From: a virus
Virus record (IMG/VR): IMGVR_UViG_3300023278_002686
Span: 120,280-155,054 of that record
Length of the DNA: 34,775 nt
Reading direction: 5' to 3' (one strand)
Shown here piece after piece: positions 1 through 34,775 of this stretch. The position numbers and the translations under genes are program-made. The first letter of the stretch is position 1. Each line of letters starts with the position of its first letter. Under the pieces are notes generated by a model. The model worked only from the letters and a program-made list of their open reading frames with translations, had not been told where the DNA came from and did no database searches.

Positions 1-431
1 ACTGCGGCTATATCAAAATCTAACCAATCTCCTCCATCTTCAGATTTAAAAGTCGAATTAGAAATTGTAAAAGAATTTCCACTAGCACCACCTACATAAA
101 GTATTCGTACTCCTGTACTAGGAGCATATCCTTTTGGCATAAAATGGTTATCACTACTTATTAGTGAATTAATATTAACATGATTATCTTTAATATAATT
201 AAAATTTTGAGTATGAAAATTAGTAAGCCAGTTAGATAAATTATATTTACTTGTTGCTAGAAAATAATCTGAAAAAGGAACTCCATTAATTTTAATTAGA
301 TCATAATCAGTTTGAATAGAATGCCCATTAGGTTCTAAAAAAGGTTCATTTATTCCATTATCAGAATTAAGTTGAATACTTCCTATATCATCATCTAATA
401 CTTTTATATTTGAAACAAAAGCACTTGCCAT
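1..431 (-). CDS. Virion protein of unknown function, 3' end beyond the window
   Basis: An open reading frame starts with ATG at 431 and stays open to the window edge (about 143 codons seen), so its C-terminus is missing. The start overlaps the TAA stop of the preceding tail-fibre gene (TAATG), a sign of translational coupling. The visible part is rich in Asn, Ser and Asp, has no transmembrane segment, and includes a short Gly/Ser stretch (YVGGASGNSF) followed by predicted beta-strand-like sequence. I do not recognise the family. Position directly after the tail fibre suggests another fibre, an adhesin or a fibre-associated protein. The N-terminal MASAFVSN only superficially resembles the tag seen in the 25-32 kb region. 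Confidence 0.75.
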   Translation of the reverse strand, partial: MASAFVSNIKVLDDDIGSIQLNSDNGINEPFLEPNGHSIQTDYDLIKINGVPFSDYFLATSKYNLSNWLTNFHTQNFNYIKDNHVNINSLISSDNHFMPKGYAPSTGVRILYVGGASGNSFTISNSTFKSEDGGDWLDFDIAA

Positions 432-2653
432 TAGTATCCCCCATAACTTATTTCTTTATTAGCTTTAGAATCTATTAGTTCTCTCAAGTTTTCATTCTCT
501 TTTTTAAGTTCTTGAACTGCTTTAATTAAAAGTCCAATACAATTATTAGCAATCATTTCTTTTTGAGAATCTCCAGAAAGTAAAGGATTAGTATCTTCTG
601 CTATAAATCCAACCATTTGTTGATTAGGATTTTTTGTTAATCCTTGTTTATAATTATAATTTACTATATTTATTTCACTTAAAATATTTAAAGCTGATAG
701 ATTACATATATGTATGTTTTCTTTAAATTCTTCTGAAGAAGTTAAATTAATTGTAGTAGCTTCTATATCACCTTCAAATTTAAATTCATAACCACTTCCA
801 TCTTCTTGAGTAGACGCGAATACCATTGCATTTTCAGAAAGATCATGTCTAATAGTTGATCTTGCAGTTCCAGCTTCTTTAAATCTTAAAGTTGGATCAT
901 CTAAAGATCCATCAATTTCAACAGCTGGAGTACTTCCTTTAAAGGTAACAGTTTCAGTATTTATTTGAAATTTATCAGTTAATTGTCTTATTCCTGTTCC
1001 TGTTCCAGGATCACTATCTGAAGTTAAACTCCAAGTAATTGCTGTTGTTTGCGCTCTACAATATGCATACCATCCATCTAAAGAGAATGTTCCTAATTCT
1101 ACAAATACATCTATAATAAAATTTCCACCATTTTCTTCACATTTAACATTTGTGACTAAACGATCTCCACCTTCATTATAAAAATATCCTTGAACATTAG
1201 CTTCAGTATCAGCAACCCCATTTTGAATTGAAATTACTATGCTACATCTACCTACATGATCAACATTATTATATGCTATTCCTGAAGCACCTAAACCTTC
1301 TAATACAATTCTATCAGCATTAGTAGCTGTTATGGTACATAATTTATACCATTGGGGTGCACCAGTATTATTTCCTGCTTTTTGAGCTGTAAAAGATCTA
1401 GATTGAAAACCACCATTATTATAAAATTTAGCCAATTGAGCATCTAATGAGTCTGTGATAACTAATCCATTTTGATAACCGGTTCCTGATCCTCCGAATC
1501 CAATTCTTGCTACATTGCTTAACCATCCATATTTAGAATATGAATTAACATCCCCAGGATTATAATTATAATAATTTTGTCGTGCAGGGTCCATTTTAAG
1601 ATAATTACCTGTTTCTAATTGTCCATTAGATTGATCCCAACTTGGAACAGCCTCATTATTTGGATTATCTATAATATTTGCTAATTTTTTAGTTGAACCA
1701 GTTAACCCGGTTCTCCAAGAATTATCACTTTCATCAAATTCTAATCTAAAATTTGTAGCGGTCCCGCGTTCTACTTCTAAACCAGCTAAACCCGTTCCTT
1801 GAACTCCAGAACCTGTTTCTTCACTATTCACGGTAATAAATTTATCAATAACATCTAATGTAGTTATATATTCTCTAGGAGCATTTCTATCTCTATCGAT
1901 TAAAAAGATTTCTGATCCTCTAATATCAGATCTTCCTGAAGCTCTTCTAATTTCTGCAATTACTTTTCTAGATCCATAACTTATAAAATTTTCTTCTACT
2001 TGAGGAACTCCATCCTCATCAATATAAATTATATCATTTCTAGCTGATCCACCAGTAGCACTTACTCCACCTACAGGATAAGTTCCTCCACTTACAGTTT
2101 GAGCTCCTTTATAAGTATCTACAATTCCTGAAGCTACTACAAATTGATTAGTAGGAGTAGTTTCTGTAGGATAAACTTTTAATAAGTCTTGATCTTCAGT
2201 AAGTTCTTTTAAATGAGATTCCATTCGTCTAGTTTCATCGAATGAATTTAATAAAACATTTCCAGTGGTAAATTCTAATCTACCTACTACAATATCATCA
2301 GTTAAAATATCTGCTAAAGCAACTTTTTCCCATCCCATATAATTGTTTGTTTGATTTACCCAATCAAACCTTAATATGATAAAAGGTTGACTTACATCTA
2401 CAGCTCCAGTAACTGCTATAGATATATAATCTTGAGTTTCAATTCTAGATCCTACTTCAGTAGTAGAGTCCCAATAAAAAGTCACACCGGGAGAAATACG
2501 AACAGTATTCGCATCTACATATTCTAAAGAAAGTCCTTTATATATTCCTTTTGGAAATAATTCATAATTTAATTTACTAAAACCTTGAGAGGTCGCTGCT
2601 TGTAAATAATCATATGTTAATATTTGATTTCCATAATTGGTTGTATAAGCCAT
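431..2653 (-). CDS. Tail fibre/appendage with C-terminal S74 intramolecular chaperone
   Basis: 740 residues. The last ~110 residues match the peptidase S74 (endosialidase-type) intramolecular chaperone. They contain the SSEEFKENI segment with the Ser...Lys pair expected for self-cleavage, then INIVNYNYK, MVGFIAEDTNPLL and a terminal heptad-rich LIKAVQELKKENENLREL coiled coil. In this family the chaperone trimerises the fibre and then cuts itself off just before the first Ser. The N-terminal ~250 residues look like a baseplate- or fibre-attachment region and the middle is beta-rich, consistent with a trimeric shaft. Start: ATG at 2653 preceded by AGGAG. A late-promoter-like motif lies upstream at 2671-2686. 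It probably binds the host surface; the receptor cannot be deduced. Confidence 0.88.
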   Translation of the reverse strand: MAYTTNYGNQILTYDYLQAATSQGFSKLNYELFPKGIYKGLSLEYVDANTVRISPGVTFYWDSTTEVGSRIETQDYISIAVTGAVDVSQPFIILRFDWVNQTNNYMGWEKVALADILTDDIVVGRLEFTTGNVLLNSFDETRRMESHLKELTEDQDLLKVYPTETTPTNQFVVASGIVDTYKGAQTVSGGTYPVGGVSATGGSARNDIIYIDEDGVPQVEENFISYGSRKVIAEIRRASGRSDIRGSEIFLIDRDRNAPREYITTLDVIDKFITVNSEETGSGVQGTGLAGLEVERGTATNFRLEFDESDNSWRTGLTGSTKKLANIIDNPNNEAVPSWDQSNGQLETGNYLKMDPARQNYYNYNPGDVNSYSKYGWLSNVARIGFGGSGTGYQNGLVITDSLDAQLAKFYNNGGFQSRSFTAQKAGNNTGAPQWYKLCTITATNADRIVLEGLGASGIAYNNVDHVGRCSIVISIQNGVADTEANVQGYFYNEGGDRLVTNVKCEENGGNFIIDVFVELGTFSLDGWYAYCRAQTTAITWSLTSDSDPGTGTGIRQLTDKFQINTETVTFKGSTPAVEIDGSLDDPTLRFKEAGTARSTIRHDLSENAMVFASTQEDGSGYEFKFEGDIEATTINLTSSEEFKENIHICNLSALNILSEINIVNYNYKQGLTKNPNQQMVGFIAEDTNPLLSGDSQKEMIANNCIGLLIKAVQELKKENENLRELIDSKANKEISYGGY

Positions 2654-2670
2654 TTAATAACTCCTATTTT

Positions 2671-2686
2671 CTATAATAATATAGTT
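2671..2686 (-). promoter_or_regulatory. Putative phage late promoter motif (AACTATATTATTATAG)
   Basis: The minus strand reads AACTATATTATTATAG just upstream of the tail-fibre Shine-Dalgarno. It matches the recurrent ACTATATnATnATA motif found before other late-looking genes in the window. It is a variant, not an exact TATAAATA. No factor can be assigned from sequence. Confidence 0.35.
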
Positions 2687-2691
2687 AGTTC

Positions 2692-4113
2692 TTAACTAAA
2701 AGTAGTTTTACTTAATAAAAATGCAAAATTAACATGGAAAGCATTAGATTTAAACTCAATTGGAGGAAAAGTTGAATATGCTAATAAATTATCATTTATG
2801 TCAAATACTCCACATTCAGTTATTTCCATAGTTTGTTTTGTATAATATAAAATTGACATATCTGTCATTCCAGATGGATAAGTATTAAAAGTAATAATAC
2901 CAGTCATATAATTTATGTCAGCATCAATAACTTCATTATCTGGTAATGTATAAGAAAATTTACCAGCTTCATCTGATAGAGTATAATCTTGAAAATTATA
3001 TGTAAAACTAAATCGTATTGATTTTTTTCTTACTTCTGGATAAGTAAGAATAATAGGATTAACTAATGTTGAAATCGTATCTACTGTAACTAATTGTCCT
3101 TTATATTCTGCAACAGCTCCACAATAATCTGTATTTGCATACACTTCATCTATAGAAACATCTGCTTTTGCAATTGGAGTATATAGCGTAGTAGGAATTG
3201 TAGTTGCAATATCTGTATGAGCTCCGATTCCAAATTTCATATAAGAAACTTCTGAATCAAAAGTAGCTGGAACATAATTAGTAGTTGTTAAAGTCTTTAA
3301 CTCAATATCAGTAATTGTATTTACATTATTAGAAGTATCTGCGATCCCTACTAATTGGCAACCTATGTGAGGAACTTCAGTAGCTTTTTTAAGAACATCC
3401 ATATTAGATTTAATAAAATCAAAATAATTAGCTGTCATAGTATATGATAATCCAGTACTTGAATGAGTAACTAATTCGTCTATAACATATTCAATACCTA
3501 CATGTTTTGTAGAAGTTTTAGAAAGTTTAGTATCTAATATCCATCCAGTATCTAATCTTTGAACAGGATCGGAATCTAAAGTTCTATCTTCTTCTAAAAA
3601 TCCAGTAAAATTTTCTTGAGATAAATGAATATGAGTATCAGATTGATTTAAAATTTCTGTTCCTGTTAATAAACTTTGAGTGTGTCTTAATAAATCTTGA
3701 CCATTGTAATAATAAACAAATACCTGCCCAACTCTATCTAAAGCTCTATAAAAAGATTTATATACAATTGCTGTTGCTTTATACGCTAACTTAAAAGCAA
3801 TTGAAGCTACTTCTCTTCTTAAGAATTCTGTAGTACTATTTACTGTAACATCAAATGTAATATTAAGAAGTTCTGTAATTTCTAAAAGTCTTTCATATTC
3901 CATTTTATCAATTACATATAATTCACTTTTATCTTTTATAGTATCTATTGCTAATGAAATTTCAGGGTTACATGACTGTACAAAATCTAACCAAAAATTA
4001 TTATTTTGTATAATAATTGGAAGTCTTTTTTCCATAAAAACAGTTTCTAAATATTGAACTACTGAGGTGCATGAGATACTATTTATTGTACAACTTCCTG
4101 TATATAATGCCAT
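2692..4113 (-). CDS. Putative baseplate/tail-fibre connector protein
   Basis: 473 residues, ATG at 4113 with a clear AAGGAG. The N-terminal third (around residues 75-130) contains a TEFLRREVASIAFKLAYK-type segment reminiscent of tail protein I/baseplate proteins. The C-terminal ~40 residues (ECGVFDINDNLLAYSTFPP, then a hydrophobic end) resemble the segment seen in phage tail-fibre N-terminal (DUF3751-like) domains, where a GLFD-x-x-GNLLA motif is followed by a Pro-containing loop. The central region is beta-rich. Position between the amidoligase/small structural genes and the S74 fibre supports a role joining fibre to baseplate. Exact T4 equivalence is not claimed. Confidence 0.7.
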   Translation of the reverse strand: MALYTGSCTINSISCTSVVQYLETVFMEKRLPIIIQNNNFWLDFVQSCNPEISLAIDTIKDKSELYVIDKMEYERLLEITELLNITFDVTVNSTTEFLRREVASIAFKLAYKATAIVYKSFYRALDRVGQVFVYYYNGQDLLRHTQSLLTGTEILNQSDTHIHLSQENFTGFLEEDRTLDSDPVQRLDTGWILDTKLSKTSTKHVGIEYVIDELVTHSSTGLSYTMTANYFDFIKSNMDVLKKATEVPHIGCQLVGIADTSNNVNTITDIELKTLTTTNYVPATFDSEVSYMKFGIGAHTDIATTIPTTLYTPIAKADVSIDEVYANTDYCGAVAEYKGQLVTVDTISTLVNPIILTYPEVRKKSIRFSFTYNFQDYTLSDEAGKFSYTLPDNEVIDADINYMTGIITFNTYPSGMTDMSILYYTKQTMEITECGVFDINDNLLAYSTFPPIEFKSNAFHVNFAFLLSKTTFS

Positions 4114-4122
4114 TTAAACTCC

Positions 4123-4524
4123 TTATGTAGGTATAGATAACGTTAAATCTATTTGTAAAGTACTTTCTGCAAAATTCTCATATGGTCCATCTGAAAATCT
4201 TTCTGCAAAAATAAGTACATCTTCTGCTGTATTAGTTATATAATATCCAGTAATTCTAGTAATAGTTCCTGTAAATGAAAATATCTGTGCTGCTAAAATA
4301 GCTGTAGTAGCGGCACTTGAACTTGCAATTGTCCAATCGTTTGGATCTATTGTTATTTCTGTATATCCTCCACCTGATATTTCTGTATATTGAGAAACTT
4401 CATCTGATTTAGATGGAGTTCTATCATCTGAATATAACTTAAGCTTTAAAGCCGTATAAGTTTTAATTCCTAATAATCTTTTAAATATTTCTTGTTCACC
4501 TAAATAGGTAGTAACACACGCCAT
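4123..4524 (-). CDS. Small beta-rich virion protein
   Basis: 133 residues if translation starts at the ATG at 4524. That start sits 7 bases after GGGAGGA and overlaps the stop of the upstream gene (TAATG), so I prefer it to the in-frame ATG at 4539, which lacks a site. The C-terminal half (GYYITNTAEDVLIFAERFSDGP) resembles a recurrent family of small phage structural proteins with a GYY...AERF..GP pattern. No membrane segment or catalytic motif is visible. Its place in the tail/fibre operon suggests a fibre or baseplate accessory protein; the role is unknown. Confidence 0.7.
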   Translation of the reverse strand: MACVTTYLGEQEIFKRLLGIKTYTALKLKLYSDDRTPSKSDEVSQYTEISGGGYTEITIDPNDWTIASSSAATTAILAAQIFSFTGTITRITGYYITNTAEDVLIFAERFSDGPYENFAESTLQIDLTLSIPT

Positions 4525-6758
4525 TAATTTTCCTCCCATGTAATTTTAAAATTCTTATCTAAAAGTCCCTTTTTCCCGTTTAAATTAATTACTCGAGTTC
4601 CGTCTTTATTAAGATACCTAATAATATCATACTTTGGCTCTAAAATAACTTTAAAATTCTTATCTAAAAGTCCAACTTTTCCATTTAATTTAATTACTCG
4701 AGTTCCATCTTCATTTGAATTCCCAATACGGTCATAAATTGGTTCTAAGACAACTTTATAATCTTTATCTAAAATTCCTTCTTTCTTGTTTAATGCAAAT
4801 GTTCGAGTTCCATCATCATGTGGATTCCAAATCGCATCATATTTAGGTTCCAAAATAACTTTATAATCTTTATCTAAAAGTCCCTTTTTCCCGTTTAAAT
4901 TAATTACTCGAGTTCCATTTGAATCAGGCCCATCAATAAAATCATATTTAGGTTCTACAACGACTTTAAAATCTTTGTCTAAAAGTCCCTTTTTCCCGTT
5001 TAAGTTAATTGCTCGAGTTCCGTCTTTTTTAGGAGTATTTAGAATGTCATACTTGGGTTCTACAACAACTTTATAATCTTTGTCTAAAAGTCCAACTTTT
5101 CCATTTAAGTCAATTACTCGAGTTCCGTCTAAATTAAGATTACGTATAGCATCGTATTTAGGTTCTACAACGACTTTTAAATTTTTATCTAAAATTCCCT
5201 TTTTATCATTTAAAATAATTACTCGAATTCCATCTTCATCTTTAGTTGGAGGACCAATATAATCGTATTTAAGTTCTACAACAACTTTTAAATTTTTATC
5301 TAAAAGTCCATATTTCCTGTTTAATTCAATTACTCGAATTCCATCTTCATCTGGAGGACCAATATAATCGTAAATAGGTTCCAAAATAACTTTATAATTC
5401 TTATCCAAAAGTCCAACTTTCCCGTTTACTTTAATTACTCGAGTTCCATTTGAATCAGGCGCATCAATAAAATCATATTTAGGTTCTAGGATAACTTTAG
5501 AATTCTTGTCTAAAAGTCCCCATAATTCACCATCTTGTATTTGAATATCCTCTTTAGAACTTTTTGTAAATATAACTAAATTCTTACATATATAATCTTC
5601 ATATATCACACCTCTTGCTAAATAAATAATTTTTTCATTAAATTTAAATTTAATGTTTTTAACGATTCCACTATCTATCTGTATTCCATCTAACAAACAA
5701 TTTTCTATAAGACTTGGGCTATAATTTCCACTTATTAATTCTCCACCTATAATTTCAAGATCTCTATTTTTAGTGATATTAATCTCAAGATCTCTATAGA
5801 CAACGTCTGGTTTTAATATCCAGTTACCACCTACTTTAGATAATAACATTTCTTTCATTAATTTATTTCCAATCACTTTGTCATTAAATTTAAAAACTTT
5901 AATACGATCTAAATTTTTAGTATTATCTAATAAAGAATTTAAAAGTCTATTAATTTTTAATATATATTCTTTTTTCTTAAATTCAGGATCAATCGCTAAT
6001 TGTACGAAATATATAAAGTCTAAAATTTGAAATTTTGTTTCTGTAAATTTTTTATGATAATTAGTTCCACCTAAATATCTAAATTCTAAATAAGGATTAG
6101 CTGAATTTAATTTCATAAAATTAATTCCATAATATTTTTCCTTAGGTACAAAGCTTTCTAAATCTCCTAAAAATTCTGTATAATCTTTTTTAATAATATC
6201 TTTACCTTTTTCTAATTTTTGTAAAATTTCAAGTATCATAGATTTTGCATATTTATTATTTTTTCTTTCTTTAAAAAATTTATATATTTTGCCTTCTTCC
6301 ATAAATAAGACTAATTTTAAAATATCAATACTTTTGATATTCTTTAAAGAAATTCCTATATGTAACCCTGTAGATTTATTAGTAGTTCCAAATTTATTAA
6401 TTGCTTTAAAAATAGTTTGCATATTATCCAGAAATGTTTTTAATTTTATAGGAGGAGATATTAATTCAATTCCATATTTTCCTGTTATAGAAGAATCTGG
6501 TTCAGTATGCCAATTTTTAGATGTTTTACCTCCATGATATTGGCTAAATTGTTCAATTTTTCCTAAAGATTTTAAGTCTTTTACAAAATTGTCAGTATTA
6601 TCATCTTTAAAAGATACTTCAAATTCTCCGCCAATTAGTCCGTCGAAATGGTTTAGAACATCTTCTTTTTCTTTTTTAGAAACTTTTTCTAAAAATAATT
6701 GTTTTGAGATAAAGTCATTAGTTTTCAAGTTTGAATGTAAATATTCATTAAAATTCAT
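4524..6758 (-). CDS. Amidoligase-like domain fused to ten WG-type repeats
   Basis: 744 residues. Residues ~40-140 carry hallmarks of the Amidoligase_2 family (glutamine-synthetase-fold COOH-NH2 ligases): GGEFEV (43-48), W83 followed by EPDSS, YGIELISPP (95-103) and TGLHIGI (130-136). These enzymes are predicted to form amide bonds using ATP, for example on peptides or cell-wall material. From ~residue 405 to the end there are ten tandem ~34-residue WG-type repeats of the form G-LLDK-x-(Y/F)KV-x-(V/L)EP-x-YD. Only the first keeps the actual Trp (WGLLDK); the others have KG, VG, YG or EG. ATG at 6758, upstream AAGGAAAAAAC. Substrate unknown. The location between baseplate wedge and fibre genes is unusual for an enzyme. 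Confidence 0.75.
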   Translation of the reverse strand: MNFNEYLHSNLKTNDFISKQLFLEKVSKKEKEDVLNHFDGLIGGEFEVSFKDDNTDNFVKDLKSLGKIEQFSQYHGGKTSKNWHTEPDSSITGKYGIELISPPIKLKTFLDNMQTIFKAINKFGTTNKSTGLHIGISLKNIKSIDILKLVLFMEEGKIYKFFKERKNNKYAKSMILEILQKLEKGKDIIKKDYTEFLGDLESFVPKEKYYGINFMKLNSANPYLEFRYLGGTNYHKKFTETKFQILDFIYFVQLAIDPEFKKKEYILKINRLLNSLLDNTKNLDRIKVFKFNDKVIGNKLMKEMLLSKVGGNWILKPDVVYRDLEINITKNRDLEIIGGELISGNYSPSLIENCLLDGIQIDSGIVKNIKFKFNEKIIYLARGVIYEDYICKNLVIFTKSSKEDIQIQDGELWGLLDKNSKVILEPKYDFIDAPDSNGTRVIKVNGKVGLLDKNYKVILEPIYDYIGPPDEDGIRVIELNRKYGLLDKNLKVVVELKYDYIGPPTKDEDGIRVIILNDKKGILDKNLKVVVEPKYDAIRNLNLDGTRVIDLNGKVGLLDKDYKVVVEPKYDILNTPKKDGTRAINLNGKKGLLDKDFKVVVEPKYDFIDGPDSNGTRVINLNGKKGLLDKDYKVILEPKYDAIWNPHDDGTRTFALNKKEGILDKDYKVVLEPIYDRIGNSNEDGTRVIKLNGKVGLLDKNFKVILEPKYDIIRYLNKDGTRVINLNGKKGLLDKNFKITWEEN
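4530..5540 (-). repeat. Ten tandem ~34-codon WG-type repeats within the amidoligase gene
   Basis: The 3' third of the gene at 4524-6758 is built of ten imperfect repeats of about 102-108 bases. They are recognisable from the recurring plus-strand words ctaaaagtcc, attactcgagttcc and ataatc. They encode LLDK...EPxYD units. Several neighbouring units are near-identical in DNA while others have diverged, which suggests recent expansion or shuffling by recombination. Confidence 0.85.
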
Positions 6759-6768
6759 TGTTTTTTCC

Positions 6769-8496
6769 TTACATATAAGTAATAGTTATAGAAGAACTTC
6801 CATAAGATACAATTTGATTCGGAAGTGTTAATTCTAAATCAACGGCATCTGATTCAAATTCTACTTTTATAGTATATCTAGTATAGTCTAGAGTTAGTCC
6901 ACTTGTGATAGTTATATTTGCTGATCCAGTTAAATAAGATAACGCTCCTGATCCAGCATATCCTGATTCAAAAGTCCATCCACCATTAGGATAATTTCCA
7001 TCATCTGTAGCTACTAAATCATAACTTCCACTATCTAATTTAACATATACTTTAACAGTTCCTGTAGTTATATCTTCTATTCCTAAATCTACTGTAGCTG
7101 CATAGGCTGAAGCAAAATCAAATGTTTTATAATAACTTAATTCCGTGTAATGATGATTAACACCTTCTACTTGATCAATTAAACAAATATAATCTGATTG
7201 ATAAATAAATTCTTTAAATTCCATATTATGAATATCATATCTTGTTGAAAGACCTGTTATAATTCCAGATCGTACAAAGTTTTCAGTATATGCTCTATTT
7301 GAAATATAAGCATCTACTGTAAAGGTAACATATATTACATCTATATCCGAAAATTGAATAATATCTGTTGGTGGTTTTTTAAGATTCAATTCAGTACGTA
7401 TTAGATCTTGTTGAGCTGAAGTAATATTTCCACCTGTGGTACTAAGACAAGAAAGATTAACTACATTTTCTTGAAGAGGTACATAAGTTCCAGGAGGATT
7501 TCCATTTATTTCGTTATATTCTGTTTCTCCCCATACTGCAGCTTTAGAAACATATGATAATTCTTCTAAAAGAGATTTATAATCAGGGATAGAGATAGCT
7601 CTATCTCTAGTAGTATAATGTCTAGGAGCTTTTACTCTTATAGATTCTATATCTTCATAAGTAGTACCTCCCGAAATTGCTTCTACATTAGTACAATAAA
7701 GAGTTACAATATCATTATTACCATCTGTAATTTCATCATCTACGTTTGTAATTAAGTCAGAAGAAGTAACATCTCCTTTATCTCCTAATGTTTCAATATA
7801 TTGAATTGTTACAGTATCTCCATTAGCTAATTTTCTACCAAAAATATCATTACCAAATGTTATTTTAACTCCAGACCAATCTACAAGATTTTTAATAGTA
7901 AACACTTTTGAAGTTGATAATTCTGCTAATCTTATATCAGCTAATTCGGTATATTCTTCTCCATTAACTAAAATAGTATAATAATTATTTTCTATACTTG
8001 TATTATCAATTCGAACTTCTTCATAAATAATTCCAGAGGCTACATAAGTTTTTGTTTTTGGAATTCCTTGAACTATAGGAACATCAATATAATTATCTGA
8101 AGTACCTAATACAGAAGCTTCATATGAAGTAAATGTAATTCCATCATCTGTAGAAAAAGAAGTATATATAGGAATATTTACATTATAAGGATGAGTTCCA
8201 GCATAAGTAGATGAAGTAGAAACTTTTAATTCTCCAACAGCACCTTGTTTTCTATGAGGAGTATAATTAAAAAATTCATTTTGTGAAAGTAATGATGATA
8301 TATTTCTAGCAAGATTCCATTTTGCTTCTCTTGTAAGAAATTCATCATATCTCATAGAATATTCTAATTCATTTGCAAACATATCTATTAATCTTTCATT
8401 AACTGAATAATATAATATATCTTGCCATTCTACGGTTTGTCTTAATCTATCTTTAATACGATTTTTAATTGAAGTATAATCAAATTGTACTGCCAT
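6769..8496 (-). CDS. Baseplate wedge protein, gp6/baseplate-J-like
   Basis: 575 residues, ATG at 8496 after AAGGAAT. The region around residues 290-390 has the signature of gp6/baseplate_J proteins: TTRDRAISIPDYKSLLEEL, then SKAAVWGETEYN, a short loop, and an LNLKKPPTDIIQF segment followed by beta strands. In T4, gp6 forms the wedge core that dimerises around the baseplate and controls its opening. The N-terminal ~250 residues form a beta-rich region, and the C-terminus after ~460 looks like an extra beta-sandwich. It directly follows the gp25-like gene, the usual order in contractile-tail phages. Confidence 0.85.
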   Translation of the reverse strand: MAVQFDYTSIKNRIKDRLRQTVEWQDILYYSVNERLIDMFANELEYSMRYDEFLTREAKWNLARNISSLLSQNEFFNYTPHRKQGAVGELKVSTSSTYAGTHPYNVNIPIYTSFSTDDGITFTSYEASVLGTSDNYIDVPIVQGIPKTKTYVASGIIYEEVRIDNTSIENNYYTILVNGEEYTELADIRLAELSTSKVFTIKNLVDWSGVKITFGNDIFGRKLANGDTVTIQYIETLGDKGDVTSSDLITNVDDEITDGNNDIVTLYCTNVEAISGGTTYEDIESIRVKAPRHYTTRDRAISIPDYKSLLEELSYVSKAAVWGETEYNEINGNPPGTYVPLQENVVNLSCLSTTGGNITSAQQDLIRTELNLKKPPTDIIQFSDIDVIYVTFTVDAYISNRAYTENFVRSGIITGLSTRYDIHNMEFKEFIYQSDYICLIDQVEGVNHHYTELSYYKTFDFASAYAATVDLGIEDITTGTVKVYVKLDSGSYDLVATDDGNYPNGGWTFESGYAGSGALSYLTGSANITITSGLTLDYTRYTIKVEFESDAVDLELTLPNQIVSYGSSSITITYM

Positions 8497-8506
8497 ATAA
8501 TATTCC

Positions 8507-8896
8507 TTATACTAAATTTTTAAACTTTTGTGAAAAAGTAAATCCAGTTTGATATGTATTCGAAATACCTTTTATAGTAATTTTCCAATATCTTTGTTCA
8601 TAAAAAGGTTCTATTCTAATATCTGTTATTTCTAAATCTGGATAAAATGATTGTAAAATTGCACTACTTAATAACGTTTCAAATTGAATTAAATTAATTT
8701 GATTCATAGGTTTGGTAATAAATTGATATAAAACTCCGCCTTCATCTGGTTTTCCAATATAATCACCTTGTAAAGAAGTTAGCCATAATGTTAAAGCATT
8801 TTCAATCGCTTTATCATTTTCAACTTGTTTAATAATACCTTTTGTGTCTACACCGCCTGTTAATGTGTGGTCGTATAATAATTTTGTAGTTGCCAT
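8507..8896 (-). CDS. Baseplate wedge protein, gp25-like
   Basis: 129 residues with the GPW/gp25 pattern. It has an N-terminal GGVDTKGIIKQVENDKAIENAL segment followed by LWLTSLQGDYIGKPDEGG, and later a two-helix region and a beta hairpin (YWKITIKGI). gp25 family proteins sit in the inner baseplate and seed the sheath. ATG at 8896 has no clear Shine-Dalgarno and begins two bases after the TAA of the GIY-YIG gene, so translation is probably coupled. The gp6-like gene follows 10 bases downstream, as in related phages. Confidence 0.85.
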   Translation of the reverse strand: MATTKLLYDHTLTGGVDTKGIIKQVENDKAIENALTLWLTSLQGDYIGKPDEGGVLYQFITKPMNQINLIQFETLLSSAILQSFYPDLEITDIRIEPFYEQRYWKITIKGISNTYQTGFTFSQKFKNLV

Positions 8897-8898
8897 AA

Positions 8899-9189
8899 TT
8901 AATTATATAGTTGTTTCTGTTCATATTTTTTTACATTTTCTTTAAACCAAGGATTTTTAAATAAAAATTCAATAATTCTTATATCAAACCATTCTCCTTG
9001 AATATGAAACTTATTACTTATATTATGTATATGCTGTTCAAAGTGTTCAGGAATATTCTCTATATAATATAGAATTTTTAAATCTTTAGAATTTCCAGTT
9101 TGTAACTCTTGGAGTCTCTTTTCTATATTCTTAGATCTTCCTATCTTAACGTGATTATTTTGATTTTTAACGAAATAGATGTTTGTCAT
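8899..9189 (-). CDS. GIY-YIG (T5orf172/MUG113-type) nuclease-like protein
   Basis: 96 residues. It begins NIYFVKNQNNHVKIGRSKNI, then RLQELQTGNSKDLK and ends ...QGEWFD, which is the pattern of the small T5orf172/MUG113 branch of GIY-YIG nucleases. The family signature includes the first Tyr, a KIGrs motif with a catalytic Arg, a later LQtGn motif and a terminal EWF. It is a freestanding domain with no DNA-binding region. Its ATG overlaps the TGA of the 2H gene (ATGA) and lacks a Shine-Dalgarno. Found between baseplate genes, it may be a homing-type mobile gene or a DNA-processing enzyme. Confidence 0.78.
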   Translation of the reverse strand: MTNIYFVKNQNNHVKIGRSKNIEKRLQELQTGNSKDLKILYYIENIPEHFEQHIHNISNKFHIQGEWFDIRIIEFLFKNPWFKENVKKYEQKQLYN

Positions 9190-9713
9190 ATATTAAGTTT
9201 GTATATCATTCCATCCTTTAATTTAAGTTGTAATTTATTTATTGTAATTATTCGATTTGTTAACATTCCATTACCTAATATTTCATTAGTAGAATTAGGT
9301 AATACATATGCAATAGTTATATGAGGACTATATTCAGGCCACTCCCATTTATTATCTAAAGCTTTTTTTAAATCCTCATGTATTTCTTCTAATATGGGAG
9401 AATATATATCAAACTTTAAAACATCATATTTATCATCAGATTGAAACTTTGTAATTTCTTCAAATTGAATTGTAAAAGGTTTATAATTATCAAGAACTTT
9501 TTGAGCTTTTTCTAAAGTATTTTCATCCGTAATTCCCCAAAGTATAGTACAATGAATATCATCTTCGTATCCAAAATCTTCATTCGGTTCTGTATAAAGA
9601 TTTTTTTCAGGAATTTTATTCTGTATTAATGCCCAAAAATACTGTAATAATGGAAATTGTATTGATAAAAAATCATATTTAGGATTAATTATATTTTTTT
9701 CTTGTGTTTTCAT
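9186..9713 (-). CDS. 2H phosphoesterase (2'-5' RNA ligase/LigT-like)
   Basis: 175 residues with the two H-x-T/S-x motifs that define the 2H superfamily: HCTILWG at 54-60 and HITIAYV at 131-137. These histidines form the active site that opens 2',3'-cyclic phosphates or cleaves 2'-5' linkages. Phage members are known that degrade cyclic oligonucleotide or 2'-5' signals used in host defence, or act in RNA repair; which applies here cannot be told. ATG at 9713 has no Shine-Dalgarno. A late-promoter-like motif ends at the start codon. The gene overlaps the GIY-YIG gene by four bases, forming a two-gene module. Confidence 0.82.
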   Translation of the reverse strand: MKTQEKNIINPKYDFLSIQFPLLQYFWALIQNKIPEKNLYTEPNEDFGYEDDIHCTILWGITDENTLEKAQKVLDNYKPFTIQFEEITKFQSDDKYDVLKFDIYSPILEEIHEDLKKALDNKWEWPEYSPHITIAYVLPNSTNEILGNGMLTNRIITINKLQLKLKDGMIYKLNI

Positions 9714-9727
9714 ATGTATATATAGTT
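9711..9727 (-). promoter_or_regulatory. Putative late promoter motif abutting the 2H phosphoesterase start
   Basis: The minus strand reads AACTATATATACATATG, ending in the gene's own ATG. It matches the window-wide ACTATATA motif. If it works as a -10-type late promoter, transcription would begin at or inside the start of the gene, so the transcript would have little or no leader. Confidence 0.35.
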
Positions 9728-10082
9728 AAACTATCGAGCCAGTTCCAGAACCAGACCCGGTTCCTGGACCAGATACTCCAGGACCTGTAGTGACTCCAGA
9801 CACACTAGTAACCGTTACTGTGGTACTCATAGGTACAGTCGCATTCGCTTGAAACTCGTCTACTATAGATTTTGCAATACAATATGCATCTAATTTGTTT
9901 GAGAGGACCCTAGAAGCTCGCTGGTCATCAGTTTCTGTATAGGTAACATTATCTATAACTGTAGAAATTTTAGCATCTCCAGAGTATACTCCTTCTGTAA
10001 CTTTTTGATCATAAATTCTTTTTGTTAATCCTGTTAAAACATCATTATAAGTTATAGGTTTAGAACCTGTTTGTAAGGCCAT
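9726..10082 (-). CDS. Small virion-region protein with Gly/Ser/Pro-rich tail
   Basis: 118 residues, ATG at 10082 after AAGGAAT. The first ~80 residues look helical and polar. The C-terminal ~40 residues are low complexity (Thr/Val-rich, then GPGVSGPGTGSGSGTGS), like a flexible linker. I do not recognise the family. Position just upstream of the baseplate genes and after several small beta proteins suggests a virion component or assembly factor. No catalytic motif or membrane segment is seen. Confidence 0.65.
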   Translation of the reverse strand: MALQTGSKPITYNDVLTGLTKRIYDQKVTEGVYSGDAKISTVIDNVTYTETDDQRASRVLSNKLDAYCIAKSIVDEFQANATVPMSTTVTVTSVSGVTTGPGVSGPGTGSGSGTGSIV

Positions 10083-10093
10083 ATATATATTCC

Positions 10094-10276
10094 TTATGCA
10101 CTTATAGTACTTTTAGTAGTCCATGATCCAGTTTCATATCGTTGAATAACTAAATTATTTCCGGATCTAATAATTCTCCAAGAGCCTTCTGTATCAATAT
10201 TTCCAAAGTACAATCCTCCTGTTGAAGATAATACTTTTCCATTTACATTATCTAACCAAATTGAATCTTTAAACAT
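10094..10276 (-). CDS. Small beta-rich phage protein (60 aa)
   Basis: 60 residues, ATG at 10276 after AAGGGG. The sequence has the pattern GSWRIIRSGNNLVIQRYETGSW. This alternation recurs in C-terminal repeats of phage tail or fibre proteins (W-R-I...G-x-x-L-x-I-x-R...W). It could be a freestanding copy of such a module. No function can be assigned. It sits in a tight operon, with 2 and 11 bases to its neighbours. Confidence 0.6.
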   Translation of the reverse strand: MFKDSIWLDNVNGKVLSSTGGLYFGNIDTEGSWRIIRSGNNLVIQRYETGSWTTKSTISA

Positions 10277-10278
10277 GT

Positions 10279-10620
10279 CTATCCCCTTAAATTACATCGT
10301 ATAGAAATATGGATATCGTTTCCACCACCAGCGGTATTATCTATTTTAATTGCATTTGGAGCTATCATAGATACTTGTGTAGTAGTTGTAACATTTCCAT
10401 AAGGCCAGTCGACCCACACAGCGGATGCTCCATTAATTCCTTGTAAAGTTTCTTTTAAATCTGTTGATGATTGAACTTTAACTGTTGATGCTCCGTTTGG
10501 AAAATCAATTGTTAGTATTACTGTTGCAACATCATCAAAAAATTCTACAATTAAATTATCACCATCTGCTATGGTTGCTTCATATTCTGTTTTATACGCT
10601 TTTACTAAAGTTTCTGCCAT
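10279..10620 (-). CDS. Small beta-rich structural protein, paralogue A
   Basis: 113 residues, ATG at 10620 after GAGG. It is clearly paralogous to its upstream neighbour at 10625-10954. Both have K-x-x-TEYE near the N-terminus, L-I-(V/L)-EFFDDVA at residues ~24-33, a NGAS motif, a VW-(V/I)-x-W-x-YG motif, NA-(I/L)-KI and an identical NLRG C-terminus. It is beta-rich with no membrane segment. A virion surface or decoration-like role is plausible from context but not shown. Confidence 0.68.
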   Translation of the reverse strand: MAETLVKAYKTEYEATIADGDNLIVEFFDDVATVILTIDFPNGASTVKVQSSTDLKETLQGINGASAVWVDWPYGNVTTTTQVSMIAPNAIKIDNTAGGGNDIHISIRCNLRG

Positions 10621-10624
10621 TCTA

Positions 10625-10954
10625 TTAACCTCTTAAATTTCCTCTAATTGAAACTCGAATTATATTCGAACCACTATTAGTTATTTTTAATGCATTAGGA
10701 CATCTACATACGTATTGTCCATTTGATGATACTATTCCATATATCCAAGGTATCCAAACAGGAACAGCTCCACTAATCTCATTTAAAGTATCTTTTTTAT
10801 TTGTTGATGAAAATACTTCAGTATTAGAAGCTCCATTAAGATATTCGAAAGTAATAATTAATATTGCAACATCATCAAAAAATTCTAATATTAAATCTTC
10901 CCCTACTCCAATATTTCCCTCATATTCTGTTCTTACTTTTGTAGTAATTGCCAT
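10625..10954 (-). CDS. Small beta-rich structural protein, paralogue B
   Basis: 109 residues, ATG at 10954 after GGAG. It shares the TEYE, EFFDDVA, NGAS, PVW-x-PW-x-YG, NALKI and NLRG motifs with the next gene, so the pair arose by tandem duplication. Amino-acid divergence between the motifs is substantial, so the duplication is not recent. No enzyme motif is present. The family is unrecognised. Confidence 0.68.
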   Translation of the reverse strand: MAITTKVRTEYEGNIGVGEDLILEFFDDVAILIITFEYLNGASNTEVFSSTNKKDTLNEISGAVPVWIPWIYGIVSSNGQYVCRCPNALKITNSGSNIIRVSIRGNLRG

Positions 10955-10965
10955 CTATAATCTCC

Positions 10966-11313
10966 TTAACTTATCCATATTCCAGTATTTCCAGAAGTTA
11001 TTTTTTCATATTCGCTCGCAGATAAAACAGTAAATTCATGATAAACAGGTAAAGCTCCTGATATATTACAAACTACTTGCAATCTTCCTGCCGTAGCTGT
11101 ATCGGTGGTGTCTAAGTCACAATCATAGTAACCACTTGAATCATGAGCACTTGCAGATGATTCATTTTTTTGAGTTAATGCTCCACTATTTTTAGATAAA
11201 AGAATATTCGATTGATTAATAGTTAAAGATTCTTCAGGAGTAATTCCATCTGTAGAGTCAACAAATATTCCTAATTTTATAGTAACAGCTGTACTTTGTT
11301 TTAAATATAACAC
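10966..11313 (-). CDS. Small structural protein related to the N-terminus of the large spike
   Basis: 115 residues, GTG start at 11313 with GGAG eight bases upstream. The sequence (YLKQSTAVTIKLGIFVDSTDG, then GYYDCDLDTTDT and SGALPVYHEF) is a paralogue of the first ~115 residues of the 778-residue protein at 11541-13877, which starts YLRQSTASQEISLGYFLDSTDG. This ~110-residue beta-rich module is common in phage virion regions. A freestanding copy may cap or attach to the same structure as the spike. Confidence 0.68.
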   Translation of the reverse strand: MLYLKQSTAVTIKLGIFVDSTDGITPEESLTINQSNILLSKNSGALTQKNESSASAHDSSGYYDCDLDTTDTATAGRLQVVCNISGALPVYHEFTVLSASEYEKITSGNTGIWIS

Positions 11314-11325
11314 TCTAAAATCTCC

Positions 11326-11541
11326 TTAAACATTAATTCCTCTATTTCTTAATCTATAGTAATAAGAATACACCGCTATAGCTGCCCCCAATAATGGAGA
11401 ATCTGCTAAAATTCCTGAATACGTAAAAGCAATTGCTTGTCTATTATCTTGGTCTATAGTCCCTGCTGGTTCATTATGATTTATAAAAGGTATAAGAGGA
11501 AACGCTGCTGATAATCTTTTTTGTCTTGTATCTACTGCCAT
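11326..11541 (-). CDS. Small conserved phage protein, MAVDTRQKR-type
   Basis: 71 residues, starting MAVDTRQKRLSA, an opening I associate with small unnamed phage proteins next to tail or fibre genes. A short hydrophobic segment (residues ~40-58) is too weak to call as membrane. ATG at 11541 lies exactly at the end of the upstream spike gene, so translation is probably coupled; the Shine-Dalgarno is poor. Function unknown. Confidence 0.62.
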   Translation of the reverse strand: MAVDTRQKRLSAAFPLIPFINHNEPAGTIDQDNRQAIAFTYSGILADSPLLGAAIAVYSYYYRLRNRGINV

Positions 11542-13877
11542 TATGGTCCACTCACTATTTCTTGTCTAATATAAGTAGTTGCATCATCACTTACAATTGC
11601 TTTTTGATCTACGGTTGTTCCTGCATTATCATATAATTCAAAACCAGAAGAAGTTTGTTCAAATCTATTTACTAAAGCTTTATATAAATAAGCCACCATT
11701 TTTATTAGTGTTTGAGTATCTGCTGGAGCTTCTTGTCCAGGTTTGGCAAAAGTATCTACGTTTAATACATCTAAAACTTCTGCATTTACGTTAGCTGCAC
11801 TTATATCTTGTAAAGCATCTACTTGATCACTTACATCTTTAAGATCATCACTATCAGCTCCTCGAATAGCTGCTTCACTACTTGAAATTGCAGCTGGAAT
11901 TGTAGTTCCCGTGTCGACTAGAATAGCATCTATTTCATCATCTTTAGCAGTCTGTACTGCACTTCCCATAATAAAATTAGTTGGTAATTTTGCTTCAATA
12001 TTATTTACACCTGTATCTATATTATTTATATCTGAATTAGAATTTATCGTATCATCTATTTGGGTTACATCAAATCTTGCATCATCTGAAATAATACCTC
12101 CACCAACAACAAATCCACCAACAACATTATCTGTTATTGTAAAATTTCCTCTTATTGCAATAGTACCACTTGTACAGTTAGCATTGAGAATAAGCTGTCC
12201 TAAACCCTCTAGACTTATATTATCAATTCCTGTTTGACCAATATTTTTAACTTCTATGCCTCCGGAATAATGTCTAAAATTAACATTTGTATTTACAACA
12301 CTAGCACCAAAATCTATACTAGGTGTTGATGTCCCAGCTACTCCTGAAAAACATTGATCAAAATAATAAGTAGTCGCGCCAGTTAATATAATATCTCCAG
12401 CAATTGCACAACCAAAATAATCACCACCAGCAACAGTTAAGCTTGCACCAGCGGCAAGCGTACAATCATGAAAATCACTTCCTATTCCTGTTCCTATGCC
12501 TGTTATTGATGCTCCAACAACATGAAGATTTGTTATTATTTGACTAGCTAATGCTAGAGTCCAATTACTACCAGTCAAATTTAAATTACTTGAATCACCA
12601 CTTAATGTTATTGTTGACCCATTTGCAATATTGAAAGATTTTAGCCCTATATTTGTTGAAATTATTAATGCATCTGCCCATGTAAGCACTGGCAAATCTG
12701 CAACTCCATTGACTCCAGTTACTGCGCCAGCTGTTCCATTTATAGTATCAACCCAGATTTTACCACCAGAATAACCAACTGGAGAGGCAACTACCGCATA
12801 AGAAACATATAATTGGTCTATGTGTAAAACAGAAGAAGTTAATCCAGTATTTTGGAATCTAACTCTTACAAGTCCAGCGTTTGCACCAGATCCTACATGA
12901 GTATTATACATTGAAAGTGTTATTTCGTCGCTTGTGACTTGATTCTTGCCAGTTAATGTTCCAATTTGTTCCCAAGTAGTAGTTCCCCAATTATAACCAA
13001 ATATATTAAGAGAATCGCCATTATTAAATACCCTACCAAAAAGAGTTACTGCACTTGGAACCCCCGTTGCACCTACTGAGAATTGATAATATAAATCAGT
13101 AGTGCCAGCGGCATCCGCTATTTCATGAAAAGTACCATCTCTTTGTTGTGTTGCTGTATATGTTAACGTTTGAGATCCCGTAGTAATGACCGCTGTTGTT
13201 GCAGTAGTGTGTATTCCTGAACTTCCAATACTTAAATTATCTACTTGATGTTGTTGTGCTGGAAAATTTTCACCATCTAGACCAGTAGTGTCATATTGTA
13301 ATTCTAAATTATCAGCTGCTGTAGCATCATCACTTATTTGTTTAACATTAGACTCAACTACACCTGCAGAAACATTTACATTTGTAGCTAATAAAGCGCT
13401 ATCAGTTCCTCTCATATCTGTATTAGTTGTAGTTGTTCCTATTGTTGAGTTAGCTTTTGCATACCCTGTTCCATCATAATCTAATTCAAGATTATCGGCA
13501 GCAGTACCATCTCCAGATATTTGAATAGTATCTACTTGTAAATTATCAGTTCCAACTATCCAAGAGTCATAAATATTAGCAGATAAAACAACACAATCTC
13601 TAATAACGGCTAAAGCTCCTGCTACATGTACATGAATTCTCATAGCTCCTAAAGTATCTGTATCAGTTGCATCTAAAACCGCATAATAAAGACCATTACT
13701 TATATGAGTAGCTCCACCACTATTTTTATTAGCTAAAGTTGTTGCTCCATTTTTCCAAAGTTGAATATCCGTATTATTTATCGTTAGTCCTGTTTCTTCT
13801 GTATTTCCATCGGTTGAATCTAGAAAATATCCTAATGATATTTCTTGACTAGCTGTTGATTGTCGTAAATATATCAT
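11541..13877 (-). CDS. Large beta-helix-like tail spike/fibre protein
   Basis: 778 residues, ATG at 13877 after GGGGG. Residues 1-115 are the same module as the small protein at 10966-11313. A middle region (~375-600) starts with GGKIWVDTINGTAG and continues with short repeating hydrophobic/Gly/Asn strands that resemble a right-handed parallel beta-helix, as in tailspikes. The C-terminal ~170 residues are helical and include repeated D-I/V-x-A-L motifs, suggesting a coiled-coil or trimerisation part. No clear catalytic residues are visible. A host-surface binding or depolymerising spike is the best reading. Confidence 0.72.
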   Translation of the reverse strand: MIYLRQSTASQEISLGYFLDSTDGNTEETGLTINNTDIQLWKNGATTLANKNSGGATHISNGLYYAVLDATDTDTLGAMRIHVHVAGALAVIRDCVVLSANIYDSWIVGTDNLQVDTIQISGDGTAADNLELDYDGTGYAKANSTIGTTTTNTDMRGTDSALLATNVNVSAGVVESNVKQISDDATAADNLELQYDTTGLDGENFPAQQHQVDNLSIGSSGIHTTATTAVITTGSQTLTYTATQQRDGTFHEIADAAGTTDLYYQFSVGATGVPSAVTLFGRVFNNGDSLNIFGYNWGTTTWEQIGTLTGKNQVTSDEITLSMYNTHVGSGANAGLVRVRFQNTGLTSSVLHIDQLYVSYAVVASPVGYSGGKIWVDTINGTAGAVTGVNGVADLPVLTWADALIISTNIGLKSFNIANGSTITLSGDSSNLNLTGSNWTLALASQIITNLHVVGASITGIGTGIGSDFHDCTLAAGASLTVAGGDYFGCAIAGDIILTGATTYYFDQCFSGVAGTSTPSIDFGASVVNTNVNFRHYSGGIEVKNIGQTGIDNISLEGLGQLILNANCTSGTIAIRGNFTITDNVVGGFVVGGGIISDDARFDVTQIDDTINSNSDINNIDTGVNNIEAKLPTNFIMGSAVQTAKDDEIDAILVDTGTTIPAAISSSEAAIRGADSDDLKDVSDQVDALQDISAANVNAEVLDVLNVDTFAKPGQEAPADTQTLIKMVAYLYKALVNRFEQTSSGFELYDNAGTTVDQKAIVSDDATTYIRQEIVSGP

Positions 13878-14605
13878 AAAGCCCCCTGTTGAACTAAATT
13901 ATGTATTGCAACAGGTATAACTAAACCTGATGCAGGTGTTGCTGAAAAAGGAATATTCATAGGAGTATATGGATATATAACTCTAGTATGTTCACTTATT
14001 CCAGGTGTTCCAGTTTCACTCATAGAAAGACCTCCAATAAGGTCCTTATCATTAGCGTTTACTAATGGTAAATAAAATACTAAATTTTGAGGTCTAATAA
14101 ATAATGGACTATATCCATTAGATAATATTAAAGCTTCTTCATCCGTTAAAGCTACATTCCAAATAGCATATTCGGCTAACAATCCATCCATATATCCGCC
14201 AGGAGAAGAATCTGCAAAATATCCACAAGCTATTCTAGAAGCTCCATCTGGAGTTCTACCTGTAGCATCAGTTCCTTTTCCTCCACCATCTAATAAAATT
14301 GCTCTATTATTAGAGGCTGATTCTATATAACATCCATGATGCCATGTATTTGCACTATATGATGTTGATGTTGCACAATTTGCAAAAGTAGAATCCCTTG
14401 CTCCACCTTCTAAAACTCCCGTATTAGTTGCAAGCATATACCAATAATCTGAAGCAGCACCTGCATTACCAATCCAAGCTAAATTATACGTCTGATTTAC
14501 AGCTGTAACATTAAACCATAAAGAAATTGATAATGGTGCTGCTGTTATTGGCGTTGAGTCAACATATAATCCCTCTGAACTTGCAGCAGCAAATAAGCGA
14601 CTCAT
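13874..14605 (-). CDS. LamG/concanavalin-A-like lectin-fold virion protein
   Basis: 243 residues, ATG at 14605 after GGGAAAC. The pattern ISLWFNV (residues ~27), YWYML, NTWHHGCYIES (~90), ILLDGG and YMDGLLAEYAIWNVALTDEE (~137-156) is characteristic of Laminin_G_3/concanavalin-A-like jelly-roll domains that bind carbohydrate. The C-terminal ~80 residues have no recognisable domain. Its stop overlaps the start of the spike gene by four bases. It is likely a capsid or tail surface protein that sticks to host or environmental glycans. Confidence 0.8.
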   Translation of the reverse strand: MSRLFAAASSEGLYVDSTPITAAPLSISLWFNVTAVNQTYNLAWIGNAGAASDYWYMLATNTGVLEGGARDSTFANCATSTSYSANTWHHGCYIESASNNRAILLDGGGKGTDATGRTPDGASRIACGYFADSSPGGYMDGLLAEYAIWNVALTDEEALILSNGYSPLFIRPQNLVFYLPLVNANDKDLIGGLSMSETGTPGISEHTRVIYPYTPMNIPFSATPASGLVIPVAIHNLVQQGAL

Positions 14606-15096
14606 TAAGTTTCCCTTATTTCTATAGAATGTAACTCAGCATCACCTGTTGAAGTATCATTAGTTGCATCTCTAGTAATTTTTATTCTGAAAAGTTCTCC
14701 TACTGCTATGCTATCCATTTGAGCACCATTTGTAAAAGCAACATTCACAATATCAACGAGTCCTGATGTTCCTGGAACAGTAGTATTATCAACACTTTGT
14801 ACGGCTGCAAAATCGTCAGTATCTATATCTTGTTGTTGATCTCCTATTCTTTCGAAAGCTACATCCCAATCTATATCTCCAGTTAAAGCTGAACTCATAG
14901 AATAATGAAGATATATAGTAACACCACCACCAGCATAGTTTTGTGGCATAACTCCTGTGAATACAGCATCTTCATTAGTAGTATCATCAAAATCTAAACA
15001 AGGGTGTTGATTTCTTATATCCAAAGTTGCATAATTTGTTAAAGTTGGCTCATTTGCATGTGCTGTAAAAATTAATAACGTATTTCCACTTGCCAT
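14605..15096 (-). CDS. Conserved beta-sandwich virion protein
   Basis: 163 residues, ATG at 15096 after GAGG. It includes NYAGGGVTIYLHYSMSS, DIDWDVAFERIGD and FRIKITRDATND...TGDAELHSIEIRET. I recognise this pattern as a recurrent family of small structural proteins in diverse tailed phages, but it has no agreed function. The next gene begins at its stop. It probably forms part of the same surface structure as the LamG-like protein. Confidence 0.7.
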   Translation of the reverse strand: MASGNTLLIFTAHANEPTLTNYATLDIRNQHPCLDFDDTTNEDAVFTGVMPQNYAGGGVTIYLHYSMSSALTGDIDWDVAFERIGDQQQDIDTDDFAAVQSVDNTTVPGTSGLVDIVNVAFTNGAQMDSIAVGELFRIKITRDATNDTSTGDAELHSIEIRET

Positions 15097-15351
15097 CTAT
15101 ATTACCTCATATCTTTTTAATGCTACATAAGACATTAATAATGCTTTTTGTTGTGGTGTTAAATTTGTTCTTGCTGATATAGGAAGAACTTGATTCCACT
15201 CTACTATATCAGTATCAAATTTTTGATCAAGTGCTGTTATAGCATCTTTAATATCTTGTTTTGTTATAGATATTTCTAGAAAAAATTTACTTTGTAATTT
15301 ACTAAATTTTCTATATATTTCTAGTTTTTTTTCTTCTATCAACTCTGCCAT
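15097..15351 (-). CDS. Small helical phage protein of the structural operon
   Basis: 84 residues, ATG at 15351 after AAGGAAA. The C-terminal half (WNQVLPISARTNLTPQQKALLMSYVALKRYEV) follows a pattern seen in small phage proteins next to the 163-residue type: LP...R...T..QK..L..YVA.KR. Predicted helical, no membrane segment. It may help assemble neighbouring virion proteins; the function is not known. Confidence 0.65.
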   Translation of the reverse strand: MAELIEEKKLEIYRKFSKLQSKFFLEISITKQDIKDAITALDQKFDTDIVEWNQVLPISARTNLTPQQKALLMSYVALKRYEVI

Positions 15352-15390
15352 TACATTATTTTCCTTATTATTTTTAAATTAATTATTAAG

Positions 15391-15633
15391 CTATTCAGAT
15401 GAATTATCTACTTCAAATTCAGTAGTAGTTATTTCTTTTTCTTTTCCAAAACGATCAGCTATTTTTAATCCACCTGCTATACTAAAAAGTACGTATATAA
15501 TAGTATAATTAACTGCTAAACCGAAAGTTCCCATAAAAGTTAAAAGGATTGCTACAAAAAAAGATATTAAAGCAATAAGTCTACCTGATGAAGCTTTTCC
15601 AGCAGTATCTTTTAAAAAATCTGTTAATTTCAT
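15391..15633 (-). CDS. Small two-helix membrane protein, possible holin
   Basis: 80 residues, ATG at 15633 after AAAGGAG. Two hydrophobic segments (about residues 19-38 and 41-57) are flanked by a polar N-terminus and a charged, acidic C-terminus after ADRFGKEKE. This size and topology fits small phage holins and other membrane proteins, including the SSGRLIALISFF opening. No endolysin gene lies nearby in this window, so the holin role is only a possibility. A late-promoter-like motif precedes it. Confidence 0.65.
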   Translation of the reverse strand: MKLTDFLKDTAGKASSGRLIALISFFVAILLTFMGTFGLAVNYTIIYVLFSIAGGLKIADRFGKEKEITTTEFEVDNSSE

Positions 15634-15648
15634 AATTTATCTCCTTTA

Positions 15649-15660
15649 TTATATAGTTAA
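15649..15660 (-). promoter_or_regulatory. Putative late promoter motif before the small membrane protein
   Basis: The minus strand reads TTAACTATATAA followed directly by TAAAGGAG, the ribosome binding site of the gene at 15391-15633. It matches the recurrent ACTATATA motif. An exact TATAAATA also occurs nearby at 15697-15704, at the end of the upstream gene. Confidence 0.4.
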
Positions 15661-15699
15661 AGGGAATAAAATAAATAATAAGATAGATAGAATTTTTAT

Positions 15700-16068
15700 T
15701 TATACTTTTTCTATAAGTTTACCATTGTCATTAAGTAAATAAGTATTTTCAAATCCAGGAAAAAAACCTATAGGTAACATACATCCATCATTAAATTCTA
15801 TATTAGCTATTTTACAAGTCCAACTTGCATTTTTATCATTATCAGATAATTTATACATTTTATAATAATCAAATAATTCTTCATTTATATGAGTAATTGA
15901 AGAATTATTTATACCATTATCTTTCATTTTTAAATATAAAATAGTGCATCCTCTTTGTTTTTGAAACGAATTGTAAGTTAATACATAGTTTGAATCAAAT
16001 CGTATTATTTTTATATTAGAATAATAACTCCAATTATTATTATTTTGGTTCCATATTTTTAATATCAT
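15700..16068 (-). CDS. Unknown small phage protein (122 aa)
   Basis: 122 residues, ATG at 16068 after AAAGGAG. It is rich in Asn, Tyr and Lys and has several Cys (C41, C84, C95) and Trp residues. No membrane segment or known motif is seen. The C-terminal part (PIGFFPGFENTYLLNDNGKLIEKV) looks beta-rich. It stands alone between a terminator/late-promoter pair and the small membrane protein. Not recognised. Confidence 0.65.
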   Translation of the reverse strand: MILKIWNQNNNNWSYYSNIKIIRFDSNYVLTYNSFQKQRGCTILYLKMKDNGINNSSITHINEELFDYYKMYKLSDNDKNASWTCKIANIEFNDGCMLPIGFFPGFENTYLLNDNGKLIEKV

Positions 16069-16098
16069 TCTTTCTATCTCCTTTAAAATTCTATCTAT

Positions 16099-16110
16099 CT
16101 ATATAGTCAA
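16099..16110 (-). promoter_or_regulatory. Putative late promoter motif directly after a terminator
   Basis: The minus strand reads TTGACTATATAG, starting in the U-run of the terminator that ends the nrdD transcript and followed by AAAGGAG for the 122-residue gene. It fits the ACTATATA motif family. Confidence 0.4.
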
Positions 16111-16142
16111 AAAAAATCCTACTAAAATATTTTAGTAGGATT
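16109..16142 (-). terminator. Intrinsic terminator after nrdD
   Basis: A perfect inverted repeat, AATCCTACTAAAAT / ATTTTAGTAGGATT (16115-16142), is followed on the minus strand by eight T. It lies 45 bases past the nrdD stop and would end the nrdG-nrdD transcript. Because the flanks are A-rich and T-rich, weaker activity in the opposite direction is possible. Confidence 0.88.
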
Positions 16143-16186
16143 AAACATTAAGGAACCCTATTACATGATGAATAAGGGAAGAATTT

Positions 16187-18115
16187 TTATTTTAAATTAA
16201 ATTGATTGTATATTTTTCTTTCATGATATTCTATTTGTCTTTCTGATTTCCAATAAGTAACGGGAGTTAAATAGCCTACTACCCTCGTATACCTTTCTAT
16301 GATTTCATCAATACCACATACTGGACATTTATTAGATTTAGCTACTGATATGTGTCCATTCTTACATTTTTGAAAAAAGTAATTAATAGCAAAATATTTT
16401 ACACCTTCTTTAATTACATATTTGATTAGTTTTTTCATGATATCTTTTGAAGTAATTTCATGATCAACATTTACATGTAAAATAGTACCACCTGAAAAAT
16501 ATTTTTCAAAAGATGCTTGTAGTTGTATTCTTTCTAAAAGAGAAGCTTCAATAGTTAAAGGAATAAATTGATTAGCATATAATTTATGGTCTGTTTGTTT
16601 ATATAAAATCTCATCCGTTTTTGCCATTTTAATGGCGGCTGTTTCAGCAGGTATTTGTTCTATATTACATTTATATCCATATTTTTTCATTTTAAGTTCA
16701 GATATTTCTTCTAATTTCTTAAGAACATCAACAGCAAAATCGAAACCACCATTACTTTTCATATCGAAACCCATAAAATCTACAGCTTCATAAAGTCCAT
16801 TAATTCCTAATGTTGAATATTGATTTTTAAGGTTAATAAATCCTCTAGAATATAAAGGCATTTCACCTTGTTCTATTTTTTGTTCTATTAAATGTCTTCT
16901 ACAGTGATTTATTCTATAACAATCTATTGCTAATTCTTCAAGTTCTTTCATAAAGTTTTCAATATTTCCTTTATGTTTAAGACCTAATCTAGAAAGATTT
17001 ATTGTAGATACTCCGATACTTCCTACTTTAATAGATGATCCACCAATTAAATTCATATTTTCATCTTTTGTAGATTTTATCATATCTTCTATATTATTAG
17101 TTAATCTACAACAACTTGAGAGTGCATTTAAGCTTGTATCTGAAAAAATATTAAAACTACTGAAAGGAAGATTTACTTCTGCTAAATAATTAACAAATTC
17201 TTCATCTTCTACTTCTTTATTTTCGTCTAGCTTTAACTGGAAGGTAGTTACAGGAAATGTTGCTAATTTATTTTTATTACATTCTATAAACACCTCTATG
17301 AACATCTTCTGCATATACATAGCAAAGTCAGCATCTATTATCTTATCAAATAATATATATTTTTTACAAAGTTCTTTTAGAAAAATAGAATCAAAAATAG
17401 TTATATTAGAAAATACTGACTGACTTATTCGTAATGGTTGATTTAATAAATAAATAAGATTTTGAAAAGCTTGTTTTATATACTGTTCAAAAGATTTTTT
17501 ATCTTCTTTCCAATTAGGTATGTAATAATTTTTATCTTCTGAATCTTTTTTTATAAAAGCTGAAAAAATTACAATAAAATTAGGAATAGCAGTAGCGCCC
17601 ATTAATTGAGGTGCAGCATATTGTAATAATTGAATTGTATGTTGAAGAAAAGCATCTGCATGTTTAGCTGGAGTAGAAGGATAATTTGTAATAAATGGTA
17701 ATCCCTGCAAAGCAACATCATAACAATCAAATGCCCAACAATAGGGTAAATAGAAATTAAGTAAATCATTTATATAAATAGATTTAGTAATTTCTTTTTC
17801 TACTAATTTATTTGCGTAATTAGTATTATAAAGCCGTCTAGCAGTTTTCCATAACAGATGAATACTATCTAGTTTATTTTGAGCTTTATGTTTCTCTGAT
17901 AAAAATGTTCCTATATGTCTAATTTGTACATTTCCATTAGGATCTACTGAACTTTCAGATGTTTTCTTTTTTTCAAAGTAATGTCTTGAAAATAAAGTAC
18001 TATCTAAAGCTTCTTCACTTATACCTTCTAATTCAAATAATTTTTTTGGATATTTATCTTTTAAATCCAAAATTAACGCTTCAAATTCTTCAGAATATGT
18101 ATGTTTTATTCTCAC
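16187..18115 (-). CDS. nrdD: Anaerobic (class III) ribonucleoside-triphosphate reductase
   Basis: 642 residues. It reduces NTPs to dNTPs with a glycyl radical, supplying DNA precursors without oxygen. Key features: SSCCRLTNN with CCRL at 335-338 (active-site thiyl region), a C-terminal metal-binding group (C...GH......CPVC) and the glycyl-radical segment RVVGYLTPV with the presumed radical Gly at 614. The usual N-terminal ATP-cone is absent. After the radical loop, the usual N-x-GK is replaced by KSER. Start is GTG at 18115, eight bases after AAAGGAG. The partner nrdG lies 15 bases upstream in the same transcript, and a terminator follows. Confidence 0.92.
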   Translation of the reverse strand: MRIKHTYSEEFEALILDLKDKYPKKLFELEGISEEALDSTLFSRHYFEKKKTSESSVDPNGNVQIRHIGTFLSEKHKAQNKLDSIHLLWKTARRLYNTNYANKLVEKEITKSIYINDLLNFYLPYCWAFDCYDVALQGLPFITNYPSTPAKHADAFLQHTIQLLQYAAPQLMGATAIPNFIVIFSAFIKKDSEDKNYYIPNWKEDKKSFEQYIKQAFQNLIYLLNQPLRISQSVFSNITIFDSIFLKELCKKYILFDKIIDADFAMYMQKMFIEVFIECNKNKLATFPVTTFQLKLDENKEVEDEEFVNYLAEVNLPFSSFNIFSDTSLNALSSCCRLTNNIEDMIKSTKDENMNLIGGSSIKVGSIGVSTINLSRLGLKHKGNIENFMKELEELAIDCYRINHCRRHLIEQKIEQGEMPLYSRGFINLKNQYSTLGINGLYEAVDFMGFDMKSNGGFDFAVDVLKKLEEISELKMKKYGYKCNIEQIPAETAAIKMAKTDEILYKQTDHKLYANQFIPLTIEASLLERIQLQASFEKYFSGGTILHVNVDHEITSKDIMKKLIKYVIKEGVKYFAINYFFQKCKNGHISVAKSNKCPVCGIDEIIERYTRVVGYLTPVTYWKSERQIEYHERKIYNQFNLK

Positions 18116-18130
18116 TAAAAAAACTCCTTT

Positions 18131-18562
18131 TTAAATTTTAATCCATATTTTTTTATTGTCAATTGGGTTATACTCACCTATACATACTAAATCAATATGA
18201 GGACATATTTTAGTTATTATATCCTCTGGAATGTCATTCAGATCATATCCAGTATATGTATATATAGGTAGTTTATATTTTTTTAATTTTTCTATTAGTT
18301 CTAATAATTCATCAGGATTTTGATCAAATGGTTCTCCACCCATTAAACAAAAACATTCTACTAAATAATTTTTACCCTGATCTTGTATAAGAGGTTCAAA
18401 AGATTTAGAAGAATATCCATAATTAAATAATCTTAATTGAGGATTATGACATTCTTTAATATCACAATTTTTATTATTTTTGCATCCTGAAAAATAAATG
18501 TTACAACTGATTTTGTCTTTTATTTCTAGCCCAAAAGACATGGTTACAGCACCTATATTCAT
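18131..18562 (-). CDS. nrdG: Anaerobic RNR-activating radical SAM protein
   Basis: 143 residues, ATG at 18562 after AAAGGAG. Its order next to nrdD, short length, the N-terminal VTMSFGLEIKDKISCNIYFSGC, and later CLMGGEPFDQ and YTGYD motifs identify it as NrdG. This enzyme uses an Fe4S4 cluster and SAM to create the glycyl radical on NrdD. The cluster-binding segment reads C-KNNKN-C-DIKE-C-HNP, so the spacing is C-X5-C-X4-C rather than the canonical C-X3-C-X2-C. The conserved HNP after the last Cys is kept, so function is probably retained with an enlarged loop. Confidence 0.88.
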   Translation of the reverse strand: MNIGAVTMSFGLEIKDKISCNIYFSGCKNNKNCDIKECHNPQLRLFNYGYSSKSFEPLIQDQGKNYLVECFCLMGGEPFDQNPDELLELIEKLKKYKLPIYTYTGYDLNDIPEDIITKICPHIDLVCIGEYNPIDNKKIWIKI

Positions 18563-18583
18563 TTATTCTCCTTTCGTTAAAAT

Positions 18584-18600
18584 GTATTATTATAGTTATG
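18584..18600 (-). promoter_or_regulatory. Putative late promoter motif before nrdG
   Basis: The minus strand reads CATAACTATAATAATAC, about 20 bases upstream of the nrdG ATG. It matches the ACTATAnnAATA motif family. A TTGACA hexamer in the terminator U-run (18646-18651) offers an alternative host-type promoter, but its -10 box (TATTTT) is poor. Confidence 0.35.
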
Positions 18601-18649
18601 AAGAATTACTTTCTCTTTATATTAAAATAATAAGAATTTAAAAGATGTC

Positions 18650-18677
18650 AAAAAAAGACTCCTATTTCTAGGAGTCT
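18650..18677 (-). terminator. Intrinsic terminator after the major capsid gene
   Basis: Perfect nine-base stem AGACTCCTA / TAGGAGTCT with a four-base loop, followed on the minus strand by seven T. It lies 25 bases past the major capsid stop and is a strong intrinsic terminator. Confidence 0.92.
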
Positions 18678-18702
18678 ATATATTAATGTTAATAATTCTC
18701 TA

Positions 18703-20145
18703 TTAAAGAGTTCCGATTACGTTTCCATTTCCAGTAAGATTGTCAAGTCTCATTCTTACAAGATATCCACTTTGAAGAGTTTTACCATCACCGAAGTGAG
18801 CTAAACCATATTCTTTGTAGAAGTTCTTGTATTCAAGACCTTGAGTCATATATAGAGGAATAAGTGTTCCGAATGCAATAGATACATCTTCAGGAACTTC
18901 TGTATTCTTATATACACATACTAGTTCATTAGTAGGAACAATAGAAGAAGGGCATTTGTAAACATCTATACCGTCAAGAGCACCAAATTTAAAAGCACCT
19001 ACTGCAGGTTGTCTACCAGCATTAGTCCATTTTGAATGCATTTCCATATAAGATACAGCATCAGGTCCACCATAAATCTTAGTTACTCCACCTCTTTGAA
19101 GAGAAGCATACATTAGATCAGCAGCTTTATTGATCGCTCTTGAGAATGATTCAACGTGAGCTTTTTCACTATCAGCACCGGCAGCTGACCAATCAGCATT
19201 GAAAGTAACACCAGTATTTGATAGAGATTTTCTATAACCTAATCTTAATGATTCAAAATCAAGAGATTTTTTTAATTCGTCTGAAGCAGCTCGAATTAAT
19301 GCATCTTCAACATCAATATTTAAAGTAGTTCCTAGTAGTAATTCAGTCATTTTACTCCATGAAACTGAGATAGGCCAGGGTTTAACTCTAAATTGATAAT
19401 CAGTTAATTGAAGTTCAATATCTTTTACATCAGTATAATTTGTTGAAACTTCTGAGTCATAATTATAAGTTATAAGAATAGGGTGTCCAGAAATAGGAGC
19501 AGTTGTAAATGTAACAGAAGTAACTCCAGTTGTATAGTTAACAGTACCAGTAACTCCAGTTCCAGTAATAGTTCCAGATCCATCATCATTAGCTACAATT
19601 TCTTGATTGTCAAGTATTTGAACAGTATAAGGTCGAAGAGGAATATTAGATACAGTAGTTGAAAAAGTAGTTGTAGAACCATCAGCTGATCCTAAAGTAT
19701 CTTCTTCAATTTCAGATGCATATCTATATGCAGCACTTTCATGAGTAGTAGCACTGGCTGTTGATCCTCGAGTACTTGTTTTGTAAATAGGATTTAAGTA
19801 ATATATACTATCTCTAGATGTTTCCATTCCCCATTCTAAGAAGATTTCTCCTCTTACAGAGTTAGGATAACCAAGTCTTACAATTCTCATTACATTTTCA
19901 GGTGTAGTTGAAAAAGCACTTGATATTTGTGTTTCAGTTAAAGCTTTTAAGTGATCTTCTTGATGTTCTAATATATAAGCAAGATTTCTGATCTTAGAAG
20001 GATTAGCTTCATAAGCTTTAATCATAGACTTTCCATAAAAACCTTTTTTCTTTGACCACTTTTCAACAAGTCGATCAGCTTCTTGGTTTCTAGCAGATGT
20101 TTTTAACATCATGTCTTCTTTTATTTTTCTCATTTGATCTTTCAT
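18703..20145 (-). CDS. Major capsid protein
   Basis: About 480 residues. The preferred start is the ATG at 20145, eight bases after AAAGGAG; a TTG three bases earlier is an alternative. The N-terminal ~65 charged helical residues look like a T4 gp23-type region removed during maturation. The body has HK97-fold capsid features: a strongly conserved C-terminal stretch with VYKCPSSIVP, LIPLYMTQGLEYKNFYKEY and GYLVRMRLDNL. Residues ~150-235 form a Thr/Gly/Val-rich beta-domain insertion. Codon use looks more regular than in neighbours, as expected for the most abundant protein. It is downstream of portal and protease-scaffold, with its own terminator. Confidence 0.9.
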   Translation of the reverse strand: MKDQMRKIKEDMMLKTSARNQEADRLVEKWSKKKGFYGKSMIKAYEANPSKIRNLAYILEHQEDHLKALTETQISSAFSTTPENVMRIVRLGYPNSVRGEIFLEWGMETSRDSIYYLNPIYKTSTRGSTASATTHESAAYRYASEIEEDTLGSADGSTTTFSTTVSNIPLRPYTVQILDNQEIVANDDGSGTITGTGVTGTVNYTTGVTSVTFTTAPISGHPILITYNYDSEVSTNYTDVKDIELQLTDYQFRVKPWPISVSWSKMTELLLGTTLNIDVEDALIRAASDELKKSLDFESLRLGYRKSLSNTGVTFNADWSAAGADSEKAHVESFSRAINKAADLMYASLQRGGVTKIYGGPDAVSYMEMHSKWTNAGRQPAVGAFKFGALDGIDVYKCPSSIVPTNELVCVYKNTEVPEDVSIAFGTLIPLYMTQGLEYKNFYKEYGLAHFGDGKTLQSGYLVRMRLDNLTGNGNVIGTL

Positions 20146-20166
20146 CAAATTTTCTCCTTTACGAAT

Positions 20167-20198
20167 TTTTATATATGTTATTTGTTTTCTATTTATAG
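20167..20198 (-). promoter_or_regulatory. Putative late promoter with T4-type TATAAATA before the major capsid gene
   Basis: The minus strand contains CTATAAATAG (exact TATAAATA at 20190-20197), the T4 late-promoter core, and 15-20 bases later ATAACATATATAAAAATTC. Both lie upstream of the capsid ribosome binding site. Either could drive high late expression. Confidence 0.45.
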
Positions 20199-20260
20199 AT
20201 AAAACACTAAAGTCTAAACATATTGTTTTAGAACTTTTATTAATTAGTACATATTCATCA

Positions 20261-20284
20261 CTAATATAATAATATAGTAGAACA
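20261..20284 (-). promoter_or_regulatory. Second putative late promoter motif before the major capsid gene
   Basis: The minus strand reads GTTCTACTATATTATTATATTAG, a CTATATTATTATA variant matching the motif before the tail-fibre gene. It lies right after the terminator of the preceding gene. The leader between it and the capsid start is about 110 bases. Confidence 0.35.
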
Positions 20285-20287
20285 CAT

Positions 20288-20318
20288 AAAAAAAAGCTTT
20301 AGCATAAACTAAAGCTTT
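20288..20318 (-). terminator. Intrinsic terminator upstream of the major capsid gene
   Basis: Ten-base stem AAAGCTTTAG / CTAAAGCTTT with a six-base loop, followed on the minus strand by eight T. It lies 18 bases past the stop of the 100-residue protein and separates the scaffold transcript from the capsid transcript. Confidence 0.92.
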
Positions 20319-20336
20319 ATTTAATAAAATTTAATT

Positions 20337-20639
20337 CTAATTAAAAGTTAATGGTTGTGAATCTCTATTTGCAACAATGTCAAAGAATTCTCCAGCTGTG
20401 AAGTTATTACCACCACCTTCAGCTATAGAAACTTGACCATTTGCAGGATATAAAATTACCATACCAGTCAGTACTTGAGAAGCTCCATTAGCATCTCTAT
20501 ACGTAATAGTTGCTGCTAAAGGATAGTCTACTTGGAAATCTATAATAATAGTTCCATCAGAAGCTTCTGCATCTGTAATTGTATGCTTATATCCATAACT
20601 AACACCATTAGTATTTTTAGTTGTTGTTATTACACTCAT
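20337..20639 (-). CDS. Small beta-rich head-region protein
   Basis: 100 residues, ATG at 20639 after GGAG. It has alternating hydrophobic and polar residues, with SYGYKHTITDAEASDGT at the start and YPANGQVSI and FTAGEFFDIVANRDSQP at the end. It lies between protease-scaffold and capsid genes, a slot often used for head decoration or capsid-stabilising proteins. It has a distant look to the beta-rich proteins at 10279-10954 but no clear shared motif. Assignment to the virion is inference. Confidence 0.65.
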   Translation of the reverse strand: MSVITTTKNTNGVSYGYKHTITDAEASDGTIIIDFQVDYPLAATITYRDANGASQVLTGMVILYPANGQVSIAEGGGNNFTAGEFFDIVANRDSQPLTFN

Positions 20640-20674
20640 AAATAATCTCCTTTAAAATTTATATAAAAATCAAT

Positions 20675-21676
20675 TTATACCCAATTAGTTCTCTTTAATA
20701 TATAGTCATCGCTATCAAAATCAGTATACTCTATATCTTCATCTAACTCGATTTTTGTTTTAGAAATATGTCGGGTGTCATATTTATGTTTTCGAGTCTT
20801 ACTCACCTCTAAATCTTCTAAAATATCTTTATATTTAATATAGATCATTTGAGCTTCTACAAGAGTTTTACAATCTAAAATATCTTCTTTTAGATATTCA
20901 ACTTTTGGATCACCTTCTAAAAGATCTTCATAGTATTCTTCAACTTCATTATCATTTCGAATATGAATACTTCTAACTTTATCGATTTTAATTTGTTTTT
21001 CAATTTCAATTTTTTCTTGAATTTCTTGTTTTTTAGCTTCTTTTTCTAATGAAGATATACTCGCTTCTTTTATTGCTTTTCTTTTATTTTTTCTAACAAC
21101 AAGTTTATTAAATTCTTTTTCATAAAGTTTATTTTCTTTTTCTAAAGTTTTAATTTCAGTTTCTTTTTTAGTAAGATCTTCTTTTAATGAATTTAATAAA
21201 CTAACATTTTCTTCATAAGAGTTTTTTTCAACCATAGTTTCAAGTTTTAGTTGATTTTTTTGGTAAAGAGTTTTAAGTTTCTTAATATAATCTTTTGTTT
21301 CAGATAATAATTTGATAGACAATTTATATTTTTCTTTAAGAGTCTTAATATCCTCAGTTTTCTTGTTAGCTTTTTCAACTATTTTAGTTTTATTCTCAGC
21401 TACTTCTATCTTCTTAGATACAGCTTTTTCAAGAACACGATCAAACTTTTCACCTTTAGATAAAATATTGTCATATTCAGTTTGAACTTCTTTAATTTTC
21501 TTTTCAACTTTTTCTTTTAAATCAGTAGCATAGTCCACGTCTTCCCAATACGTATAAATTTCTTTATATTCTTTTAGTTTATTTGGAATAGATATAATTT
21601 TTTCTATATCTGTGATAGCATTATTGATTTTATGTCGAAAATCACGTTCTTCTAATTTTCTTAATTTATCAGACAT
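20675..21676 (-). CDS. Possible nested scaffold protein from an internal start
   Basis: Inside the protease-scaffold gene, in the same frame, a sequence AAGGTGG is followed six bases later by ATG (Met213; MSDKLRKLEERDF). The start lies exactly at the boundary between the protease domain and the coiled-coil part. This would make a 333-residue scaffold without protease, analogous to lambda Nu3 inside gene C. The signal is good but internal, so it stays a prediction. Confidence 0.5.
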   Translation of the reverse strand: MSDKLRKLEERDFRHKINNAITDIEKIISIPNKLKEYKEIYTYWEDVDYATDLKEKVEKKIKEVQTEYDNILSKGEKFDRVLEKAVSKKIEVAENKTKIVEKANKKTEDIKTLKEKYKLSIKLLSETKDYIKKLKTLYQKNQLKLETMVEKNSYEENVSLLNSLKEDLTKKETEIKTLEKENKLYEKEFNKLVVRKNKRKAIKEASISSLEKEAKKQEIQEKIEIEKQIKIDKVRSIHIRNDNEVEEYYEDLLEGDPKVEYLKEDILDCKTLVEAQMIYIKYKDILEDLEVSKTRKHKYDTRHISKTKIELDEDIEYTDFDSDDYILKRTNWV

Positions 21677-22312
21677 GTTAACCACCTTGTTTTCGTCTTT
21701 ATTTTGAATATCTTCTTCTTCTAAAGATGATATTTCTTTCTTATTAATTTTTTGTTCTTGTGTTTCATGCTGAATAATATCTTCAGCTTTACCAAACACT
21801 TGATATGATGGATCTAACACAAAATCTGCAGGTCTTTCTAATTCATAGCTTTCAGGTAATACTGATTTATCATCTTCAGCAAACTCTCCCCAACCCACAC
21901 TAGATAATCCAACATTAGCTCCAGCATCGATAGCATCTTTAAGATGTTGTCCCCATGTACTAAATAAATAGCAATCACAAATAACTAAAGATTTATTTTC
22001 ATTAAATCGTACATTTTTCCATACACATGCAGTATCTTTCATAGAACCATCTTCTTTAGGATGATCCATTAACCCAAAAGCACCTTCACCCATCTTTTTC
22101 TTAATTACGTTTTCCCACAATGTATTAGAATAAACTCTTCCATTAAGATTTTCTTGATTAGGTCGTGAAATAGGAAAAGTATATGCCGCAATGCATCTTA
22201 ATTGTTTTTTATCTTCAGTTAAAATAGTTACTTCTTCAATAAGAGGTTTATTTTTTATAGATTTATTTTCAACTAAAACTTTTTCTATTAATTTTATTTT
22301 GTTTCCCATCAT
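20675..22312 (-). CDS. Prohead maturation protease fused to scaffold/core protein
   Basis: 545 residues; ATG at 22312 (a second ATG follows immediately) after AAGGAC. Residues ~30-175 form a prohead protease of the T4 gp21/herpes-assemblin type. The segment AYTFPISRPNQENLNGR is followed by LMDHPKEDG with the likely catalytic His84, and by GLSSVGWGEF with Ser137/Ser138. The rest (~205-545) is highly charged coiled coil, fitting a scaffold on which the capsid assembles and which the protease then degrades. In T4 these are separate genes (21 and 22), so this is a fusion. An internal start at 21676 could produce scaffold alone. Confidence 0.87.
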   Translation of the reverse strand: MMGNKIKLIEKVLVENKSIKNKPLIEEVTILTEDKKQLRCIAAYTFPISRPNQENLNGRVYSNTLWENVIKKKMGEGAFGLMDHPKEDGSMKDTACVWKNVRFNENKSLVICDCYLFSTWGQHLKDAIDAGANVGLSSVGWGEFAEDDKSVLPESYELERPADFVLDPSYQVFGKAEDIIQHETQEQKINKKEISSLEEEDIQNKDENKVVNMSDKLRKLEERDFRHKINNAITDIEKIISIPNKLKEYKEIYTYWEDVDYATDLKEKVEKKIKEVQTEYDNILSKGEKFDRVLEKAVSKKIEVAENKTKIVEKANKKTEDIKTLKEKYKLSIKLLSETKDYIKKLKTLYQKNQLKLETMVEKNSYEENVSLLNSLKEDLTKKETEIKTLEKENKLYEKEFNKLVVRKNKRKAIKEASISSLEKEAKKQEIQEKIEIEKQIKIDKVRSIHIRNDNEVEEYYEDLLEGDPKVEYLKEDILDCKTLVEAQMIYIKYKDILEDLEVSKTRKHKYDTRHISKTKIELDEDIEYTDFDSDDYILKRTNWV

Positions 22313-22320
22313 AAGTCCTT

Positions 22321-22339
22321 ATATATTTATATAGTATTA
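22321..22339 (-). promoter_or_regulatory. Putative late promoter (TACTATATAAATATAT) before protease-scaffold
   Basis: The minus strand reads TAATACTATATAAATATAT, containing the exact T4-late core TATAAATA. The AAGGAC ribosome binding site follows within a few bases. It is one of the best copies of the window's late motif. Confidence 0.5.
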
Positions 22340-22357
22340 CTATTTTTAAAAAACTTG

Positions 22358-24250
22358 TCAATCCTTCAATTCTTCTCGTTGACTCAATTTAAATAAATTG
22401 TATATATCTTCATAATGTTTATTTTTAGACCAACTAGCTACATAATGTCGATTATCTCGTACACCTTCATTTATTCTATTTTTCTTTCTTGCTCTAATAT
22501 ATGCTGATTTAATAATTTGTTCATTCAATCGAGTATTAATCTTTGACTTACTATTTTCTTCATACTGTTCAGGATTATCATTTATTAAAGGATTATTTTG
22601 TGTATCATTTATTTGAGAACTTTTATTAATCCAAGTTTCAATGCTTTCATCATCTAAAAATGAAAGTGATTTAAAAATAGATTTAACAACATCAGAAGGT
22701 AATCCATCTTGTAACCCTAATGAATCTGCTATTCCACTAATAATATCGGTTGCTAATCTAAATGTATCATTTTTAAGATCAATTCTATCTTTTGATTCTT
22801 CTGTAACTGGAAAATTCATACTTAATTCAAAATTAGTATTTTCCCCATCAAATAATCCAGCCACCATAAAATGCATTTTAATAAGATGAGTAATTTCTTT
22901 TAAAAATGTAGACTGTAATGTGAATACAGCTCTACCGAAAGGTTTAAATTGCTGTAATAAAGCTTGTCCAGAAGCTCCCCATCCACCAGAATCTACTATT
23001 AAATATCCTTTAGGAATTCTAGTACCTAATATCATATCATCTCTTAATAATTCAATATCAGCAATACTATCTAAATCTATATTAGGAGTTAATACATTAA
23101 AATCAGCTAATTCTTGAGGTAAATATATTCGACTACCTACTCCCATATCATTCTTAACTGTAGACGTAAGTCCTAAATTATTATACTGCTCTATAAAAGC
23201 ATCAATAGCAGTCCATCTTTCAGCTTGTGTCATAGTATCGCCAGTTTTAATACTAAATATTTCTTTAGGTATATTAGCCATTCTTGCAAAGGCCATTAAA
23301 TTCTTAGCAGCTTTTAACTGTCTAAAAGGAGAAATATTATGAATAAATAATGGACGTCCATAAGGATAAAATTCACTATCACTTGAATATAATCTAAAAT
23401 GAGATATTGACCAAGGAGGTACATATAAATCACCTTCTAATCGAAAACCAAATAAATAAGGTTTATATAATTTAGAATAATCTCCAGATTTTTTAGCACT
23501 TAATTCTTTATCTGCTAATACATCTAAAAGACTCTTCATTCTAAGATCTGATTTTGCCATTACTCGAGCTTGTTTTGTAAACCATTTTCTTTGTTCATGT
23601 AATAAACTAAACTCAATTCTATCTTTTACTGATCTTACATCTATGGGGGATGTATCAGTAAATCCTTTTTTCTCATCTAAAGAATTAACACAAAATCCAT
23701 CTCCATATTGTACCATATTTCTAATAATTTCTTTTATTACATCAACAGTATATCCAATTCTTTCAAGAAAATCTATAATATATGATTCAACCTTATCATC
23801 TTCAGCATCACATTTAATAACTTGACTTTGTGAATCTGCTTGAGTAGCTTCATCTGCATACATTTCTACAGCCATTGAAATTACAGTATCATTATATACC
23901 ATATAATCTAAATCATCATATCTATCAAATCGATTTTTAAGAGTTTCAGTATTATCATGACATTCATTTAACCAAAAATCATAAAACTTTTGTAAATCAC
24001 TTGGAAAGCTTACTTCAGTTTTTATTTTTGTTTTTGTATCAACATCTACGGGAATTACTTCAGAAGTATTCTTAGTATGCTTAACCCCTATATTAAAATA
24101 ACCTCTAAGTTTAGACCAAATTGATTGACTTTTTTTGAAGTTTTTAAGATATGGATCACTTTGTTTAAGTTTTATATTAGTTTTTTCTAAATCTTCTATC
24201 TTTTTTTGAAGATTTTGTATATTTTTCTTTAATTTTTTACTTTCTTGCAT
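22358..24250 (-). CDS. Portal protein (gp20-like)
   Basis: 630 residues, ATG at 24250 after AAAAGAGG. An N-terminal ~35-residue coiled coil is followed by a long portal domain. Diagnostic segments include FYDFWLNECHDNTET, VSMAVEMYADEATQADSQ, YVPPWSISHFRLYSSDSEFYP and SPFRQLKAAKNLMAFARMAN, typical of T4 gp20-type portals that form the 12-mer DNA channel at one capsid vertex. The C-terminal ~90 residues are helical and basic. Position immediately before the protease-scaffold and capsid genes matches the standard head module. The ribosome binding site lies within the 3' arm of a terminator-like hairpin. Confidence 0.88.
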   Translation of the reverse strand: MQESKKLKKNIQNLQKKIEDLEKTNIKLKQSDPYLKNFKKSQSIWSKLRGYFNIGVKHTKNTSEVIPVDVDTKTKIKTEVSFPSDLQKFYDFWLNECHDNTETLKNRFDRYDDLDYMVYNDTVISMAVEMYADEATQADSQSQVIKCDAEDDKVESYIIDFLERIGYTVDVIKEIIRNMVQYGDGFCVNSLDEKKGFTDTSPIDVRSVKDRIEFSLLHEQRKWFTKQARVMAKSDLRMKSLLDVLADKELSAKKSGDYSKLYKPYLFGFRLEGDLYVPPWSISHFRLYSSDSEFYPYGRPLFIHNISPFRQLKAAKNLMAFARMANIPKEIFSIKTGDTMTQAERWTAIDAFIEQYNNLGLTSTVKNDMGVGSRIYLPQELADFNVLTPNIDLDSIADIELLRDDMILGTRIPKGYLIVDSGGWGASGQALLQQFKPFGRAVFTLQSTFLKEITHLIKMHFMVAGLFDGENTNFELSMNFPVTEESKDRIDLKNDTFRLATDIISGIADSLGLQDGLPSDVVKSIFKSLSFLDDESIETWINKSSQINDTQNNPLINDNPEQYEENSKSKINTRLNEQIIKSAYIRARKKNRINEGVRDNRHYVASWSKNKHYEDIYNLFKLSQREELKD

Positions 24251-24299
24251 AAAAAACCTCTTTTGTTCTATATATTATATATAGTACAAAAAGAGGTTT
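24251..24299 (-). terminator. Terminator-like hairpin with a late promoter motif in its loop
   Basis: The minus strand runs AAACCTCTTTTTGTACTATA, then TATAATATATAGAACAAAAG and AGGTTTTTTATG. The two arms pair over about 20 bases with one bulge and one mismatch, and the downstream T-run ends in the portal ATG. The AGAGG ribosome binding site lies in the 3' arm, and the loop side carries ACTATATATAATA (24268-24287), the late motif. Read-through RNA would fold and hide the site; RNA started at the inner promoter would contain only the 3' arm. Confidence 0.6.
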
Positions 24300-24316
24300 A
24301 ATAGATTTATAATCTT

Positions 24317-24661
24317 TTACGGACTAGGATACCCATCTTTTTCATAATAAATAGGAATGTTATTTTTTAAAGCGTAATCATGCTCTATAACACCACCTTC
24401 AGAATCTTTCCAATTATTTAACATAAATATTGCGTCATGTCTTTTTAACATTTCAATAGAAAATTCCATAAAATAGTCCCAAGTCATATTAGGATATTCT
24501 TCTTTATATTTTTCATAATGAGCTGAATTCTTATGAGGTGTAAATACTCCCCATCCTTTACCAATTAATTGAATAGCAGCCTCTTCAGCTTTTTCAATAT
24601 TTAATTGAACTAATGATGAAGTATCTTCCGTATATTTTCCAGATACATAAATTAATTTCAT
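24317..24661 (-). CDS. DUF4406/nucleoside 2-deoxyribosyltransferase-like protein
   Basis: 114 residues from the ATG at 24661, which follows AAGGGAG; an upstream in-frame ATG at 24691 has no such site. The opening KLIYVSGKYT, then NIEKAEEAAIQLIGKGWGVFTPHKN, a WDYFMEFSIEMLKRHDAIFML helix-strand and SEGGVIEHDYA are features of the DUF4406/nucleoside deoxyribosyltransferase-like fold. The Glu in the GG-V-I-E motif is the usual catalytic position. The family handles nucleotides or their sugars; the substrate here is unknown. It is transcribed with the dNMP kinase, which suggests a nucleotide-pool role. Confidence 0.78.
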   Translation of the reverse strand: MKLIYVSGKYTEDTSSLVQLNIEKAEEAAIQLIGKGWGVFTPHKNSAHYEKYKEEYPNMTWDYFMEFSIEMLKRHDAIFMLNNWKDSEGGVIEHDYALKNNIPIYYEKDGYPSP

Positions 24662-24671
24662 AAATTCTCCC

Positions 24672-25040
24672 TTAATAAGGTATATTACCACATTCTTCTA
24701 TAAAGATATTTGGTTCTACATATTTAAAATTGGTAGGTGTAGATTTATTCATTTTTACTAACTTATCTATAGTTTCAGTTTGAATAGTAAAAATTTTATT
24801 CTTAAGGCACCAGGATATATATTTAGAATTTTGAGAGAATACTTGTTTTAAAGATTCTCCTTTATATTTACCAAAATCAAATATATAGTTAATATCTATT
24901 AATCTTGCAATTTTTTCAGATTTTTCAATAGTTTTTTTATATTCAGATAAATCATATTTTGATTGAGCATAAAATTTACACCCATTACAAGAAAACTTTT
25001 TACAAGTTTTATGTAAAGAACATTTAGTATTACTATTCAT
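24672..25040 (-). CDS. Cys-rich N-terminus plus DUF3820-like domain protein
   Basis: 122 residues, ATG at 25040 after GGAG. Residues 7-25 contain four Cys plus a His (CSLHKTCKKFSCNGCKFY), which could bind zinc. Residues ~54-82 (FDFGKYKGESLKQVFSQNSK, then YISWCLKN) match the FGKykG...Yi.W pattern of DUF3820-type domains, also found at the C-terminus of some exonucleases. No nuclease motif is present. It lies between the dNMP kinase and DUF4406-like genes. Confidence 0.72.
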   Translation of the reverse strand: MNSNTKCSLHKTCKKFSCNGCKFYAQSKYDLSEYKKTIEKSEKIARLIDINYIFDFGKYKGESLKQVFSQNSKYISWCLKNKIFTIQTETIDKLVKMNKSTPTNFKYVEPNIFIEECGNIPY

Positions 25041-25042
25041 AT

Positions 25043-25630
25043 TTAGCTCCTTATTTTTTTAAAGTTCCTATATTTCATAAATTTATCTAAAATATTTTGT
25101 AGATTAGTTATATCTTTAGCATTATTTATACATATATCATAAGGTAATTTGTCTATATTTTCTGATTCATGTTTATCTTTACTTTTAATTGCTGGACGTA
25201 CTATCTTAATTAAAGATCCATCTAATTTTTTAATAACGTCTACTTCATGTTGAAATCTTACATCAGCTAAACATATATTTAAATTTCTACTATTTTTCTT
25301 TTGGTACTCTTTATAAAAATGTTCAAATCGAGTTACCCATATTGCTCTACCAATTTTTTTCTCAAAAGCTGGTAAATATTTTCCAAGATCAAATTGCATT
25401 AATTGAGTTCCAATTACTTGCATTGCTTGTCTAGGAGATATTCCCCATTTAGGATCTACAATATCCTTTAAATTACCATAAACATGTTCATCAGTCCATC
25501 CAAAAAAAGCTTTAACACCTTCTTTTAATGGATGCGCAAAATTATATTTAGTAAATTTATAATTATTACAAATATGATCAGCACAAGTATCTTTACCACT
25601 TCTTTTTTTTCCAATAAATCCTATAATCAT
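25043..25630 (-). CDS. Deoxynucleoside monophosphate kinase-like P-loop protein
   Basis: 195 residues, ATG at 25630 after AAGGA. A P-loop at residues 4-15 (GFIGKKRSGKDT), followed by the PLKEGVKAFFGW and PRQAMQVIGTQ segments, and a later NICLADVRFQHEVDVIKKL strand, fits phage dNMP kinases (T4 gene 1-like and relatives). These phosphorylate dNMPs to feed dNTP synthesis. It follows the tagged-gene cluster and precedes two other small, possibly nucleotide-related genes; together with nrdD/nrdG this indicates an effort to control nucleotide supply. Confidence 0.84.
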   Translation of the reverse strand: MIIGFIGKKRSGKDTCADHICNNYKFTKYNFAHPLKEGVKAFFGWTDEHVYGNLKDIVDPKWGISPRQAMQVIGTQLMQFDLGKYLPAFEKKIGRAIWVTRFEHFYKEYQKKNSRNLNICLADVRFQHEVDVIKKLDGSLIKIVRPAIKSKDKHESENIDKLPYDICINNAKDITNLQNILDKFMKYRNFKKIRS

Positions 25631-25641
25631 TTTTAAATCCT

Positions 25642-26016
25642 TTATCCTAAATGTATTCTCTCGAAATTGGCTATGTTTCTAATTAAATCAAAAAGTCCAG
25701 AACAAATAGAATTATCTTCAGTGCTCACAATAATTACCTTTCCTTTTATTTTTAAATCTTTATCAATTTCCCAATCTCTTATTTCTCGTTCATATTTTTT
25801 ATCTGCGATAAAAACATTATAATCATAATCATGTAAAATATGATATTCTGAACTTTCTGCATCAGTATAAAATTCTTTAGTAAATTTTTCAATTAATTTC
25901 ATTTTTTCTTTAACATATTCTATAGAAGGTTGAGGGTTATCTTCTTGCCAATAATATAAATTACAAATAAAACTGCTTGAACTACTATTACTTACAAATG
26001 TTTTTCTTGATTTCAT
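25642..26016 (-). CDS. SNSSSSSF-tagged protein 1
   Basis: 124 residues. Begins MKSRKTFVSNSSSSSF, the shared N-terminal tag of nine proteins in this window. The body after residue 16 is unlike its siblings. It includes an acidic/aromatic part (YYWQEDNPQP), a helical charged middle and a C-terminal VIIVSTEDNSICSGLFDLI...RIHLG segment that looks like a small alpha/beta domain. No catalytic motif is recognised and no signal peptide is present. The ribosome binding site is weak (GGAAG). It is followed 11 bases later by the dNMP kinase gene. Confidence 0.8.
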   Translation of the reverse strand: MKSRKTFVSNSSSSSFICNLYYWQEDNPQPSIEYVKEKMKLIEKFTKEFYTDAESSEYHILHDYDYNVFIADKKYEREIRDWEIDKDLKIKGKVIIVSTEDNSICSGLFDLIRNIANFERIHLG

Positions 26017-26017
26017 G

Positions 26018-26296
26018 CTAATACTTCCAATCTATTATTTCATCAGAGATTCCTATTGAATCTAAGTATTGTCCCATATCAAAATTATCCATAGAAGTAT
26101 ATCCTTCTATATAATCTTTTTCATCATATATAGACCAAGTATATTCACTTGAAGAATTTTCTCCAACCTCTTCTAAAAACATATCAGATTGTTCATAAGC
26201 TATAATATCTTCGATTTGCCATTCATGAAGATTTTTCTTTAAAATAACAAAACTGGAACTACTAGAATTACTTACGAAAGTTAATCTTTTTTTCAT
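26018..26296 (-). CDS. SNSSSSSF-tagged protein 2
   Basis: 92 residues, the smallest of the nine. Begins MKKRLTFVSNSSSSSF. The body is very acidic and aromatic (DIIAYEQSDMFLEEVGE) and ends in GYTSMDNFDMGQYLDSIGIS...IDWKY. That end resembles the last part of tagged protein 3 (LEKIGIKGPSIDWYVDGG), so these two bodies are probably distant relatives. The ATG at 26296 lies four bases after the GroES-like stop; ribosome binding site GGAAT. Confidence 0.8.
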   Translation of the reverse strand: MKKRLTFVSNSSSSSFVILKKNLHEWQIEDIIAYEQSDMFLEEVGENSSSEYTWSIYDEKDYIEGYTSMDNFDMGQYLDSIGISDEIIDWKY

Positions 26297-26299
26297 AGA

Positions 26300-26590
26300 T
26301 TATTCCTTAGAAACAAATCCTATTATGCTATCTTCTTGAATTGCTGAATAATCTGCATTATCAAAAGTCATAGTAGTAATTGATCTTTTATTATAATAAA
26401 CAATATCATTTACATTAATATGTTCACATTTAACACCTACATTAATAACCTTTGCTTTTTTAAGATTATTTGGTTTTGCTTCTCTAGCTGTTGAAGGCAT
26501 AAAAATTCCTCCAGCTGATTTTTCTAAATCTTTTGTTTCTTCTTCTAAAGGCTCAATAATAATGTTTTTTCCTAATAATTTTATATTCAT
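26300..26590 (-). CDS. GroES-like co-chaperonin
   Basis: 96 residues from the ATG at 26590, which has AAAGGAG upstream; an earlier in-frame ATG at 26638 would add 16 residues overlapping the previous gene and lacks a site. Features of Cpn10/GroES: LGKNIIIEPLEEE at the N-terminus, SAGGIFMPSTAREAKP (mobile-loop region), KVINVG, VNDIVYYNKR and a terminal DSIIGFVS strand. Phage co-chaperonins (T4 gp31, RB49 CocO) modify host GroEL so that it folds the capsid protein. Here the gene is embedded among the tagged genes rather than next to the capsid gene. Confidence 0.86.
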   Translation of the reverse strand: MNIKLLGKNIIIEPLEEETKDLEKSAGGIFMPSTAREAKPNNLKKAKVINVGVKCEHINVNDIVYYNKRSITTMTFDNADYSAIQEDSIIGFVSKE

Positions 26591-26603
26591 TCTATCTCCT
26601 TTT

Positions 26604-26912
26604 TTATCCATTTCGTCCTCCATCAACATACCAATCAATTGAAGGACCTTTAATGCCTATTTTTTCAAGATCTTGTTTAATGATCTCAATATTTTCGTTA
26701 ATCGTTTTATCATGATCTAAACTTCCTGGACTTACTCCTATTATATAATGATCATAATATTCATCAATACCATAAACTATTTCTAAATCAATTTTTTTGT
26801 CATAAATAATATTTTCATACTCTTCTATAATATCCATATCATCAATTATAGTTCCCAAAATACAAAAACTACTACTTGAACTATTGCTCACAAAAGTTTG
26901 TCGTCTTTTCAT
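26604..26912 (-). CDS. SNSSSSSF-tagged protein 3
   Basis: 102 residues. Begins MKRRQTFVSNSSSSSF, ATG at 26912 after AAAGGAG. Its first ~32 bases overlap the 3' end of the NADAR gene in another frame, so the tag-coding DNA also encodes the last residues of NADAR. The body is acidic (DDMDIIEEYENIIYDKKIDL) and its end (EKIGIKGPSIDWYVDGG) resembles that of tagged protein 2. Function unknown. Confidence 0.8.
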   Translation of the reverse strand: MKRRQTFVSNSSSSSFCILGTIIDDMDIIEEYENIIYDKKIDLEIVYGIDEYYDHYIIGVSPGSLDHDKTINENIEIIKQDLEKIGIKGPSIDWYVDGGRNG

Positions 26913-27408
26913 TAATTCTCTCCTTTATTTTTATAGAAGATTTTATTAAATCTTCTCTTAATTTTGTAAGAATATATCCTAAAAGATTTTCTCCTCTCCA
27001 ATTCTCTTTATTCATAATTTTTGGATTATCTTCAGCTAAACCTACTCCCCATATAGAATCATAAGGACTAGCTTCAACTAATGTTTTTCCTTTAGTTTTA
27101 AATAAATTATCTAATAATAGATGATCTTGCGTAAATTTAAAAAAATTACCCTGATAAACAATATCAAATTTATGTTGATCCCAAATTATTTGGTTAAAAT
27201 TTTTAATTTTTCGTCCTAAATCTTTTTGTTCTCTTGGATGTTTTGTGTTAAAAATTAATTTAGCGGTTTCAAAATCATGAAATAAAATAGCTTTTTGATA
27301 CATCATATATTGTTCAGCACAATTATATTCAATGGCATTTTTGTCTACAAAAGTAGATTTTTTCCATTGACTTAATGGTCCTTTCCAAAAAAACTCAAAC
27401 TTTTCCAT
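26881..27408 (-). CDS. NADAR-family ADP-ribose-related hydrolase
   Basis: 175 residues, ATG at 27408 after AAGGAAA. It matches the NADAR (YbiA-like) family: FFWKGPLSQWKKSTF, YNCAEQYMMYQKAILF, DLGRKIKNFN..IWD, NFFKFTQD, LVEASPYDSIWGVGLAED and NWRGENLLGYILTKLR. Members cut N-glycosidic bonds in nucleotide-derived compounds, and some remove ADP-ribose from guanine. In phages such enzymes could undo host ADP-ribosylation defences; that role here is inference. The C-terminal ~10 residues are encoded by DNA overlapping the start of tagged protein 3. Confidence 0.88.
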   Translation of the reverse strand: MEKFEFFWKGPLSQWKKSTFVDKNAIEYNCAEQYMMYQKAILFHDFETAKLIFNTKHPREQKDLGRKIKNFNQIIWDQHKFDIVYQGNFFKFTQDHLLLDNLFKTKGKTLVEASPYDSIWGVGLAEDNPKIMNKENWRGENLLGYILTKLREDLIKSSIKIKERINEKTTNFCEQ

Positions 27409-27418
27409 TTAATTTTCC

Positions 27419-27829
27419 TTAATAATATGATTCTTTATATACAAAGATATTTTCATCTTCATAATCTATACCAATAGCTACTAAAGCATTTTCTCCTATA
27501 TCTCCGGTATCATCATGAGCATAACCACCTATAAATTTACCACCACAATCTCTTATTTTTTTAACGAGAGATTTTAATTCATCATTATAAATGTCCTCTA
27601 GATTATCCCAACCCATTTCTTCTAAGAATTGATCATAATCATAAATATCTTTTTTACTAACTAAAGCTTTAGCAATTCCTTTAGCTAAATCATATAGTAT
27701 ATTATCTTTTTCTATTTTAAATATTTCTTTTAAAATATATTCTGAAGTTAATTCTAATTCAGGATTTTTAATTCCTATAATAAAGCTACTAGAACTACTA
27801 TTTGAAACAAATGTTTTTCTTCTTTTCAT
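27419..27829 (-). CDS. SNSSSSSF-tagged protein 4
   Basis: 136 residues. Begins MKRRKTFVSNSSSSSF. There is no ribosome binding site; a TTGACA-N16-TATTAT promoter lies so close that transcription would start at or very near the ATG, so a leaderless message is likely. The body ends with GYAHDDTGDIGENALVAIGIDYEDENIFVYKESYY. Its middle is helical and acidic (YDQFLEEMGWDNLEDIYNDE). It shares the tag only, not the body, with its siblings. Confidence 0.8.
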   Translation of the reverse strand: MKRRKTFVSNSSSSSFIIGIKNPELELTSEYILKEIFKIEKDNILYDLAKGIAKALVSKKDIYDYDQFLEEMGWDNLEDIYNDELKSLVKKIRDCGGKFIGGYAHDDTGDIGENALVAIGIDYEDENIFVYKESYY

Positions 27830-27835
27830 ATTAAT

Positions 27836-27863
27836 ATAATATATGATTTTTTAAAATTGTCAA
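27836..27863 (-). promoter_or_regulatory. Sigma70-like promoter TTGACA-N16-TATTAT before tagged protein 4
   Basis: The minus strand has a perfect -35 (TTGACA, 27858-27863) overlapping the stop of the upstream gene and a TATTAT -10 (27836-27841) with 16 bases between. The expected start falls at the ATG at 27829. It has the same TATTAT -10 as the promoters at 32576 and 34300, suggesting a shared early class. Confidence 0.7.
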
Positions 27864-28195
27864 TTTTTTAATTGAAAAAATATTTTATTTGGAACTTCAT
27901 CAAAATATTTAAAAAGAGCAGGACAAAGCCACCCATCCATATCTTCGTATGAATAATAACAACCACCATTTTCTTCATATAATTTAGTTAAATATCCATC
28001 GTTTCCAGGAAAATTATGTTGTGAAAAATATAAATCAAATTCATCTGTTGGTTCATCGAATTTATTACAGAGAAGTTCGTCTATTATTTCAGGTATTCCA
28101 AATACAAAAGGTTCTCTAAATAATTTTTTAGCTAAATCATCGAAAACCCAAGTATCTTTAAACTTATAGGGGTATATAACATTAATTGCATTCAT
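27860..28195 (-). CDS. DUF6717-like protein
   Basis: 111 residues from the ATG at 28195, seven bases after GGAGG; the ATG at 28201 is too close to that site. The pattern NAINVIYPYK...TWVFDDLAKKLFREPFV.GI, then FDLYFSQHNFPG and DGWLCPALFKYF is what I associate with DUF6717 proteins found in many bacteria and phages. Its activity is unknown. It lies between the AAA ATPase and the first tagged gene of the second cluster. Confidence 0.72.
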   Translation of the reverse strand: MNAINVIYPYKFKDTWVFDDLAKKLFREPFVFGIPEIIDELLCNKFDEPTDEFDLYFSQHNFPGNDGYLTKLYEENGGCYYSYEDMDGWLCPALFKYFDEVPNKIFFQLKN

Positions 28196-28227
28196 AATCA
28201 TTCCTCCTTAACTATGAAATGGAGCTT

Positions 28228-29697
28228 TTAAGAAGATCCACTTTTTAATAATTTACCACTCTTAAGAGCTATTTTTAACCATGTTTCCCATTTAGGATTT
28301 TGTTTATGAGACAAGTAACGAGTTAAACAAAATTTAAATAATCTAAAATCCATTCCACCTGCAAATTTTTGATTTTGTCTTAACCATTCTAACATATATT
28401 CTTTTTCATTTAAAGCAATATCTGGCTCAACCGCTTCTAATTTCGTTTTAATTAAATCTAATATTTGATCAGTACTTAATTTAAAACCGAATGGAGTTAA
28501 ACGACTTGCTATCGCTCCAGGTACTTCATATAAATTACTAATAATTATTAATTGAGATTCAAATACAAAATTATTATAGCTTCCAACTCCCGCATCACTT
28601 CCCATAGTAGTTAAATCTAATACTTCGTCTGGATCTGTAGGATCTTCCATAAATTGAGTAGATTCAGTTCTTACTGTATATGTAACTCTATAAGGAGTTT
28701 CACACGAAGCTTTAAGAATATTTACGGCATTTCTATTTTTTAATATTTGATCGTTGTCATCTAATACAAGAATTTTATCAGTTCTGTTTTCATATAAAAC
28801 TTGTAATAAACCAGTCATTCCAGCGATAGCTCCTGATTTAAGAACAAATCCAGGATCTGGTCCTAATATCTTATTCACTAAATACGATTTTCCAATACCA
28901 GGAGTTCCATATATAATTACGCCTTTAGCTTTATCGTGTTTAGAATTCTTAATTAATGTAAGTTCAGCTTCTAAGAATTCAAAGTTTTCTAAATGTTCAT
29001 TTTCAATCTCTAATGAGTCGTTAAAAGATTGAGCAGCTGCAGAATTTCCTTGATCTACCATTACCACTTGATCTTCAACTCCAGGATTAATTCTAATAGG
29101 TCTAATTCTTTTTGTCGCAAGATTATTATCATTTATATATTGATAACCTTTAATCCAAAAATTATCAAAATTTAATATTATATTACGGGCTAATCCAGCA
29201 GTTTTTGCCCATTGCTTATATGCTTGATATACTATATTTCTGGGATTATTTATAAATATATTATTTGCATCAGAGTTAGTAGTCCATGATTCAAAATTTT
29301 CATCTAGTCTTTGTTCTTTTAATCTATCTTGAAATCTACTTCTACTTTCATATTTTCCAAATATAAAATCTTTTAATATTCCTATTACTTGAAGAGTATT
29401 AATTTCATTACTTAAAAAAATAGTTTTATAAGGTTTAACTGAAATTTTATTAAAATAGTCTACAGAATATATTTGATCTCCTTTTTCTTTTAAAGAAAAA
29501 TTTATTCTTAACGCTTTATTTCCACCATCAAAATAAGATGTATAATTCATAAAATATCCATAAATATTCTTATATGTTTCAGGAATTTCTACAGATGATA
29601 ATGGCTTTTTAATTTGTTTTGATAATACTTTAAGCATTAAATTAACCATTTTTTTAGTCTTTTCTCTACTAAAAGTTGCTTCATTCAAAAGTTCCAT
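28228..29697 (-). CDS. AAA-type ATPase
   Basis: 489 residues, ATG at 29697 after AAGGAG. A Walker A motif GTPGIGKS occurs at 264-271 and a Walker B-like ILVLDDND at 309-316. A sensor-1-like Asn (IIISN) and a candidate arginine-finger region (GAIASRLTPFG) follow. The first ~240 residues have no known domain and could bind a partner. It is transcribed with the 173-residue gene just upstream behind a late-promoter motif, so it may work in virion assembly or DNA handling late in infection. The specific role is not known. Confidence 0.82.
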   Translation of the reverse strand: MELLNEATFSREKTKKMVNLMLKVLSKQIKKPLSSVEIPETYKNIYGYFMNYTSYFDGGNKALRINFSLKEKGDQIYSVDYFNKISVKPYKTIFLSNEINTLQVIGILKDFIFGKYESRSRFQDRLKEQRLDENFESWTTNSDANNIFINNPRNIVYQAYKQWAKTAGLARNIILNFDNFWIKGYQYINDNNLATKRIRPIRINPGVEDQVVMVDQGNSAAAQSFNDSLEIENEHLENFEFLEAELTLIKNSKHDKAKGVIIYGTPGIGKSYLVNKILGPDPGFVLKSGAIAGMTGLLQVLYENRTDKILVLDDNDQILKNRNAVNILKASCETPYRVTYTVRTESTQFMEDPTDPDEVLDLTTMGSDAGVGSYNNFVFESQLIIISNLYEVPGAIASRLTPFGFKLSTDQILDLIKTKLEAVEPDIALNEKEYMLEWLRQNQKFAGGMDFRLFKFCLTRYLSHKQNPKWETWLKIALKSGKLLKSGSS

Positions 29698-29700
29698 ATA

Positions 29701-30222
29701 TTAGTTTTCTCCTTTTCTAATTTTATTAGCTTGCTGATATGTTTTATTTTCTACTACTAAGAATGTATTAGTAGCCATAGACGTTTTAGGTTTTAATACA
29801 TATTTATAATTTAATCTTTTTTCTAATTCTCTACATAAAATTACATATACTTTTTTTCTTGATTCTATATTTCCAGCTGCTATAAAACTAATAGACATTG
29901 GATTAAAATTCTTTGTATAATATTCAACACATTTTCCAACAGTACTTAATATATGAGCTTGATGAGCTCCAGCTCCATAATTTGGTACACCCATACCTGC
30001 TTCATTACTACTAAACAATACAGTTGCACTAAATAATTTAATTTTTCCTAAAAGATCTGTTTTAAATGTTTTTGAAGATTTGTCATTATATGAAATTGTT
30101 ACTGTATATTCTACTTCCCTATCTTCTATTGGGACTTTAAATTTAGCAATATAATTTTTTTTATTATTTTTTTTAACACTTATTCTAAAATATTCATCAA
30201 ATAATTCATTTAATTTTATCAT
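29701..30222 (-). CDS. Unknown phage protein upstream of the AAA ATPase
   Basis: 173 residues, ATG at 30222 after GGAGA. The N-terminal ~55 residues look like a beta-rich domain with charged loops. A central GVPNYGAGAHQAHILSTVGK segment (His-rich and Gly-rich) precedes a helical C-terminus. No known motif. Four bases separate it from the AAA ATPase, so the two probably work together. A late-promoter-like motif precedes it. Confidence 0.7.
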   Translation of the reverse strand: MIKLNELFDEYFRISVKKNNKKNYIAKFKVPIEDREVEYTVTISYNDKSSKTFKTDLLGKIKLFSATVLFSSNEAGMGVPNYGAGAHQAHILSTVGKCVEYYTKNFNPMSISFIAAGNIESRKKVYVILCRELEKRLNYKYVLKPKTSMATNTFLVVENKTYQQANKIRKGEN

Positions 30223-30234
30223 TTAAGTCTCCAT

Positions 30235-30252
30235 CAATATTTATATAGTCAA
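30235..30252 (-). promoter_or_regulatory. Putative late promoter (TTGACTATATAAATATTG)
   Basis: The minus strand reads TTGACTATATAAATATTG, with the exact TATAAATA core. It lies between the membrane peptide gene and the 173-residue gene and is among the closest matches to the T4-type late promoter in the window. Confidence 0.5.
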
Positions 30253-30271
30253 TTAAATGAATTATTTTTTT

Positions 30272-30499
30272 CTAACTTTTAATTAAACAACCTGCCCAAT
30301 ATACTAATAATCCAGGAATAATTCCTACCTCGCATAAAATAATTCTAATTATATTAAGAGCTATTCCTTTAGCATTCATTGGATCTAAACTTTCAATTAC
30401 TCCTATAATACCTAAATAAAGCATGAAATACAATGCTCCATACAACATAAGAAATATTCCACCTATTATTAATAAAATACTAATTAAATTTCTAATCAT
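30272..30499 (-). CDS. Small two-helix membrane protein
   Basis: 75 residues, ATG at 30499 after AGGAG, overlapping the end of tagged protein 5 by eight bases. Two hydrophobic segments (about 4-34 and 46-72) leave short loops (SLDPMNAKG). It could be a holin-like, superinfection-related or membrane-anchoring protein; no motif decides. It closes the largest tagged-gene operon, suggesting a functional link, perhaps membrane attachment. Confidence 0.65.
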   Translation of the reverse strand: MIRNLISILLIIGGIFLMLYGALYFMLYLGIIGVIESLDPMNAKGIALNIIRIILCEVGIIPGLLVYWAGCLIKS

Positions 30500-30959
30500 T
30501 TAAATCTCCTAAATAACATTTTATTGCTATATCTAATTCTTTTTTAACAGCTTCCATAAAAACCTCTATAATAGCTTTTCTTATATCTCGATCTTTCAAA
30601 AATTCTTTAATATCTGGAAGTTCTTTTCCTTCTCTTAATAGCCATACATTATCTCCGATTTCATCATAAATATCCTCATTATAAGGGCCACCATGACCAC
30701 CATCTTGATATTCTAAAACCTTTGAATTATTCTTCCAATCCCAGCCCCCACTATCTGAAATAAATTCAGTTAAATAAACTTTATCCTCTGAAGAAAAAAG
30801 AGAATCTACGTTTACTCCAGCATTCATAATCCTTTGTTTTTGTTCTTCATTTAATTCAACATAATTATATTGTATAAAATATTCCTTAATAATTTCATCA
30901 CCAATTACAATAAAACTTGATGATGAACTATTACTTGCAAAAGTTGTTCTTCTTTTCAT
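30492..30959 (-). CDS. SNSSSSSF-tagged protein 5
   Basis: 155 residues. Begins MKRRTTFASNSSSSSF (Ala instead of Val at position 8), ATG at 30959 after GGAGG. The body includes VYLTEFISDSGGWDWKN and LEYQDGGHGGPYNEDIYDEI, rich in Gly, His and acidic residues, and a helical end (FMEAVKKELDIAIKCYLGD). The GGHGGPY stretch could be a metal or loop site but this is not shown. Function unknown. Confidence 0.8.
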   Translation of the reverse strand: MKRRTTFASNSSSSSFIVIGDEIIKEYFIQYNYVELNEEQKQRIMNAGVNVDSLFSSEDKVYLTEFISDSGGWDWKNNSKVLEYQDGGHGGPYNEDIYDEIGDNVWLLREGKELPDIKEFLKDRDIRKAIIEVFMEAVKKELDIAIKCYLGDLND

Positions 30960-30962
30960 ACT

Positions 30963-31322
30963 TTAATCCTCCTCAAAAATTTCAAAATCAAAATTAGCAT
31001 CATAAGCATAATCTCTACTATAAAAATCTGTTATGTATGCTCCAGGATAATCTCTATTCACTGAAACAAGTCTTTGATATAAATCATCATAGATATCCTC
31101 ATCTTCATAATCATAAAATAAAGAATTAGCATCTAATTGTTTGATGTATTGTTTAAATTTTGTAGTTGCTTGAATAACCTTAGATAGTTCAGAAATTATA
31201 TCAGTTACTTTAATTATACTACGATTAGCACAATACTTTTTAAATTTTTTTATATCTAATTCGTTCTTTAAAATAAAAGAACTACTTGAACTATTAGATA
31301 CAAAAGTTAATCTACTTTTCAT
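30963..31322 (-). CDS. SNSSSSSF-tagged protein 6
   Basis: 119 residues. Begins MKSRLTFVSNSSSSSF, ATG at 31322 after GAGGAG. The body is acidic and Tyr-rich: LDIKKFKKY, FYDYEDEDIYDDLYQRLVSV and DFYSRDYAYDANFDFEIFEED, with a helical middle. Only the tag is shared with neighbours. Function unknown. Confidence 0.8.
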   Translation of the reverse strand: MKSRLTFVSNSSSSSFILKNELDIKKFKKYCANRSIIKVTDIISELSKVIQATTKFKQYIKQLDANSLFYDYEDEDIYDDLYQRLVSVNRDYPGAYITDFYSRDYAYDANFDFEIFEED

Positions 31323-31682
31323 TTAACACTCCTCATACTGAAATTCTATTCTAGTAATATTTTTAGGTACTTTAGTCATATCAATACTTATAAACTTTTC
31401 ATATTTTTCAAGAATACAATCACTGAGATCAATTTTTTCCGACTCTTTTTTTACTAAAATATCTGAAGACACTTGTTCTAACTTATGGCCTAATTTCTTT
31501 TCCCATTCTATAATTTCAGAAGGAATTTTCATACTAAGATTCATACAATCTACTTTTATTTTTAAAAGTTTATCAAAATGAGGACATATATCTTTTACTA
31601 CAATCTTTTTTATTTCAGTAGTATATCCAGTTACATAACTACTAGAGGAACTATTACTTACAAAGGTTAATCGTTTTTTCAT
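31323..31682 (-). CDS. SNSSSSSF-tagged protein 7
   Basis: 119 residues. Begins MKKRLTFVSNSSSSSY (Tyr instead of Phe at 16). The body has four Cys (DICPHFD, DCMNL, SDCIL, YEEC) with no obvious zinc pair, plus a basic/helical middle. ATG at 31682 after GGAGA; its first base is shared with the end of tagged protein 8, and its stop lies right at the start of tagged protein 6, so the cluster is translated as a packed operon. Confidence 0.8.
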   Translation of the reverse strand: MKKRLTFVSNSSSSSYVTGYTTEIKKIVVKDICPHFDKLLKIKVDCMNLSMKIPSEIIEWEKKLGHKLEQVSSDILVKKESEKIDLSDCILEKYEKFISIDMTKVPKNITRIEFQYEEC

Positions 31683-32038
31683 TATCTATAATCTCCGTGA
31701 CAAAAAGATTTATCATTTTCACTAAGCACATCTTCTACTTTACTAAAAAAGTTTTGATTAAAATCATAACTATCTTCTTCATTATAGTCTTCAAACTGAC
31801 TTAATAAATTTTCAGCAACACTCTCAATATCAGAACATTCCCCATCTTCCAGATATCCTTGAAGAACAAATACTTCTGTATTAAGAAATTTTGTTTCCTC
31901 TTCTAAGAATGCTTCCTTAGTTAGTTGTTTTTCTAGTTCAGAAAAATCTTTAAATACTTCATCAAAATCATCTTTTGAAACCAGGGCTACAAAAGATGAG
32001 GATGAACTATTGCTCACAAATGTTAATCTACGTTTCAT
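31682..32038 (-). CDS. SNSSSSSF-tagged protein 8
   Basis: 118 residues. Begins MKRRLTFVSNSSSSSF. The ATG overlaps the end of tagged protein 9 by four bases (ATGA) and is preceded by GGAGG. The body is strongly acidic (EEETKFLNTEV, LEDGECSDIESVAENL, FEDYNEEDSYDFNQ) and would carry a high negative charge, as many DNA-mimic or inhibitor proteins do; that comparison is only suggestive. Confidence 0.8.
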   Translation of the reverse strand: MKRRLTFVSNSSSSSFVALVSKDDFDEVFKDFSELEKQLTKEAFLEEETKFLNTEVFVLQGYLEDGECSDIESVAENLLSQFEDYNEEDSYDFNQNFFSKVEDVLSENDKSFCHGDYR

Positions 32039-32553
32039 TTTACAAAGTCCTCCAATTCATAAATAGTATTAAATTTATCTTTCATCTCTTGTTCAATATC
32101 TTTCTTATTAATATTAAATTTCTTAATAATATATTGATTAAGAGTATTAGGGGATATTTCGGTTAATTGACATATAGGACATTGTAAAGAAGAAATTTCA
32201 TATTCTATATAATCTTCAATATAGTCTTTTATTTGATCCTCATCCCATTTTTCAAATTCTTTTAATTTAGAAGTATTTTGTTCAAACCATCTTATATAAT
32301 CAGCATCATTTGGATATTTTATTAGAGATTCTTGAGACTTATTTACAGTAGACTTTAACTCTTCTCTTACTTGTTCTTTAATATCTACTTTAACATCTAA
32401 AACATGCCCATCACATATAACATGTCCATTAGAACATTCAACCATTCCTAAATCTGTCGGGCACGCATCCATGCCAGAATCATGATGTCCACATACTTCA
32501 CAAACATAACTTGAAGAACTTGAATTACTTACAAACGTTTTTCTTCTTTTCAT
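32035..32553 (-). CDS. SNSSSSSF-tagged protein 9 with zinc-finger-like motifs
   Basis: 172 residues, the longest of the nine and first in its operon. Begins MKRRKTFVSNSSSSSY. Right after the tag, CEVCGHHDSG...C...CSNGHVICDGH contains C-x2-C and further Cys/His residues. A second C-x2-C (LQCPICQ) occurs near residue 130. Together they suggest zinc ribbons. The middle is helical and charged. The promoter at 32576 lies 16 bases upstream, with AGGAG as ribosome binding site. Confidence 0.8.
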   Translation of the reverse strand: MKRRKTFVSNSSSSSYVCEVCGHHDSGMDACPTDLGMVECSNGHVICDGHVLDVKVDIKEQVREELKSTVNKSQESLIKYPNDADYIRWFEQNTSKLKEFEKWDEDQIKDYIEDYIEYEISSLQCPICQLTEISPNTLNQYIIKKFNINKKDIEQEMKDKFNTIYELEDFVK

Positions 32554-32575
32554 CTTTTGACTCCTAATATTTTAT

Positions 32576-32604
32576 ATAATATAATTAAAACTAAAATTTA
32601 TCAA
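32576..32604 (-). promoter_or_regulatory. Sigma70-like promoter TTGATA-N17-TATTAT for the tagged-gene operon
   Basis: The minus strand has TTGATA (32599-32604), 17 bases and TATTAT (32576-32581), upstream of tagged protein 9. The spacer shares the word TTTTAGTTTT with the promoter at 34300-34328. The -35 hexamer lies in one arm of the hairpin at 32593-32624, so terminator and promoter overlap. Confidence 0.68.
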
Positions 32605-32624
32605 ACTATTTTGATAAATATTTT
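32593..32624 (-). terminator. Likely intrinsic terminator after the radical SAM gene
   Basis: Ten-base stem ATTTATCAAA / TTTGATAAAT with a four-base loop (32596-32619), followed on the minus strand by only four T. Stem strength is moderate and AT-rich, so it is a weak terminator at best. It lies ~45 bases past the radical SAM stop. Confidence 0.45.
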
Positions 32625-32667
32625 AAATCAAAATCAGGATTAATTACTTTAAAACTTAAAGAATCTC

Positions 32668-33765
32668 CTATATCTCAAAGTAAGGACATTCTCTACAATT
32701 ATGAGAATTGTTCTTTTTAGTATTTAATAAAGCTTTTCTAAATTGAATAGTCTTTTCATGATGCCAAACATCTTTTAAAAAATCAGTATCTTTAGTCATA
32801 GGAATTCCTTTAGTCCAATTATGATCTATAACTTTATATGCTAATTTAATAGAAGAATTATCTATTACTTTATGGGTATGTCCTTCACTAAATGAACAAG
32901 GATAGAAAATTCCATCAGTATCAAAATAAGAACTAAATAAAGTAGATTCACAATCTTCTACATAAATTCTTTTTGCATCATAGTCAAGATCGTCTTTAAT
33001 TGATTCAAGATACTTTAATGTGCCACAACTATCAAATCCAATTCCTATATTTTTTTCTGTAGCATAGTTAATTATGTTATTCATTTGATGTTGAGTTATA
33101 ATTTGATGATCAATACCTCTACCTTTTTTCTTAAGAGCAAGAAATACAATAGCTGTCATATTTTTTAACCGAGGATCTGATTTTATATCATCTAATATAT
33201 TAAATACATCAAAATAAGTTTCTTGGGAAATTACATAATGCATATTTACAACTTTTAATCCGGCTTTAGATAATCGATCAATACTATTGAAACATTTATC
33301 TTTATCACCGTGATAACTTACCGCGCAAGCTCCCGCTAATAAAGTTATTTTTTGAGCAGTTTCTTCAGATATATTAGCTACAGTTAAATTAGGAATAACT
33401 CCTTTAGATCTACAATATTCCATCATTCGAAAAGTGTCTGGGTTTGCTTCACATTTAGCATCTACTCCTAAAGCTACTTGATTTAAAATAGGAAGTAATT
33501 TATCTATTATATTAGTAAATGTTTCATAAGACATATTTTTTCCATTAGGATTATTTGCTTTGTAACAATATTCACAATTATTATCACATGATGTAGTAAT
33601 CTCTATATCAGCAATTTCAGGAGATGGTGCCATTATAGGATCATCTTCTGTTTTTGTAGTTTTACCCCATCGATAAAACTCTCCAGTTTCTTTATCGAAA
33701 GTATAATTATACTTTTCAGATATAACTGCTTTTTTCTTATCACTCTCTTTTATTATAAATTTCAT
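32668..33765 (-). CDS. Radical SAM enzyme with SPASM-like C-terminus
   Basis: 365 residues, ATG at 33765 after GAGGAG. The Fe4S4/SAM-binding motif C-DNN-C-EY-C (Cys60, 64, 67) is canonical C-X3-C-X2-C. Later Cys residues (DSCGT, EDCEST, FYPCSF and the terminal NCRECPYFEI) follow the pattern of SPASM-type auxiliary clusters, where GIFYPC-like loops bind iron. Enzymes of this group modify peptides, including Ser or Cys residues, or RNA. It is encoded just before five tagged genes. The substrate is not known. The first ~45 residues, before the core, are unrecognised. Confidence 0.82.
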   Translation of the reverse strand: MKFIIKESDKKKAVISEKYNYTFDKETGEFYRWGKTTKTEDDPIMAPSPEIADIEITTSCDNNCEYCYKANNPNGKNMSYETFTNIIDKLLPILNQVALGVDAKCEANPDTFRMMEYCRSKGVIPNLTVANISEETAQKITLLAGACAVSYHGDKDKCFNSIDRLSKAGLKVVNMHYVISQETYFDVFNILDDIKSDPRLKNMTAIVFLALKKKGRGIDHQIITQHQMNNIINYATEKNIGIGFDSCGTLKYLESIKDDLDYDAKRIYVEDCESTLFSSYFDTDGIFYPCSFSEGHTHKVIDNSSIKLAYKVIDHNWTKGIPMTKDTDFLKDVWHHEKTIQFRKALLNTKKNNSHNCRECPYFEI

Positions 33766-33776
33766 ATTAAACTCCT

Positions 33777-33971
33777 CTATAAAATTTTAATCTTATAGTA
33801 ATCTATCCATTCTCCAAAATTCATTTCTTTGCTATTAAGCTCTCTAATTTTAATTCTAGATAAAACAACATCATATCTATAAGGACTTTGATACATTTTT
33901 TCAGCTATTTCATTTGATAAATATGTTATTTGATTTTTAGGATATTCTTTTAATTTAAATAAACATTTCAT
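33777..33971 (-). CDS. Unknown small protein (64 aa)
   Basis: 64 residues, starting MKCLFKLKEYPKN; ATG at 33971 with only a weak AAAGAAA upstream. The sequence is basic and helical/beta mixed, without recognised motif. It lies 11 bases upstream of the radical SAM gene and 2 bases after the 54-residue gene. In radical SAM peptide-modifying systems a tiny neighbour can be a carrier or precursor; there is no direct evidence for that here. Confidence 0.58.
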   Translation of the reverse strand: MKCLFKLKEYPKNQITYLSNEIAEKMYQSPYRYDVVLSRIKIRELNSKEMNFGEWIDYYKIKIL

Positions 33972-33973
33972 AT

Positions 33974-34138
33974 TTATTTCTTTGTTATTGATATCTTTAT
34001 TACAATATCAGATTCATTTGAATCAGAACTATTTATTTGACAAAACTCATTACTATCTGCAACTCCACAATAACTATAATTGTCCCCTAATTTTCTTATT
34101 GCATAATCCTTTATTTCTTCAAGAATAGTATTTTTCAT
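33974..34138 (-). CDS. Unknown small protein (54 aa)
   Basis: 54 residues from the ATG at 34138, which sits about nine bases after AAAGGAG. An in-frame ATG at 34252 would lengthen it through the structured RNA but has no ribosome binding site, so I reject it. Residues 23-42 (YCGVADSNEFCQINSSDSNE) are rich in Ser, Asn, Asp and contain two Cys. Function unknown. Confidence 0.6.
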   Translation of the reverse strand: MKNTILEEIKDYAIRKLGDNYSYCGVADSNEFCQINSSDSNESDIVIKISITKK

Positions 34139-34154
34139 ATTTTTAAACTCCTTT

Positions 34155-34293
34155 AAAAAAATTAGAGATATGCTATCACATATGAAGCCTTCAGCACTAT
34201 GGAGCAGCTTCTTCTTGATTTTCCTTTTGGGAGCAACAACTTCCCTCACCATAGTTTAAGAGTGATAATCATATCTCTTCACATAGTCCTCTT
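34155..34293 (-). ncRNA. Structured RNA or leader element of unknown class
   Basis: A strong promoter should start transcription near 34293. The RNA can close a long helix GAGATATGATTATCAC (34262-34277) with GTGATAGCATATCTC (34165-34179), one base bulged. Inside it, ACTATGG pairs with CCATAGT (34249-34255 with 34196-34202), and GGGA...TCCC forms a hairpin (34229-34245). An alternative pairing GAAGC/GCTTC competes with the inner stem. Seven T follow at 34155-34161, then AAAGGAG and the ATG of the 54-residue gene. It could be a small RNA ending at the T-run or a regulatory leader. It matches no riboswitch or ribozyme class I can recall. Confidence 0.5.
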
Positions 34294-34299
34294 ACTAAT

Positions 34300-34328
34300 A
34301 TAATATATCAAAACTAAAAGAAAGTCAA
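34300..34328 (-). promoter_or_regulatory. Sigma70-like promoter TTGACT-N17-TATTAT
   Basis: The minus strand has TTGACT (34323-34328), 17 bases and TATTAT (34300-34305). The -10, spacing and the TTTTAGTTTT spacer word match the promoter before tagged protein 9. It lies between the tRNA-Cys gene and the structured RNA. Confidence 0.72.
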
Positions 34329-34343
34329 AATAAATTTAAAAAA

Positions 34344-34415
34344 AGATAGGAGAGGGAATTGAACCCCCATACGACGAGTTGCAATCGCCTGCTTAAGCCA
34401 TTCAGCCATCCTACC
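34344..34415 (-). tRNA. tRNA-Cys (GCA)
   Basis: Acceptor GGTAGGA pairs with TCCTATC (one G-U). The anticodon stem GGCGA/TCGTC encloses the loop TTGCAAC with anticodon GCA, and GGG-TTCAATT-CCC gives the T-arm. The discriminator base is U, typical of tRNA-Cys. No CCA is encoded. Confidence 0.9.
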
Positions 34416-34421
34416 AAAAAA

Positions 34422-34492
34422 CTTCCGATAAAGGATTTGAACCTCTACTAGTAGAATCAAAATCTACCGTGCTACCATTACACTAATCGGAA
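34422..34492 (-). tRNA. tRNA-Gln (TTG)
   Basis: Acceptor TTCCGAT pairs with ATCGGAA. Anticodon stem GTAGA/TCTAC encloses TTTTGAT with anticodon TTG. The T-arm AGAGG-TTCAAAT-CCTTT has one G-U. Discriminator G fits Gln. The 5' TT start means the first pair is U-A, as in many tRNA-Gln. No CCA is encoded. Confidence 0.9.
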
Positions 34493-34497
34493 ATAAT

Positions 34498-34570
34498 TGA
34501 ACCTAGATGGAATCGAACCATCAACCGTCACATTAAAAGTGTGATGCTCTGCCAATTGAGCTATAGGTCC
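34498..34570 (-). tRNA. tRNA-Lys (TTT)
   Basis: Acceptor GGACCTA pairs with TAGGTTC (one G-U). Anticodon stem TCACA/TGTGA encloses CTTTTAA with anticodon TTT, which fits the abundance of AAA codons in this phage. T-arm GATGG-TTCGATT-CCATC. Discriminator A. No CCA encoded. Confidence 0.92.
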
Positions 34571-34573
34571 ATA

Positions 34574-34647
34574 AGATACCAGCAGGACTCGAACCTGCAA
34601 CTATGAGATTAGAAGTCTCATGCTCTATCCAGTTGAACTATGGTATC
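34574..34647 (-). tRNA. tRNA-Arg (TCT)
   Basis: Acceptor GATACCA pairs perfectly with TGGTATC. Anticodon stem TGAGA/TCTCA encloses CTTCTAA with anticodon TCT, which reads the AGA codons that dominate Arg use here. T-arm GCAGG-TTCGAGT-CCTGC. Discriminator U is unusual for Arg. No CCA encoded. Confidence 0.92.
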
Positions 34648-34740
34648 CTTTATTTTTAAACTTAATTCACACGAAATTATTTTAAGTTTAGTATTATCTA
34701 TATTTCTTACTTTCCAAAATATATAAACAATATTTTTCAT
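34618..34740 (-). CDS. Possible tiny ORF upstream of the tRNAs
   Basis: A 40-codon frame starts with ATG at 34740 after AAGGAC (MKNIVYIFWKVRN...) and its last codons run into the tRNA-Arg gene. The good ribosome binding site argues for it; the overlap with the tRNA and the short length argue against. Otherwise 34648-34775 holds no recognisable feature. Confidence 0.3.
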   Translation of the reverse strand: MKNIVYIFWKVRNIDNTKLKIISCELSLKIKDTIVQLDRA

Positions 34741-34775
34741 ACTAGTCCTTTTTTTTTACATGTACAAGCCAAACT

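What the first reader, a model, noticed from the sequence alone, without database searches (positions are those of the whole stretch)
25642..32553. Nine paralogous phage proteins share an invariant N-terminal tag, MK-x-R-x-TFVSNSSSSSF, but have different bodies
Seen directly: genes at 25642, 26018, 26604, 27419, 30492, 30963, 31323, 31682 and 32035 all begin with K2, R4, T6, F7, S9, N10 and S11-S15. The only changes in the block are V/A at 8 and F/Y at 16, plus variation at 3 and 5. After residue 16 the bodies mostly share nothing and are mostly acidic. At each of the six Ser positions both the AGY and TCN codon families are used across the set (for example position 9: AGT, TCA, TCT, AGC). Moving between these families needs more than one base change, so the serines are held by selection on the protein, not by recent copying of DNA. 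A tag kept on otherwise unrelated cargoes suggests sorting to a compartment or the virion, a common modification or cleavage, or binding to one shared partner. I recall similar openings in unnamed phage and bacterial proteins, with no function attached.
Basis: partly seen in the sequence, partly recalled or inferred. Interest (0 to 1): 0.88.

Follow-up and report, generated by a model that had tools for sequence, protein, structure and literature searches.

The report
Phage enzyme's shared protein tag
Many large phages put one nearly invariant 16-residue tag at the start of two to ten otherwise unrelated small proteins and almost always also carry one particular radical SAM enzyme, which suggests that the enzyme recognises and chemically modifies the tag; nobody seems to have described this.

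Summary
Nine genes, all on the minus strand, start with MK-x-R-x-TF(V/A)SNSSSSS(F/Y), and their bodies share little or nothing. The tag is not peculiar to this phage. One codon pattern alone overflowed a scan of viral contigs, while 84,980 cellular genomes gave three real cases, all in MAGs.

The main new result is a partner. In tag loci the commonest untagged neighbour is one radical SAM/SPASM family (53 loci; next family 15). It lies directly upstream of the tag array here (32668-33765). It occurs in 40 of 50 tagged virus records against 1 of 41 controls, and that one match is weak. Starting instead from the enzyme, 76 of 78 loci have tag genes nearby, elsewhere in the record, or (one) truncated at a contig end. 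Cultured T4-like phages (RB43, RB16, Lw1, KP15, Matisse) looked like exceptions but carry two tagged proteins each.

The enzyme model's nearest solved structures include the peptide maturases SuiB, TigE, PqqE and EpeE. In the one tagged protein modelled, residues 1-11 are disordered ahead of a folded body.

Best reading: a phage-encoded, RiPP-like, one-enzyme-many-substrates system that modifies the tag. The link is well supported. Modification itself, its chemistry and its purpose are inferred. Ten tagged records lack the enzyme.

The parts
32668..33765 (-). radical SAM / SPASM-like enzyme (phrog_7293 family), directly upstream of the tag array; proposed to recognise and modify the tag
   Evidence: phrog_7293 E 4e-103; PF04055 7e-5 and PF13186 8e-4, both below Pfam's own cut-offs; CX3CX2C at C60/C64/C67 plus conserved C247, C272, C290, C360; AF2 pLDDT 89, nearest solved structure SuiB with its peptide
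32035..32553 (-). tagged protein, 172 aa, Cys-rich (zinc-ribbon-like) body; tag codons at 32506-32553
   Evidence: member of the largest body cluster, 38 members; AF2: residues 1-11 disordered, rest folded
31682..32038 (-). tagged protein, 118 aa; tag at 31991-32038
   Evidence: body is a singleton
31323..31682 (-). tagged protein, 119 aa; tag at 31635-31682
   Evidence: body is a singleton
30963..31322 (-). tagged protein, 119 aa; tag at 31275-31322
   Evidence: body is a singleton
30492..30959 (-). tagged protein, 155 aa; tag (V8A variant) at 30912-30959
   Evidence: body cluster of 6
27419..27829 (-). tagged protein, 136 aa; tag at 27782-27829
   Evidence: body cluster of 24
26604..26912 (-). 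tagged protein, 102 aa; tag at 26865-26912
   Evidence: body cluster of 2
26018..26296 (-). tagged protein, 92 aa; tag at 26249-26296
   Evidence: body cluster of 25
25642..26016 (-). tagged protein, 124 aa; tag at 25969-26016
   Evidence: body cluster of 3

Best explanation
The N-terminal tag (wider consensus M-K-[I/V/T]-R-x-G-F-V-S-N-S-S-[S/T]-[S/T]-S-[F/Y]) is the recognition sequence, and most likely also the modification site, of one phage-encoded radical SAM/SPASM-type enzyme. One enzyme would act on two to ten small, mostly acidic phage proteins that have nothing in common but the tag, much as one RiPP maturase can serve many precursors with a shared leader. Shown: the tag, its fixed N-terminal position, its conservation, and the reciprocal genomic association with this enzyme family in diverse viruses. 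Inferred: that the enzyme binds and modifies the tag (most likely within the invariant S9-N10-S11-S12 stretch, read by K2/R4/F7), and that the modification gives all these probable host-takeover proteins a common chemical property. The chemistry and the purpose are unknown.
For: (1) Of all untagged ORFs in tag loci the enzyme is by far the commonest family: 53 loci, next 15, usually on the same strand beside the tags. (2) 40 of 50 large tagged virus records carry it; of 41 tRNA-selected control records, none has the tag and one has a weak partial enzyme match at E 1e-7 (Fisher p 3e-15). (3) Searching by enzyme gave 78 loci: 67 contain strict tags, 3 variant tags (L326, L381, L382), 5 have tags elsewhere in the record (T4-like L328-L330, L342, and L353), and 1 contig starts inside a tag-family gene (L379). 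271 of 272 distinct tags in these loci are on the enzyme's strand. (4) Among 50,697 isolate records, 173 match the enzyme and 174 and 175 match the two tagged families, with nearly the same host counts; accessions were not matched one by one. (5) The enzyme model's best PDB neighbours include SuiB with its precursor peptide, TigE, PqqE and EpeE; NCBIfam matches are mostly radical SAM maturases. (6) Only tag positions 3, 5 and 6 are more alike within than between genomes, for pairs with different bodies, as expected for a genome-specific reader. (7) In one modelled tagged protein residues 1-11, although conserved, are disordered.
Against: Ten of 50 tagged records lack the enzyme by two profiles, including two with nine and five tags (G002, G022). 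Contigs may be incomplete, but another route or an enzyme-independent role is possible. One 321 kb record (G098) has a divergent enzyme and no tag, and one fragment (G097) has the enzyme and no tag. Two further radical SAM genes lie just outside the window. No modification has been observed. The enzyme model has no winged-helix RRE at its N-terminus (four strands), and no protease or exporter recurs beside it, so it is not a textbook RiPP cluster. One published Klebsiella phage has this gene split in two (PMC9960720), so it may be dispensable in the laboratory. Within-genome similarity of positions 3-6 could also reflect shared ancestry of tag DNA.
Confidence: 0.7

Rival explanations
1. The tag is a sorting signal, for example packaging into the capsid like the T4 capsid-targeting sequence, or delivery to another site; the radical SAM gene merely travels with these accessory genes.
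For: An N-terminal signal on many unrelated cargoes fits targeting, and T4-like phages do use a short N-terminal capsid-targeting sequence (own knowledge). Some tagged viruses are T4-like (11 of 50 records over the Gp23 cut-off).
Against: Most tagged records show no T4-type capsid match, so a single virion receptor is unlikely. A passenger gene would not be expected to recur with the tag in such varied viruses, including ones where enzyme and tags lie about 20 kb apart. No cleavage site like that of the T4 signal is apparent.
Confidence: 0.12
2. The tag binds the radical SAM enzyme as a docking or regulatory peptide, but the chemistry is done on something else (a small molecule, or a different residue or protein).
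For: It explains the genomic link and the conserved flexible N-terminus. Some family members also match viperin and MoaA models, which act on nucleotides (own knowledge).
Against: The closest folds are mainly peptide-modifying enzymes. K2 and R4 would suffice for docking, yet S9, N10, S11 and S12 are 99-100% invariant.
Confidence: 0.1
3. The tag is just the first strand of one ordinary, very divergent domain family.
For: Residues 13-17 form a strand of the body in one model, and positions 17-18 are usually I/V.
Against: 338 proteins fall into 90 body clusters, 60 of them singletons. Conservation is strongest in the part predicted to be disordered. Lengths run from 65 to 399 aa.
Confidence: 0.04
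4. Conservation acts on DNA or RNA (a translation-start element, or a recombination seam for swapping bodies).
For: AGY codons are enriched at S9 and S11 (80% and 75% against 38% in bodies).
Against: Both Ser codon families occur at every position, and start codons vary (ATG, GTG, TTG). The amino acids, not the bases, are invariant.
Confidence: 0.03

Closest known systems
SPASM-type radical SAM peptide maturases of RiPP pathways (SuiB, TigE, PqqE, EpeE)
   Same: CX3CX2C motif, additional conserved C-terminal cysteines, SuiB-like predicted fold, and genes next to their probable substrates.
   Different: The probable substrates are two to ten folded proteins of 65-399 aa in one virus, not a short precursor; no RRE-like N-terminus, protease or exporter was seen; sequence similarity to named maturase models is weak.
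Prochlorosin system (one lanthipeptide synthetase, many precursors with a conserved leader and variable cores; own knowledge)
   Same: One enzyme, many substrates sharing only a conserved N-terminal segment.
   Different: Different enzyme class, viral, and the variable parts are whole protein domains.
Radical SAM enzymes that mature proteins (anaerobic sulfatase maturase anSME, QhpD; own knowledge)
   Same: The target is a residue in a protein; anSME can act on serine.
   Different: Those serve one substrate family each; here unrelated families share a tag that carries no sulfatase motif.
T4 capsid-targeting sequence (own knowledge)
   Same: Short N-terminal sequence on unrelated phage proteins.
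   Different: Different sequence and no apparent cleavage site; linked here to an enzyme rather than to a head protease.
phrog_7397
   Same: Unannotated PHROG family; its first positions match the tag region of several window proteins, and 73 of 130 diverse tagged proteins match it.
   Different: It is an unnamed cluster of unknown function; the tag is not described there as a module.

Membership tests
Radical SAM superfamily | CX3CX2C cluster motif in a TIM-barrel-like domain | tested here: met
   C60/C64/C67 invariant in 26 homologues; model matches radical SAM structures with E <= 1e-5; PF04055 matched by 20 of 26 members at E <= 0.01
SPASM subgroup | C-terminal auxiliary Fe-S domain | tested here: inconclusive
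   SPASM matched by 15 of 26 at E <= 0.01, the window member below Pfam's cut-off; only about four conserved extra cysteines (C247, C272, C290, C360), so it may be a reduced (Twitch-like) form
RiPP maturase system | Substrate carries a conserved leader or recognition segment and is encoded with the enzyme | tested here: met
   Reciprocal association of tag and enzyme; that the tagged proteins are the substrates is itself inferred
RiPP maturase system | RRE (winged helix) for leader binding, common but not universal | tested here: not met
   Residues 1-49 of the model are four strands without helices
RiPP maturase system | Short precursor peptide that is cleaved and usually exported | tested here: not met
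   Tagged proteins are 65-399 aa with sizeable bodies; no protease or exporter family recurs in the loci
RiPP maturase system | Enzymatic modification of the substrate | not testable with these tools
   Needs mass spectrometry
T4-like capsid-targeting sequence | N-terminal signal removed by the prohead protease, protein inside the virion | not testable with these tools
   No virion proteome found in the open papers searched

The most novel reading that the evidence does not exclude
A previously undescribed viral post-translational code: a single phage radical SAM enzyme installs one modification on a shared N-terminal tag of a whole set of unrelated host-takeover proteins, giving them a common reactive or binding group during infection.
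Probability: 0.5. Interest if true: 0.95.

Novelty: new variant of a known kind. Interest (0 to 1): 0.86.

Why it matters
Hundreds of phage proteins with no recognisable domain (none of 130 diverse ones matches Pfam) could be grouped by one tag and one enzyme. Because RB43, RB16 and Lw1 are cultured E. coli phages carrying both, the idea can be tested now. If confirmed, it would be a viral system that marks many different proteins by one radical chemistry, with possible use as a portable peptide tag.

Tried and rejected
Literature: no paper in the library holds 'SNSSSSSF', and 'SNSSSS' gave only unrelated papers. tblastn with the tag alone failed, probably because of the low-complexity filter. 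The search for related loci with the nine-protein alignment gave nothing. PPR-repeat and serpin hits to the enzyme profile are spurious repeat matches. TATAAATA late-promoter sites are no more frequent than chance. ORFs of about 243 aa beside tags in enzyme-less contigs looked like a replacement enzyme but are different families, such as an RNase HII-like protein (the RNase HII name is from sight, not a search). A VWA-like protein between the two tag genes of T4-like isolates is not enriched in tag loci. DUF7227 proteins in two enzyme-less contigs were not pursued. The modelled tagged protein resembles no solved fold. 'MGFVSN' starts look like an annotation effect: a Met at tag position 5 with a non-ATG start. 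Untagged homologues of the bodies are rare and mostly cut off at locus ends or carry degenerate tags.

Full report
WHAT IS IN THE WINDOW. Their alignment has invariant M1 K2 R4 T6 F7 S9 N10 S11-S15. The window is the end of a 155 kb virus record with exactly nine matches to the tag pattern and none to the reversed control. By blastp at E 1e-3 the nine bodies belong to nine different clusters, and none reaches a Pfam cut-off. The array sits beside tail and baseplate genes, an anaerobic ribonucleotide reductase, a GroES-like protein, a NADAR protein, a deoxynucleotide kinase and four tRNAs, so this is a large tailed phage. Directly upstream of the first tag gene is a 365-aa radical SAM protein (32668-33765, phrog_7293).

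HOW WIDE THE TAG IS. The same pattern in 84,980 cellular genomes gave seven stretches, and only three hold real tags, all in MAGs. In the viral loci 338 distinct tagged proteins were collected. The tag is always at the N-terminus; the proteins form 90 body clusters, 60 of them singletons; 96% of bodies are acidic, against 46% of untagged neighbours. That first profile was biased by the search pattern. It was therefore repeated in 78 loci found through the enzyme alone, scoring every ATG, GTG or TTG start. Scores were bimodal: 295 starts matched at least 9 of 13 positions and none matched 7 or 8. K2, R4, S9, N10, S11 and S12 are 99-100% conserved, position 16 is always F or Y, and S13-S15 tolerate T, A or C. 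Position 6 is G in 93%; the T of the window is a local variant.

THE PARTNER. Clustering all untagged ORFs of the tag loci gave one clear leader: the radical SAM family in 53 loci, the next family in 15. Tested across whole records, 40 of 50 large tagged records carry it. Of 41 control records selected by a tRNA pattern (52-608 kb), none has the tag and one has a weak partial match (p 3e-15). Only 11 of the 50 tagged records pass the cut-off for the T4-type capsid, so the pair is not confined to one lineage. Among records with four or more tags, 32 of 34 have the enzyme (counted by hand).

THE RECIPROCAL TEST. A scan with the enzyme alignment returned 78 viral loci. 67 hold strict tags within the stretch and 3 hold variants (SSASS, or H7 in place of F7). 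Four T4-like loci and L353 seemed to lack it, but a search of the whole records found tags. In RB43 they are RB43ORF116c and ORF121c, in Matisse CPT_Matisse113 and 118, roughly 20 kb from the enzyme. A further contig, L379, begins inside a tag-family gene. One fragment (G097) and one 321 kb record with a divergent enzyme (G098) remain without a tag. In isolates, 173 records match the enzyme and 174 and 175 match the two tagged families, with near-identical genus counts; these are closely related phages, so they are not independent cases.

WHAT THE ENZYME RESEMBLES. It has CX3CX2C and four further conserved cysteines. Its AF2 model (pLDDT 89) matches SuiB bound to its precursor peptide best, then other radical SAM enzymes including TigE, PqqE and EpeE. 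Not every neighbour is a peptide maturase: DesII ranks fourth and HydE tenth. Named maturase models match only weakly.

HOW IT PROBABLY WORKS. In the one tagged protein modelled, residues 1-11 have pLDDT below 50 and the rest is well folded. A conserved but flexible N-terminus is typical of a sequence read by a partner. Among pairs of tags in one genome with different bodies, positions 3, 5 and 6 are more alike than between genomes, while positions 13-18 are not. This fits a reader that varies from genome to genome, although shared ancestry of tag DNA could contribute. Since the bodies share nothing, any common action must fall on the tag or next to it, and the invariant S9-N10-S11-S12 core is the natural candidate. 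I therefore propose that the enzyme binds K2/R4/F7 and modifies a residue in the core. Binding, modification, chemistry and benefit to the phage are all inference.

LIMITS. Ten of 50 tagged records lack the enzyme by two profiles. G019 shares a near-identical capsid hit with G007, which has the enzyme, so its absence there may be due to an incomplete contig; G002 with nine tags and G022 with five are harder to explain away. No completeness estimate was shown for these records. One published phage has the enzyme gene split (PMC9960720). [quoted passage not shown] No prior description of the tag was found, but the library holds only open-licence papers.

Noticed in passing
L395 (record G098, 321 kb), ORFs at 936-1178, 1185-1559, 2361-3152, 3687-4550, 4575-4949: Several unrelated ORFs near a divergent copy of the enzyme start with a similar motif (YSFL or YNFL followed within a few residues by E, e.g. 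MIQYSFLFE, MKTYSFLNE, MIKYSFLLTEA, MLIKKYSFLTEA). It resembles the T4 capsid-targeting start and may be a second, different N-terminal tag.
   Followed up: no
G000:C1:115479-116836, just outside the window: Two more radical SAM genes (PF04055 E 2e-16 and 3e-19) lie next to each other in the same virus.
   Followed up: no
G002 (L012, L035), 132 kb: Nine perfect tags, with S or N at position 6 in several, but no radical SAM protein found by three searches. It carries a DUF7227 protein, also seen in enzyme-less L013.
   Followed up: partly
272 tag genes in L324-L401: Serine codons at tag positions 9 and 11 are mostly AGY (80% and 75%) against 38% in the bodies; the reason is unknown.
   Followed up: partly
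KP15 67826-70042 and RB43 69755-71974: A large protein (MIDAS site annotated in KP15; RB43ORF119c) lies between the two tag genes in these T4-like isolates; VWA proteins are not enriched in tag loci generally.
   Followed up: partly
window 26300-26638 and 26881-27408: A GroES-like co-chaperonin (PF00166, E 7e-11) and a NADAR protein (E 3e-49) lie between tagged genes.
   Followed up: no
window 4524-6758: A 744-aa protein in the tail region has a weak match to a phage amidoligase family (phrog_7469, E 7e-4).
   Followed up: no
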